Shown here: piece by piece, positions 1 to 64,000 of the stretch | Layout of the letters: each line of letters starts with the position of its first letter | Position numbering within the stretch: position 1 is the stretch's first letter | Assembly: GCA_900323505.1 (NCBI GenBank) | Contig: OOIN01000004.1 | Span: forward strand, 1-64,000 | DNA from: Ustilago trichophora | Taxonomy: Eukaryota > Basidiomycota > Ustilaginomycetes > Ustilaginales > Ustilaginaceae | Direction: 5' to 3' | Length of the DNA: 64,000 bases | Notes under the pieces: generated by a model | Told to the model about the DNA's origin: nothing | Databases searched by the model: none | Seen by the model: the letters and a program-made list of their open reading frames with translations, nothing else | Made by a program: the position numbers and the translations under genes

Positions 1-120
1 CCTAACCCTAACCCTAACCCTAACCCCTAACCCTAACCCTAACCCTAACCCTAACCCTAACCCTAACCCTAACCCTAACCCTAACCCTAACCCTAACCCT
101 AACCCTAACCCTAACCCTAA
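1..120. repeat. Telomere repeat tract (CCCTAA)n
   Basis: About twenty consecutive CCCTAA units form the left end of the window, equal to TTAGGG reading toward the chromosome end. One unit near position 24-28 carries an extra C. The tract joins unique sequence at 121 with no intervening variant repeats. This is the standard telomere repeat of many basidiomycetes, so the window starts at a true chromosome end. Confidence 0.98.
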
Positions 121-1059
121 GGCATCTCGAAAGAATCCACTGAATGCCCACCTGTTTGCAGCAGCAGAGTGTCCAGGAGGAACAAAGGGTCTGGTCCTGT
201 GGTAAAAAGATCGAGAGTTGAGGATGACCAAGTCCATAGGTTCGACAAGGATCTTGACTGAGAACTCTGGTAACTCGATCCAAGCAGCTTTTCCAAAGTT
301 GAATAAGAAGGATGGAATGCAGTCATCATTGTCGAGATGGATGCCACCTGCAAAGTTCGAGAAGAAGGCTACAGTAGTCCACCAGGGATGGAGAAGCTCG
401 ATGCTTTTGGAACCAAAGATGGATGCTAGCCACTTTCTGCCTTTGGATCGAGATGAAATGTTGCTCCTGAAGCTGGGATGGATCAAAGGTTGTGCAGTTC
501 TCATCACCAGGTCTGTGTGCATCCTTGCCCAGAAGAGAAGATCGAGTGCTTCAGGTTTGTATCGAGGGTCAGTGGTCTCCTTGGTGAAGTCCAGAGTCTG
601 TTTGCCTCGAGAGTGCCAGATTCCTAGGTGATGCTCGATGACTTTTCTCTTGGTGAGCTTGATCTTGAGCTTCTGTGTGCTGATTGTCGAGATGGGGATG
701 GGTTTCTTTGCCAGATATTGATCATAAAGGTGCTTGCCTATGAGGGAACTCTTCTTGGCTTCGAGAAACTTGGCATAGCTGGTGGGTGCAATCCTCTGGA
801 GCACGATCTCTTTGGTGTCTCTGTCTGCTAGAGTAAGGTTGGGTCGAGTTGAATGGCTGCTGCTGCCTTCTGCTAGTGCTTTGCACTCGATAAGATCAAA
901 CTGGCTGAGGTCTGTGTGCCTTTTGATATGATGTTGTCGAGACAGATCAATGTGGGTAGATTCTTCCTGGGAGTCTCGATAGCTCTGCCTCCTGCAGGCA
1001 TCTCTCTCTGCATTCCTCTTCCTCTTTCGATCCAAAGCTGCTTCACCCTTGGCTGGCAT
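1..1059 (-). CDS. Terminal TET/JBP-like 2OG-Fe(II) dioxygenase, 3' end open into telomere
   Basis: On the minus strand an ATG at 1059 opens a frame of 313 codons to position 121 that then continues into the telomere as Leu-Gly repeats (TTA GGG). After the irregular telomere unit it reads Val-Arg, so no stop codon exists before the end. Residues 1-35 are strongly basic (several Arg/Lys clusters). The C-terminal part has the double-stranded beta-helix dioxygenase signature: HLD (His241, Asp243), then NFG, LPE, a distal His near 287 in FYHR and Arg near 303 in NRWAF. The same order occurs in the dioxygenase domain of the neighbouring gene (both share H-[LF]-GIW, LPE and FFR), so the two are homologous. 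TET/JBP enzymes oxidise methylated pyrimidines in DNA; that substrate is inferred from family resemblance only. The catalytic core looks complete although the 3' end is cut by the telomere. CpG context is highly unusual (see findings). Upstream frame stops lie at 1117-1119 and 1135-1137. Confidence 0.72.
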   Translation of the reverse strand, partial: MPAKGEAALDRKRKRNAERDACRRQSYRDSQEESTHIDLSRQHHIKRHTDLSQFDLIECKALAEGSSSHSTRPNLTLADRDTKEIVLQRIAPTSYAKFLEAKKSSLIGKHLYDQYLAKKPIPISTISTQKLKIKLTKRKVIEHHLGIWHSRGKQTLDFTKETTDPRYKPEALDLLFWARMHTDLVMRTAQPLIHPSFRSNISSRSKGRKWLASIFGSKSIELLHPWWTTVAFFSNFAGGIHLDNDDCIPSFLFNFGKAAWIELPEFSVKILVEPMDLVILNSRSFYHRTRPFVPPGHSAAANRWAFSGFFRDALGLGLGLGLGLGLGLGLGLGLGLGLGLGLGLGVRVRVRVR

Positions 1060-1170
1060 GGCTGGAATGGATGATTGGATTGCTGGCAAGTGGATATGGA
1101 ACGATGATGGATGATTCTATGGTGGAGCTGGTGTCTACTGGTTGAATCTTTCTCGAGAGCCCAGCCTGGA

Positions 1171-1328
1171 GGGGGACTTGTCTCTTTCAGCCATTTTTGC
1201 TTCGACAAACAGGCAAGTCCCCCTCTGTGCTCACCAGCCAAAATTCATTGCCTGATTCTCGAAAGCAATTTTGGCTGGGGGACTTGTCATTCTGGACTCT
1301 TTTTTACAGCTCCAGAGGCAAGTCCCCC
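1171..1328. repeat. Cluster of four alternating inverted 10-mers with hairpin
   Basis: GGGGGACTTG occurs at 1171-1180 and 1277-1286, and its complement CAAGTCCCCC at 1214-1223 and 1319-1328, so orientations alternate at nearly regular spacing (43, 63 and 42 bp). The two inner copies flank a perfect 12-bp inverted repeat (CCAGCCAAAATT at 1234-1245 and its complement at 1267-1278). The copy at 1277-1286 abuts the stop codon of the helicase-dioxygenase gene (1287-1289) and the outermost copy lies in its last codons. It could act as a 3'-end or hairpin signal, or as a recombinase binding site next to a gene with a recombinase-like domain; both roles are inference. Confidence 0.75.
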
Positions 1329-4300
1329 AGCCTCACCGCACTGCTCCACCCTGCGCTTCTTTGATGCTGCTTGCCGCTCTGCCTCTTGCTCCTCCTCTGC
1401 CTTCCTTGCGTAGTATGTATGGTTGTGCTTCTTTGGCTCTCTCTGTTGCTGAAGCCCTTTGCGGAAGAAGCAGCTGATGGCCATGCGCTCTCCAGGGTCT
1501 GATCTTGCCTTTACATGAGCTGGGTGTTGGACGGTGAGGTGTTCCACGCTGTTGGAAAGGAACATGACGATGTCTTGTGGTTGCAGCTCCACTGCTATGC
1601 CATACTCTGGCAGCTGCAAGAGAGCATGTTGTCCGAGGTTGACCAGGATAGACACGTCTGCATCCTTCACGTCTTTGTGCACATTGCTGGAGAAGCCAAG
1701 GAATGGTGAGATGGTGGAGTACAGTGGGTGGCAGTACCGGTCCAGGTCATCCACTTGCTTCTCTGCCCAAGGGAAGTGGACATCCATGCGCTCTTGAAGC
1801 TCTGACCTGAAGGTATCACAGAGACCAGAGTGGCCATTCTTGATGATGGGGAGAACAAACTTGCGGGTGAACTCTTTGAACCAGATGCAGAACTCCGCCA
1901 CAGCTTGCCTGCCTTCCTCCCTGCCTGGCTGCTGAGTCTCTTCCAATAGAGTCAAGCTGACCATCATCTTGTCGTACCAGATGCCAAAGTGGTAGTGTGG
2001 AAAGTGCTGCTGCTGATCCACTGTCTGCCGAGTGTCTGCCTTGTGTTTCTTGCACTTGGCTGTCTCCATGACCTTGCGGAACAAGGTGGCACCTTTGCTA
2101 TAGCTCTTGGTCATGCTGGAGGCAGCAGACTCAGTGGCCGGACAGAAGTGCTGGAGGAAGACATTCCCGGTCTTGCTGTCCTGGAGGCTGATGTTGTGGG
2201 TGTAGACTGTGTTCTTGCAGTCATCAAAAGAGGTGATGGCCTGGCCGGTGATGATGGGCAAGGTCCAAGAGCACTTTGCCTGCCGATCCTTCTCCATTAC
2301 CTTGTACTGTTTGTCAAGGGTGTACGTCTTGGCATTGATGGACGCAAGGCTGTACTGCAGCCTCTTGATGCGCTTCTGATCTGCTTGAGAAGTGCCGCCA
2401 GGTACAGGTATGTATGTCATTGTGGTGTGATGTACCATGGGAAGTGTGATCCAACTCAAAGAGACGTGTCCAGTTTGGATTTTGATCCATCTCTTTGAGA
2501 CATGTCCAGTTTGGATTTTGATCCATCTCTTTGAGACGTGTCCAGTTTGGATTTTGATCCGTCTCTTTGAGACGGACTGATTTTGAATTTTCATCCATCT
2601 CTTTGAGACTGACTGATTCTTGGAATTTGCGCGTCTCTTTGAGATGGACCAATTTCTGAAATTTGCGCGTCTCTTTGAGATGGACTCATTCAACCTCATT
2701 GACGCGTCAGGCCTCCACTTTGTCTGCATTTTCACAGACTCTGGAAATGCAATTATTGATTTATTTTGAGAAACATGCAAAGTCTTCTATCTACATAGCC
2801 GCTGCTTCTACAGCCGCTGCAAACATGGCAAATGCCAGAAGCATACTCTCACCTTTGTAGGTCACGGCTGTACCTAGCTCACCTTGTACCACTACCGCAT
2901 GTGGGTCCATCTGATCCAAGCCAATCAACCGCAGCACATTGGCAGTGTGCTCTCTGCATCTGAGCACTGCCGCAACTACGGGCAGCACAATGTCAGCATA
3001 CCTGCGTGAGCATGCTGTAGAATTGGTTGAGCTGGTGTTGGCGCAAATGTTGATGGGAACCAGACATGCGTAACAAGCAATGTGCTTTGCTTTCTGCATG
3101 CGGCGCTTGAGGCCGCCAATGTAGGTTGCATTGATGCGTGGCTCTGATTGTGGCAACTTGTCCTTGATTTGCGGCCAGCAGTTGCAGTTGCTGAAAGAGT
3201 GTCGGATTCCATGTTGTCCAGAGCATGTGTGCTGGTTGCGGAAGAGGTAACACAAAGAGCACACACCGGCAAGGCTCTGCAGTAGCGATCTGCTGCTTGA
3301 TGTGTCAATGTCAATGTGCACAGGTGGATGTGCCGGTGATGGACTTAGGCTGAATGCAAATGGCGGAGGCGTAAAACTGAGAACCGGCAATGCTGGCTGA
3401 AGCTGGTTTTGAGCAGTGGAGGATAATATCTGGTTTGGCGCTCCTCTGCTTGCTGAGTGCTGATGGTTCAGGTCTAGAGCTGCCGTAAAACCTTGATGCC
3501 GCCGCTGACGTGGTGTAGGTGAATCCAAGGCCGTGGTGCTGACTTGCAACCGCCTACTGCTGCTGTTTGCAGCTTGGAGTTGACCAGCAGTCTGGGTCTT
3601 GCCATTCTGCTGCCGCTCACGCTTGTCAGACTCTGGCGGTGACTCCAAGCCAATGATCTTCTTTGGCGGTGTGACTGGTCCTTCCACACGCTGCTGGCAG
3701 AGGTCGCACAGCGCAAAGTCTGGCTGGCTGAGGCAAGTCACCGGCATTCCGTCCAGATAGCGTGAGATGGCCAGACGCCGGCAAGTACGCTCCTCTATGT
3801 AGAGCTGCACCTGTGCTTCACGTGTTTGGACTCTGGTGGCCAACAGCACCGCTGATGCTCCACTGCCACTACGTCCAGCGCGTCCTGACTCTTGCACGTA
3901 ACTGACCATGTCCCATGTATCACCGCAATGGACCACCAGACTGACATGTTGCGGATTGATGCCTGTGCCGATAGCTGTTGTTCCAACAATGACGCGTTTG
4001 CCAGTGTTGGTCTCTGTGGCAGAACACCGCAACCATGTTGAAACCGTTCTCTGCTTCTGCTCCTCTGGCATGTCTGCGATCACGCAAGTGCAATTGAGAT
4101 CCTCCGCTGTGGTTTGTGCTGCAGTGGTGGACTTGCAGAAGATCATCACTGCACCGGCAGGGTGAGCTTCAAGGAGACGCTTGATTTGGAATGGCATTTC
4201 CACACTTGATGTAAGTTGCTGGACCTTGTAGGAGATGTTTTTGCGGTTGGTGGCCGCCCTGATCATGCCAGTACCATCTTGCGGGAGACAGAGTGTGGTC

Positions 4301-7300
4301 TTGAAGGTGGGAACCAGAGTTGGTGGCAGCGTAGCCGTAAGGAAGTACTGCTGCACCCGCACAGCAGAGATGAGTGCCTTGATCTTCTCCATTGCCGGAC
4401 GGAAGGTGTTTTGAGTTACGCAGACATGGCACTCATCAAAGAAGATGGCTGCCAACCGCTTCTGCTGATCCAACTCTTGCGCCCAGTTGGCAAATGCTTG
4501 ACTGTAGCAGTTCTCTGCTGCAACAAAGACCAGCTGACTGCCCTCTACTCTGTCTGCACTCCGGTAGCCTGTCCACTTGCTTGCCACAATTCCAACCCAC
4601 TGACACTGCTCCATCAGATCATCTGTGAGTGCAATGAATGGCACCACCACAATAATGACAGAGGCTGGCGGCAGCCAATGCAGCGGTGCCATGAAAAGTG
4701 CAGACTTGCCGGACCCAGTGGCCATGACAATGATCAGTGGTGTCTCCTTGGCATAGATGGCATTGAGCGCATAGGCCTGCTCCAGTGTCTTGGTGCGGTG
4801 GCTGCCGGTCACCTTGAAGAGTGCATTGCTGACTGGTTCTGCTAGCACAGCAGAGCGTGAAATGGGGGCAGCAGGCACCGCACTTGTAGCGCTTGGTGGA
4901 GCAACTTCAATTGGATGCTCCAGCCTTTGCTTGACACACCGCATGTCCTCCTGCAAAGCATCCAGCTGCCGCTTCAGTGAAGATACTGCCTTGCAGTCAT
5001 CTCCTGCTGCCTTTCCTGCCATGAGGTGGTCATATGGCTTGACGTCCTCTTCAAAGCGGGATGGCATACCCCAGAATGCATGCCACCGCTCTGACACTTC
5101 CAACATGACATCCATGCTCTCTTGCGTGAGCTGATGCAGCATGCTTGCATCCAGGCCATAGTGCTGCTCTGCAGTCTGTGTTGAATGTCCAGCTTGAAGA
5201 TCGTGAGCGCTGTCCAACACCTCTTCTGCAGTCATGGACCTCGGACGGATGAGCTTGCGGTCAATGCTCACTGCCAGTTGCCGCCAAGTGCGCATGTTGA
5301 GGCCAGCCGTGATAGAGCTGATGTGCTCCTGGCAGAGTGCTTGCAGCATCTTGGTGACGGCATTTGTCTCCCATGCATTGCCGTGATGGTCCACCAAGAG
5401 CATAGAGCTGGCCGCACGGGGCTGCAGCACTGCATTATGTAGGAGATGGACAAACGGCACCACCTGAGCTACGTAAAAGACCACCATGCATCCCACTGGG
5501 TATGGCAGGAAGCGTGGAATCACCTTTTGACGTCCAGTGCCTTTCTTGCTGGGCAGAGCGGTGAAGACACTGCCATCATGCACAAAGAGGTTGCGTGGAC
5601 CAACAAGCGTGTTGGTGTGCTGCAATTGGAGCAGCTCTGTACCTCTTGCAGGCAGACCGCTACCAAGCTCAATGAGCACCGCAAGCAGCTTGGTGAATTC
5701 ATTGTGCATGCTGAAGTACGCATTGGCAGCATCTGCATCGAACTCCAACTCATCAGAGTATGGATCCATGAGGGGTTGCGCAGCAGGTACGTTACCAGCA
5801 GCAGCACGGCAGAGAACACTGCTGATGCTCTGCAGCTCCGGAGAAGCGGCCACAAAGCTGAAGTCTGGTTGCATGTTGCGGTGATCATCCAGAATGTGCT
5901 TCAGGTTGAGCGCAAGTGATGCATCCTCTGGCAAAAGGCAGAGCTGACGTAGCAAAGCTTCTGCCCGCTTTTGCGCACCATGCATCAGAGCTTGGAGACG
6001 GTCCACTTGGATGGTCTCTGTTCCAAACTTGACGCTCTTGAGATCTTGCTGCCAGGAAAAGTGGAAGTTGGTGCCATCATCTTGCGCAAGTACTGTGCCA
6101 TACCGGTGAAGGGATTGTAGGTATGAGCTGGCGGAGCTGCTGGTGCTGTACAGATAGCGCTTCATCTGTAGATCAACCTCGGCAGCAATCTCCTCAGCAG
6201 AGCGCTCAATGAGCACACCATCTTCTGGATCCAACAGCCACTGCCAGAGCACTGCACGGCAGCAGAACTCCAAGCTGGCAATGATGGACGTAGCGGCATT
6301 GACTGGAATGGGAGTGCCATCTGCGCTGACGCAGAGGTGGAGGAACAGCCGTACCAAAGCAAGCTTGTCATTCTCACCATACACCTCTGGCTGTTGCGTG
6401 ACCAAGAGGTGAGAGAGTTGGAGGAGGAGCGGCACTGCCTTGCTTGCCAGATCTTCATCAGTGAGCGGATCAATGTCTGCATCTGCACCGTAGTAAAGAT
6501 CATGCAGATCTTGCAGTACAGAGTCCAGGTGTGCGCTGAGACCAAGATGCTCAGTCTGGTCACTGTCACCGTAATAGCCAAAAGAGACACCGTCAAAGAC
6601 CGCATGGATAAGCAGAGCAAGTAAAAAGGCCCACATGTCCGCACGTTTCTTGACTGTTGGTAGGCTGAGGTTGTACGGCTGGCTTGGTTCAGGACTGTAG
6701 GCACGGAAAGTCTGTTGCACCTGCCTGCCAGTCTTGAGGAAAGCCGTCATCCATGTTGCGGCTGCTTGCTGTGTCATGACCAATACCCAATGGACAAAGT
6801 CTATATGAGCACCAGGCCACACCTTTTTTGACTTGCTGAGTGCGCCAATGGCCACAATAGGCTTGCCAGCCCAGTACGCATGCCAACCCAGCTGCTTGGC
6901 CCAAGGACCAATGTTGCCGCTGGCAGATTCAGGCTGAATGCCTGGCTTGAGCAGGTCTGCTTCACGGAGGCAATCTTCATTCTGCTTGAGGAAGGCATCC
7001 ACCTTTGTCTTGATATTGGCGCTGATGGTGCTTGCATCCAGAGCGGTGGTGAGAATGGCAGGAGGCGGTGTGGGATCCAGATCTTGATTGCGGACGTGAA
7101 GGTAGCGGATCTTCTTGCCGCACTCGTGCAACTTCTGCATGGGAACAGGATGGGTGTACGATGCTCTGCCTTTAGCATCAGGATGCCCACGCAGATGCTC
7201 GTAGAAAGCAGACTTGGCTTGGACGGCATAGGAGCACAAGTTGCAGCGGTAGCCTTGGAAGAGCTCACCCAGCTCAGGAATCATGCGCTCTGGCAGAAGA

Positions 7301-7780
7301 TCCTTGTTGATGCAGACCGTGCCAGGAGACGGTACATCCAGTTCATCAAGGAGGCTACGCAGCATCTCCTTGGCAGACCCAACCAGCGGCTTCTTGTGGA
7401 CCTTCTTGATGTGAGCCGTGACGTGCTTGAAGTCTGGGATGAGCGGCAATTGAGGACAACAGCTGTCCAGGGTGCAGAGCAGGATGCGGGGATGGTCCAC
7501 CAAGCGTAAGTTGAAGCGTGCCAGCTGAGCGGTGTGCTGAGGATCCACTGGAGTGGAAATGGCGGTTTCTTGATTTGCGGCTTGGTTGGCAGCAGGGAGA
7601 GCGTGACTGAATTCAAAAAATGCAAATAGTGATGTCAGCTGCTGATCATTGATGATGCGTGGTGATGATTGCCCAAACATACCTGTCCGTATCACTGACT
7701 GCGTCAATTGTGTCGATGCCTGCATCAACAAGTTCAGCAGCAAGTACGCTGTCATCAGGATGGAAAGATTGCTGAGACAT
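1287..7780 (-). CDS. Telomere-linked OrsD/Tyr-recombinase/RecQ helicase/2OG-dioxygenase fusion
   Basis: Three exons are proposed: 7780-7683, 7606-2853 and 2740-1287. Introns of 76 nt (donor gtatgt, acceptor cag) and 112 nt (donor gtgaga, acceptor cag) keep frame exactly, giving 2,101 residues. The start ATG at 7780 is chosen because the long frame upstream of exon 2 has no fitting ATG. Approximate domains: C2H2 and OrsD-like fingers 75-175 (YRCNLC...HLRGH); tyrosine-recombinase-like domain 640-870 with Arg in LPARGTELL (about 687), a KKGTGRQK hairpin, RTWRQ, and GHS...HYG (Tyr about 849); RecQ-type helicase 970-1310 with Walker A ATGSGKS (about 994), DECH (about 1089) and motif VI ESGRAGRSG (about 1270); Cys/His-rich segment 1460-1560; 12-residue basic repeats 1629-1712; dioxygenase about 1724-2060 with HKD (His about 1971), LPE, distal His about 2017 and Arg about 2035; basic tail. 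RecQ-like genes are known in Ustilago telomere-associated sequences. The dioxygenase fusion is inferred from splice phase. If intron 2 is retained, translation stops at 2791. Confidence 0.7.
2455..2707. repeat. Tandem array of about seven 36-bp units
   Basis: Units beginning CTCTTTGAGA recur every 36 bp at 2491, 2527, 2563, 2599, 2635 and 2671, with a partial unit before 2491. Neighbouring units toward the low-coordinate side are nearly identical (differences such as CATG/CGTG), while units toward 2700 are more diverged. Read on the minus strand in the dioxygenase frame each unit encodes 12 residues of the pattern SKRW-I-KIQ, strongly basic. The period is a multiple of three, so unit number can vary without breaking the frame. 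Confidence 0.9.
2741..2852 (-). other. Predicted phase-1 intron joining helicase to dioxygenase
   Basis: On the minus strand AAAG|gtgaga at 2853/2852 and tttccag|AG at 2741/2740 define a 112-nt intron. Splicing converts the helicase frame, which would otherwise stop at 2791, directly into the dioxygenase frame. The dioxygenase frame has no ATG between its upstream limit and this acceptor, which favours its being an internal exon. A second possible acceptor (atgcag, about 14 nt downstream) leads to an early stop. Confidence 0.65.
7607..7682 (-). other. Predicted intron 1 of the telomere-linked helicase gene
   Basis: The donor GACAG|gtatgt at 7683/7682 and acceptor gaattcag|T at 7607/7606 give a 76-nt intron. 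It joins an ATG-initiated 98-nt first exon in phase 2 to the long helicase exon. Without it the long frame would lack a plausible ATG near its upstream end. Confidence 0.7.
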
Positions 7781-9300
7781 GGTTGAAGAATTTGCTGGCG
7801 GTGGATAAAAGTGGTAGAGTACGGTAGAGAGAAGCTGGAATGGATTGTTGGATTGATGAGCAATGATGGTCAGCAACGGTCAGAAAGGCACAGTATATAT
7901 GCTTCAGAGGAGACAAGCAGCGCACATAGCAAGCACAGTCAGACGTACACTGTCAAGGATTCCAGCAAGCGTAACGGGTTACAGCAACAGCCACTTGAAG
8001 CACTCAATGTGTCCAAGAGGGAAACGTACAAAGGTAAGATGGTTTCACTTGCACTCACGCTCATGCAGACACACACTGCAAAGCAAACAAGTCAAGAAAG
8101 GATAGTGCAGAGCTGTGAGCGGTGTGGAAAATTTTGTTTCAGTGACCGTAAAGCAATCAAGTCAAGAAAGGATAGCGCAGAGCTGTGAGCGGTGTGGAAA
8201 ATTTTGTTTCAGTGACGGACAGACAAAGCTGTGCAGTGAGCAACAAGCAGACAAAGATCTGTGGTGTGTGACGGACAATGGACAACAGACAAAGGTGTAC
8301 AGCGTGTGAAGGACAGACAAGGGTGTGGGTGCATGGCGGACAAAGGACAAGTACGTCAAAGTCAAGCTGTGAGAAAAGCTGTCCGTCAAACACAAAGCAA
8401 ACTCAAAGCAAAGGTCCGCACTTGGGAGCATCTGAGTTAGCTTTGTTGGTTCCAGTCGTGAGAGTCATTTACTGTTGTCTCAACATTGTCCTTCACACGC
8501 TTCCAGACAAAGGAGCCATGACTTGACGGACCAGCCGCTGTTCAGAGTGCTGTTGAAGGACGTACATGCTGCCAAGTTGAATTCACTGAAATTTGACGCG
8601 TCTGTCAGTCAGTCAGCGCAGAGTCAAATTGTGTGCGGTGCAATGAGAGTCCGTCTACTCATACCCAGACGCGTCACGCTCCTTGCTCCAAGGACACATT
8701 GCGCTCTCAATTTTGAGGCCAGCATTCTGATCAGAATTTTTGGCAGGCATGATTTTTGACATTGTCTGTCAATGTTTGTATTTGAGTTTTGTCCGTCTGC
8801 TGCAGTCCATGGGTACACATTGGTTGCCGTCACACACCTGACTGCTGTGTGTGCTTGCAGCAGGAATCACTTCCTCAATCACGTCTGCCAGTCAGTCACG
8901 TCTGTCACGTCACCAAGCTTGTCAGTCAGTCAGTCATGTCCGTCACTCATCCTGTCTGCCAGTCAGTGAAGTGACAGACAGCTCAGTGAGTCTGCTGGAG
9001 GAGTGGGCCGCTCAGCCAAAAAGTTGGATTGGTCTGTCAGGCACTAGAGCAGTGTGGGTGAGCGTGTCTGTCACGCTAGCAATTTCCCTGAATTTTGACG
9101 CGTCCGTCACCCACCTGTCCGCTGCCCAGCCAAGGAAAAAGAATTTTCCGTTGCGGCACTGCACCAGTGTTTTTTGACGCGTCCCTCAGGCTGACGGAGC
9201 GCGGTCAGGTTGGCCATTTTGGCGGGACGGACTGGTGCTTCTCCCGCGGCTGGCGCACCACGGCCTAGGGCTAGGGAGGTGAAAACGAGTCCAGGGGTGC
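7781..9300. promoter_or_regulatory. Upstream region of the telomere-linked helicase gene
   Basis: No convincing coding region is seen. A TATATAT run at 7894-7900 lies about 115 bp upstream of the ATG at 7780 and could be a TATA element. The stretch 8081-9000 is dominated by short GACAAAG, GACAGACA and GTCAGTCA motifs. ACGCGT hexamers, the core of the MluI cell-cycle box, occur at 8596, 8669, 9098 and 9177, three of them preceded by TTTG or TTTTG. TCGA is absent throughout. Around 9,300 the composition changes to that of the rest of the window, so this is a reasonable inner boundary of the telomere-associated sequence. Confidence 0.5.
8081..8216. repeat. Tandem duplication, 70-bp period
   Basis: A block starting AAGCAAACAAGTCAAGAAAG at 8081 is repeated at 8151 with few differences (for example GATAGTG versus GATAGCG), covering GAGCGGTGTGGAAAATTTTG in both copies. 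It lies in the non-coding upstream region of the helicase gene. Confidence 0.9.
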
Positions 9301-10853
9301 GAGTCCGGTCGAAGAGCGAGGAGGAGGGCTGAGAAGAAGGTGCTTGGCGCCAAGATTGAATCGACGAAGTGGTGGGCCGGGGGAGGAGCAGGCTAGCAAG
9401 AAGGAGAGCTTGAGGATTGTAGTGCGGTGGCTGGGAAGCGTACGGCAAAGACGAGCAAGGCACGACCGAGGAAATGGTCCAGAGTGCCGTCAAATGGGTC
9501 GTGGGAGCCTGGTGTGACGTTGCATAGGTCACGAGAGCGTGCCAAAACTGAAGGAAGGGACGAAAGAAAAGAAGCCGGAACCGAGATCCAGGATGTCCGA
9601 AACTGTAGGGGAAGTGCAGTCGAATAACGTGTTGGCGGTAATGAGCGCCTGTGTCGACCGTTTGGAGCACAAATAGCCTGAGAGATGGTCGTAAAGCGCT
9701 GTGAAGGAAAGTGAAGGAATGAATTGCGAAGGTCGAAAGCGGATGGAAATGGTCGAAGAACAGTCGTACGACCGCAGTGGCGAGCAGCGCTTGTTCTGCG
9801 AGCAGCTGCGGCGTGGTGATTAGCGCTTTGTGGCCGTGTAGAGGCCGGACACTGAGAATGATGCAAAGAGGTGGGAAAAGTTGAAAAAGTCGAAACTAAT
9901 GAAGGAGATGTTGAAAGGTAGAACCGGTTAAGAAAGGCTGATGAGCGGTCGTGAGACCGCAGAAACGAGCAGCGCCTTGTCTGCGAGTGGTGTCGTTGTG
10001 CTGACGCGGCTTGTAGCAATCAGCAGTGATGAGCGAAAGAAAGAAAGACCAAATCGCAAGGCGATTGGCATGAGTGATGATGATGGTAAGAAAGCAGGCT
10101 GTGTTGACGAGAGTGCAAAGATTTGACTGAGCGCGCGCGCTCAGTCACAACTCTTGTGCGGCTTTGCTGAGTGATCATGTGCGCAGCCACGTGCCACACG
10201 CTCCAGTGAAGCTAGCGCTTGCCAACCAAGCGCTCTGCAGTGACGAGTGTGTGCACTTGACTGAGCGCACATACACTCGCACACCAAAAGCCGAGTTTTG
10301 TGAGACTGAGCCACTTGGCCAACACAACGCATTGAAACAAGCAAATTATATCTGCTACTCCAGAGTTGTGGATCGCGTGTGTGGGAGATTCCCTTTGCTG
10401 AAATGTGGAATCTTGCCGAGATTTCCAACAGAAATTTGTCAAAATACTTGCGTATTCCAACAAGACCTTGGCCGAGAGTGAGCAGTCAGCGCATCAAAGC
10501 TCAGTTAACTCGCAGACACTCGCTCAATCTCTTTCTCTCTTACTATCATCATCATCGACCAACACTGGCCGGAAGGCAGTGTTTCTTCAATTTACCCGCC
10601 TCGCCCGTCCCTCTTGTCCGCATCTGTTTGCATTCTTTTGCTTCTGCATTTCCTTATCCTTCATCTTAGTAGGTCTCACGCATGTTTTGCCGCTCTCACA
10701 CGATGCTCAACCATCCGTGCCCTGTACAGCCATGGCTGGGAGCTTGCAAGTGACTTGGGGTTAGTAAAAAAACATGAACAATAGGTATATGGTGCCCTTT
10801 CTTCCGCCTTGTCAGTTTCTTGCCAAAGACAAGTCTTGATGGTAAGACTTGGA
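9301..10853. other. Intergenic region without a supported gene
   Basis: Open frames here are low-complexity Ser/Pro/Arg-rich shadows with no recognisable domain. Two imperfect direct copies of a roughly 50-bp block (about 9,759-9,810 and 9,944-9,995, sharing ACCGCAG, GAGCAGCGC and TCTGCGAG) are present. A 24-bp perfect palindrome centred in a GC run lies at 10,124-10,147, and the motif TTGACTGAGCGC is repeated at about 10,257. Confidence 0.5.
10124..10147. repeat. 24-bp perfect palindrome with alternating GC core
   Basis: GACTGA, then five GC dinucleotides, then TCAGTC form a perfect palindrome extended by one T/A pair on each side. It could form a cruciform or bind a dimeric protein; no function can be assigned. 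Confidence 0.9.
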
Positions 10854-13800
10854 CTAGGACGTCGACGGGCCAAAGCGCACGAGCTTGCCTTTGCCTCGAA
10901 GCTCATTATCATGCCAAGCGAGCTGCTGAGCGGGACTGAGATGCTTAATGTATCGCGCCTTGGCCGTTTCAAATCGGGCGCTCGAGATGGAGTCAAATTG
11001 ACCAAGTAGCAGCCAGAATGGTTCCTTGGCTTGGTCGGGAAGAGCGCTCAAGAGCGGAAAGTTCGCCTCGTCGGAACCCTTGACATACCAGTGGTGTCGT
11101 ACTTGCAAACACAATGGCGACAATGATGGGCAGCAACTGCCCAGCGACGCTTTGTTGCGAGGTCGCTTGTTCGATGTCCTGTCGGCTTGAGCTTCTGGCG
11201 CCTCGTCTTTGCCTGCTGCCTGTTCGCTGAATGTGAATCTTCTCCGAGAGTACTGGTGGCCATCGTGTTGACGCAGGCCCTTGAGATCAATAAAGAGCTC
11301 AACACACGGCGTTGGCTGCGAGAGATTGGACAAGCGGGGCCCAACGGGACCTTTTTTGACCTCGTCCGGAATACTGATACAGTTCTTGACTTGGATCGCA
11401 ACGTAGGACAACTTTTGTGCATCAAAGCGATCGTGGCCCATTGGAGGCTTATCGGTCTCTGGAGTGTGGTAGACGGGGATCAAGAGGTCCCAACCAGGTT
11501 GATTGACAGGGCCTTGAGCAGCTGCGTGCCGAAGCCAGAGCTCGGGCAGAAGCGTTGGATCGATCTCCCTGGCTTGGGACACCTGTTTTTCGAGCACGAC
11601 AATGTGCTTGAAGTTGATCCATGCGCGCTCTGCCCAGAGTCGATACTCGGCAGTGCCAGAACTTTTTGCGTCTGCTTGGGCCGAGGTCGATGACAAGCGA
11701 GAGTCATTCTTATCGTCACTGCCTGCAGACGAGGGCGGCGGCCACGGCACCTCGACGTGGTGATTACCGATTAGCGTCTCCAACCATCTGGCAACCGTGA
11801 TCGGGGCCACGACAGCCTCGTGATAATTATCTGCGGCGGCGTAGGGCATGCTGCTCTGATCAAGTAAGTTTTTGTACATAGACCTTGCGACTATGTCGGC
11901 TGCCATGGTGCAAAGCAGCATGACACCTTGCTCGCCTTGAGCACCCACATCGATACCGAGAGGAGCTCGAGTGGCGACAAGGGCTTGGATGACCGTTCCC
12001 CATTTTTCGATAGGTGTCGGAGTTCCACAGCGGAAGTTCCAAGCAGCGGCAACGCTGAGGGGAGGCTCCGACGGGGTGCTGGTAATCACAGTCTCCGAGG
12101 TGCTCGAGATGTAGCTGATGTAGCGGAGATGTTGCGAGATCTGCTCTTGGACAAAGCTGTAGAACGAATTCGTGCCGGAACTGGCCGGAAGCTGGATGCG
12201 GATTCGTTGCGAGGCGAGGGCGAGGAAGTTTTGATTGTTCTGATCGAGCGGAGAGTCGTGGACATTCGTTAACGCAGGCCATTCCCAGCCGGCTGGGCTC
12301 ACCAGCTTGGTGATCATGTTGCGAGGCTGAAGATAGCCTTCGGAATGGTACAAGGCGTCGTTCCACAAGGGCCGACCGAGTTTGGGCAGCAAAAGATCGA
12401 GATGGCATAGATCCAGATGGTGATCGCAAGTGGCCAGGCTGCCAATCTCTTGGCGGTCTTGGTCGGTCAGGTTGATGTCGGTAGGCATGGCGGAGAAGGA
12501 CTCGCAAAGTTGGTGCGTGCCACCCTCCTCCATGCGGCGCGAAGCCTTGCGGACGACTTTGCCAGCTAGAGGAGCCAGATCGGAATTGGTGTCGATGAGC
12601 AAGATCCAAGTGTTTGCCGGGCACGCACGAAACCATAGACGACGGATGACAGGTAGCAAGGCAGCGATGGATCCGCATTCATCGAAGGCGAGGAAAGGAA
12701 AAGTGGGGCGGACCGTCTTGGGTGTCAGGGCTTCGAGCTCCAGGACGCTGGGCCGAAGAAAGGTATGGACGGCTTTCATGGTGCACTCGGGTCTGGAGAG
12801 GAGCGGACGGCATTGTTCGCAGAGCTGGGCGTAATAGTGCTGGGCGTGGTTGGAGATGTGCTTGAGCATCTCGGTTCGGAATCGGGTGGTGAGAATGTGG
12901 GGAGCATGTTGACGTGCAGCCCTGATGTCGGCGGGAGCTTGATCCCCGAGATTAAAGACCTTTGGGGACTCCGGCATCGAATGGGTCGGAGGCGAAAGGA
13001 CCAGACGTTCAAGTGTTTGCTTGCTTCGTGGACACAACGACTCTGGCGAACCAAAGTGAGACATGGGAACAAATTTGGAAGAAGGTGACGAATGGATGGC
13101 GGTTGCGAGGTAAAAGATGACGGTATTCCAGCAGATTTGATGGTCGGATGGTTTACAGCCGTGCTTGTCGTCGAAGCAATTGGAGGCATCCTTGAGCAGG
13201 GAGAGGTAATGGGCAATTGTGTTGCAGTAGAGAGCAAGCCAAGCCAAGACATGGAGATGTGCTTTGACCGAAGACTGTTCCAAGAGGGCGTGAGACTCGA
13301 CAAAGAAGTCAAAGACATGGCTATCCTGCGAAGGGAAAGAAACCTGCTGGGATTGGGGAGGCGAATCGCGCATACAGACTAGCATGCCAGGATGGAGGAC
13401 GCTGAGCTGGACACACAATCTGGACTTGCCAAAGCCAGATGACTGAAGAAGGGGGAGTACCTTTGCATAGTAAATGCGCGCCGTGTCCTTGGTGAAGTTG
13501 GTGGCGATTGAAGACGATACGGGTTGATCGACATGACAAGAGGGTTCGGTGGGGAAGAGCGGATTGTGGACGTGTAGAAAGACGTTGATGAGATCGAGAG
13601 AGGGGCCGCGAAACCGGGTGGCGCTGAAGGAGGAAGCGACGAAGGAGAAGGGGGAGGATGGGTCTTGGGATTGACCAGACTCGAAAGCGTACTCGAGACA
13701 TCGCTCGAGACATTGGGAGGCGGGTTGAGAGCCCAGCTTGGGAGATGCAAGATCGAACTCGTCGAGGAGTGTCGAGAGCGGTTTCAGAGGTCTGAGTGTG

Positions 13801-14180
13801 AGCGACTTTCTTGTGTGGTCAAATAGGATCTCGGAAAAGGTGCGTGGAAGAGAGTGGGATTGTGCTTTCAAGAGATTGAGCAACTCTGTCCATTTAGCAT
13901 GTGTGCAGAAACACTGGAGCGAAGCGCTGCGATCATTGCGCTCGTTGTTTGCGTCAAGGGCGATGCTGAGCGCTTGAAACCAATTTCTGGTGAGTATTTG
14001 TGACATGTCCAGATATTCGCTCAATAGACGGGCAAGATTCTGTTTGCGTTCGGGTGTCGAGAGGGCTGAGGCGCGAGGAGGATCGGCATGACTGGTCGAT
14101 GCTGTCCGAGGTGGGGTGGTCGAACCTGGTGTTGAAGTCAAAGACTGCATATCGATGCGTCTTGATGGATGTCGAAGCAT
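10854..14180 (-). CDS. Large P-loop NTPase with PD-(D/E)XK-like C-terminal region (Crinkler-like)
   Basis: A single uninterrupted frame of 1,108 residues begins at ATG 14180 (an alternative Met lies 10 codons in). A Walker A-like loop SSGFGKS is near residue 247; its second Gly of the usual GxGK is replaced by Phe-Gly spacing seen as GFGKS. A Walker B-like FDECG is near residue 498, followed by a segment ending IDTNSD shared with the neighbouring paralogue. Near residues 895-930 the pattern NQPGWDLLIPVY ... SYVAIQVKN gives an Asp followed by QxK, as in many restriction-endonuclease-fold nucleases. P-loop NTPase plus endonuclease-fold modules are known in Crinkler-type proteins of fungi and oomycetes; assignment here rests on this architecture only. 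No signal peptide or membrane segment is evident. It lies between the telomere-associated block and its own diverged paralogue, so a subtelomeric duplication is likely. The start and intron-free structure look secure; the function is unknown. Confidence 0.65.
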   Translation of the reverse strand: MLRHPSRRIDMQSLTSTPGSTTPPRTASTSHADPPRASALSTPERKQNLARLLSEYLDMSQILTRNWFQALSIALDANNERNDRSASLQCFCTHAKWTELLNLLKAQSHSLPRTFSEILFDHTRKSLTLRPLKPLSTLLDEFDLASPKLGSQPASQCLERCLEYAFESGQSQDPSSPFSFVASSFSATRFRGPSLDLINVFLHVHNPLFPTEPSCHVDQPVSSSIATNFTKDTARIYYAKVLPLLQSSGFGKSRLCVQLSVLHPGMLVCMRDSPPQSQQVSFPSQDSHVFDFFVESHALLEQSSVKAHLHVLAWLALYCNTIAHYLSLLKDASNCFDDKHGCKPSDHQICWNTVIFYLATAIHSSPSSKFVPMSHFGSPESLCPRSKQTLERLVLSPPTHSMPESPKVFNLGDQAPADIRAARQHAPHILTTRFRTEMLKHISNHAQHYYAQLCEQCRPLLSRPECTMKAVHTFLRPSVLELEALTPKTVRPTFPFLAFDECGSIAALLPVIRRLWFRACPANTWILLIDTNSDLAPLAGKVVRKASRRMEEGGTHQLCESFSAMPTDINLTDQDRQEIGSLATCDHHLDLCHLDLLLPKLGRPLWNDALYHSEGYLQPRNMITKLVSPAGWEWPALTNVHDSPLDQNNQNFLALASQRIRIQLPASSGTNSFYSFVQEQISQHLRYISYISSTSETVITSTPSEPPLSVAAAWNFRCGTPTPIEKWGTVIQALVATRAPLGIDVGAQGEQGVMLLCTMAADIVARSMYKNLLDQSSMPYAAADNYHEAVVAPITVARWLETLIGNHHVEVPWPPPSSAGSDDKNDSRLSSTSAQADAKSSGTAEYRLWAERAWINFKHIVVLEKQVSQAREIDPTLLPELWLRHAAAQGPVNQPGWDLLIPVYHTPETDKPPMGHDRFDAQKLSYVAIQVKNCISIPDEVKKGPVGPRLSNLSQPTPCVELFIDLKGLRQHDGHQYSRRRFTFSEQAAGKDEAPEAQADRTSNKRPRNKASLGSCCPSLSPLCLQVRHHWYVKGSDEANFPLLSALPDQAKEPFWLLLGQFDSISSARFETAKARYIKHLSPAQQLAWHDNELRGKGKLVRFGPSTS

Positions 14181-14736
14181 GTCGCGGTGGTGGTGGCGGC
14201 GATGGTGGTCGTATTGATATCAGACATGACATTTGTTGGACACGTGTGCTTGCGCAGCACGAGTGTGACAGTTGGAAAGTTGATCGCGGGAGTGTGATAA
14301 GAGAGGGTTCGAGAGTGATGATGGTGTGTGGTTGCATGTGGTTGCATATGGTTGCATATGGTTGTTACAGACAATCCGCCCCCGCAATCTGCAGTCCATG
14401 TTAACTTCTGAGACGATTTGTCTCGGTCGAGTTTCCCACACCGCATTTTAGTCTTCCCGATTCACACAACTGAGTTCGCTTCAACAGCGATAAGATAGTA
14501 GTAGAGAAGTCTCTTGAATCCATGTAGCTGGTCTGGCATGTATATAAGTAGATCCACCTACCGCACCCCCCCAATCAATGAAGTTAGTGGCAACCCCCCC
14601 CCAAAAAAAAATATTAAGAGTCCAGAGTGTTAATTTCTCAGTCTCAAAAGGTTCGATAAAAATGTTCCAAAAATAATATTTCCCCGATGTGTTTCCCAGA
14701 ATCATTCGCATCCATCAGTGGTGAAGGATAGATGGA
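14181..14736. other. Intergenic region with eroded LTR fragments
   Basis: The span 14,477-14,550 resembles the 3' half of the 212-bp LTR found at 18,457 (it shares the CAACAGCGATA block and CATGTATATA). The span 14,628-14,697 matches its first 70 bp (TGTTAATTTCTCAG onward) with several changes. Both are in plus orientation, but the 3' part precedes the 5' part, separated by C and A homopolymers. No gene is visible. Confidence 0.6.
14628..14697 (+). mobile_element. Truncated LTR (5' 70 bp) of the copia family in this window
   Basis: The first 70 bases correspond to the LTR start at 18,457, including TTCGATAAAAATGTTC and the CCCCGATGTGTTTCCC block. Similarity ends abruptly before the AGAATCATTC sequence. 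More substitutions than between the two intact LTRs indicate an older copy. Confidence 0.75.
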
Positions 14737-17700
14737 TCAAGACATGTCTTCTTGGTCTTCGTCGTCATCGTCGTCGTCAGCAGTCTGTTGTTCCGTCGCG
14801 GCAGCCGCTGCCCAAGGAATTTTGGTGCGCGCACGCTTGCGAGCCCGACTCTGACTACAATCCCATAAATGAGCCGGTCCATCGCCATCAAGGATGCGCT
14901 CCAGCTGCTCAAACTCGGACTTTTCCACAGAATTCGAGCTGGTATTGAGAATCTTGTAGAGTTGCCGGCGAGAGCTCGACTCTTCCAAACTTGGAACAGT
15001 GCTGCCAAAGAGGAGTGGAAGCTGTTCCACGGCTTTGCTTGACAGTTTGCGCATCAAGGGAAACACGTCGGGGCTGCGGCCACTGACTGTGAGATGCAGA
15101 CGAGTCAATGGCGGCTGAAGCTTCTCCTTTTCGTTTGGTGCCAGCCACTCGAATCGATGTGGCAAGACCATTGGCGAGCGCAGATCGACAAAGATCTCGA
15201 GGCACTCATTGTCAAACCCGAGACGCGGATCTAGACCCTTGGAGCTCTCGCCTTGTCGGAAGCTGGGTCCAAAGAATCGCGTTGCCGAGGTGTCGCTCTC
15301 CTTGTTTTTTACCTGAACAGCAATATAGGAGACCCGTGCTGGTTCAAATCGGTCAGAAAGCGCAGGTGGACTGTCCGAGCGATAGATGGGAATGAGGATA
15401 TCCCAAGCGGGCTGATTCTTTCGACCGTGAATCGCCGTTTGACGCCACCAGTACTCGGCCAATGCCGTGATGTCGAGGCGCTTGGCGTCATTGCTGGGCT
15501 CGTCCGAATAGATGTACGCGCCTAGCCGCAGGAAATGGGTAAAGTTGATGTAGTAATTGGAAGCCCAGGCGCGCAGTTCTGGATCGAGGTTTCCCTTGCC
15601 AAACAGCTTGTCAAGCCACGACTGCAAAGGGATCGGATCGCACATAGCTGAAAAAGCCTGCGCACTAGCTTCACTCTTGGCGCCTGGCCGCGTGACACCG
15701 GTCGACTTGTGCATCTGATCCTTTTTGACTCGCTCCTCTGCCACCAGGTCAGCTGCCAAAGTGCACAGGAGCCGGAAACCTTCCTCACCCTCCTTTCCAA
15801 GCATCAGTCCGACGGCCTTGTGTGCATGGCAGAGCACCTGAACCACCTGCGACCACTTGTCTGCGCACTTGAGCGAAGTGCTTGAAGATGCCAAATTGCC
15901 GCGAAGCAGCGAAGCAACGGCAAGCGAGAGCGCAGGTTCCGAGACGGTGCAAGTGACGAAAAAGTTGACATTATCGTGCAACTTGCTGATGACACGCAGA
16001 TGCTTGGATGCCTGTTCCTGCAAAAACAGCGTGGAACGCGTCTCGAGGTCTAGCTCGCTGCTGTCGTCCGCTACTGGTGCGGGTTGCTTCTTGGATGCGG
16101 AGCAAATGGCAGAGTTTGTGTCGGAGTTGAGTCGCGGGTGCGGAACGACACGTGCACCCTGGTGACCCACGAAGCGTAGCGGCAGACGCTGTCCAACAAT
16201 TGCCATCAAGGCCTTGAATGGGATTGAGTTTGCGTTCATAAGATCATATTCGGTGGCTCGCGGCCATGCGTCAGGAAAATGTTGGTCGGCGAGCAACTTG
16301 GCCAGAATATTTTTGATGTTAGGGCGTGCGGGTTCGTCAACAGAACGATACAGATTGGTGCTCCACAGCGGACGTCCAAAGCAGCTTAGCATTTCGAGCA
16401 GTCGACCAAATGTGAGCCTACCTTGGTAAAAATCGCCCTTGCACGATTCGATCCTGTGCTTGATGACGGCATCGAAGCCAAGCTTGACAAAAGGAGGAAT
16501 GACTAGCAGATCGTCTTGTGTATCGAGCCGAGCCGATGCCTTGCGGACATGGATGCCAGCGAGCAGTGGCACTTGGGAGTCTGTGTCGATGAACATGAGC
16601 CAGGTGGAGGCAGGGTGGGCTTCGCGCCAGAGCCGACGCAGGATGGGCAAGATGTGGGCAATGGGCAAGATCTCGTCAATGACCAGGAAAAAGAAGTGCG
16701 TCTTGAGCAGCTTGTCGGGCAACAAGCGCTCGAGACGCCTCAGAGGCGTTTGCATGTATCGGCGGGCATAATGCATGGCAATCGCTTGCTCCGTTAAGGC
16801 TCTAGCGGGCGGTCCAAAAGTCGAAGCCGAGGTCGAGGTGGGAGCAGCCGCCGGCTGGGGCTGAACAGGCCCGTCATCGATCTGCTCCCAATTGCTTTTG
16901 GCCAACTTGTCAATCTTGTCAAGCAGATGCGTACGAAACGCAGCAGGAGGGGTTGGCGACACTTCCTGGTCGTGGGTATCTGTCCCCAGTCGGTCATCGG
17001 TTCGTTCGAAAGATCTGTCTGCGCTGGTGGGGGATTCGAAGCCGAGTTGGGATTTGGGGCATTTGGCGCCGAGAGGTGCGACTTGATCAAAGCTGTAGTT
17101 TTGGATAAAGTCTGGGCCATCGTGGATGGCCAGGGCGAGCTGAAAGACGACAGTCTGCCAGCACGTTTGACGGTGGGACGAGCATGTTGCGAGTCAACAT
17201 GATTGAAACAGTTGCTGTCTCTCATGCGGTGGGTGAGGGCGGTTGCCAAGACGTCAAAGTAGGCGGCTAGCCAGCAGGCGACGCGCTTGTGAGCTTGTAA
17301 AGAAGAGGCGTATTGTTTGGAGAGGAAGTCGTAAACCGACTTGTCGTTGGGCGGGAAAGATACTTGGAGTTCGGTGCCGGAAGAACGGGTACAGACGAGA
17401 AAGCCAGGATGGGAGGCAGAGAGCTGCACAGCAAGCTTGGACTTGCCCGTACCGGAGGATTGGAGGATGGGAAACGACTTGGAGTAGACAAAGTCTGGAT
17501 GCTGGCGGATGTAGTTGTTGGCATTGACTATGTATGCTTGGAGGACAGAGTCGAGATGACCAAAGAAAGGAAGGGCCAAGTCGGATCGCACCTTGTCGCC
17601 GACGTAGTCGGCAGCTTGAGGCGGTGGCGCGGGCGGAGTCTGGACAAGCCGATCGTACTGGGTTAGAGCCAAGTGGAGCAGGTCGAAGAAGAGCTGGACA

Positions 17701-18140
17701 AAGTCAGGCTGCTGGCTCTGGAGATACAGCTTAAGAGAATCGAGCTGTCCGTCGATGGAATCGAGATACTTTTGCAGTTCAGCGGTCGACTTGAGACGTT
17801 GAGCGTCATACGTTGGCAGGTGAGCAGCGAGGGTTTGCGAGAGCAACGTCGAGGTGTGAATGTCACCGTGAGAGCATTGGCCAACATCGTGTTGGTGATC
17901 GCATTCTAGATTGGTTGCCAAAGGACTGAACAGGCCTAAGGTGAGGTTGGCGTAGCGCTTTCGCCATTTCGAGTCAGTATTCGAATCGATCAAGCCATTA
18001 AGAGCATCTTGGACAACCGGATCCGTACAAACCTCGACGATTTGAAGTCGAACCAGATCATCTAGCTGACACGAGCAGCAGTGATCCCTTGCGGCTTCTG
18101 CTGCTGCTTGCGGCGAATTTTGGCCACCAGACAAGGACAT
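14737..18140 (-). pseudogene. Second Crinkler-like NTPase/nuclease paralogue, frameshifted
   Basis: The first frame starts at ATG 18140 and carries a Walker A loop SSGTGKS (about 17,441-17,460). It stays homologous to the 1,108-residue neighbour until about 17,200, after which homology continues in a different frame down to the stop at 14737. The second frame contains VIDE, a Walker B-like motif, then IDTDS, and near 15,300-15,400 the pattern NQPAWDILIPIY ... SYIAVQVKN, the same Asp...QxK nuclease-like signature. The frame change lies at about 17,171-17,205 and corresponds to one missing base (or two extra). No GT-AG pair explains it, and the paralogue has no intron there. The combined length would be close to the paralogue's. 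It is called a pseudogene, though a sequencing error in this short stretch would give the same picture. The C-terminal end is Asp-rich and rich in basic clusters. Confidence 0.6.
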
Positions 18141-18456
18141 GGTGTGCGTGCCCAAGAGAGACGAGACCCGGTGTTGTGTGTCGAGGAAGAGAGTCGGCGA
18201 GGATCAGAAAGACGTGAAGACGTGACACAAGCGTGCCAGCTGTCGTTGGATGCGTCACATTTGTTTGTCGTTGTCCCACAGAACTCCAGTGACGAATAAG
18301 ATGGTGGTGGCAGGGACGGATGGGATGGATGGCATCGTTGGTGTCCCAAATGCAGATGTACAGTAGTTCTGGAGTTTTGGCTGAGCAGGGTGTGCGCGTG
18401 TGCAGGTACCTCGAATCTCGGATCTCGGATAATGGATGATGAATGGACCTCGAAAC
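18141..18456. other. Intergenic, upstream of the frameshifted NTPase gene
   Basis: About 316 bp with no open frame of note. It ends at the GAAAC target site used by the copia element (18,452-18,456). It presumably held the promoter of the minus-strand NTPase paralogue. Confidence 0.4.
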
Positions 18457-18668
18457 TGTTAGTTTCTCAGTCTCAAAAAGGTTCGATAAAAATGTTCTAA
18501 AAATAATGTTTTCCCGATGTGTTTCCCCGACTCATTTCCCCGATGCACAAGCCAACAACTTCGCTCCAACAGCGATAGCCAATTTGGTGCGACTTCGCAC
18601 ATGTATATATATGGCTCCCCCGATCCACTTCAGTAATTTGAACCTCAGTTGCGACAATAACTTTAACA
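18457..18668 (+). repeat. 5' LTR of the copia element
   Basis: 212 bp, from TGTTAG to TTTAACA. It contains a TATATATA run near 18,603-18,611, probably the retrotransposon promoter TATA element. It differs from the 3' LTR at four sites. Confidence 0.97.
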
Positions 18669-18682
18669 GGTTATGAGCCCAA
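18669..18682 (+). promoter_or_regulatory. Primer-binding site complementary to initiator tRNA-Met anticodon arm
   Basis: Directly after the 5' LTR lies GGTTATGAGCCC, the complement of GGGCTCATAACC, which is the anticodon stem-loop of eukaryotic initiator tRNA-Met (anticodon CAT). Drosophila copia primes reverse transcription from a half tRNA cut at this loop. The match suggests the same mode here; the tRNA itself is not in the window. Confidence 0.65.
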
Positions 18683-18739
18683 GTTGCACTCCCCTGCGTA
18701 CAGTAAGTAAGAAGCTAACACCAGAATCGAAGACAAACA

Positions 18740-21700
18740 ATGACGGACAAGGAAGCAAGTCTCATTGGTATCCCCAGGCTGAAGTCGGTGGATGACTACT
18801 TCACCTGGAAGGACAACTTCACGGCGGCCATGATGGCCAAAGGAAAGGTCTATATATGTATGACGCAGGGCATGCCTGAAGTTACGGCACGGGCTCGAGA
18901 AGAATGGATGGAGGCAGACATCAAGGCAAAAGGATTCATCCTTCAAGCAATTGGACAGGAATATAGGCACCTGGTGAAGTCGCTGCCAACACCCATGGAG
19001 ATGTGGCAGCGACTTCAGGGCCATTTTGAGGAGCATGTAAGCCTCCGAGTGGAAATGTTACAGACACAGCTTAACACAATCAAACAGAAGGAAGGAGAGG
19101 GAATCGACCCCTACTCTGCCAGGATTGCAAAGATCTGCGAACAACTCGACGCTGCTGGATACAAGACCGATGTCGACAGACGAATGAAAGCACTAGTGCA
19201 GGGACTTTGCCCTGAGTACGGAGTATACAAGGCAATGCTAATGCGAGAAAATGACACATACTGGAAACTCATCAAGAAGGAAATTACGTATACTGATGCC
19301 GATGGAAAACAGCACACAGTCACTCAAGGGCTCAATGAGCTGGACGAAATAGAAAGATACAATGATGCACTGAGGACCCTAAAGGCCCGGGAGGAGGAGC
19401 TCAACCAGACAGGCAAGGCGAAGGATAGCTCCAAAATAGAGATGGCGATGTCAGCTAATAGACAACCACATGGCGGGCAGCGACATCGCAATACCAAACA
19501 TAATCTCAACGGGGAACAGTTTACTGGATCCAAAGGCGCCTGTTTCAAATGCGGAAGGATTGGACACATAGCAGCACTGTGTGGAAAGAAATGTTACAAC
19601 TGCAATAAGGTTGGACACCTTGCAAGACACTGCAAACAAAGTGCCGCGACTTCAAACGGAAACCGACCTTTTCAACGCAAGGAAGTTGCCAACGCCGCGA
19701 CTGAAGAAAATGACAACCAAATGCCGAACACGTCAAACAACGAAAATAGGGAACAAAATGAAGAGCCGGACGTGTGGGGATGTGCAGCACAAGTAGTCGC
19801 CAAAGTCGCTGACGAATCATCCCTACTAGCTGGCCGAAGTCACAGTATAAATGATCATTGGATACTTGACTCTGGTGCCTCTTTGCACATGACGAACAGG
19901 CTGGAATACTTCAGTAAACTCGTTAAAGGAGAATCATACTTAAGAATCAGGACTGCGACTGGCGACGTCCTGAAAGTAGAAGGAATAGGACAGGTCGAAT
20001 TCGCACCCATCATCGATGGCAAACGAGGCGAAAACGTAGTATTCAAACGAGTACTATATGTACCAAAGCTTTCGGCAAACCTGCTGTCTCTTGTAAATCT
20101 TGTGAAGGCAGCCAACATCAACTTCACTGTCGACAACAGACTGACCGCCGCAGAAGTCACTGCAAACGGAAAGAAGGTCTTACAATGCAAATATGAAGGA
20201 AACAGTCTGATATTGAAGGGACACACTATCCAATACAAGGCCGCAAACTTGGCGATAATCAAGAACAACGATATCGAAGCCTGGCATCGCAGGCTTGGCC
20301 ACATTAATACGAAGTCAGTCAAGGAAGCCATAGAAGTGGCAACGAAAGAAAAATTACCGAGCGACCTCGCGAAGAGAATTCAATGCGAAACGTGCAAAGT
20401 CGGAAAACATACAAGGAATCCATTTCATAGGTCGGTGACGAGGTCGACGAGACCCCTGGAACTCGTCCACTCTGACGTCGTTGGACCTTACGAAACAGAC
20501 ATCGACGGAAAGAGGTACATGGTCACCTTTGTTGATGACTTCTCAAGGCACGTAACAGGTGTTCCAATTGAAACGAAGGACAAGGTAGCTACGGCCTTCT
20601 ACTTTTACTCAATCCACATGGAAGGGCGAACTGGAAAGAAACTCAGTATGCTGCTCAGTGACAATGGCGGTGAATTCGTTAATAAAGAGATGGATGACTA
20701 CATGCGACGTCGGGGCATTGTACACAGAAGGACGGCTCCATACACACCTCAACAAAATGGTATAGCGGAAAGGATGAACAGGACTGTCATGGACATGGTT
20801 AGGTGCATGCTCTATGAATCCGGGCTGCCTGGACGATTTTGGACCAAGGCGGCAATGCATGCAATCTATGTACGAAATCGCGTACCGAACAAGTGGACCG
20901 GACCAACGACTTCGCCGCTGGAACTATTCCTTGGTGAGAAAGCAACTATACAAGACATTCGACCGTTTGGGTGCACAGCCTATGTCCACATTCAGGAAGC
21001 AGAAAGGAAGTCGAAGCTGGAACCCAGGAGTACCAAGATGATAAACCTAGGAATTTCATACGGACGAAAGGCCTATGAAGTGGTCGACCTCAGCCTCCTC
21101 AACAAAAGGATAAGCAGGGACATCACCTTTGTTGAAACGGACTTTCCTGCCAAACGAAAGGAAGTCCAACCTCCTAATGCCCAAGAGGTGATAACCACCA
21201 CAACCCTGGAAGAAAGCAATGAAGAAGAGACAAGTATTGGACCAGGGGGAGAAGGCGACATCAGTGAAGTCGAACTTGCGAACCTCACTACTCAAGTCGA
21301 ATTCGCCGCTACCCCTAGACCAGAGCAAGACCCCCTCACACTCCAGGAAGCACAGAAGCGCAAGGATTGGAACAAGTGGAAGGAGGCGATGGACAAAGAA
21401 TTGGAAAGTCACCGTGAAAATGGCACGTGGGAAGTCACTAGTAAACCCACCAGTGATGGCCACGTTGTCGACTGTAAGTGGGTTTATAAACTAAAGATTA
21501 ACCTAGATGGATCATTGGACAAATACAAAGCCAGACTCGTGGCAAGGGGTTTCACACAGCGAGAAGGCATCGACTACGAGGAAACATTCGCTCCCGTACT
21601 CAAGTTTTCCACCCTCAGGATATTAATTGCACTAGCGACATCACTAGGACTGAAGATGGAGCAAATGGACGTTGTCACCGCGTTCCTGAACGGCGTAATC

Positions 21701-22861
21701 ACCGAAGATATCTTTATGAAACCACCCCCTGGATATTGGGAAGGGAAAACATTGAAACTCAAGAAGGCATTATACGGCCTCAAACAAGCTGGAAGAAAGT
21801 GGTACGAAAGACTCGATGAAAGCCTGCGTGACATGGGCTTCACTAGGATTGCCAGCGACTTCGGAGTATACAAGATAGGAACATTAGCGAAGTCGCTGTG
21901 CATAATTGCCGTATATGTTGATGATATAGTCCTGGTCACTCGTACTCAGGAAGACATGGACAAATACAAGAGAGAGTTAACCAGGCGATTCAAGATGACA
22001 GAAGGAGGGAAACTAAAGTATATACTTGGACTGGAAATTACATGGAATACAGACAGTACAAAGTTAAGCCAATCAGCATATGTCCGGCGAATGGTCGACA
22101 AGTTCTTGGTCAAAGGTGCAAAACCAGCGACAACGCCGCTACCGTTAAAAGAATTTGACAGCGACGTCGAACCATTAAATGAACAAGACCACAAGAGGTA
22201 TCGCATGATTGTGGGGTCACTACTGTATGCATCGACGGGCACGAGGCCTGACATCAGCTACGCCACCAGTCGACTCAGCAAGCACCTGGAAAATCCAACC
22301 CAGGCATCAATGAAAAGCGCAATGCACCTCCTACGGTACCTCAAAGGAACTCAGAACGTTGGTATCCACTTCTCAAAAGGAATGACGACGTCGACTGTGT
22401 TAGAAGGATACAGTGACGCTGACTTCGCCGGGGACACACAAGATCGAAAATCAACGACGGGCATTGTAACGATTGTATATGGTTCGCCGGTGAACTGGTT
22501 TTCAAAGAAACAGCCATTAGTCGCCGACTCAACCACAGTCGCCGAATACATTGCCATGACAGAGTCAGTAAAGGACATAATTTGGACTCGCAGCTTACTG
22601 GACGAGCTGGGACTTCGACAGTACAGTCCCACCAACATTCACGTCGACAACGCTGCAGCTAGACAACTTGCTGCAGATCCCAAATTTCACAGTCGCACAA
22701 AACACATAGACGTGAAATTCCACTTCATTCGAGAACATGTGGGCAATAACGAAGTAAAGATTGTGCCCGTGACAACACTGCAGCAGAAAGCTGACTGCCT
22801 AACGAAAACGTTGGGCCCAAACAAGGCGGAAGAAGGCAGGCGGATGCTCAACATGCATTAA
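18740..22861 (+). CDS. Copia gag-pol polyprotein
   Basis: One intact frame of 1,373 residues from ATG 18740. Approximate order: gag capsid-like region of the UBN2 type 1-250; two CCHC zinc knuckles (CFKCGRIGHIAALC near 268 and CYNCNKVGHLARHC near 286); aspartic protease with DSGAS near 377; integrase with the HRRLGH zinc-binding start near 515 and core motifs HSDVVGPY near 577 and SDNGGEF near 640; reverse transcriptase with PPPGY near 994 and YVDDIVLV near 1059; RNase H with YSDADFAGD near 1224 and a C-terminal CLTK motif. Gag and pol share one frame without a stop or shift, as in Drosophila copia and plant copia elements. All catalytic motifs looked for are present, so the element may be autonomous. 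It lies 71 bp after the 5' LTR. Confidence 0.97.
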   Translation: MTDKEASLIGIPRLKSVDDYFTWKDNFTAAMMAKGKVYICMTQGMPEVTARAREEWMEADIKAKGFILQAIGQEYRHLVKSLPTPMEMWQRLQGHFEEHVSLRVEMLQTQLNTIKQKEGEGIDPYSARIAKICEQLDAAGYKTDVDRRMKALVQGLCPEYGVYKAMLMRENDTYWKLIKKEITYTDADGKQHTVTQGLNELDEIERYNDALRTLKAREEELNQTGKAKDSSKIEMAMSANRQPHGGQRHRNTKHNLNGEQFTGSKGACFKCGRIGHIAALCGKKCYNCNKVGHLARHCKQSAATSNGNRPFQRKEVANAATEENDNQMPNTSNNENREQNEEPDVWGCAAQVVAKVADESSLLAGRSHSINDHWILDSGASLHMTNRLEYFSKLVKGESYLRIRTATGDVLKVEGIGQVEFAPIIDGKRGENVVFKRVLYVPKLSANLLSLVNLVKAANINFTVDNRLTAAEVTANGKKVLQCKYEGNSLILKGHTIQYKAANLAIIKNNDIEAWHRRLGHINTKSVKEAIEVATKEKLPSDLAKRIQCETCKVGKHTRNPFHRSVTRSTRPLELVHSDVVGPYETDIDGKRYMVTFVDDFSRHVTGVPIETKDKVATAFYFYSIHMEGRTGKKLSMLLSDNGGEFVNKEMDDYMRRRGIVHRRTAPYTPQQNGIAERMNRTVMDMVRCMLYESGLPGRFWTKAAMHAIYVRNRVPNKWTGPTTSPLELFLGEKATIQDIRPFGCTAYVHIQEAERKSKLEPRSTKMINLGISYGRKAYEVVDLSLLNKRISRDITFVETDFPAKRKEVQPPNAQEVITTTTLEESNEEETSIGPGGEGDISEVELANLTTQVEFAATPRPEQDPLTLQEAQKRKDWNKWKEAMDKELESHRENGTWEVTSKPTSDGHVVDCKWVYKLKINLDGSLDKYKARLVARGFTQREGIDYEETFAPVLKFSTLRILIALATSLGLKMEQMDVVTAFLNGVITEDIFMKPPPGYWEGKTLKLKKALYGLKQAGRKWYERLDESLRDMGFTRIASDFGVYKIGTLAKSLCIIAVYVDDIVLVTRTQEDMDKYKRELTRRFKMTEGGKLKYILGLEITWNTDSTKLSQSAYVRRMVDKFLVKGAKPATTPLPLKEFDSDVEPLNEQDHKRYRMIVGSLLYASTGTRPDISYATSRLSKHLENPTQASMKSAMHLLRYLKGTQNVGIHFSKGMTTSTVLEGYSDADFAGDTQDRKSTTGIVTIVYGSPVNWFSKKQPLVADSTTVAEYIAMTESVKDIIWTRSLLDELGLRQYSPTNIHVDNAAARQLAADPKFHSRTKHIDVKFHFIREHVGNNEVKIVPVTTLQQKADCLTKTLGPNKAEEGRRMLNMH

Positions 22862-23348
22862 CTGCCGGCGACGAAGATAAAAGGAAAAAGGCGCAGAGCA
22901 CGGACTTAGGCAGTACAAGATTTGAGTTGCGCCGCAAAGTCAAACTTAGGAGGAAGCTCGGACGAGGAAAAAGGGTAGGGACAATCTCGGACCAAGATAA
23001 AGTTAAAAAGGTTATATTTGGGGTGGTGGTGACGAGATAGGGTTACATTCGGAGCGGCATCGGCATGTACGATGTCACTCACCGCTGTAAAAGAAAGATA
23101 AGACGAAGTCACTGGCGCAATCGCCCGTGATTCGTTGGAAGAAAAAGAGTGCGCAGAAGAAGGACGATGATACTCAGTCGAGGAGCCCAGGCCCCAGGCT
23201 CGCTACAGGACGACAACGACCAACGAGAAAATATTTGCAATGGAGAAGTTGGTGCAGTGAAGATATAAAACAAGCACCGAAGTCGTCCAGAGATGATGGG
23301 AGACTCAAGCTCCCAAACAAACACAATATTACGCTCACAACTCCAACC

Positions 23349-24143
23349 ATGAGCGAAATCGGTAACAGCCAGGATAATGTTTGGGTCAAATTCCCACCTC
23401 CCGACCCAAGCCAACACCCCCCAACCAACAACAACGATAGCGATGATGATTTTGAATTAGGTTTCGACATAGGCGCACTAATCAACGATGACGACGAAGT
23501 CGATGCACAGGCTGACGACGAATCGGAGGAAGTCGACGAGCTGGAGGAAGAACTAGGCATAGAGGAACAACTGGACAATGCGGTGGAAATATACACACCC
23601 TGTGATACGTGCTCAAGGTTCAATTATGTTTGCCAGTATGCTCCGGAGGTCAAGCATGGGCTTCGCTCCCAGAAGTGTTACAGGTGCTATGTTCGTAAGC
23701 GCAAATGCTCCAATGACTACTCGAGGCGCTCCATTAACCACAGGCGTATGTTGATCGAGCAAGCCTTCAACCGTGGACAGCGTTCTGCACTACGCACCGA
23801 AGTCACCACTGGCTTCCGCCGTTTGCGCGCCGAAGACACTGCCATCCTCCAATCCGTTCATTCTCTCAACAACAACGTCGGCACACTCACTCGTCAAGTG
23901 GAATCTCTTCGAGATGAGGTTCACCGTCTCCGAGAACTATCTCAAAATCAATTCATCCTACTCAAGACAATCTACACCGCACACGTCGACGAATTCGAAG
24001 GACTCAAGGACGCCATTATCACCAAACTCGAAAATGTCCGCTGGGTGGACTTCACGCATGTTGACGGCAAGACTCGAAACTTTGCAACCTTGTCGGAAAT
24101 GATGGATGCTGTATTTGGTCCTGTCCTCAAAGAGGACGAGTAA
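23349..24143 (+). CDS. Accessory Zn2Cys6-like coiled-coil protein inside the retrotransposon
   Basis: A 264-residue frame starts at ATG 23349, 487 bp after the gag-pol stop, and ends 124 bp before the 3' LTR. An upstream extension of the frame to 23,127 is open but less likely to be translated. The first 80 residues are very acidic (runs of Asp/Glu). A cysteine cluster follows with the spacing C-x2-C-x6-C-x14-C-x2-C-x6-C (CDTCSRFNYVC and CYRCYVRKRKC), the arrangement of fungal Zn(II)2Cys6 binuclear clusters with a longer linker. Residues after it are basic (RKRKC...RRSINHRR). A predicted coiled coil with LNNNVGTLTRQVESL-type heptads completes a regulator-like layout. The env position of copia elements is usually empty. 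It may be a captured host transcription factor or a nucleic-acid-binding helper; neither is shown. Confidence 0.75.
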   Translation: MSEIGNSQDNVWVKFPPPDPSQHPPTNNNDSDDDFELGFDIGALINDDDEVDAQADDESEEVDELEEELGIEEQLDNAVEIYTPCDTCSRFNYVCQYAPEVKHGLRSQKCYRCYVRKRKCSNDYSRRSINHRRMLIEQAFNRGQRSALRTEVTTGFRRLRAEDTAILQSVHSLNNNVGTLTRQVESLRDEVHRLRELSQNQFILLKTIYTAHVDEFEGLKDAIITKLENVRWVDFTHVDGKTRNFATLSEMMDAVFGPVLKEDE

Positions 24144-24253
24144 CTGTAAGAAAGGACTTCAACAGTCCCGTTCCATAATCCCCCCCCCCCCCCACTGAAT
24201 TCACTGCTACGATACCAGTTTGATATGCCCGATGTCGCACTCACAACATTTTC

Positions 24254-24267
24254 CTCAAAAGGGGGAG
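24254..24267 (+). promoter_or_regulatory. Polypurine tract of the copia element
   Basis: The stretch CTCAAAAGGGGGAG immediately precedes the TGTTAG start of the 3' LTR, the expected position and composition of a plus-strand primer. Confidence 0.85.
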
Positions 24268-24479
24268 TGTTAGTTTCTCAGTCTAAAAAAGGTTCGATAA
24301 AAATGTTCTAAAAATAATGTTTCCCCGATGTGTTTCCCCGACTCATTTCCCCGATGCACAAGCCAACGACTTCGCTCCAACAGCGATAGCCAATTTGGTG
24401 CAACTTCGCACATGTATATATATGGCTCCCCCGATCCACTTCAGTAATTTGAACCTCAGTTGCGACAATAACTTTAACA
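24268..24479 (+). repeat. 3' LTR of the copia element
   Basis: 212 bp matching the 5' LTR except for four substitutions. It is followed by the GAAAC target-site duplicate. Confidence 0.97.
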
Positions 24480-24484
24480 GAAAC

Positions 24485-25181
24485 GGCGCGCACGCAATGA
24501 AGTTCATAGCTCTTCCCTGCGAACCAAATCGAACGTGCTCGTTGACCATCTCCTTACAGAACCGATCAACCCAAGCAAGGCTATTACACACAGTTGACTG
24601 CTGAGACTGTTGGTCTGATCGTGCCCGCACCTTGGCCACGTTAGTCAATGCCAGCCAGCCAGGCTGGTGGCCTGATTGGACATGTCTTTGGCACCTGAGG
24701 TTCAGTTTCTTGCCCTGGCTGATGGCGATACTGTACCATGCAACCCATCGCAACCGCCGCTGCTAATGCCATCGTCGATCAAGCCCCGCTTTCCTTTCGC
24801 AGTATAAGCACGTGAGATCAGCACCTGGGAAAGACGCTGCACGTCAGGCTCGATCATATAATAAGCATCTGTTCAGCAACTTGTTGCTCGCCAAGCTTTG
24901 GTCTTGCCAAAAAATGCTGTACATGATCGTTAGTCTGTTGCTAGAAGGAAAGCCTTGGATTGCTTTACTGAAACATCCTGTCGAACAAAGACTTGACTGG
25001 TCGTGTAATTGTCTGCGAACTAGCTTTATTCACGCTTGCCATCAGCTGGTGAGGCGTGATGTGAGACTCTTGTTTGTTATCTCGAGCACTTCTGAATTCG
25101 CGTCGGGCCAAAAGATGAAGCTTTCGGCGCGTGGGATGGGGTCAGCATTATGCGTCAATGGCACGGTTTGGACCGATTATT
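24485..25181. other. Intergenic region downstream of the retrotransposon
   Basis: Short frames on both strands (for example plus 24,812-25,192) show no domain or compositional sign of coding. A minus-strand frame entering the LTR is interrupted by the insertion and may be a relic, but nothing can be recognised. Confidence 0.4.
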
Positions 25182-26177
25182 TCAAGAGGTGAAGGATGTG
25201 TATTGTACATTTGTGCCTGCTGGAGTGAGGTTTGCTTTGACGTAGGGCTGCTGGTTGGGCTGGGCTAGGACGTAATCGTTGTGGGAGCGGACCAAGCTTG
25301 CATAGTAGTGTTGCAAGACGGAGCCACTGCAAATCAAGTGCCAGTCGATGATCTGGAGAAACTCCTTTTCGAGCAGGTTGATCTCTGCGAGGCTGATGCC
25401 GCCTACTTTTGCATAATGCTCGTTGGTGTTGAAGGCATCGCAGAGCGCTTTAGACGCACAGAGGATGGCAGCGCAAATGAAGCGATGGACGGTGAGGCCG
25501 CAGATGGTGAAGCCTTGGAGGCGCTCGCATACACGATCGATGTAGACGAGGAGGATGAGGATGCAGCATTTCTCGACCGAGGTGTATTTTGCGATACGAC
25601 GGAGGTAGGCAGAGAGCGAGATGTTGGGAGTAGCTCTTGAGTGAAAGCGGGTCAAGGCGGACGGATGGAGTGGAAGCGAATCGTTGTGCTCTGTTAGCTT
25701 CACCAGCATATCTACGACGAGGACGAGGACATCTTCGAGCTGTGCATCATCAAAGAGATAAGGAAGCACCTTGGGATTGGATGGAGCGGGAGCCGATGCT
25801 AGTGCTTGTGCTGCTGGTGCGATCGGTGGTTGTGCTGGAGTGGCTGTTTCGGTGAATGATGCCACGGTCCCTGCTGCTGTTGCTGTTGCTGTTGCTGTTG
25901 GTGGTGGTGGTGATGGTGATGGTGGTGGTAGTGGTGGCTGCTGTACTGAGGCCGCTCTGGCAGAATGCGGTGCTGAAAGAGGGTTTAGTGCATGTGTGGA
26001 AGCGTGTGACGGTGACGAAGCGTGTGCTGATGCCGGCGTGAATGTGGCTGGAGCGACTGAGCCAGCCAGGGGGAAAGCGGACGGCACATGGTGAGTGTAT
26101 GATCGTGAAGGGCCAGGTGAATGTGATGGTGATGGTGATGGTGGAGAAGAAAGAGAAGATGACAGGGGATGAGTCAT
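25182..26177 (-). CDS. Pho80/Pcl-type cyclin
   Basis: A 331-residue frame from ATG 26177. The first 130 residues are a Ser/Pro/Ala/Thr-rich low-complexity region. Residues about 145-300 carry the Pho80-like cyclin fold: the entry helix segment DDAQLEDVLVLVVDMLVKL, then ISLSAYLRRIAKYTSVEKCCILILLVYIDRV, HRFICAAILCASKALCDAF and the diagnostic NEHYAKVGGISLAEINLLEKEFLQIIDWHL. Proteins of this family bind Pho85-type cyclin-dependent kinases and steer phosphate, glycogen and cell-cycle responses; which Pho85 partner role applies here cannot be told. The start is fixed by the first in-frame ATG; five upstream codons are open but lack one. A GAT-type and CTG-type repeat enrichment reflects the low-complexity N-terminus. 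Confidence 0.88.
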   Translation of the reverse strand: MTHPLSSSLSSPPSPSPSHSPGPSRSYTHHVPSAFPLAGSVAPATFTPASAHASSPSHASTHALNPLSAPHSARAASVQQPPLPPPSPSPPPPTATATATAAGTVASFTETATPAQPPIAPAAQALASAPAPSNPKVLPYLFDDAQLEDVLVLVVDMLVKLTEHNDSLPLHPSALTRFHSRATPNISLSAYLRRIAKYTSVEKCCILILLVYIDRVCERLQGFTICGLTVHRFICAAILCASKALCDAFNTNEHYAKVGGISLAEINLLEKEFLQIIDWHLICSGSVLQHYYASLVRSHNDYVLAQPNQQPYVKANLTPAGTNVQYTSFTS

Positions 26178-27321
26178 GACGGGCAGCAGCAACGGCCGTT
26201 CGGAAGCATTCCGAACATCCGATCCCTGAAAAAGGCTGTGCTATGAATCGAGAGTCGAAGTGTCCAAGGTGGAATGGTTGGATGCCTGAATCGGAAGGGC
26301 CGCGGTGCAGAAAGAAGCAGCGGCTGGACAGAATGCCAGTGTCAGGACCAGAGCCGGTGCCAAGGCCAAGGCCAGTGTCGGGGGACTCTCCGAGATGGAT
26401 GGATGATTCCGTCGGCGTGATCGAGATGCTAGGATTGCTTGTCAGCCATATTCCTGAAGAGCAATAGTGAATCGAGAATAGGCCTTATCAACACCAGTGG
26501 ATGGATCCCGAATAGAATAGTCTTGTCACAATGTTTGGCTCTACACGAGGTTCGTGTGCTGTGTGTATTGTGTCGCGTCCTTTAGGATGAAACTGCGGAT
26601 GTCGAGATGAGAGCAGCGGCAGACTGAATAGCGCAGCGTGGATGAAAAGGAAAGAATAGTTTGGAGGAGGAGGATATTGAGGATGATGATGATGATGATG
26701 ATGATGATGGTAATGATGTGAATGTTTCGAGTTGACAAGCAACAAGATCGCGCATTTCCAACTTGGCGGCCATTCGCCGTAATTAACTTGACCAAGTTGG
26801 CCTGCATTGCAGAACATCTCTATTACGATGTCAGACCGAGTCGTCGCCCTCATTGTCACTCGTCACTGCTGCTCAACGCTTCAAACATGGTTCGAGACGC
26901 TCTTGCTTCTATACACTTGTGTGATGAATTGCGAGTCAAAGCCGGTAGAAAGTGGATTCTGAAAATGGATACAATGCACAGAGAGCACAGGGCAGAGGGT
27001 GAGCGTCTTTCCTCTCTATTTCTGCGTCAGCTGGCATGGGATGGCATGAAAAAGCACGCGCTCCAACAGACGTAAACGTGCTCTCATTAGCGTCAAATGT
27101 GTTCCTATTCTTTTTGTCTCGGTGGCCTATCTCTCTGGATCTAAGCCCGATTTGCATATATTTTCCCGATTGAATTCACCACCAAGGTCCGAGTCAGTCT
27201 TGACACGGCTTGGAAACAGCTCAAGCCAAGTTACTCCAACCTCCACCCTTAACATACATGATCTTTGCCACCTCGACGTCACTCACTCTACCTGTGGCTC
27301 ACGTATGTACACATCATCAAC
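26178..27321. other. Intergenic region between cyclin and CIA2 genes
   Basis: A divergent promoter region of 1.1 kb. It holds a GATGAT microsatellite at about 26,682-26,710 and otherwise no supported gene. Short frames on both strands have no recognisable domain. Confidence 0.45.
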
Positions 27322-28245
27322 ATGGAACAGAAAGACAACGCCAATCCCATCGTCTACCAGTCCAGCTCCAGCTCGAGCCAGCGTCGCGCTTCTCCCAGTG
27401 CCAACGCCGAATGGTGGCGAGACCACTCGATCCACTCTTCTGCTCAATCCGTCGCTCGCACTCCTGCTACCCACACCATTGCCGCCATTGGTGGCGCCGC
27501 TCCTTCCTCAAGTAGCACCAGCTCCAGCTACAACCTCGCTACCTCTTTTGCTCGAGCAACTCGATCTACCATTGATCAAGATGATGAAGAGCACGACGAC
27601 GACGGTGACGGTAATGTAGCCATGACAGCAAACCCTTCTTCACCATCCGCATCACTCGAAACAGAGCTTCCCGGCCACCGCAGCAAGACCGACGTTCCCA
27701 TCACTGCTTCTGACGAGCGCATTGATAGTCAAGAGATCTACGACCTCATCCGCTCCATCACCGACCCTGAGCATCCACTCACCCTTGAACAGCTCGCCGT
27801 CGTCAATGCATCCCACATCACCGTCTCTCACGGCGATGCCTCCACCAACAAGCTCCCCCATGTCCTCCTCGAGTTTACGCCCACCATTCCACACTGCAGC
27901 ATGGCCACCCTCATCGGCCTCTCCCTCCGCGTCCGTCTTCTGCGCGCTCTTCCTGACCGCTTCAAAGTCGACATTCGCGTACGTCCAGGTACACATCAGA
28001 GCGAGAATGCAGTCAACAAGCAGCTCAACGATAAAGAGAGAGTCGCAGCCGCCCTCGAAAACTCGCATCTCTTCAACGTCGTACAGGGCTGTCTCGCCAG
28101 TGCGGGCAGGAGGGGAAAGAGTGCCGATGAAATTGCCGGTTATCTCAACGCTCCTCCCGCCGGCGATGCCAATCACGACCAGGATCACCAGAATATCTGG
28201 AAGACCGTCGATGAGATTACCACCCGCATGGGAATTGCCGTTTGA
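27322..28245 (+). CDS. CIA2: MIP18/CIA2 family cytosolic Fe-S assembly factor
   Basis: A 307-residue frame from ATG 27322; the upstream extension has no ATG. Residues 1-150 are Ser/Thr/Ala-rich with an acidic stretch. The conserved MIP18 (DUF59) domain fills the C-terminal half: [23 protein letters not shown], the hallmark [22 protein letters not shown] containing the active-site-like Cys of TIPHCS, and [25 protein letters not shown]2 bridges the CIA targeting complex (with Cia1 and Met18) to deliver Fe-S clusters to nuclear and cytosolic apo-proteins such as DNA polymerases and helicases. The N-terminal extension is longer than in animal MIP18 but similar extensions occur in fungal Cia2. It is convergent with the Med19-like gene. 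Confidence 0.93.
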
Positions 28246-28464
28246 GCGTTCCAAGCATTCCAAAACATTTATACCTCCTACCTACGCTGCGATCAAGCAT
28301 CTCGCATTAGTAGCATCTTTCTCGTGCCTCCGCTCTCTCTGTGCGTGTGTGGGATCTGCATAAAGACCCTTGAGTCGTGGTAATGATTGCGAGTGAGCAT
28401 GATTGAGATACAAATACAAAAGTGAGGTTGGGGGTGAGGTTGGGGGTGAGGTTGAGGCGACAAT

Positions 28465-29436
28465 TCACCTCCTGACGGGCGTCCTCGCCGCACTTGGCGG
28501 ACCTGAACTAGCTATTGCCGCCCCTTCCTGCTTGATCTTCTTTTTCTTCTTCTTTGGCTTGACCGTTTCTTCTTCATCTGGTTCCAATAGTGCTTGATCG
28601 ATCTCTGCCACTGGTCCTGGTTCGACGCTGAACGCGGTTTGCATGGTTTCCTTGTCAAACGGAACGATCCTCTGCGGCGTATACTCGGGTTTGAAGAGGA
28701 TCGACATGAGGGACGCACCCTTTTCGGCCTTGGCTGCTCGCATACGTTTGCTTGGAGGACGTACACGCCCTGCTAGATCGTCGACGTAGTGCGCATAAGT
28801 CGGCGGTGGTTTGGTCGGTTTACGCGCCGGGGGAACTGATGCAGCTGATGCGGCGAGCTGGCCTGGCGAAGCTGCTAGAATGGCCGACGAATCTGTGTGA
28901 AGAGAGAATGTGGGTGGTCCACCATTGAGCTGCAGCGCAGGAGTAGAGATTCGACCGGTGCTAGAGGATGGATGTGAAGGGTGCGAAGCTAAGCCGGTGG
29001 TGGCTGCTCCTCCGGTGGGCGGATTGCCTGGTCGAGGCGTTGCATTGCCGGCTTGGCCTGACGCTTGTTGGCTACCGGACGGTGTCGTTCCTTGCACAGC
29101 ACCTGATGCTGACAGTGTTCCAGTTGCTGTGTTGCCTGCTGGCCCCGCATTGGGTACTGTTGCTGCTGCTGCGTTGTTGGACGTCGTCGCTGCGGTGTCC
29201 GCCTTGACCACATCTGGATTGTACGGCCGCACAGCTCGGTCGTAGATGGGCATCAGCCCGAACAAGCTGAGCATGTCCTGAGTTCCATTGAGATACGCGC
29301 GCGGTAGCTCAGCCGGCTTGCTGGTAGTAGACGGCAGATATGGAGGAGGGCGATTGACCGAGTTCAAGGAAGAGGTGCCAGTTGCAGCATTGTGCTCCTC
29401 CTTCTTGACGGTTGAAGCGGTCACGTCGGCCAACAT
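28465..29436 (-). CDS. Mediator subunit Med19/Rox3-like protein
   Basis: A 323-residue frame from ATG 29436, the first ATG in a convincing context; the upstream frame encodes a Gln run from a CTG repeat in the probable 5' leader. Residues about 45-70 read TQDMLSLFGLMPIYDRAVRPYNP, resembling the fungal Rox3/Med19 start motif. The segment YAHYVDDLAGRVRPPSKRM with the following SLMSILFKPEY resembles the rest of that domain. In between is a Ala/Gly/Ser/Thr/Pro-rich linker of some 130 residues. The C-terminus ends in a Lys-rich cluster (KPKKKKKKIKQE), also typical of Med19. Med19 is a head-module Mediator subunit in the nucleus. The match is by motif recall and moderate; another nuclear regulator is possible. 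Confidence 0.6.
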   Translation of the reverse strand: MLADVTASTVKKEEHNAATGTSSLNSVNRPPPYLPSTTSKPAELPRAYLNGTQDMLSLFGLMPIYDRAVRPYNPDVVKADTAATTSNNAAAATVPNAGPAGNTATGTLSASGAVQGTTPSGSQQASGQAGNATPRPGNPPTGGAATTGLASHPSHPSSSTGRISTPALQLNGGPPTFSLHTDSSAILAASPGQLAASAASVPPARKPTKPPPTYAHYVDDLAGRVRPPSKRMRAAKAEKGASLMSILFKPEYTPQRIVPFDKETMQTAFSVEPGPVAEIDQALLEPDEEETVKPKKKKKKIKQEGAAIASSGPPSAARTPVRR

Positions 29437-29885
29437 GATGAGCAGTCCCTGTAGCAGAGTCGCTACCTTTTGCTGCCGGTGCTGCTGCTGCTGCTGCTGT
29501 CGATATCTGTGGTGTGCCGAAGTGCAATAGTGAAGCGGTGAGGAGGAAAGAGAGAGGATGAAAATGATGGTTCGCAGCAAGAGAGGCTCGTGCTTTTCGA
29601 GATGTCTTACAAGTTCGACCATACAGATACAGTGGTCCATCACCCGATTCAAACTTCAAACATCCCGATGTATTGTGACAATCGCGATGTTTTGTGTTTG
29701 TGTTGGACACTTTTGGCATTCAAAAGCAAAAGCGGATTTTGGTCTCCACTTGCTTCGTCCTTCCCACAATTCCTGTCGTCGTCGTTATCATCGTCATTAC
29801 CATCACCTGCATCATCATTGCCTCCCGAGCAACACACCAAGTCAAGGATTTGATCATCTGCCAGAACAGCATCGCTGCCGCTACA
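29437..29885. promoter_or_regulatory. Divergent promoter between Med19-like and Nup49-like genes
   Basis: A 449-bp shared upstream region with a CTG/CAG microsatellite at about 29,484-29,503 and pyrimidine-rich stretches. No TATA box stands out and no gene is visible. Confidence 0.4.
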
Positions 29886-31297
29886 ATGTTCGGCTCCACT
29901 CCTGCCGCTTCGACCGGCTCCACACTAGGCCGATCCGCCTCTTTCTCGTTCTCGCAGCCACCAGCTAACAAGCCCTTCTCAGGCACTTCTGGCGGCTTTT
30001 CTTTCGGAGGTGGTGCTAACAGCACAACTAGTGCAGCAACCACAAACACAGCCACAGCCGCTGCAGCTCCAGCTACAGGTGGTTTTAGCTTTGGCGCAAA
30101 ACCAGCAACCACTACTGCCGCACCAGCAACCGGCGGACTCTTTGGCTCTAGCACAAACACTCAACAGCAGCCGGTTCAACAGCAGCAGCAGCAACAAACA
30201 CAACCACAAACAGGATTCGGAGCTGGACTGTTTGGTTCTTCCAACACGGCATCCACTTCCAACAGCCTCTTTGGAAGCAAGCCTAACCCACCTGCGGCTG
30301 GTGGTTTCTCGTTTGGCAACATTACAACCAACAACACAGCTTCTACTTCTACCGGCGGTGGGCTCTTTGGCTCATCGACTCAGCCAGCACAGCAGCAACA
30401 GCCATCCAATTCGCTCTTTTCCTTTGGCGGATCTCAACCACAGCAGCAGCAGCAGCAGCAAGCGAATAACGCCTTTCAGCCATTCCAGGCGCAACAGCAG
30501 AACCAAGCAGCAGCATCACCATTTGCAAGATTCGGATACTTTCAAAAAGAGCGCTTCAACGATCTTCCTGATGATGCGAGGAAGCTGGTTGAAGAGTTGG
30601 AGAATCACATCTCAACTCAGACTCAGCTGAGAGACGAGCTCAAGACGAAAACCTTTGGCGATGAGATTAGGAAATGTGCAGCCGAATGGCACGAGCTCGA
30701 TTCTGTAAGCATCTCTTTTGCCGCTGTGCGATCACCCCACGGAGCTACAAGATCATACTGACGCCTTTTGCTCTCCTTCGTTTTCTCTTGTGTTTGAAAA
30801 TGCAGGCGCTGAAATCTCTGTCCGCGACCCTCGACACGGACGAGAAACAATCCGCCGACGTCGGTCGCCTCCTCGAACGCGATCGAGCCACCACATCTAC
30901 CCTCTACTCAATCATTGTCAATGCCAAAGAACCTCGCGCAACACCCGCCTCTTCGGATGGTGCTTCCTTTGTCGAGTGGCTCGAGCACTTCTTCTCTGAC
31001 CTCGCCCTCGAGTACCGTGACCGTATCTCTCGCTACTCCAGCACCGTCGAGACCATCCAGCATCATCTTCAGTCGCTGTCTTCGAGGGAAACATACACAC
31101 CTCAAGCCATCTCGGATGCGATCCATGCACAGCACGAGAGCTTCATGACACTCGCAGGACAGGTCGCCGCATTGCACGCAGAGGTTGATGCGTTGAAGAA
31201 GGATTACGCCAAGTGGTACAAGCAGGTCAACAGGAGTGTAAGGGATCCATTTGGCAGCATGAACGCGTTAGCTGGCAGTGTGCCGCCCGCGTCCTAG
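29886..31297 (+). CDS. FG nucleoporin, Nup49/Nup58 type
   Basis: Two exons, 29886-30704 and 30806-31297, are joined by a 101-nt intron (TTCT|gtaagc ... tgcag|GCG) in phase 0, giving 436 residues. Residues 1-210 hold FG repeats of the GLFGSS, FSFG and SLFGS types separated by Ala/Thr/Gln-rich spacers. The C-terminal half is helical and coiled-coil: FNDLPDDARKLVEELENHI, then TQTQLRDELKTKTFGDEIRKC across the intron and a final HAEVDALKKDYAKWYKQV. This FG-plus-coiled-coil layout with the LP..A..L..LE motif is that of Nup49 (Nup58/45 in animals), part of the Nsp1-Nup49-Nup57 central-channel complex. The Nup54/57 family was considered, but the C-terminal KWYKQ region fits Nup49 better. CAG runs encode the Gln stretches. 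Confidence 0.82.
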
Positions 31298-31795
31298 TTG
31301 CAGACGGTGGAAAGAATAGGCTAGAGCTGGACATGGACGCCATATTTGCTGTAGAGCTGCTTTTAAATCTGATATTCTCTCGTCCATCCATTGATCCCAC
31401 TGTCTCCTGTGCCTGTCTGTGCTCGTATCCGCTGAGTATGCAAAGCTGTGTTGTTGGCTTTCATCATCAGCAAGTCCGAACGTTGCGAGGCTGTGTCGGA
31501 ATATCTTCACCGGCCATGTCATCAAGAGCAACCCAGGTAGAGAGCAAGATGTTGGATCTGTGATTTGACATGGTCGTGTCGCACAAAAAGCAAGACGGAA
31601 ATTCAGACGTCCAAAACTCCGCATTGACCATCTGTGGACCCTTCTTTCCTCCCATCACCTCTCCTTATCATCTGCTTCTTCTTCTTCTTCTTCTTTTTCT
31701 CTTTAATCTTCTTCGACACCCTCCTCTTTCAACGTCAAGCGACTCCTTCCATTTCCTCCCTTTCCTGTCGTTCCTGGCCGAAGGGCTGCGACAAG
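31298..31795. other. Intergenic region upstream of MDM10
   Basis: About 500 bp including a TTC/TTT pyrimidine tract at 31,676-31,705, a common fungal promoter feature. No gene is supported. Confidence 0.4.
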
Positions 31796-33763
31796 ATGCA
31801 CGACTTTGTCTCGCACATCTTGCGTCAGTACTTTCACGCCACGGCATGGAACGAGTACAACTCGTACCTCCACCTCACCTCTTCCTCTGCTGCCATCCTC
31901 GATTTCCCTGTCCCCACCGGGCTCTCGCTCTCGATCTCTGCCTCTCCTACACCACCTTTCTTTACGACATACCGCCTAGGAGCACTGCCCAACCTCCGTG
32001 CAGGCATAGGCTACATCTACGCAAGCACTCACAATCCAATAGACTTTGGGAGAAGCTCAAAGGATGTCAAGCTCAAACAGATTATCGAGCGCTTTCGCAT
32101 CGTCGAGGCACCGCGCAGGCCCAGATCGGTGACAAACAGAGCCGAGGAGGAGTATTATTGGCTAGCTGGGGAGCGATTCTCGGAGCCCACTGCAGGGATC
32201 GTTGACTCGAAAGCAGCACAAGGGCAGGGAGGAGAGTATCTAGTTTACGGATGCATGCACGTCCCATCGGCACGGTTGGACGCTCTCTGGACAAAACGAA
32301 TCAGTCCGACTTGGCAGCTGATTGTCACGGCTGTATCCACTCCACCCAAGTATCCTCTTAACGCATTGCACAGTGCAGCGCTGGCAACGCAGTCTGCTTA
32401 CTCTGGCGCTACAGCAGCAGGCGGAAAGGGGGCCGGTCTGGCAGGGAGCGTCGATCGCCTAGACTCTTCTACACACACGCTATCTTCTTCCAGCGCAAAC
32501 CTCAGCAGTTCGACCAGCACGCAACAGTCAACAGCGAGCACCGCTCCAGCAAGCTACGGGCTGGGCCCACCGGGTTCGACAAACCTGCAACTCACACTGC
32601 AGAGGGACACTGGAAGATGGTTTACCGAGTATAGCTATTCCGTAGACGACGCATTGTGGGGCTTTAGGGTGCTGCACAACTTTGGAACGCCTGCCGACTC
32701 TGTTCCATCTCACATCAACGATTCTGCCACCGCAGCGTCCTCCACCGATACGATCAGCTCCTCTGGTGCACTCGCAGGAGCGGCGAAACCCCGCATCGAC
32801 TCAACAACAACCACTTTGGGAAGCAGCACCGTCGAAGACACTGATGCAGGCGGTGGACTTCGCGGTCGCTTTTCTGCGGGAGCCGAAGTATTCATCTCCA
32901 CCGTCGAGAAATCTGCTGGCCTCTCGACCGGAATTCGATTCTCCACCTTACCCGACACCCCGCAACACAACCCCATCATCACTCCTTCGTTCGATGCCAC
33001 AAACTCACCGGGACCTCAAACAGAACCCACGCAACCTCCAAACAGTGGACCGTCACAACCACCAACGGTCATCACAGCCACGCTCAACCCCATGATGGGA
33101 CATCTCTCCACAGCGTATGCCGCACGAATGGCTAGGGATGTGGTAGTGTGCAGCAGATTCGACTTTAACGTTTACAGCTACGAGTCCGAGTGGACGGTGG
33201 GTGCCGAGTACTGGTTGAGGAGTGCGGGACATTCCCATTCGCATCCGCTTGCGGCGCCGTCGCCTAGTGCCCCTGCTATTGGAAATGTCCACGAGGAAAA
33301 AGAACTTGTTCGTCCAGTGGCGTCTGCTCAGACACTGTCGTTGAGAGATTCGCCCAATCTGCTCACAAACTCGACGACAAGCGAGACAAATGCGAACAAT
33401 GTCGATGCTGCGAGCTATTCCCTACGACCAGTGGACCCCTCACCTTCCTCACTGCCATCGACCGCAGCTCTACCACCTGGCCCCATCACACCACCAGCAT
33501 CCACCTCCCCATCCACCCTCCAAACTCTCCTCTCCCCCATCACCGGCGTCCTCAAAGCTCGCATATCTACAACCTCCGACATTCGCCTACTCTGGCAAGG
33601 TCGACTATCCAACTGTCTCCTCTCCCTGGGAGTCAAAGCCGACCTTTCCCCATCCTCTCCAACCGCATCATCTCTATCATCACAGAACGTAGGCAAGATG
33701 GGCATTGTGAAAAGTATCGGTCTGGAAGTCATGTATTTCTCCGCTGCCCAAGAGGTGGATTGA
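31796..33763 (+). CDS. MDM10: Mitochondrial distribution and morphology protein 10 (ERMES)
   Basis: A 655-residue frame from ATG 31796; in-frame codons upstream give a hydrophobic stretch that is not part of the family start. The N-terminus (MHDFVSHILRQYFHATAWNE, then LDFPVPTGLSLSISASPTPPFFTTYRLGALP and GIGYIYAS) matches the conserved start of Mdm10, a mitochondrial outer-membrane beta-barrel. Later family segments include FTEYSYSVDDALWGFRVLHNFG, GRFSAGAEVFISTVEKSAGLSTGIRF, NPMMGHLSTAYAARM and the final RLSNCLLSLGVKADLS with a beta-signal-like end. Mdm10 is part of the ER-mitochondria encounter structure and also assists the SAM complex in beta-barrel assembly. The protein is longer than yeast Mdm10 because of Ser/Thr-rich insertions (for example about residues 225-265), which is common in smut proteins. 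The stop lies 5 bp from the stop of the convergent RMT2 gene. Confidence 0.93.
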   Translation: MHDFVSHILRQYFHATAWNEYNSYLHLTSSSAAILDFPVPTGLSLSISASPTPPFFTTYRLGALPNLRAGIGYIYASTHNPIDFGRSSKDVKLKQIIERFRIVEAPRRPRSVTNRAEEEYYWLAGERFSEPTAGIVDSKAAQGQGGEYLVYGCMHVPSARLDALWTKRISPTWQLIVTAVSTPPKYPLNALHSAALATQSAYSGATAAGGKGAGLAGSVDRLDSSTHTLSSSSANLSSSTSTQQSTASTAPASYGLGPPGSTNLQLTLQRDTGRWFTEYSYSVDDALWGFRVLHNFGTPADSVPSHINDSATAASSTDTISSSGALAGAAKPRIDSTTTTLGSSTVEDTDAGGGLRGRFSAGAEVFISTVEKSAGLSTGIRFSTLPDTPQHNPIITPSFDATNSPGPQTEPTQPPNSGPSQPPTVITATLNPMMGHLSTAYAARMARDVVVCSRFDFNVYSYESEWTVGAEYWLRSAGHSHSHPLAAPSPSAPAIGNVHEEKELVRPVASAQTLSLRDSPNLLTNSTTSETNANNVDAASYSLRPVDPSPSSLPSTAALPPGPITPPASTSPSTLQTLLSPITGVLKARISTTSDIRLLWQGRLSNCLLSLGVKADLSPSSPTASSLSSQNVGKMGIVKSIGLEVMYFSAAQEVD

Positions 33764-33768
33764 AGTCA

Positions 33769-35190
33769 CTAATCAAAGACGTCCAGCTGTGCAATGGGGC
33801 AATAGTATCGATCCAGCTGCCAGTATTTTTGCTTGACTCCTTGCCATTCTTCTTCTTTGATGCAAGGAGACAGGGTGTGCCATTGGGTGGTGAGTCCAAT
33901 TTCGCGCAGGTCGAGCTCGGAAATGCGAGTGTAGACGTCGTAGAAGAATTGATTGGTTGCGCCCAGACCGTGGACTGGGAGAAGCCAGCGCGAGAAACAT
34001 GAACCATGGGACGATGTGAGAGGAAGAGGTGAAAGATGGTCAGTACAGGACTTGCAAAAGGACGAGAAGCGTGACAGAAGGGCGCGTGAATGCTTACAGA
34101 AGCTGAATCGGCTCTCGGGGCCATTCAAGATGCTTGGCAGAGCATCAAAAAACTTCTTGATATCCTTGTAATCCTGACTATAGGTATCCCAATATACGGC
34201 GTCGAAGCTACCCAGCTGAGCCATTTTCTCAATATCTTCCTCATTATCGCTATCCTTGATCCAATCCTCCCATCGACCTTGAAAGAGCTCCACACCTTCC
34301 ATCTTGTCGAATCCCAATTGTTTTGCATAGGCAATAGCGTCCGGATGCGCTTCGATGATCACATGTCTGCCCGGCTTATACCCTTGCAGAATGGTATCAA
34401 TGATACCCAAACCGAATCCGACGTTGAGCACAGAAAAGCCTGCAGGTTGATTTGAACACAGCAAGTCGGCGGAGAGCTGCATGATATCTGTTTCCCACGG
34501 CGCCATGACCATGTTGTTGTCCTTGTCGAGGCATCGCACCTGACCGAGGGGGTCGGGGACAAATCGGAGCGGTGTGCTGAGGTACTTTTCCGTGTCGTTG
34601 GCCACGTCGTCTGCAGTTGGCTTCAAGGTGAGCCTTCCGTCTGCGCCGCATTCTACGATTCCGTTGCTACTGCTGGTGCTGCTAGGGGTGGCATCTGTTT
34701 TGGGTCGCTTGGGCTCGCTCGGCCCTTGTTCCTCTACCTCTACAGCTTCCTCCTCGGCATCGTCAGAGGAGTGGGCATTGAGCGCATTGAGCAAAAAAGT
34801 CTGCCTTACACCTTCCTCCAAAATGGCCCTGTAGCACTTTTCGTGATTCATACTCCAAGCAACCTGTGCAGCTGTGAACCCATTGGCATCGACCGCATTC
34901 CACAGGGCTCCATGACGTAAGAGCAGCTTTACCACTTCCACATGACCTTGCTCGGCGGCGAAATGCAAAGCGGACCAGTTGGCTGAGGAAGGATCCTCGT
35001 ACCATACATCCACTCCTCCTTGGTCGTCCTCGGCGCCAGGGGTGGGGGAGGAGGAGAGAAGAGATTGGACCAGCGACAAATCACCTTGTTCGGACGCGAG
35101 ATGGAGTTCCAAGTTGCGTGCAACTCGAGAGGGTGGCAGGAGGTCGGTGACTTCCTCCGCTACCAAAGTCGATGTTGATGGTGCAGCCAT
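33769..35190 (-). CDS. RMT2: Type IV protein arginine N-methyltransferase
   Basis: Two exons, 35190-34098 and 33974-33769, with a 123-nt intron (TTCT|gtaagc ... ctcccag|TC) in phase 1 give 432 residues. Residues about 60-135 form ankyrin-type repeats (NWSALHFAAEQGHVEVVKLLLRHGA, then DANGFTAAQVAW). The methyltransferase part carries the SAM motif LNVGFGLGIIDTIL near 255, IIEAHPDA, and WEDWI with FDAVYWDTYSQDY. After splicing it continues with SFFHGLGATNQFFYDVY, the conserved Rmt2 block. Rmt2 monomethylates the delta-nitrogen of arginine in ribosomal protein L12. The restored SFFHGLGA junction strongly supports the intron. The ATG at 35190 is preceded by an open stretch lacking family similarity. 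A solo LTR lies 107 bp upstream of the ATG. Confidence 0.94.
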   Translation of the reverse strand: MAAPSTSTLVAEEVTDLLPPSRVARNLELHLASEQGDLSLVQSLLSSSPTPGAEDDQGGVDVWYEDPSSANWSALHFAAEQGHVEVVKLLLRHGALWNAVDANGFTAAQVAWSMNHEKCYRAILEEGVRQTFLLNALNAHSSDDAEEEAVEVEEQGPSEPKRPKTDATPSSTSSSNGIVECGADGRLTLKPTADDVANDTEKYLSTPLRFVPDPLGQVRCLDKDNNMVMAPWETDIMQLSADLLCSNQPAGFSVLNVGFGLGIIDTILQGYKPGRHVIIEAHPDAIAYAKQLGFDKMEGVELFQGRWEDWIKDSDNEEDIEKMAQLGSFDAVYWDTYSQDYKDIKKFFDALPSILNGPESRFSFCKHSRALLSRFSSFCKSCTDHLSPLPLTSSHGSCFSRWLLPVHGLGATNQFFYDVYTRISELDLREIGLTTQWHTLSPCIKEEEWQGVKQKYWQLDRYYCPIAQLDVFD

Positions 35191-35296
35191 GATGTCAGCT
35201 GCAGCCTCTAGGAATGTATGCAATGGTTGGGAAGAAAAAGGATTCAATAGAAGCAGCAGCAGCAGGTGGAAGGACAACTTTTTCGCCGGTTGGATA

Positions 35297-35508
35297 TGTT
35301 AGTTTCTCAGTCTCAAAAAAGGTTCGATAAAAATGTTCTAAAAATAATGTTTCCCCGATGTGTTTCCCCGACTCATTTCCCAATGCACAAGCCAACGACT
35401 TCGCTCCAACAGCGATAGCCAATTTGGTGCGACTTCGCACATGTATATATATGGCTCCCCCGATCCACTTCAGTAATTTGAATCCCAGTTGCGACAATAA
35501 CTTTAACA
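35297..35508 (+). mobile_element. Solo LTR of the copia family with intact target duplication
   Basis: A 212-bp copy of the LTR at 18,457, from TGTTAG to TTTAACA, flanked on both sides by GGATA (35,292-35,296 and 35,509-35,513). It arose by recombination between two LTRs of a former full insertion. It carries its own TATATATA run and sits in plus orientation, antisense to RMT2, in that gene's promoter. Confidence 0.96.
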
Positions 35509-35513
35509 GGATA

Positions 35514-35914
35514 GGCTATCCAAAAACTGGCCGAGTTCCGAGTTCCGAATTTGTTTTGAAAAATAGTGTCAGATCGAAATAATCGACAAATTTGGAATTG
35601 CCGAAAAGAGCCGAAGAAGGAGAACCGGTTATTCTTGGGCCGCTCCGGTCTTGTCTGTGCACACACGTCTTACTTTTTTGAGTGTCACCCATTGCCGCCC
35701 ATCCTTTCCTCCCTTCCTTCCTTCCTTCCTTCCTTCCTTCCTTCCTTCCTTCCTTGCTACCTCGTTACTTTATCCGAACCAGATCTCTAGCAAAGCTACA
35801 TCTTCCCAAGGATCGTCACAAGTCGCGCATCTGCCTCGTGCTGCTTCATCTTTGCAATCACTTTGAAGAAATCCGCATCTCAAAGCGTCACCCTTCCAAT
35901 TTTTCGACTCCACA
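35514..35914. promoter_or_regulatory. Upstream region of the thioesterase-like gene with (CCTT)n
   Basis: A TTCC tetranucleotide microsatellite occupies about 35,709-35,756, some 160 bp upstream of the ATG at 35915. The rest is non-coding. Confidence 0.6.
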
Positions 35915-37018
35915 ATGCCGGGCCTGCAAACAGCCATCCTCTCCCGACTCTCCGAGGAGACCATCACTCCGACCTCTGCTACCTATGTCGGCAGTATCGA
36001 TACAACCTGGTGTATCGGCTCCGTCCCACAAGGTGGCTATTCTCTCTCCATCATCCTCAATTCCGTGCTTGCCTTTATGCGCACTCCCGAACTCGCATCT
36101 ACCAACGTCAAATCCATCTCCCACCTCGACCCCTTCTTGCTCTCCGCGACATACATCCAAGCTGTGACATGGACCGACTATGAGGTCCGAATCAAGGTTC
36201 TGAAACGTGGCAAGAGTCTCTCCAACCTTCAGGCAGAATTGTGGCAGGATGGGGTGCTACGCATTACAACTCAGGTCCTTATGACCAACTTTGTGGTGCA
36301 GAAGGAATCTGCCGATCGAACCAAAGTGGGCGAGCTTAAGGGGAAAGATGTTCACAATCCCATTCTTAACGGATACAGCATCACCGAAGAATCTCAGTGG
36401 GCACCTTGTTTCCCTCTCTCTCCGCCGGAAAAATGTGATCCTCCACGGTTCTTTGGAAACACAGCCGAAAGCGGCAAAACCTTTGGCTTTGGAGAACTCA
36501 TCACCATCGCCAACGATCCCAAGCACGATCGACTTACCTCTACCACATCCACTCTTTCCGCTGGAGCCTATTACTCACTCATCCCTCAACCTTGCCCCGT
36601 ACTCGATGCTGCCTTGGTTCAGTCCGGTCGTCTTTCCGAAGGGAAAAACTTTATCCCTTTCCTAGCCGACATGTTTACCTCTCCACCTAGGATGGTTCCT
36701 GGTAAACACAAATCTCACTGGTATCCAACTCTTCATCTTACCATTGAATTTAAACGACCTTTGCCCTCGAATGCGATCATTCAGAGAACTGCAACGTATA
36801 GCAAGGGTAGATTTATGATCAACGGTCAACACGAAAGCGATTCCGAACTTTGGTCCCATCCCGATGACCAACATCTTTTCGAACAAGATTTCCTTGATGA
36901 CAAGAAGGGCAAAAATGGCGAAAGGAGAAGCTACATCCTGGCCATCGCACGACAAACCGCTCTCGTCTTACCATTCGCAGTCAACCAGGGAAAGACAAAG
37001 TCCAAAGCAAAACTTTAA
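35915..37018 (+). CDS. Acyl-CoA thioesterase-like hotdog protein
   Basis: A single-exon frame of 367 residues from ATG 35915 (CACAATGCC context). The segment TTWCIGSVPQGGYSLSIILNSVLAF followed by DPFLLSATYIQAVTWTDYEVRIKVLKRGKSLSNLQAELWQDG and LRITTQVLMTNF is typical of the TesB-like or 4HBT_3 thioesterase superfamily: a hotdog fold with a GGY loop, then a strand carrying the RxK-S-AEL pattern. A second hotdog-like half follows (YPTLHLTIEFKRPLPSNAIIQRTATYSKGRFMINGQHESDSELW), giving the double-hotdog length expected. No peroxisomal tripeptide is seen at the C-terminus (ends KAKL). The substrate is unknown; hydrolysis of acyl-CoA thioesters is the family expectation. It is convergent with the G3BP-like gene. 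Confidence 0.78.
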   Translation: MPGLQTAILSRLSEETITPTSATYVGSIDTTWCIGSVPQGGYSLSIILNSVLAFMRTPELASTNVKSISHLDPFLLSATYIQAVTWTDYEVRIKVLKRGKSLSNLQAELWQDGVLRITTQVLMTNFVVQKESADRTKVGELKGKDVHNPILNGYSITEESQWAPCFPLSPPEKCDPPRFFGNTAESGKTFGFGELITIANDPKHDRLTSTTSTLSAGAYYSLIPQPCPVLDAALVQSGRLSEGKNFIPFLADMFTSPPRMVPGKHKSHWYPTLHLTIEFKRPLPSNAIIQRTATYSKGRFMINGQHESDSELWSHPDDQHLFEQDFLDDKKGKNGERRSYILAIARQTALVLPFAVNQGKTKSKAKL

Positions 37019-37317
37019 ACCATGTATAATCAAAAGTCAGAATCATTATCAAATACAATAGCATGCGTGATCAAAACCCACCTCAACTACTCGAGAATCA
37101 ACGGTAGTGAATCTCGATCAGAACGCTCTTCTAGCTGACCATGTGCAACTGAATGACAACGAAAGACTCAGACCGGTACAGAGTCATTTCCAGCTCAGAA
37201 TCGATCCAGACCTTTTGGTGACAGATCAAGACTGAGAAATGGTGACGAGTCAAAGGCATGGTATTGAAAAAATTGGATTGCCTGGACTCGTCGTGGACCA
37301 GCAAGTGAATAGATGCC

Positions 37318-37358
<41 letters not shown>

Positions 37359-37525
37359 AAGTTGGTACAGATGATTCTCAGAAGTGTGTTTGTGTGTGAA
37401 AGGGTGAAGGTGCGTGTGCATAGATCGAAACGTGGTGGAGATTGAGTTGTACAACATATGTGGAGAGAAAGAGTGAAGAGTGAGGGTCAACCGTGAAGCT
37501 AGTCCGAAGAAAGCTTTTTGAACGC
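37019..37525. other. Convergent intergenic region with (GT)n
   Basis: A GT dinucleotide run spans about 37,319-37,354. The region holds the 3' ends of two convergent genes and no further gene. Confidence 0.5.
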
Positions 37526-39082
37526 CTAGTTGGCACCGGTACGGGCACCACCACGAGCACCACCCCTACCAGCGCCGCCAGCGCCACCACGGGCAGCGCC
37601 CCTACCAGCAGCGCCTCCACGAGGAGCACCACCAGAACCCCTGTTAGCACCACCTGCACCGCCAGCGGTATTCTTCCTTCGCTCCTCGATGGTGACGCTC
37701 CATCCATTCTTGCCTACGGCGACGGAACCCTTGGCAGCAGCCTTGCGGGCGCCATCGACGCTGGTGAATTCAGCGAAAGCGCAGGAGCGAGTAGCGATAA
37801 TCTGGAGATCCTTGACGGTTCCAAATGCCTCGAGAGCCTGACGGAGGGCGGCATCGGTGACTTGGTCAGCGACGACGTTCTTGATGTAGACCGAGGGGGA
37901 GGCGCTACCGGATCCAGCGGTAGAGGAGGCAGGGCCGGATGCGGCGGGCTTAGGGGTGGAAGCGGCAGGCTTGGCAGGGGTGGGAGCGGGACGCGAGGAG
38001 GAAACACCCTTGGCCTCGGCAGAGACGTTAGAACCCCAGCGAGTGGCGTCGGAGGCGGCGAGGGTGGCCCAGGTCTTGGGCTTGGGCGGGCCTGTAGGCT
38101 GGGCAGGAGCAGCGGCGGCAGCGGCAGCAGGGGTGGGGGCAGCGGCGGCAGGAGCAGAAGCAGCAGCAGCGGGAGCAGTCTCGGTGGTGGCAGCGGCGGC
38201 AGCATCCTTGGCAGCGCCAGCGACCGAGTCAGCCTCGACGGCAGTGACCTTCTTGTCAACGCCAACCTGGTCAGCCTCAGCCTTGGAGGGCTCGGCATCG
38301 GTCGAGGTAGCAACGACCTCGGCGACAGGAGGGACGCTGGTGACCTCGGCAGACTTTTGCTCGGTGGCAGCAGCCGGTTTGGAATCAGGCTGGGCATCAC
38401 CCGACTCGATAGCTTTTCCAGCAGCAGGAGTCGAAGCGGAAGAAGGCAAAGGAAGGTGAGGAGCAGCGTTGGCATTTCCAATGTTGTTGACCTCCAACTG
38501 ATGGGGCACTTCGACGCCATTCTTGTCGGCCTCATCGATCTCGTCCTGAATCGCCTCGTCAAGAGCCTCAGCCTCGGCCTCGATCTCATCCTCATCCTTG
38601 AGGTATCGGAAGATATCGTTGAGGACATAGTAACCGTTGGGCTGCTCAGCCAAGAAGAAGGTCTGGGCAAACTTTCTCCATCCACCGCCGTTGTTGCTAA
38701 GCTCACCGAGGACCTGAACCAAGATGCCACCGGAAGCGCTGCTCTGGCTGTCGACGTTGGAGACAAAGACCTTGGCATCCTGGAATTGGAGGCTGGTGAT
38801 CTTGTCGTGGATCTGTTGCTGGCCGAAGCAAGGGGTGGTTTCCTCCTGTTCGGTGCCGTGGATCATGGTTGATTTTTTGGTGAAGAAGCAGTGAAGACGA
38901 CCGGGGTTCTGGTTGAGGAAGGTGTAGTACTGGGTGACGAACAACCAGCCAACCTCGGAAGGCTGTACGGCGGGCTTGACATTGGAAGCGACGGCGGAGG
39001 AAGATGCTGCGTTTGAAGAGGAAGAGGAAGAGGAGCCGTTGGCGGCGGTAGCGGCGTTGCTAGCGGTGACTGCGGCCGACAT
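37526..39082 (-). CDS. G3BP-like stress-granule protein (NTF2 domain, RRM, RGG tail)
   Basis: A 518-residue frame from ATG 39082. Residues about 42-170 are an NTF2-like domain (VGWLFVTQYYTFLNQNPGRLHCFF, TPCFGQQQIHDKITSLQFQ, GGILVQVLGELSNNGGGWRKFAQTFFLAEQPNGYYVLNDIFRYL). A long Ala/Pro/Glu-rich linker follows. An RRM lies at about 400-475 (VYIKNVVADQVTDAALRQALEAFGTVKDLQII, then CAFAEFTS). The tail is an RGG/GG-rich box (GGARGGARTGAN). This order defines the G3BP family (Nxt3 in fission yeast, Bre5 in budding yeast), which binds RNA, supports the Ubp3-type deubiquitinase and forms stress granules. The antisense strand is open over much of this gene because of its GC-rich Gly/Ala coding; that is a shadow. 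Confidence 0.9.
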   Translation of the reverse strand: MSAAVTASNAATAANGSSSSSSSNAASSSAVASNVKPAVQPSEVGWLFVTQYYTFLNQNPGRLHCFFTKKSTMIHGTEQEETTPCFGQQQIHDKITSLQFQDAKVFVSNVDSQSSASGGILVQVLGELSNNGGGWRKFAQTFFLAEQPNGYYVLNDIFRYLKDEDEIEAEAEALDEAIQDEIDEADKNGVEVPHQLEVNNIGNANAAPHLPLPSSASTPAAGKAIESGDAQPDSKPAAATEQKSAEVTSVPPVAEVVATSTDAEPSKAEADQVGVDKKVTAVEADSVAGAAKDAAAAATTETAPAAAASAPAAAAPTPAAAAAAAPAQPTGPPKPKTWATLAASDATRWGSNVSAEAKGVSSSRPAPTPAKPAASTPKPAASGPASSTAGSGSASPSVYIKNVVADQVTDAALRQALEAFGTVKDLQIIATRSCAFAEFTSVDGARKAAAKGSVAVGKNGWSVTIEERRKNTAGGAGGANRGSGGAPRGGAAGRGAARGGAGGAGRGGARGGARTGAN

Positions 39083-40720
39083 GATGGTGTAGGATCAAAC
39101 TGACCGATGACGACAAAGACGATAGAGTTTCAAGCCCAAAGGTGCGCGTGTGAACGATTGAATGCCAAGAGATCGGCTGAAGCGAATGTAGTGAAAAGGG
39201 AAAGAAGAAGAGTGTGATGAAGATGGCAATGGTAATGGTGATGGTGATGACGAGGACAGAGCGGATGTACCGAACAAATTGGGCATGTGACTCTGTGCGC
39301 GGGTGGAGGAGTATCCAATACACACACACTTTACATACAGAGAGAGAGACAGACAGACAAGGCCTTCAAAAAGGAAGAACCGACCGAGATCACACACTCT
39401 CAGAACTGGGTGTGGGAAGTGGAAGTATTTGGAAGAATTGCTCAGAAACCCTGTAACTAAGAAGGAGATTGAACCGGCAGACTGGCCCCTCGCCTGAGTG
39501 TTGATTGTTGCGCCACTGCTCGAGCGACCAATCCCATCTCAATCTTGAATTCCTATCCTCATCGGATCTTCCTTCTTTCTCTGTCTCTCTCTCTCTCTCT
39601 CTCTTTTAATTCGGGTTGTCCGCTAATGCTATGGTGGTGATTGGATTCCCATTCGATTCATTGGACTCGCTTTTCACAGCTATCATAGCAAAGTACTGTA
39701 CAAAACTCGATCAACGAGTTTAGAGAGAAATTCTTGATGTCAAAGGACGTGCGAGCAGCCCCGATCAGAAGAAAGCAAAGCAACGCAACATCCGCAGCCA
39801 ACCCCGCGCTTCTTTTTACCTTCTTTTTTATTTATTTGTTTATGTATTTTTTTTTTGGCTTCTGGCGCTTTGATTGAAATTCCAACTCGAGCAAAGGAAT
39901 GAATACAATTTTGTCTTGTTCGACTTGAAATGGGACTGGTTCCTTCTTGATCATCGCATTTGGGTTCGGCAGTTGATGAGGTCTAACATTTCAAAAATAT
40001 TGTTCTGCTCATCGTCGGGCTTTCAGTCATTTTGGAACTGCAGCGTCATCGTTGTGGGGTACAGTACTGTACTGTACTGTACTGTACTTCATGTCCTCCT
40101 GTCTCTGTCTCTCTTCGCTCGCTCTCAATGGCACGGTCTCACATATCTCACCATATGCTAGTAGAATGCCAACTGCGGCCCCTTCCTTTGTGGGTTGATT
40201 CAACGACCCTCTTGATCACTTTGCGGACACGCCGATGAGGCTGACTACAGAGAACAACACTCCATTTCTGCTGCTGCTGCTGCTGCTGCTGTAGCGCACG
40301 GGGCTTGTATTTTGTGTGTTCTGTGTGTGTGCCGCACCTAAAATTGGCCTTTCACACAGTCGAGCGTGAATACACAGCAAAAAAAGAGAGACGTGTCCAA
40401 TGCCAAACACATACAGTACACACAGACCCTGCCCTCGTCCTCTTCCTTGTCCTCGTCACCACCCTTGTCACCAGTCACCTCTCCATCCATCCATCCATTC
40501 ATTCATTCCACCTTTTCCTCCTCGAGCCCATCCGTCAATATCCGACTGCGACACCACAAAAGCGGATCCAAGGTCATCCAAGATCGCTCCCTTGCACTGA
40601 ACCAGGATCAAACACTTGGCGCTCGTCCTCCTTCCCCGCACTCGTTTCAACGAGAGGTTGGAATTTTTTAACTAGTCGATCTTTGTGTCACTTTTTGCTC
40701 CATCCTGCATCACAGCCACC
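39083..40720. promoter_or_regulatory. Long divergent intergenic region between G3BP-like gene and SEY1
   Basis: 1.6 kb without a supported gene. It contains a CT run (39,583-39,604), a T-rich stretch near 39,847-39,856, TACTG pentamer repeats (40,061-40,087), a CTG run (40,268-40,291) and CATC/CATT tetramers (40,484-40,507). It serves as upstream region for both genes. Confidence 0.5.
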
Positions 40721-43297
40721 ATGGAGCTCAATGTTGACCACGCAAAGCAGCTTCTCGCTCAACAGGAGCACGAGCTGCAACAAGCACACGCTGCCCAGTC
40801 GCAGGCACTCAAACAGGACCCCATCACGCCCACAACAGCTGCTTTCAACCGCGCCGCTTCCCACGTCACACCTGCTGCTGCCTCTTCTGCTGTAGCAGTC
40901 CCAAGTATCATCCATCCCCCTTCAACGCCAACCCCTTCCAATGCCTTGACCTCAGCCAAAAGTGCTGCCTCCGAGACAGGTCGCATGCAGCTTATCGACG
41001 AAGAGCAAAAGTTCAACAGCGCCCAGTTTGGTCCTCACCTCGACAACTGGGGTCTTGCCGATGCTGGCTTTGGCTACGACCTTTGCGCCGTCCTTGGCTC
41101 CCAATCCACCGGTAAATCCACTCTCCTCAACAAGCTCTTTGGCACCAATTTTGACGTTATGAGCGAATCTGCACGTCAGCAGACCACAAAGGGTATCTGG
41201 ATGTGCAAGGGTCTCAAGATGAACGTCCTCGTCATGGATGTCGAAGGTACCGATGGCCGCGAACGTGGCGAAGATCAGGACTTTGAACGCAAATCCGCTC
41301 TCTTCTCCATGGCTTCTGCCGAAGTGCTCATCGTCAACCTCTGGGAGCATCAGGTGGGTCTCTACCAAGGTGCCAACATGGGTTTGCTCAAGACCGTCTT
41401 CGAAGTCAACCTCGGCCTCTTCCAAGCCAGCAAAGCAAAGACTGCCGGCGCCAAAGACAAGACCCTGCTCTTGTTCGTCATTCGTGACCATATTGGTGTC
41501 ACTCCACTCGAAAATCTCTCGGCAACCATCATGGCCGACTTGACCAAGATCTGGCATTCGCTCTCCAAACCACAAGGTCTCGAGGCTTCCAACATTACCG
41601 ACTTTTTCGATTTCATGTTCACCACTCTTCCACACAAGATCCTCCAACCTGCCGAGTTTGACAAGGCTGTAGACCTGCTTCGCAACCGCTTTGTCGATCC
41701 CAAGGATCCCAACTTTGTCTTCAAGACCGAGTACCACAAGCGCATCCCTGCCGACGGTCTTCCTCACTATCTCGAGTCGATTTGGGAGCAAGTCATGACC
41801 AACAAGGACCTCGATCTTCCCACTCAGCAGGAGCTACTGGCTCAGTTCCGTTGCGACGAGATTGCCAACGCCGCCTTTGGCCACTTTGCCACCAGCATCA
41901 AGGATTTCCGCAAGCACATTGAGGGTGGATCTGTACTCGACACTCTCGGTGCCGACATGGGCCTGCACCGTTCCACTGCCCTCGCCAAGTTCGACCGCGA
42001 CGCCAGCAGATACCACCAAGAGGTGTACAAGCGTAAACGCATCGATCTGCTCGAAAAGCTCAACAGCTCGCTCTCGCCCTTCTTCCTCGGCCAACTCAAG
42101 AACTTGCATCGACATGTGCTGCAATCGTTCAAACACCACGTGCTCGAACGCATGCGTAGCGAGCTCAACTACGACTTTGGTCAAGTAGTCACCAGCGAAA
42201 AGCGAAACGCACTCGCCAAGTTCACTGCCGCCGCGCAAGCCGTGCTTCTCGCTGATACCGATTGGACCATCGACGACGAAGTTTCGCAGCTCGACTCTGA
42301 GATCCAATCCATTTCCGACACGATGCGCGTCGAAGAGACAAAGAAGATGGTGGCGCAGATCGAGCGTACATTCAAGAAGAACATTGCCGAGCCCGTCGAG
42401 ATGGCACTCAACACCCCTACTCCGGATATGTGGGACAAAGTGCTCATCGCCTTCCGTAGCACCCTCGAGCAGGCAGAAGCGACGTACCTGCGCAAGGCAA
42501 AGAGCTTCAACTGCACCGAAGAGGAGAACGAGACTGCCCTGTTGGCGTTGAGGCGCAAGAGCTGGCTCAGCCTGCGCGCCAAGATCGACGAGCAGACCGC
42601 CGACACGGTGCTCGCTGCCAAACTGCGCAACAGCTTCGAGGATCGTTTCCGTTACGACGAAGCCGGTGTGCCTCGCGTGTGGAAACCCGAGGATGACATT
42701 GATTCGGCCTTCCGCAAGGCTCGCGATGAGACGCTCTCGCTCATCCCTCTCTACGCCAAGATTGTCCCCACCGATGCATCTTTGGCAGTAGAACTGCCAA
42801 GCACATCCGACGACCCCACTCATCAATCCTCTGTCGACCTTGGCGAAGAAGAACCCTTCGACTTCCACTCTACCCTGACAGTGTTCACCGAAACGCGCAA
42901 GGCCGACATCAGCACACGCTTCCGCAAGGAGGCCGACGCGCTGTACGTCGAAGCCAAGCGCAGCACGGTTTCGTCGATCGCCCAGATCCCACTTTGGATG
43001 TACGGTGTTATGGTGGTGTTGGGATGGAACGAGTTTATGGCGGTTATCAGCAGTCCTGTCTACTTTGCTTTCCTGTTGGTGTTGATTGCCAGCGCCTATG
43101 TAGTGTACAAGTTGAACCTCGGTGGACCTTTGGTTAGTGTAACCAAGGCGGTGGGGAGGGAAGTGCACAGGTTGGCAGATGAACAGCTGAGGAATCACTT
43201 TTCCCAGCCAATCCCTGCACCGGCCGTGTTGCAGGACCAGCGGGCGAGCAGCTCTGCGGCGAGAAAGACCGAGGAGATCGAGTTGCAGGAAAAGTGA
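40721..43297 (+). CDS. SEY1: Dynamin-like ER membrane fusion GTPase Sey1
   Basis: An 858-residue single-exon frame from ATG 40721 in a CACCATGG context. After a 90-residue Ala/Pro-rich leader comes the RHD3/Sey1 GTPase: LAxxGFGYDLCAVLGSQST-type start with P-loop GSQSTGKSTLLN near 128, switch region TTKGIWMCKGL, and G3 motif DVEGTDGRERGED near 177. These are followed by the long helical bundle. Near the C-terminus two membrane segments form a hairpin (IPLWMYGVMVVLGWNEFMAVI and VYFAFLLVLIASAYVVYKL), then a short amphipathic tail (VTKAVGREVHRLADEQLRNHF). Sey1 is the fungal counterpart of atlastin and fuses ER tubules; its three-way junction role fits with the membrane-contact gene MDM10 nearby only by coincidence of location. 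The gene is intact. Confidence 0.97.
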   Translation: MELNVDHAKQLLAQQEHELQQAHAAQSQALKQDPITPTTAAFNRAASHVTPAAASSAVAVPSIIHPPSTPTPSNALTSAKSAASETGRMQLIDEEQKFNSAQFGPHLDNWGLADAGFGYDLCAVLGSQSTGKSTLLNKLFGTNFDVMSESARQQTTKGIWMCKGLKMNVLVMDVEGTDGRERGEDQDFERKSALFSMASAEVLIVNLWEHQVGLYQGANMGLLKTVFEVNLGLFQASKAKTAGAKDKTLLLFVIRDHIGVTPLENLSATIMADLTKIWHSLSKPQGLEASNITDFFDFMFTTLPHKILQPAEFDKAVDLLRNRFVDPKDPNFVFKTEYHKRIPADGLPHYLESIWEQVMTNKDLDLPTQQELLAQFRCDEIANAAFGHFATSIKDFRKHIEGGSVLDTLGADMGLHRSTALAKFDRDASRYHQEVYKRKRIDLLEKLNSSLSPFFLGQLKNLHRHVLQSFKHHVLERMRSELNYDFGQVVTSEKRNALAKFTAAAQAVLLADTDWTIDDEVSQLDSEIQSISDTMRVEETKKMVAQIERTFKKNIAEPVEMALNTPTPDMWDKVLIAFRSTLEQAEATYLRKAKSFNCTEEENETALLALRRKSWLSLRAKIDEQTADTVLAAKLRNSFEDRFRYDEAGVPRVWKPEDDIDSAFRKARDETLSLIPLYAKIVPTDASLAVELPSTSDDPTHQSSVDLGEEEPFDFHSTLTVFTETRKADISTRFRKEADALYVEAKRSTVSSIAQIPLWMYGVMVVLGWNEFMAVISSPVYFAFLLVLIASAYVVYKLNLGGPLVSVTKAVGREVHRLADEQLRNHFSQPIPAPAVLQDQRASSSAARKTEEIELQEK

Positions 43298-44111
43298 GAA
43301 ACACGCACACACAAACACGAAAGCCAGGCAATATTCTTTTCACATTATATCAATTTATTAGAATCTCTCTATCCTAGATTGGATGTCCCTGTTCACGTTT
43401 CCAAATGACGATGAAGAGCACGAGTACGAGTACGTATTCAACGTCTTTGTACACTTTTTTATACAGTGGTTTTTCACCATGTGTGATCATTTCTCAGCAT
43501 CGGCGTGCGCATCACGCATCGAGCTTTCACAGATTTCAATTCTTTTACCAGCTATCGCAGACCTCAAGAATCATATTGCGAAATGTATCTCATCTCGCAA
43601 GGGTTCGGCAAAGGGCAAGCGGGGGTCGAACCGGTGGGGGCGGGGCAGGGGTTTGAAAGCCCAAAGTGTTAGGCTCGTCTTGACATGGTAGATGTCGGAT
43701 GCGACCGGAAAGGATGTGGGCATTCCAGTGTGTGCAATAGGAACGCATTCAGGGTCGCACATCTCGACTACTAACTTTCCCCAAGTTGACTTAGGACATG
43801 CAGAGTGATGATCGATGTGCATCGGTTAGGTTAATTCCAAAAAGTTGAATTTGGTCGGATCTTTCACGCCGAGCTGTCAGATTTGGCGCCTTTTTAGGTG
43901 GGCTGTACAGTAAGCTCACGGACCATCGTCATTTGAAGGACAGGTGACAAATGCAAGAGTTGTTACTGATAGGATAGCGAGATTGTGAATATAAGAGGCA
44001 TGGATGGGTTCATATGGAGGAGAAGGGGATTGTCTGCGGTGCACTGTTTTCTGGTTCTCACCACCATCATTCAAAAAGTCGCTTCCGCATCAAGCACTCC
44101 ATAAAGCAGCA
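43298..44111. other. Intergenic region between SEY1 and the NADH dehydrogenase gene
   Basis: About 810 bp. Short frames show no domain. A GTCGAACC box at about 43,626 resembles a tRNA B box on the minus strand, but no matching A box or cloverleaf was found. Confidence 0.45.
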
Positions 44112-46049
44112 ATGATCACAACACGCCTCACCACCACCACCGCACGTCATCGTAAAATCTCCTCCAACCCCATCCGCAACATCCCTCTGTTCGTTCGATA
44201 CGCCTCTTCCTCATCTGCATCATCACCACCAACATCATCACCTCCAACTGCTCGCACAATCCCAAATTTGTCCGGCAAGAAACGACTAGTTGTGCTCGGT
44301 ACAGGATGGGGAGGATATGCATTTCTCAAATCTCTCTCCTACCCAACTCTGCGACAGTTTGATGTAAAAGTCGTCTCCCCAACCACATGTTTCTCCTTTA
44401 CCCCCTTGCTAGCACAAGCCTCGTGTGCCACTTTGGACTTTCGTAGTGCCATCGAGCCAATTCACAGCAATCGATGGATGGAATACCACCATGCATGGTG
44501 TGACGCCCTCGACCTTGTCAATAACCGAATCGAAGTAACTTCGGCTTCTAATCCTCAATTTCGCCTTAGCGACCCCCTTTCCCCTTCCTCCTCCTCCCCC
44601 TCCTCCTCCTCCTCGACTTCAACTTCTCTCACTCAAACCGGCAGTAAGAGGGAAACGTATGCTATCGACTTTGACTACCTCGTCCTGAGCATAGGATCGT
44701 ACAACGCAACATTCGGCACCAAAGGGGTCAAAGAAAACGCACTTTTCTTGAAGGACGTCGGCGATGCAAGAGCTATACGATGGAGAATTTTGAGCTGCTT
44801 CGAAAGGGCAAATGCTCTGCAACATTTATACACGCAAAATGGTACAAACGACATGTCGGAGGATCAGAAGAAAGAGGTCAAGAAATTACTCAGTTTCGTC
44901 GTCGTTGGTGGTGGTCCAACGGGAAGCGAGTTTGCCGCGGAATTGCATGACTTGGTAAGTGATTCACCAAGATCCTGACCTTTCTGGTTCTGGACATTGC
45001 TCTTGCTCACCGTATGATGGGGGAACAAAAAAAAAACCCCCCATTCAACCTCTTTGATCTTCCATCAATCCCCCTCTTGAACACAAACGTAACTCACCAT
45101 CTTAAAATCTCGTCTCTCTCTTTGAACCTCAAAACACCTTGAACAGATCAAGGAAGACTTGACCCGTAGACTCTACCCAAACCTACGACCGTATCCAACC
45201 ATCCATCTTCTCGACGCTGGTTCTACCATCCTTTCTTCGTTTGACGCTTCTTTATCCGATTATGCGATGAAAAAGTTTTCACGAGATGGGATTTCCATCC
45301 GGCTCAACTGCAAGATCTCTTCAGTTGAATCGGATTGTGTGATTCTTTCTTCATCGCAATCCGAGGAAAAGTTGGATGCGGGAATGGTAGTTTGGTCTAC
45401 AGGGATTACTACAAGTCCTTTGATTGAAGCTTTGCAAGGCGTTGCAAAGCAGGAAAAATCGGGAAAGCTTCTTACAACCGATTCAATGAATTTGCTTGTT
45501 CAAAAAGACGCAGACTTGGTCGGAGGAAGTGTTTTAAACCCTCTGCCTCTTCCTCTTTCTCTTTCTCACAAAGGTGAAACACAACCAAAGGAAATAGGAC
45601 AATGTCAAGAAAAACACGAATTGGTGCAATTACCTCATGTGTTTGCGATAGGTGATTGTTCGACTCAACTTTCCATCACTCTTCCTTCTACAGCTCAAGT
45701 TGCATCTCAAAAAGGTACTTATCTAGCACATCTCTTTAACGATCTTATCACACCTTCCCTCTCCTCCTCCTCCTCCTCTTCTTCTTCTTCTTCTTCTTCT
45801 TCGGCGATGGAAAGAACATTGGGAAGAGGAGCAAAACCGTTTAAATTCATCAATAAGGGAAGTATGGCTTCGATAGGAAGCAATAAAGCTCTCATCGATA
45901 CTCCAGTTAAAAAGGAATCAGGCGCTTTGGCTTGGTTGCTTTGGAGAAGCGCTTATACAATCATGTCGATGAGTTGGAGAAATCGTTTTCTAGTCCCCGC
46001 AAATTGGGCAAGTAATTTGCTTTTCGGTAGAGACGTTGGAAGATTTTAA
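44112..46049 (+). CDS. Type II (alternative) NADH:ubiquinone oxidoreductase
   Basis: Two exons, 44112-44954 and 45147-46049, separated by a 192-nt intron (ACTTG|gtaagt ... gaacag|ATC) in phase 0, give 581 residues. The N-terminus (MITTRLTTTTARHRKISSN) is a likely mitochondrial targeting sequence. The first dinucleotide fold is VVLGTGWGGYAFLKSL (FAD) near 58, followed by the family block VSPTTCFSFTPLLAQAS. The second is VVVGGGPTGSEFAAEL (NADH) just before the intron. Exon 2 holds VVWSTGI and VFAIGDCST. The ending ALAWLLWRSAYTIMSMSWRN ... NLLFGRDVGRF is the membrane-anchoring tail of Ndi1/Nde proteins. These rotenone-insensitive enzymes feed electrons to ubiquinone without proton pumping; internal versus external orientation cannot be decided. 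Two Ser runs (near residues 160 and in exon 2) come from TCC/TCT microsatellites. Confidence 0.93.
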
Positions 46050-46432
46050 ACCACATTTCAGAAATCCTTTTCTAAATTCCTCTTTGCCTCATGTTGAATC
46101 AAAACTTATTTGCTCTTAGACAATGTCGATTCTCTTTGTCTTTGGCAGTGTTGAACCATCAAAAGCATTGAATATCTATTAAATGATCCGGCTTTATTGA
46201 CACTGTTGTTCATGCTGATTGTATCAGCTGTCTCAAGATGCAGTTGATTGTGTCAACTCCAAGCTTTTCCCACTCAACCTTGCTGCGTCCGGTAGCAAAA
46301 CCTCACAAAGCACCACACAAGAATCGAAGGGGATAAATATATATTGAAACGAAACTGATGGATGATTAATGCAAAAAAAAGCGATTTGGGGTTGGTTGAT
46401 CGAAGCAAGATCGTTATGAAAATTGCCACTTC
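46050..46432. other. Short convergent intergenic region
   Basis: 383 bp with A/T-rich 3'-end type sequence and no gene visible. Confidence 0.5.
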
Positions 46433-49021
46433 TTAAAAAGTGGCACTGGAAGCAGAACTGAATCGGCTAGCGGCACATCTACGCGGGACGTAAACTTTGA
46501 GAGTATTGCCATCGAATTCGGCCTTGACGTTTTTCAGGTCGCACTCTTTGTCGGGGAAAGTGATTCGGCGTTCAAAGTGGCCGCCTCCTTCGGTGTCCCA
46601 TTTGTCGGCGACAATGTGGAGGGTGCGATGATGTTTATGCTGCTTGGTGGCGAGCGTGATGCAGTCGAGTGAGAAACCGGGGAGACGAGTGATGAGGGTA
46701 TATCGGGTGCGTTCGGTCTCGATGACGAGATCCGTCTCGGGCGGTGCCGGGCGGCGTTCCAGGAACGGCAACGAAGGAGGGCTGATGGGAGTCGATACAC
46801 TGCAGGATGATGTGCGTGCTTTCATGGGTTGGCTCTGGGGGCCATCGACCTCGCCATCGTCTGCGTAGAAGAAACCATCATCCACGCCTGCCTCGGATCG
46901 AGCTTTTGCAGATACATCCGACCACAGCTGCGTTGTCGTCGTCGTCGTCGTCTTGGTGGTGGTCGTCGTAGTAGTGGCGAGCAAACCATCCTGAGTCGCT
47001 TTGACAACACTGTCTGATGTTTCAGACACGTGTGCCGGGCTATCGACGCGTGCGACACCTTCTGGCTCCTGACCCAGCACTGCGGGGAGCGAAGACTTGG
47101 AGTGCGGCGTGTGACCTGTCTCGGGCGTCATGGGCCCAGAAGAGGCGGGCGAGCTGGCACGACCGCCTCGGCTGGTGGGCCAGCTGTCGCGCTCGCTCGT
47201 GTCGTCAGCAGTCGAATGCGACAGTGCGGGCGTCATGCTTGGCGCATCGAGCGATTCGTTTCCGCGTGGTGACAGCAGACCTCCTCTAGAAGTACCAGAG
47301 GCAGAAGCCATGTAGTTGTCGGATGCAGACGTGCTTGATCCGAACGATCGGGCCGCATCCCTCATCGAAGCGAGCATGTGACGAGTGGCAGCATACTGGG
47401 TCGAGTTGTTGGGCTCGACACTAGAAAAGCTGGCGTGGCGACGGGCAGCCGAGTCGAGATCCATGGGCGAAGTAGGCGCACCAACCAATCGTGGACCTTG
47501 CAGAGCAAAGAAGGCCGAGCGATGATTATGACCGTCAAATGACACGGGCGAGTCGAGATGATCAGAGAGCGAGGGTGATGCCAGGCAGGGTGACGCCTCC
47601 AATCCACGTGCAACAGCGCTGCATGGCTCGCGCGATGCGTGGTATCGATCGTCATCGGGCAACAAACTTCTCCAGCTGTCGGATCTACCCGACTGCTGGG
47701 ATTGCAGCGAGGACTTGGTAGGACCTGCCATGGACATGGTCGAGTAGCCGCTGATGGCGCTGCTAAACGAGGTGCGAGCTGTGTCAAAGGACGAGGTCGA
47801 CATGCGATCATTGGCAAAGGCACGAGGAGAAGTCTTGGCGGCAACGTATGCTTCAATATCGAATGCGCCCGAGGATGGATGCAGGCTCTGGGGTGAAGCA
47901 GAGCGCTGATGCTGCGATGCGCGCAGCTGTCCCTCTGATGCAAAGTAAGGATCGTGCTCAGGAAGAAGCGAGCGCCACGAGTCTGGGCTGGTCATATTAG
48001 CGCGGTTGGGAATGTCGGTCTCGAGACTGGGCGATTTTGCGATCTGGCTGGATGAAGCCGACGCCGCCGACGTACAAGAGTCGACACCCGAGGAGATGCG
48101 GAGTGATGAAAGATCCGGCGCGTGGAAGCCGCGTGGAGACTGGGTTGCCGTCTGCGGAGATTCATCGGAACGCGTCGAGCCTTTGGCGGTGGCGTTGGTA
48201 GCGGCCGAAGAGAGACGTTCGAGCTTGGCGGGACGCTGGATGGCGAGCCTGTCGAGCGAAGAGGATGCTGCATCGAGCTCGCGTGATGGAGGTGGCAGAT
48301 CGACTTCAGCTGCAAATGCTTGCGAGCGTGCTTCTTTTGCGTTCAGATCTTGTGTCGAAGATGGTGCGGAGGCTTGCAATGCTGTGAGTGCACTTGCCGA
48401 GCCACCATGATCTACGTCATCGTAAGGCCAGGACTGGTGAACATTCTCGGGTGTCGCGAGCTCGCTGGCGGAACCGCTCCCTGTGGACGACATGGACAGA
48501 CGCGGTGCAGCTTCGTCCAAAGCCAGGTATGTATCGTTGAGCCTTCTGGTTGAGGACTCTGCCGACTTGGCTGACGCATATCTTGCATTGGGAGTCAAGA
48601 CGAGCGAATGCAAGACGGGTGGTGAGGATGCCGATGCTGATGTTGATGCTAATGCTGGTGCTGATGCATCTGATGGAGTGACAATACTCGGCTCGAGCAT
48701 GGCTGAAGACGAACGCGATGAGCTGGGACCAGAGGCGGCGGCGTGACTGGAAGCCTTGATGGTAGACGATCGCTGTGGGCCCGATGCAGAAGAGGACGAG
48801 GCGCGCTGATGGATGTGCTGCGAAGTGGCGTGCATGGTAGAGTGATTGTAAGTTGGAAGGGAAGAGTGGGTATCTGGTGGATTAGCCCAGTAGGCAAGAT
48901 GAGAAGAAAGAGACGAGTGGGAGGTGGAAGCGGCGGAGCGGACCGAGTTATGATCGTCGAGGGAAGGGAGAGATTCGGGGGTGGATTGGTGCGAGTCGTG
49001 GCTACCGACGCTCTTTGGCAT
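46433..49021 (-). CDS. Large low-complexity protein with C-terminal Hsp20/alpha-crystallin-like domain
   Basis: An 862-residue single frame from ATG 49021. Residues 1-740 are Ser/Ala/Thr/Pro-rich without known domains but contain recurring short motifs (DSWRSLLPE/D-D-Y occurs twice, with the following A-S-x-G/R pattern) and a Thr run encoded by an ACG/ACC-type repeat near 46,935-46,975. The last 110 residues (about 745-850) resemble the alpha-crystallin domain: ERTRYTLITRLPGFSLDCITLATK, LHIVADKWDTEGGGHFERRITFPDKECDLKNVKAEFDGNTLKVYVPRR, including the strand-8/9 pattern A-x-F-D-G-N-T-L-K-V that corresponds to A-x-x-x-N-G-V-L in small heat-shock proteins. Such a huge disordered extension is unlike classical 15-30 kDa Hsp20. 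A chaperone-like interaction domain on a regulatory protein is the cautious reading. Confidence 0.75.
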   Translation of the reverse strand: MPKSVGSHDSHQSTPESLPSLDDHNSVRSAASTSHSSLSSHLAYWANPPDTHSSLPTYNHSTMHATSQHIHQRASSSSASGPQRSSTIKASSHAAASGPSSSRSSSAMLEPSIVTPSDASAPALASTSASASSPPVLHSLVLTPNARYASAKSAESSTRRLNDTYLALDEAAPRLSMSSTGSGSASELATPENVHQSWPYDDVDHGGSASALTALQASAPSSTQDLNAKEARSQAFAAEVDLPPPSRELDAASSSLDRLAIQRPAKLERLSSAATNATAKGSTRSDESPQTATQSPRGFHAPDLSSLRISSGVDSCTSAASASSSQIAKSPSLETDIPNRANMTSPDSWRSLLPEHDPYFASEGQLRASQHQRSASPQSLHPSSGAFDIEAYVAAKTSPRAFANDRMSTSSFDTARTSFSSAISGYSTMSMAGPTKSSLQSQQSGRSDSWRSLLPDDDRYHASREPCSAVARGLEASPCLASPSLSDHLDSPVSFDGHNHRSAFFALQGPRLVGAPTSPMDLDSAARRHASFSSVEPNNSTQYAATRHMLASMRDAARSFGSSTSASDNYMASASGTSRGGLLSPRGNESLDAPSMTPALSHSTADDTSERDSWPTSRGGRASSPASSGPMTPETGHTPHSKSSLPAVLGQEPEGVARVDSPAHVSETSDSVVKATQDGLLATTTTTTTKTTTTTTTQLWSDVSAKARSEAGVDDGFFYADDGEVDGPQSQPMKARTSSCSVSTPISPPSLPFLERRPAPPETDLVIETERTRYTLITRLPGFSLDCITLATKQHKHHRTLHIVADKWDTEGGGHFERRITFPDKECDLKNVKAEFDGNTLKVYVPRRCAASRFSSASSATF

Positions 49022-52000
49022 TTTTTCGTAGAGATGATGTCAGGTTGCAAAGTAACGTGTGGATGCAAGGATGCACATGCGTGGGATCAGTAGCTAGAGA
49101 TGCACGACATGATCCACAGGCAGGCAGGAGGGGAGGGTGTACTGTATGCCGAGTGTCAGTGTGTGACGAGTTTGATGAAAGAAAGATGCGGATGGGCGTG
49201 GATGGCTTGGTGGAGACTGTGAAGAATGCCGAGAGTTTGTGGTTGACGAGAAAGAATGAATGCGAGGTGTGAGGAAATGCAAGGCGATCAAGGGAGGAGA
49301 AGAGAGGGAGCGGGTATGCAGGTATCAAGGAAGGGTGTGGGTGCGAGGCAGGATTATGAGATGCGGACACGAGGGATCAACAGCGTGTGCAGAGTCGACG
49401 GATGTGCGCGGTGGATATCAATGTAACCGAAGGCGTGATTGTGAAGTTGTTGGTTGTTGTGGTGTTGGTCGGTGTTGATCAAGAGCGAGTCAAGAGATGA
49501 CGGGGTGGCTGTATGCTATTGATGAGGTTGAGGGAACGAGAAACGATGATGTGACGGTGGTGTGTATGCGAAATGCAGATGGACAACGCAAGACTGACTA
49601 GTTGATTGTGGTTGTGAATATGGTCGGTGATAGTAGCAAACACACTGCCAGACCAGGTGGCGAGGATGCTGATGATGGCGAGGGGAGAGGAAAGGCGAGA
49701 AAGAGAGATGAGTGTGTATGCTGTCGTCCTCCTGAAAGACACACACACACGCACACACACACAGGCAGAGAGCCAGAGAGAGAGACAGTGGAGGCGAGAA
49801 CGGCAGCACACCATCCACACAGCACAGCACAGTACAACACAGTGCGATCCAATTAAAGCGACTTTTGAATTGAAAAGCACAAGCAGCACAAAAGCAGTGT
49901 CCAGTTTGCAAACATTAGCAATTGCAAAATGGCAGGAAAAAAAGAAAAAGAAAAAAAAAATCCCAAGCAAAGAGAAATTGATGTGTTATGTTACGCATGA
50001 GTTTAGCGTGGCGAGCAGAGTGGCGTAACCACATCTCGCAGCAAATCAAATCAAATCAAATAAAATAAAATAAAATAAAATAAAACAAAATAAAATAAAG
50101 TGGTAAAACACACTCTGTACTGTACTGACGACCGAGCGGTGACAAGGCGGTGCTCAACTCAGCCGTCCAATATCATACTAACTGGTCGGCGAGGCAAAGC
50201 CGATGTGTGACAGTACAGTACAATACAGTACAGTACAGCACCGGAACAGTCAAAAGAGGAGAACCTGGCAGGATAGAGAGAGAGGGAGAGAGTGCGGGAA
50301 AATTCTATAAGAAAAATTGCCTTGTTTCTGGAAAAGAGAAGCAGGGCGCTGAGGTCAGCCGGTCGGAGTTGAACCGAAACTTGACCCCGCTCTCTGCGCG
50401 CAGAAAAGACCCTTTGACTTTGTACTCTATACAGTACAGAACTGTACGCCGAATCCAATCCATCCTGTAGGATTAACTTAGGGTTGGGATCCGATCACAT
50501 CTCGAATCAAAGTGGGTGCAGCATGACTTTGCCGGTATGCACACATGGATGCGCTGCAGCAAGTACAAAGCGGGTTCAATGGAGCGCGTCGGCACTGCAC
50601 GACCTAACCATCCCGTTGAGTACAGTATAGTACAAGCATTTTTCGCAAAGGGGCAACCCACGATGCCCAACTGCATTTCACTTTAGAAATCAAACAAAGT
50701 CGGAAGCAGCCTCCCATCACACAGTCATCAGTTGTACCGGAGCATCTTCGGGTTGACACCTACGACTCTCTCTCACTCTCTCCTCAAGGTGGAATGCCAT
50801 CCATTCGTTGTTAGTGTCTGCATGAAATATTGCACCAAAGAAAAAAAAAACAAAAAAAAAAGAGACAAAAGGGGAAAAAAGGAAAGGCAGCCCCTGAGTG
50901 AATTGAATTCAATTTACAAAATGCACAATGACGACATCTTGTTCACTGATGCAAGAATGCACTGTGTCTGCTTCGCTTGGATACAATTGACTCGGTTGCC
51001 CACCTGACCAGTCTATGGTATACTGTACAGTAGTCCATGTATCGAATTTCTTTCCTCCGCCTTTTCTGCTGGCATACAACTCCGCCTAACAGTATTCCTG
51101 CCCCAACGCTTCGCGACAGCAATCATGCTTCCCGCGGGCCAATGCCATACAATATCCCCAAAGAAAACAAAGCTTTGCTTGGAACACAGTACAAACGCTC
51201 AACGCCGAGCCCAGACCGCCAGCCCTGTTCTTCAAGGCAACAGAGGCGTGATCCCCGAAGCACCGACTGACATGGCAGGGAATGGCATGGCAAGACTACA
51301 AAGTTGACCGATCTCACTAGTGGAATGCACTTTAGCTTGCTCGATAACAAACCCTGGGGTCCTTTTTTTGACCCTGTATCATTTCAAACCAAACCAATCC
51401 TGTGAACATGGCCAAAATCATGACATCAGTCCTAGTTCTCATCCTGCGATTCCCCAGCATTACTACTATTGGTCCACCCGCATGGGAGAAGAGAAAGTCT
51501 AGCCAAAATCGCTCTTTGAAATCGAAGGGGCTTTTAACGAGTTGTGTGAGGATTTGATTGCCCCGCCTTCGCCTCTTTTGACCGGCACGGTGACTGGCCG
51601 GTTTAAGTGGCGTGGGATACCGCATGTAAAATTAGACTCACTACTATTGTACTCTACTGTACTCTGGTGTTTGTCGAACCCTGGGGTGTTGTCCTCTTGG
51701 CGATCAAGTGACATGCTACGCTCGCTAATGGCGACGAAACATGTGACCACTAGTCTACTTGTCGCTACTTCTGCTATGTTGCTATTCCTCTAGTCGACAT
51801 GCCAGCCAGAGTTCTCACTCCAATCAAGTAAGATTTTCCAGCTCGCCAAGAGGCAGCAATTCTTTTAGTCGACACAACAACCACACCCTGACTACAACGA
51901 GTACAGTATATCGCCCACAGAGAAGCTAGCATGAAATGTGGAATTCAAATGACGCCGTCTTCGTGCAGTGTCGGAGACTGTTCGAGACGATTTTTAGAGT

Positions 52001-54473
52001 TTACCACCCCATCCGTACTCGCTCGCCTATCAATTCGTTACAGAACTGCGTAGCGAGTGACCGAATGGTAACATTGTTTGCCGAGCCGAATCCGGGATTT
52101 GACTTGACCTTTTCTTGGTTTGACGCCGCAATCCCCTTCCCCTCCGCATTGCTGACACTCGGACGCGAGTTTCCTTGTCGAATGCAACCGCATTGGAGTG
52201 ATCGTGGTCCATCGGGCCGATCAACCCAAAAGTCAGCGCAAGAAGGAGCAGAAGGAGGAGGAGGAGGAGGATAATGAACAAAAGGAGCAAACCTTTCGCC
52301 AAAACTAGTCGTTCAAGGGGAACGTGGATCAACGTATGTACAGTACAGTACAGTACTGCAGTAGCTTATCCTACAGTCTCCATCATGCGTCCAACCAATC
52401 ACCACAAATCTTTGCGACTCTCTGCATTATGTGTGCAGTGCGATCGAAACCAAGCTCATCTCTCCTCTGTGTGTACATAGAGTTCTGCCGTTCCAAAAGA
52501 AAAGAAAGAAGAAAAACTTCTTTCCTGCCTCTCTCTTGGGACATGATTCGATCCTCTTGCTTTGCTTACTGAACAACGTTGAGCTTGAATGATTGGTGGT
52601 TTGATCATGTCCTAGAAATGCAATCATTTGCAAGATGAGGCAATGTTTGGTGAAAAGAGAAATTCATCCTAGGCCAAACAGCAGCCAAAGTAAAGAAAAT
52701 TCGCCGAAACCTTCCAAAACCTCCTCCTCCTCCTCCTCTTTCAACACTACACTGTACCTTTGGTTTCAAGAGCTGCAAGTAGTTATTTGTACACGTTGCA
52801 CAGCGATCAAGAAGAGGAAACCTTTGTAAACACTTTCGTCTTGCTCCACCCCTCAACAAAATCAAGGTAGCTCACCAATGTGATGTGTACTGTACTGCAG
52901 GCTGAGAGGTTTTCAAGCCACACAAAATTATTTCTCCGAGAAACAAAAAACGTGCCCTCAAGTTACCGTACTGTACTTGCAGATTTACACTGCAATTCGC
53001 CGTCCCTTTTGAGCTTGGTTGCCGCATTCTTTGAGTCACTGAAAGTCAACCAGCGAATACTTTGAAGACAGGTAGTGTACATACTGGCGCTGCAAAGGGT
53101 TGCCTTGCCGAAAATTGTGTCACACGTGGCTTGCACGGTAGAACTTTTCCATACATCTCTCTCTCACTCTCTCTCTCTGTTGCCCAATCAATCATTTTCA
53201 GATGCAAAAGCAGAAGCAGAAGCTTGCTTTACCATCCCGGCGTTCTCGGCGCTGTGTTGGACCACCCGACATGATACAGTACTGGTACAGTACATTTATG
53301 CAGGATATACTGAAAAGATCGGTGCCATTAAAGGATCCATATGAACGGTGTTCCGATAGATCGATCCTCAATCTGCACCACTGCCTCTTGCACATACTGT
53401 ATGAACCCGAGCACGAGACCACCACCCCCCTCCAAGAGTGTAGCATCGACATGAAGGTGAAACAAACACCAGCATCCTCCCCCGCACACACGCGACTCAC
53501 AACTTGACCCCTTTTTCCTTGTTTTCTGAAACAATCTAAAGATCGGCATGTAACAGAACCGAGTTTTTATAAATTCCCCCCCCCCTGCTATTCCTGCCCT
53601 GATCCACTCTCCTCTACCCTCTCCCACCTCTCCTCCTCTACGCTGGTGGTGGTTGTTGCTGCTGTTGTTGTTGTTAGTGGTATGTCTCAGATGTAGGATG
53701 CGGATATGTTTGGGGTTAGCACGGCGCCACGAATAGGGCGCCACAAGAGAGAGAATCGAAAAGAAACGCGCCACCCGCACCCCATAATATAACTGCGGGT
53801 GTCGATGCTCATCTACATCCCACCTCGATATACTGTACAGCAGAATCAAGTATCACTTGAGCTTTCGGTCGTGTTATACCCTAAACCCTAGCTACCCCAA
53901 GCACACGCGCTCCTAAGCTTACGTGAAACATACACTGACTCGCCGCGAGCTTCTCAACGCAACCCAAACTATCTTGGACACGGTGTCTCGGACATCTTGA
54001 CGTTCTGACCTTTGCACCGCGGTTCCAGCCCTTCTGCAAATTGTGCGGTTGAATCAATGGGAGCTGTCGACGTTACCTGCAGAAATGTTTCCAACGAGGC
54101 GCACCTCACGACAATGTCCCGATCAAGCCACTGTCGAGCCGTGTATCGGGAAATCGGGACAGCCGAAGACCTGTTTGTCGGAAGCTGACGAAGAAACGAC
54201 GGATGGATGCGCTTCTTTCTGCACCTGCTCTGCGGGAGGAAAACGAGAATCGCAGGTGTTCCAACAGAGCTGCTGTTCAACAGCAACCGATGCTGATCGT
54301 TTACCGAAAACATTGAACAGGTTTGAGTCTGGGTTGATGCGTAGATTGAGAACGGAAAGCCTAAAAGTACAATGGTGTGTCGATGGAGTGATGCCATGAT
54401 CCGAGTCGTAGCTGGTCATATTGACAGCTGGTGCCGAGTCTGTGAGATATGATTGAGAGTAAAGAGCAGATTT
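49022..54473. other. 5.4-kb region without a supported protein gene
   Basis: Both strands were read; frames up to about 170 codons occur but consist of repeat-derived or low-complexity sequence and show no known motif. Contents: AC/GT run (49,739-49,763), CAAAT/AAAAT pentamers (50,044-50,099), TACAG pentamers (50,207-50,241 and 52,339-52,358), GA run (50,275-50,292), A-rich stretches (49,938-49,960, 50,841-50,883), GGA run (52,254-52,271), C run (53,577-53,586) and a short CCCTAAACCCTA motif at 53,880-53,891. The first part presumably carries the long promoter of the Hsp20-like gene. A non-coding RNA or a gene with many small exons cannot be excluded. Confidence 0.5.
50044..50099. repeat. A/T-rich pentamer microsatellite
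   Basis: CAAAT units pass into AAAAT units, ten or more in total, a simple-sequence tract in the gene-poor interval. Confidence 0.9.
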
Positions 54474-54966
54474 TTACTTCTTCTTGCCCTTCATTGCCGC
54501 ACGACGGCCCTCGCCTGTTGTAATTCGAGAGTAAGGCAAATTGAGTCAGTGCACCGTTTTCAATCTTTTCACCATATCTCTGGATCCCTACTGCCATTTT
54601 TCGAACATCATCTAGGTAGTGCGAAAAGTGACCAGCAAAGCCAAAGTGGTGGTATTGGTGGTGAAAGCGAAATAAAAACTCACCCTTCTTCGGTGGACCC
54701 TTTCCAAGCATCTTTTTCCTCTCGACGTCCTTTTCTCTCTGAATTTCCCTGATGTCCTGCAATCTGCCCAACGCGGGCGCAAGCTTCTCGATCGATCTAA
54801 AGTTGACTGTGGGCGGGTAGTAGGTGAGCATCGAGGGACCTTGTAATCTTTGACGAAGAACTTTGGCGCCGGTACGGACGTGTGTAGGGTTGAAGGTGGT
54901 GCCAAACACTTTGGCTTGGAGCGATTTAAGCGACGTCACTGCGCTAGAAGATGGTGCAACCTTCAT
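54474..54966 (-). CDS. RSM27: Mitochondrial small ribosomal subunit protein mS33
   Basis: Two exons, 54966-54684 and 54514-54474, with a 169-nt intron (AAGG|gtgagt ... aacag|GCG) in phase 1, give 107 residues, the usual size of the family. The core reads SLKSLQAKVFGTTFNPTHVRTGAKVLRQRLQGP, then MLTYYPPTVNFRSIEKL, and ends with GKGPPKKGEGRRAAMKGKKK across the splice site. These segments are diagnostic for mS33 (Rsm27 in yeast). It acts in the mitochondrial ribosome small-subunit head. Without splicing the frame would run on into unrelated residues, so the intron is well supported. The gene is divergent from the metacaspase. Confidence 0.93.
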
Positions 54967-55437
54967 CTTTGCTTATGCTCCGTGCTCCGTGCTCCGTGGT
55001 TCGAGTTGAAATCGTCACGGTAGAGAGATGGTTGGTGGATGGCGAATATGTGTGCAAGATGCGCGTGAAGAAAGTGATGGTCGCCAAGACAACCCTTCTT
55101 CCGAAAATGTCAAAGTCACGTGAAGATTGTAAAAGTTTGTCGCACGATTGAATCATTCGACGAAAGCTTAACCGCGAAATTCAGACCCGGCTTTCAGCAG
55201 CAGCAGCGCCTCAAACGCACGGTCCGCGCCTTGCATTTCTACAGACCGTTCTTTTTGCTTTCGAGAAACACCGCCCAAAAACAGCAATCATCAGCTTTCA
55301 TTTCCACGATTGACCTTTCATCATCCCATTTTCTGCATTCACCATCATCATAGACGAGCCAACACGCCACACTTTCAGGCTCAGACCGAATATCGAATAT
55401 ACCCTTCTCTCAAATTCGTGAAAAGGACTAGGCAATC
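54967..55437. promoter_or_regulatory. Divergent promoter between mS33 and metacaspase genes
   Basis: 471 bp, with three copies of GCTCCGT in tandem at about 54,977-54,997 just upstream of the mS33 ATG. No gene is seen. Confidence 0.5.
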
Positions 55438-56673
55438 ATGGCATACCCAGGCCAAGGCGGACATCACTACCAGCAGTCGCATGGCGGAGGAGGAGGAGGC
55501 GGCGGCTTCCCCGCACCAGGTCAAGGATATGGACAGCCAGGATATGGCTACGGCGCACCTCCTGGACCACCTCCCCCTCAGATGGGCTACGGTGGTGGAG
55601 GAGGAGGAGGAGGATACGGTCCACCTTCACATCCACCTCCCGGTGGCGTTCAAGGACAGATGGGATACGGCTACGCACCTCCCTCTGGTCCCATTGGTCC
55701 GCCCGAATACGCCTCGAATCACGTCAACTTCCGCCCACAGGGAGGAATGATGGGCAACCAGCGCTACGAGTACTCTTCGATGCAGGGCAAGCGCAAAGCG
55801 CTCCTGATTGGCATCAACTATTTCGGCCAGAATGGCGAACTTCGAGGCTGCATCAACGATGTTAAAAACGTTCAGCAGTTCCTTCGACAGCGCGGCTACA
55901 AGGATGACGATATGGTGGTGCTAACCGATGATCAGCGAGATGCTCGCAGCATTCCAACGAGGCAAAACATGACGGCGGCGATGCACTGGTTGGTTCGAGG
56001 TGCGCAACCTGGCGATGCGCTCTTCTTCCACTACTCTGGGCACGGTGGTCAAGCCAAAGCGACACAGGGAGATGAAGCAGACGGATACAACGAGACCATC
56101 ATTCCCGTCGACTACCAACAAGCCGGCCAAATCGAAGACGACGAATTGCACGCCATCATGGTCCGCCCTCTGCCCGTCGGATGCCGTCTCACGGCCATCT
56201 TTGATTCATGCCATTCGGGAACCGCGCTCGACCTCCCCTACGTCTACACTACCTCTGGCAACATCAAAGAGCCCAACGTCATCGCGGGTGTCGGAAAAGG
56301 TCTCATGGGCGCCGCGCTCAACTACGCGCGTGGAGATGTGATGGGCATGGCCAAGGGACTCTTTTCCACCTTTACCACGGCGAAAAACACCAATGGAGCC
56401 GAAGAGGTCACCAAACAGACGCGATCAAGCGGTGCAGACGTGGTAATGCTCAGTGGATGCAAAGACTCGCAAACCTCTGCAGACGCCACAGAGGCAGGTA
56501 AAGCAACCGGTGCCTGCTCGTTTGCTTTCTTGACCGTGATGAACCAGTATCCGCAGTTGACGTACAAACAGATGCTCAATGCGGTACGTGACGTTTTGGC
56601 CAGCAAGTACAGCCAAAAGCCCCAGTTGAGCTCTTCGCATCCCATCGACATGGATTTGCTCTTTGTAGTGTAG
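55438..56673 (+). CDS. MCA1: Metacaspase (type I)
   Basis: A 411-residue single-exon frame from ATG 55438. Residues 1-110 are a Gly/Pro/Tyr/Gln-rich prodomain with PPGPPPPQMGYGGGG-type repeats, typical of type I metacaspases. The peptidase C14 domain follows: KRKALLIGINYFGQNGELRGCINDVKNV, the catalytic His in FFHYSGHGGQ near 203 and catalytic Cys in FDSCHSGTALDLPYVY near 258. The small-subunit part has VVMLSGCKDSQTSADA and the C-terminal SSHPIDMDLLFVV. Both catalytic residues are present. Metacaspases cleave after Arg/Lys, need calcium, and act in protein quality control and stress-induced death in fungi. Gene symbol follows yeast usage; smuts may have one or more copies. Confidence 0.96.
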   Translation: MAYPGQGGHHYQQSHGGGGGGGGFPAPGQGYGQPGYGYGAPPGPPPPQMGYGGGGGGGGYGPPSHPPPGGVQGQMGYGYAPPSGPIGPPEYASNHVNFRPQGGMMGNQRYEYSSMQGKRKALLIGINYFGQNGELRGCINDVKNVQQFLRQRGYKDDDMVVLTDDQRDARSIPTRQNMTAAMHWLVRGAQPGDALFFHYSGHGGQAKATQGDEADGYNETIIPVDYQQAGQIEDDELHAIMVRPLPVGCRLTAIFDSCHSGTALDLPYVYTTSGNIKEPNVIAGVGKGLMGAALNYARGDVMGMAKGLFSTFTTAKNTNGAEEVTKQTRSSGADVVMLSGCKDSQTSADATEAGKATGACSFAFLTVMNQYPQLTYKQMLNAVRDVLASKYSQKPQLSSSHPIDMDLLFVV

Positions 56674-57213
56674 ACCATTCTATCCCTGTCATTTGTCGTT
56701 CTAGTGTTGTTGCTATTATTTATTTATTTCTTCATCGATCTGCTGATTTTGTCCTTTTCATGGCTTGTACAGTATTGTTGCCTGGAAGGTGATGTGAAGC
56801 TCTATTCGGAATGGCCGATCCAGCTCAATGAGCAGCGATTCAGTCATCGGTCGATTTTCCGAAGCCAGATACAGGACAGAAGGATAATTCCATCGGTCAC
56901 TCTTCCACTTCTTCTTTGAGTTTGAGAGCTGAATGTCGGTTACGCCGATGACGTTTCGGTGTGAGTTTAAAAGAGAGCCAAAGAGAGGAAATGCTCGGGC
57001 CAGCCTCCACACTTTCTTGGGATTTTTCGTTGATTTGGCTTTGATCGCTGAGAATTTCTTTACCCTTTTTTTTTGGGTGGTTTTCTTTTCAAAAAGAGGC
57101 CTCTTTCCTCTCCTCTCCTCGCCACAAACCACCACTATCCTCCTCCTCGTCGTCTTTGCCGGCCTCAAGATCAATATCAGAGGCATCCCTCTACAGGGAT
57201 AGACACACGAATC
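56674..57213. other. Intergenic region between metacaspase and MBOAT genes
   Basis: 540 bp with T-rich stretches (near 57,061-57,072) and pyrimidine tracts upstream of the MBOAT start. No gene is visible. Confidence 0.45.
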
Positions 57214-58878
57214 ATGCTCGAATCCATTTTTCAGCCCGTCGCAGATGCGGCCGGCGCACCCATAGATTACATCAAGCTCTTTAGCTGTCTCCTCTTGGCC
57301 TTTCCGCTGGCCGCCGTCTTTCCCTGTCTCCCTTCGCCCACCGCCAAGCATCTGTACAGCTTGCTCGTATCCTTCATCTTTCTCGTCCCCGTTCTCAACC
57401 TCTACTCTGGCTTTCTTCAACTCGTCGGTTCCGCACTCCTTACCTACTACATTTGCATGTTCAACGTCGGCGGAAAGAACATGGGCTGGCTCGTATTTGC
57501 CTTGCAGATGGGTCACTTGACCTACAACCATGCCGTACGCAAGTTTGGCGGCATTCCTCTGTCCACCATTGAAATCACCGCCATGCAAATGGTAGCCGTC
57601 ATGAACCTCACCACATTTGCTTGGGATTGTTACGACGGTCAAATTCGCACCGAAGCCCAATGCGATGATTCTCAAAAGAAGAGCAGGATCACCAAGATGC
57701 CTTCGGTGCTCGAATTCTTGGGTTACGCTTTCTACTTTCCCGGCGTCCTCATCGGTCCTTCAACCCGATTTTGTGACTATCGAGCCTGGAGCACCGGCGA
57801 GCTCTTCGCCTCCCCCAAGGGTAAAGAGAAAGCTTCTACCACCACCTATCCGCGAGGACGAATCTTTGCCTCCTTCCGCGAGCTCTTTGTCGGCCTCGGT
57901 TTCATGGCCATCTATTCCGTCTTTGCCCCCGCCTACTCCTACGAAAAGCTCATCGGTCTTCACGGCGGAGTCTCGCATCTCTCCTGGTACCAAAAGCTCC
58001 TGTGGATCCAGATCGCTGGCTTCATGGCCCGTACCAAATACTACGGCATCTGGTCCCTCACCGACGGCGCCTGCATCCTCTCTGGTCTCGGCTACAACGG
58101 TATCGACCCTACCTCTGGTCAAACCCGCTGGAATCGATGCCGAAACATTGACATTCCCAAAATCGAATTCGCCAACAACTGGAAGGAGCTCCTCGATCAC
58201 TGGAATATGAACACCAACGTATGGCTTCGCAACAACGTCTACAAACGTATTGCTCGACCTGGCAAAAAACCGGGCTTCAAATCGACCATGACCACCTTTT
58301 TCACCTCTGCATTTTGGCATGGACTCGAACCCGGATACTATCTCAGCTTTATCCTCGCTGGGTTTATGCAGAGTGCAGCCAAGATGTTGAGAAGGCATGT
58401 TCGACCGATATTCTTTGCCCAACCCAACGTTCCCAATCCGACCTTTGGCAACGTTTTCACTTTCACCCCTTCGCAACTCGTCTACTGCACCGCATCCGTC
58501 ATCGTTAGCCAAGTTACGCTCAACTACGCAGTGGCTCCATTCATGCTTCTCGAATTCAAAGCTTCCATTTCCGGATGGAAAGCCGTCTACTTTTACGGTC
58601 ACGTTCTCACGTTTATCGCCATCATGGCCTTCCAAAACGGCCTTGGGAAAACCCTGGATAAGAAGAGCGGAAAGAGTCGTCTTGGTAAGAAAACCATTGA
58701 TAATGAAGGAGCTACTCCGCCTTTTGCATCCGGTTTCACCACCGATGCAGATAGCGATGCGGAAGGGTTGAAGAAGCGAAGCAACAGGAAGGTTAATGGT
58801 AACAATGGTGATGGGTGGAAAAGGGTGAATGATGAAGCGGAGGAGATTACTGCTCTTGCACCCGAGCCGATTTCATAG
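57214..58878 (+). CDS. ALE1: MBOAT lysophospholipid acyltransferase, Ale1 type
   Basis: A 554-residue single-exon frame from ATG 57214; upstream codons are open but not family-like. Several hydrophobic segments fill the first 240 residues (FSCLLLAFPLAAVF, LLVSFIFLVPVLNLYSGFLQLVGSALLTYYICMF, and GLGFMAIYSVFAPAYSY). Hallmarks are the MGHLTYNH segment near 100, EFLGYAFYFPGVLIGPSTRFCDY near 170, the putative catalytic Asn region HWNMNTNVWLRNNVYKRI near 330-347, and the catalytic His in TSAFWHGLEPGYYLSF near 367. The C-terminal tail is hydrophilic. Ale1/Slc4 acylates lysophosphatidylcholine, -ethanolamine and lysophosphatidic acid in the ER. All key residues are present. Confidence 0.94.
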   Translation: MLESIFQPVADAAGAPIDYIKLFSCLLLAFPLAAVFPCLPSPTAKHLYSLLVSFIFLVPVLNLYSGFLQLVGSALLTYYICMFNVGGKNMGWLVFALQMGHLTYNHAVRKFGGIPLSTIEITAMQMVAVMNLTTFAWDCYDGQIRTEAQCDDSQKKSRITKMPSVLEFLGYAFYFPGVLIGPSTRFCDYRAWSTGELFASPKGKEKASTTTYPRGRIFASFRELFVGLGFMAIYSVFAPAYSYEKLIGLHGGVSHLSWYQKLLWIQIAGFMARTKYYGIWSLTDGACILSGLGYNGIDPTSGQTRWNRCRNIDIPKIEFANNWKELLDHWNMNTNVWLRNNVYKRIARPGKKPGFKSTMTTFFTSAFWHGLEPGYYLSFILAGFMQSAAKMLRRHVRPIFFAQPNVPNPTFGNVFTFTPSQLVYCTASVIVSQVTLNYAVAPFMLLEFKASISGWKAVYFYGHVLTFIAIMAFQNGLGKTLDKKSGKSRLGKKTIDNEGATPPFASGFTTDADSDAEGLKKRSNRKVNGNNGDGWKRVNDEAEEITALAPEPIS

Positions 58879-61409
58879 GGGTTTTCTTTTTCATAGGGAA
58901 TTCATCGATGTTGTTGATGAAGGTGAAAGAGAAGTTGACAAGTTTTCATACGCTTCTTTTTGATTAGGGTAGAATGAAGAGTTTGCAGAGCACAATAAAA
59001 CAACGTAAATGAAGAAGATTGACATTAAACAATGTTTGGTTCTGAGACTATGGTGGAGAGGGAGAAGGTTGTGTGAGGCTAGGGTGGGTGGGTGGGTTAG
59101 GGTTGGCATTTGTGTATCAGAATGGTTTTGAAATGTGGTTTGGGTTGCAGTCATCGACGAATGGCATGTTATAGTATGTTATGTCAGTGTGAAAGACGGC
59201 TGTGTTGATTCTGTATTTGAGATGGTGATTCGAGCTCATAGATGGGGGAGTTGAAGGAGGTTGAGAACTGGGGTTTTTGCGCTTGAAGATAATGTTTATG
59301 CCAAACTAGAACATGTCATTGTCTCAAGCGATCTGAAGAGCCAATATAGAGCCTCAACCACCACCACCACCACCATGAAGAACTTGTAGAAGATCTGAGA
59401 ATCACCAAATCACCTTGAATATGAATCTTGATGGTCAATTTCAACCTCTAAGCGGGTCAAATCACTTTTGTTTTTTTTTTGTTTTTTTTTTTTTGTTTTT
59501 TTTTCAGTCACTCAACAATGTCCTTTTACAACTCTCTGTCTCTTTCTATCTCTTTTTTTTTTTTTTTTTTTTTTTTGTTGGTTAGACTATTCCCACAAGA
59601 ATAGGAATAGTAGCTGTATTGAACAAGATCAGATTTGAACGAGATGTCCAGCGAGTTTTTTGGAGTATTTCGTTCGGGTAAGGTTGACTCAACGCATCAA
59701 CCACTTGCTTTTGTGGGTTGACAACGCAGGAATTTTTTTCAATGTGAATTCTCGACCCCATGAAGGTGACGAGGAAAAAAACCCCTACGCTTATAACAAG
59801 TACTGTACTGTATACACTGTACTGTAATTCAACCCAAACGACTATCTCGCTCTACAAAAAACGAGCTGTGAAAGTACGTTATCGCTCACTTTTCACATCG
59901 CTCAAGCAAAATCCAAGAGGAGGGAGAGGCTGGAAAGGATATCACGGGATTGGTGCGAGTTGGGAATGCGGCTTCGATACTTTCTTGTGAGAGAGTGCGT
60001 TGGCGTGGGAAAAAGAAAACCAAAAAAAAAATAAAAATAAAAAAAAAGGTAAATGATGCAATGTGTACTGTACAGTATGTGTTTGTGTGGATTCACAAAA
60101 ATTTACTGCGGATACAGTACAGTACAGTACATGTTTCTGTGCGATTGAGATACTTTTTGACCGTGTGAAATGGAGGAAGACTTGTTGCTTTGCTGAAAAA
60201 GCCAAGTGAAGCGGTCAGATGTCAATGTTGGCATTGGTCTTTTGGTGTTGTCTCGTCAATACGTCACTTTTTGACACACGCACACACACCACAACGTTTC
60301 GACCCTTCCCTTGAACACTCTACAACCACCACACCGTCTTTTTGTGCAACGTACAATAGCTATAGGTACTATCCATTGACAGACAGTACAGAGCGCATTT
60401 ATCCAGCAGTACCTTTCTTTGAAGCAAGTGCCCCCTCTTTTTCCATTCTTTTTTTTTTTTTTGTTGCTCGGAACCCAACCCCACCCCCAGATGAACCCCT
60501 TCTCACATTCACGTTAAACACGCCCACACCTACATACAGTACACATGGTCGTAATTGTTCAAGTAATTCTCTTCTTGATCCAGAAACAAAGACAATGATG
60601 GGTACTGTGGACGATGATCAAGACGTGTGTGTGTGTGTGGTAAAGGTGTAGTATTCATGCAAAGGATTGTCGGTTCGGAGATATCTAAAACCGCATGGAA
60701 GATCATGGCCATTTATTCTATTCGACCCCACATTTTTTCTTAGAGTCTAGTAGATTTCTCAAGCCTCAATTTGACACACCTACAATACAGTATAGTGCAG
60801 TCGAAATGATTTTTGCGCAGGATTGTAGTCAGCGGCGAACGTGCACTACCAATCCAAAACAAAAGGAGGGTCGATACACCAGGAGCGACGAACAAGGTCC
60901 GAGAGAACAAAAAATCCTTATTAAAAAATAACACGAATACAGTATTTCTTTTTTGTGGGGTAAAGGCTTCAGATCACTGTAAATGTCGTACTGTACTGGG
61001 TGGCAACCGTTATATTTCACGCGCCAATTCAATGTAGCAAAGACCTGTCAAATTAGGGCAAAGTCAGAGCCGCATCCCCCTGTCAAAAACCGCGCAAAGT
61101 GCAAAGGCCTTTGTTTCGATGTGCAGATGGAAATTAAGCGAGATAATAACAAAACAGTCCCCACACCACGCTGTACACTTTTGCTTTTCAATATCTTGTT
61201 TCACACTCTTCGCTTAAAGACGTGGACAGTAACAGTCTTGTGCTCTTGTGCTGTTGATCCTTTAGGATTGCATGGAAGCGATTGGGGTAGACAAGCCAAG
61301 GTATAAGAACATGTCTCTCATCAGTCAATCCTTCGCACATGTCTCTCCATCAACTCTTTCCCCCCTTTCGCTGAGGATCTCTTTTTCCAGCATCAATCCT
61401 TCGCCCAAC
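58879..61409. other. 2.5-kb region without a supported gene
   Basis: T homopolymers (59,467-59,503, 59,555-59,575), A-rich stretch (60,022-60,047), T run (60,449-60,461) and TACTG/TACAG repeats (59,803-59,826, 60,064-60,078, 60,114-60,131) dominate. GGGTGGGTGGGTGGGTTAGGGTT near 59,085-59,105 includes one telomere-like unit. No frame shows a domain. Near the end a TATAAG at 61,301 is a possible TATA element for the next gene. Confidence 0.5.
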
Positions 61410-62549
61410 ATGACAACCACCACCACCACTACCGCACCCTCCTCCATCACCGATTTGGCCGATGTTGATCTCATCGCCAATCCTACCTCTACGGTCAAGC
61501 GACCTAATAAGGGTAAAATGACGGCTACTTGGCATACCAAACCCTCTTCCGAATGGACATTCCACGAACGAGCACTCGTATTCCTAGGTGTTGCTCCTGA
61601 TAATAGCAAATCACCTCGACCTAAACCTCCGGTTTTTCCGAAAGATGCACCGGTTCCAGTCTTTCCAGTTTGGAAAATGCACCTCCTCGTAGCACCTAAA
61701 GCCTTGGCACCCATTCTGGCACACCATTTCTTCACCGTCTATACCGGTATTCAAATCCCTACGATCTACGCAACCATTGGTTATCTCGCCTACTTTGTCT
61801 GGTTTGGAACGGGAATTTTTAGATGGTGCAACGATATGACGTACAAATTTGGAACGTTTGATGGTGCAGCTGAACGAGATGGTGTACCAGACATTGATAC
61901 AACTAGTGTCGCTTTGGGTTTGTTTATGGTGGTGATTTCACGTGCCATAATTGCGGTTCCTTATCTTTACAAACCTGATGAACCAGTTTTGGATCTCAAG
62001 ACCATACTCATGTTACCCATCAACATGTTTATGTTTGCTGTGGCCGTCGACTTCTGGTTCTACTGGTACCACCGTCTTATGCACGAGGTCGACTTTCTTT
62101 GGCGCTTCCATCGAAAACATCACACTACCAAACATCCAATCGCTGCACTTGGAGCATTTGCAGATCATGAACAGGAATTCTTCGATATGGTAGGCATTCC
62201 CATCTTGGCTTGGATCACTTGGAAGATCAACTTTGCTACTTGGTGGGTTAGTACTTGTTACATTCTGTTTATCGAAGCTAGCGGTCATAGTGGTTTGAGA
62301 GGATACTTTCAAAACCCTACTACTTGGCCTTTGAGATATGTAAATGCCGAATTGTGTCTCGAGGATCATGATATTCATCATCGACAGGGATGGAAAAAGA
62401 GCGGAAATTATGGTAAACAAACAAGACTTTGGGATACCATCTTTGGTACAAAAAAGGATAGAATCGAAGGTACTCCAGACAACATCAACTGGAATGATCC
62501 AATGGATCTTCCTCAACCTGTTCCTCAACAGACACACAAGAAGGAATAA
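61410..62549 (+). CDS. Fatty acid hydroxylase / sterol desaturase superfamily membrane protein
   Basis: A 379-residue frame from ATG 61410; in-frame ATGs at 61311 and 61272 would add 33 or 46 residues, but TATAAG at 61,301 favours the internal start. Membrane segments include LAPILAHHFFTVYTGI, TIYATIGYLAYFVWFGTGIF, ALGLFMVVISRAIIAVPYLY and LPINMFMFAVAVDFWFYWY. The three histidine boxes that bind the di-iron centre are present: HRLMH near 221, HRKHH near 235 and HDIHH near 320, in the order and spacing of the FA_hydroxylase family (ERG3, ERG25, SUR2-like). The substrate cannot be told: the residues around box three (CLEDHDIHHRQGW) point to a fungal-specific group rather than clearly to ERG3 or ERG25. 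Likely ER-located. Confidence 0.88.
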   Translation: MTTTTTTTAPSSITDLADVDLIANPTSTVKRPNKGKMTATWHTKPSSEWTFHERALVFLGVAPDNSKSPRPKPPVFPKDAPVPVFPVWKMHLLVAPKALAPILAHHFFTVYTGIQIPTIYATIGYLAYFVWFGTGIFRWCNDMTYKFGTFDGAAERDGVPDIDTTSVALGLFMVVISRAIIAVPYLYKPDEPVLDLKTILMLPINMFMFAVAVDFWFYWYHRLMHEVDFLWRFHRKHHTTKHPIAALGAFADHEQEFFDMVGIPILAWITWKINFATWWVSTCYILFIEASGHSGLRGYFQNPTTWPLRYVNAELCLEDHDIHHRQGWKKSGNYGKQTRLWDTIFGTKKDRIEGTPDNINWNDPMDLPQPVPQQTHKKE

Positions 62550-64000
62550 CCAAGAGGACGAGGAAGGAATTTTTCAAGTTTTGCAATTGTACTGTTATAT
62601 AGTTCGTGGTTATACATATGGTTTCGCTTGTTAATCTATTGCATTTGTTCAGGTTTATTTGTCGGTATGGTTTGGTTTGGTTTGGATTGGATTTGATGCG
62701 GTCCGTGTTTTTGGGTCATACTGTATGGGGGGCGGTGCAAGGGAGGGTTGATGTTTGCTCTTTAGTCGGTTTTCTTGGTCCATCAAATATCAACCGTCCA
62801 ACATCCAAACGCTTCCACCACCACAGAGCACAATCTTTCTCGCATTGGTTGTATGATTCAAGGCTTCCAACCTCACAATGTTTACAACTTCAAGCACAGT
62901 ATCCAATTGCTAACTTAGTGTGGTGTTACTGGTGAAATGTCAGGATCGAGGAGTACCGGCCGAACTAGCCGGTCCCCAATCGCAGCCAAATCCCGATCCA
63001 AGGCCAGCAGGCGTTGCGGCAAAGCGGTGGCTGTTTGCCTGCCCAACCTGTCCAGCCTCCAGCCTGATGGTTGGCAAGGATTGGGCACAATTGCGATTCA
63101 AGGAAATCGCAGTCGGATGCCCTGGTGGATCCGGCCATACTCTGTCGCAACCAGATCACCAATTGCGCCGCACATTGCTGCGGCAAGGTTGGTTGCAACG
63201 GTTGTTTGCGGCTGCACCCACTCTCATTCCTATCTTAGAGACTTGTCGCATGTATTACTTAGTTAGCTCTATAGCAACTCAGTTAGTGTGCTTCCCTACC
63301 ATTCCAACCAGACCCAACCGTCTCCACTGAACAGCCACTCTGTATCCCACCCTGCTCGCCTGGCCATAGCCAACTGCAGTACTCAGACCCTATGGCCCCA
63401 ACATGAAACCACAGAGAAAATGTCCCCAACGTCATTCCATCAGCAACTGTACTGTAGACAAGCAACCTGCAACATTTCTCACCTACATCCATCCCAGTAG
63501 CACATTTGTTTCTTGTCCAACTACACCATTCTTCCTCTTTAATTCTTGTACGGGTTGTACGATTCAAGGCTTCCGACCTCGAAATGTTGGCAACTTCCAA
63601 GCACGGTATGCAACTGCCAACTTAGTGTAGTGTGGTGTTACTGAGAAAAAGTGCCCGACGTCATTCCATCAGCAACCTGCAACATACAGCCCAGTAGCAC
63701 ATTGTTTGCTTCTGCTCCAATTACTGTAGTTATACAGTACACAAATCTCGCCCCTTTTCTTTTGAATTCCAATTTCCGTTTCATCCACCACCACACACAA
63801 TCCACCCTTTCCACCATTCAATCCCATCTTTGTCACACCTAGCACAACTCGCATTCCAGCTTGAAATTGGCAAATTAAAAAAGAAAGCAAGCTATCGAAT
63901 TCTCAACCCCCTTCTGAGCCTCTCTGCAATGTAAAAACTTTGGGCGTTTGCCAATTCATCCTCTCTTTCATCTTGTCCTTGTCGATCTTTTTCCGCTGCA
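62550..64000. other. Terminal intergenic block with duplicated segments and an insertion
   Basis: A block starting GTATGATTCAAGGCTTCC at 62,851 recurs at 63,557. The block that should follow it (ACGTCATTCCATCAGCAAC) occurs at 63,430 and again at 63,659, so the unit is duplicated in tandem. The first copy is split by 62,942-63,415. No frame shows a recognisable domain. The last 150 bp are pyrimidine-rich and may belong to the promoter of a gene beyond the window. Confidence 0.55.
62942..63415. mobile_element. Putative non-autonomous insertion of about 474 bp
   Basis: Comparing the two copies of the duplicated block places this segment as extra sequence in the first copy. It is flanked by GAAATGTC (62,934-62,941) and GAAAATGTC (63,416-63,424), which could be a slightly changed target duplication. 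It begins near a short hairpin (ACCGGC ... GCCGGT), is more GC-rich than its surroundings, and contains an open frame with no known domain. The element class is undetermined. Confidence 0.4.

Follow-up and report, generated by a model that had tools for sequence, protein, structure and literature searches.

A putative chromosome-end DNA element encoding a predicted tyrosine recombinase–RecQ-type helicase and TET-like dioxygenases in Ustilago trichophora

The window, meaning the whole 64,000-nucleotide stretch of DNA analysed, was the left end of the 1,928,903-base contig C4 of Ustilago trichophora, and it opened with a (CCCTAA)n telomere identified with a tandem repeat finder (1..120). Copies of the region were compared within one assembled genome, and folds were assigned from predicted structures. 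The assembly contained 45 contigs and 38.8 Mb, and it probably represented two haplotypes or subgenomes, because genomes of 20.7 Mb are given for published U. trichophora strains in the accessible parts of two reports (PMC4966473 and PMC8951962). A preliminary description of this DNA had reported a helicase frame and a dioxygenase frame near a telomere, and both were found again, as a long minus-strand helicase frame (2791-7869) followed by a dioxygenase frame (1287-2786). Copies of the region displayed the layout (CCCTAG)2-3 end, recombinase–helicase gene, two or three TET-like genes, and telomere.

The recombinase–helicase gene HEL (UTRI_00931; 2791..7780, minus strand), identified by protein search, encoded 1637 aa in two exons. 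Its open frame (7869-2794) had a 1692-residue translation with the ATG at 7780 and the stop at 2791-2793; removal of a 76-nt GT-AG intron (7607..7682, minus strand) reproduced the annotated UTRI_00931 protein exactly. HEL contained two domains, both on the minus strand: (i) a predicted tyrosine-recombinase catalytic domain (5155..6075; open-frame residues ~599-905), assigned from its predicted fold plus residues R742, K776, R863, H895, and Y904, and (ii) a RecQ-type helicase core (3832..4833; open-frame residues 1013-1346), assigned from profile and PDB sequence matches. The best PDB sequence matches of the core were RECQ1, WRN, and RECQ5 (E from 3e-16), and the DEAD and Helicase_C profiles both exceeded their cut-offs; none of the RQC, HRDC, and RecQ zinc profiles did so, RecQ_Zn_bind reaching E 0.12 in 1 of 11 sequences. 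The predicted structure of the first domain displayed the tyrosine-recombinase catalytic-domain fold, and Pfam recombinase profiles gave zero matches to this domain at E up to 10.

Tyrosine recombinases use the catalytic residues R, K, R, H, and Y, with an HxxR motif. Among 18 aligned, hand-chosen sequences, R742 was kept in all 18, K776 in 17, R863 and Y904 in 16 each, and H895 in 12 (with four R and two gaps). The first position of HxxR (position 860) was R in seven, L in four, S in four, A in one, and a gap in two, and thus the HxxR histidine was absent from this alignment. Most of the catalytic residues were kept as far as ascomycete relatives. The combination of a tyrosine recombinase and a RecQ-like helicase in one protein, as put forward in the preliminary description, therefore stood on predicted fold, residues, and profile/PDB matches, with the predicted recombinase fold preceding the RecQ-type core. 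Fifteen HEL homologues were found, including proteins from other smut genomes, and relatives carried a C2H2 or OrsD-like N-terminus. In the parts of the literature consulted, no tyrosine recombinase was recognised in telomere-linked helicases.

DO_A (1287..2420, minus strand), identified by homologue alignment and fold, was a TET-like dioxygenase gene of 377 aa with a conserved ATG of its own at 2420. TET/JBP enzymes bind iron through HxD...H ligands, and the presumed DO_A counterparts H248, D250, and H294 were invariant in all seven sequences. A PDB profile search with the DO_A alignment gave Naegleria Tet as its sole match (E about 1e-4); a structure model built from seven sequences (pLDDT 70.8) lay nearest to TET2, NgTET1, the basidiomycete CcTet, and CMD1, with ALKBH proteins behind. 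These results point to a predicted TET fold and bear out the earlier dioxygenase call; the gene is labelled "TET-like" because its scores against Tet_JBP (PF12851), 22.6 to 24.6 bits, were below the curated cut-off of 34.9. The 2OG-FeII_Oxy_6 profile (PF20515) gave zero matches at E up to 1.

A second gene, which lay outside the original finding, was the telomere-cut DO_B (121..1059, minus strand; M at 1059). It was recognised as an open frame whose 3' end was removed by the telomere, and in other copies this frame had 360 codons and its own stop. DO_B had zero Pfam family matches at E up to 1 and is called TET-like because it is similar to DO_A. A third TET-like gene, DO_C, was located on the opposite strand on longer chromosome ends. 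Compared to the diverged copy on contig C12, DO_B had dN 0.28 and dS 1.2, and DO_A had dN 0.48 with dS saturated; the 17 complete copies of DO_A contained three synonymous and seven non-synonymous coding variants, a variation too low for selection to be measured. DNA methyltransferase matches were present in the genome at C32/C38 and also at C24/C19, the latter within frames of >2,500 codons, so a methylated substrate for TET-like enzymes is possible.

The preliminary description had joined HEL and DO_A into a single spliced recombinase–helicase–dioxygenase protein through an intron at 2741..2852 (minus strand). That segment indeed started with GT, ended with AG, and gave an in-phase join with an open frame, and the dioxygenase frame had no ATG upstream of the supposed acceptor; its own ATG was found further down, at 2420. 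The segment was rejected as an intron, since 2852-2794 was conserved helicase coding sequence. In an alignment of the window with 10 of the 15 homologues (P0001-P0006 and P0008-P0011), the stretch GESMLLAFAMFAAAVEAAAM, which follows the supposed donor in the window, was recognisably conserved up to the stop in eight of the nine homologues besides UTRI_00931; the ninth, U. hordei P0009, retained some residues of the equivalent stretch before its gene model diverged. The diverged C12 copy had GGG CAG in place of GGT GAG and thus lacked the donor GT, the last 22 aligned codons of this copy and the window differed more at synonymous (pS 0.67) than at non-synonymous sites (pN 0.29), and stops between helicase and dioxygenase gave each its own ends, with a separate dioxygenase start. 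A methionine occupied the DO_A start position in all five homologues besides that of the window (P0017-P0021), in P0019 inside a longer gene model. In U. loliicola, helicase and dioxygenase were separate genes with consecutive locus tags (NDA16_004185 and NDA16_004184, respectively), their host contigs being listed at equal length. Homologues with separate genes and separate starts were thus looked for and found, and the three-domain fusion is rejected as next to impossible.

The centromere-side end of the region, also outside the original finding at ~9276, was located by copy comparison (9248..9276, minus strand): it read (C)CCTAGCCCTAGGCCG..., followed by DNA unshared with other copies. For 8 of at least 28 matches, the comparison covered 1.5 kb of DNA upstream of the gene. 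Homology with the window ended at 9275-9277 in all seven compared copies, and all eight copies started with (C)CCTAGCCCTAGGCCG when read toward the telomere, that of C25 having an extra third CCCTAG unit. A genome search for the terminus pattern, with up to two mismatches permitted, gave 38 places (control: 0), which were distributed over 34 contig ends: left ends had 21, all on the minus strand, and right ends had 17, all on the plus strand. The right-hand termini of C9 and C19 were assigned by strand, and that of C19 also by its truncated DO_A. The terminus faced the centromere at 38 of 38 places, that is, in a single orientation, and it lay 0.6-14.5 kb from the contig end at the 36 places with known contig extent. 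In 22 of the 22 full-length helicase matches listed, a distance of 1334-1406 bp separated the open frame from a terminus upstream of it, and head-to-tail pairs of termini were found at four ends. The telomeric side was variable, with copies meeting the telomere at many different points. The fixed end and its single orientation at contig ends agree with the earlier suggestion of a subtelomeric element. On balance, we read 121-9276 as one telomere-shortened copy of an element restricted to chromosome ends.

Matches to HEL numbered at least 28 in the genome (28 of 68 candidates scored), with 22 full length among the matches listed, and telomere repeats were present at the contig ends that the fetched loci reached. 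The full-length copies were mutually 99-100% identical, and one of the 22 carried a stop. Eight of these 22 copies contained 11 synonymous variants (1194 sites) and five non-synonymous variants (3882 sites; p=1.6e-4), and by this sequence measure the helicase is under purifying selection; the HEL C-terminus and the diverged C12 copy differed with dN 0.41 and dS 2.1. No reverse transcriptase was recognised among the frames profiled, the recognised genes of the longer copies read being the helicase and three dioxygenases.

Flanks of 94-97 bases each were examined at 8 of the 38 termini. They were mutually unalignable, save for an 18-base stretch common to L003 and L004 at differing distances from the joint, and no common target site was seen in the eight. 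Uninterrupted counterparts were read for three junctions, at the left ends of C39, C16, and C11: (i) the C39L flank had four other genomic matches (79-92%); (ii) the C16L flank consisted of helicase-gene sequence from an older copy that had been cut around residue 695; and (iii) the C11L flank had one other genomic match (C10:63172-63263, 90% identical), from which it follows that C10 extends ~63 kb beyond the element joint of C11, and C11L would be a terminal deletion if C10 is the corresponding arm. The 3-bp sequence CCT was common to counterpart and element at the C39L and C16L joints, and the C11L joint was ambiguous, CCC being common only past one mismatched base. At C22L, the DNA of window positions 10794-11276 was present at 99% with a different joint.

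The reading we favour, with slightly better than even confidence, is that of a DNA element, without a recognised reverse transcriptase, that is joined to broken chromosome ends. A chromosome end would break; the telomere-like end of the element would then join the break, often via a ~3-bp match (CCT); this would provide the broken chromosome with both an element and a telomere. Such short-homology joining to broken ends would give a new telomere, which could explain a single orientation without target preference. Less firmly, the recombinase and helicase might serve to generate the donor DNA or to copy it; the TET-like enzymes might oxidise methylated bases, keeping the element open or expressed at silenced chromosome ends. 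If this is true, broken chromosomes are healed without an element-borne reverse transcriptase, and there is a link between a telomeric element and TET-like base oxidation, in a genome retaining DNA methyltransferase genes. A wider version is decidedly more tentative: the element as a DNA-only counterpart of telomeric retroelements, which would cap broken chromosomes by end-specific joining via its own tyrosine recombinase–helicase and use base-oxidising enzymes to escape methylation, with a recombinase–helicase core common across Dikarya and fungal telomere-linked helicases being mobile-element recombinases in general.

The main rival is a passive subtelomeric repeat of the yeast Y' kind, whose copies homologous recombination or break-induced replication would have carried between chromosome ends and whose recombinase domain would now be inert. 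The near-identity of the full-length copies fits such a repeat, and so do C2L and C30L, which, judged by coordinates, seem to have one nested arrangement (an older helicase cut at about residue 1240, then a new terminus); because of this apparent arrangement, some spreading by recombination is likely, and it probably contributed. As the whole account it is nonetheless unlikely, since copying by homology should drag along variable flank, whereas the boundary was constant within three bases before eight differing flanks, and relatives as distant as ascomycetes keep most of the recombinase catalytic residues. We consider it improbable that the region mainly serves the host, with the telomere-linked helicase as a backup for telomere maintenance and the neighbouring TET-like genes shaping subtelomeric chromatin. 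That role would suit the purifying selection seen on HEL, as well as the raised expression of U. maydis telomere-linked RecQ-like genes in at least one of two ter1 mutants, according to the portion of the report available (PMC10532341), but it leaves unexplained the fixed end, the single orientation, and the copy joined to a cut copy; moreover, Agaricus bisporus var. bisporus is described, in the part of the source seen, as lacking such helicases with no evident telomere abnormality (PMC7473861). Misassembly, with repeats stitched onto wrong flanks, might be suspected of near-identical copies sited at contig ends; it is very hard to reconcile with one terminus position joining eight different flanks, with tandem joints inside contigs, and with the occurrence of related proteins in other smut genomes.

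Telomere-linked RecQ-like helicases (UTASa of Ustilago maydis; TLH) share with HEL the RecQ-like core, many telomere-adjacent copies, and truncated copies, while the element here adds three features: its fixed end, its linked TET-like genes, and the predicted tyrosine-recombinase domain of HEL. The Y' elements of Saccharomyces cerevisiae are likewise subtelomeric, with a helicase gene and homogenised copies, but they are joined at internal telomere tracts, whereas the flanks read here were other DNA. TET/JBP genes also travel with mobile DNA in the KDZ transposons of basidiomycetes; in the present case their neighbour is a predicted tyrosine recombinase–helicase, and a KDZ profile search of the genome gave zero matches, its control searches being likewise empty. 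Cryptons and Starships are fungal DNA elements with a tyrosine recombinase; they are not known to be telomere-specific or to bear a RecQ helicase, and the HEL domain had no Pfam recombinase match.

Terminons, giant Penelope-like retroelements of rotifer telomeres, resemble the element, as far as the accessible text of their description goes, in chromosome-end site, head-to-tail arrays, telomeric truncation, and an attached end that bears short telomere-like repeats (PMC6431247). They differ from the element here in that no reverse transcriptase was recognised in it, the eight flanks read were non-telomeric, and its telomere-like repeat is, by strand-sense reading, reversed in direction. Smut telomere-linked helicases have been on record since 1998 (cited in PMC10532341, seen in part), and the same partial text describes UTASb of U. 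maydis with an OrsD domain; another report states, in the sections available, that the helicase core was the sole domain found in subtelomeric RecQ helicases (PMC7473861). Their role is still disputed between telomere maintenance and self-spreading, and the recombinase domain and fixed end make this question directly testable.

Two kinds of repeats accompanied the genes. A repeat search placed an array of 36-bp tandem repeats, together with a small hairpin, at 2447..2691 in the HEL–DO_A spacer. The inverted repeat GGGGGACTTG...CAAGTCCCCC was present in two copies (1171..1223 and 1277..1328); it was set aside as a recombination site because it is also found internally, where it formed inverted pairs four times at a spacing of 2.2-3.2 kb.

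The 911-kb contig C12 of U. trichophora carried a diverged cassette at 903-909 kb (loci L030 and L057), with its genes arranged in the same order as those in the window. Relative to the window, the C12 cassette displayed identities of 48% for the recombinase-helicase gene, 51% for DO_A, and 62% for DO_B (the last two being the TET-like dioxygenase genes). The helicase-DO_A spacers of both cassettes contained tandem repeats, each with a small hairpin: (i) 36-bp units with CGTCTC-TTT-GAGACG at 2447-2691 in the window and (ii) 37-bp units with CGGCTC-TCA-GAGCCG at L030:1323-1508 in C12; the hairpin arms differed in sequence between the two, with pairing kept in both. Inverted repeats GGGGGACTTG...CAAGTCCCCC were located between DO_A and DO_B (window 1171-1328), and their C12 counterpart was GGGGGCCTTG (L030:2914-3166). 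The DO_A-DO_B inverted repeat was also found at internal genomic sites, where it formed four inverted pairs with a spacing of 2.2-3.2 kb; the outer flanks matched in the one pair read.

Broken copies were present in the same genome at C30:587318-592393, C28:8164-10959, C7:1734-3261, and C11:168-1721, and their damage consisted of a helicase with a stop or a DO_A in two frames. The helicase copy at C35:166-3090 had an identity of only 91%, and it possibly represented a second family. TET-like relatives away from chromosome ends were located at C1:1084335-1085294, C2:1071137-1071976, and C32:434316-435182, and they shared 38-43% identity with DO_A; those on C1 and C2 may be an allelic pair.

Parts of the region adjoining the element (window 9277-10793) matched many places with 67-96% identity, and thus the flank of this element copy was itself partly repetitive. 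Beyond the element, an open frame of 1121 codons occupied 10854-14219 on the minus strand.
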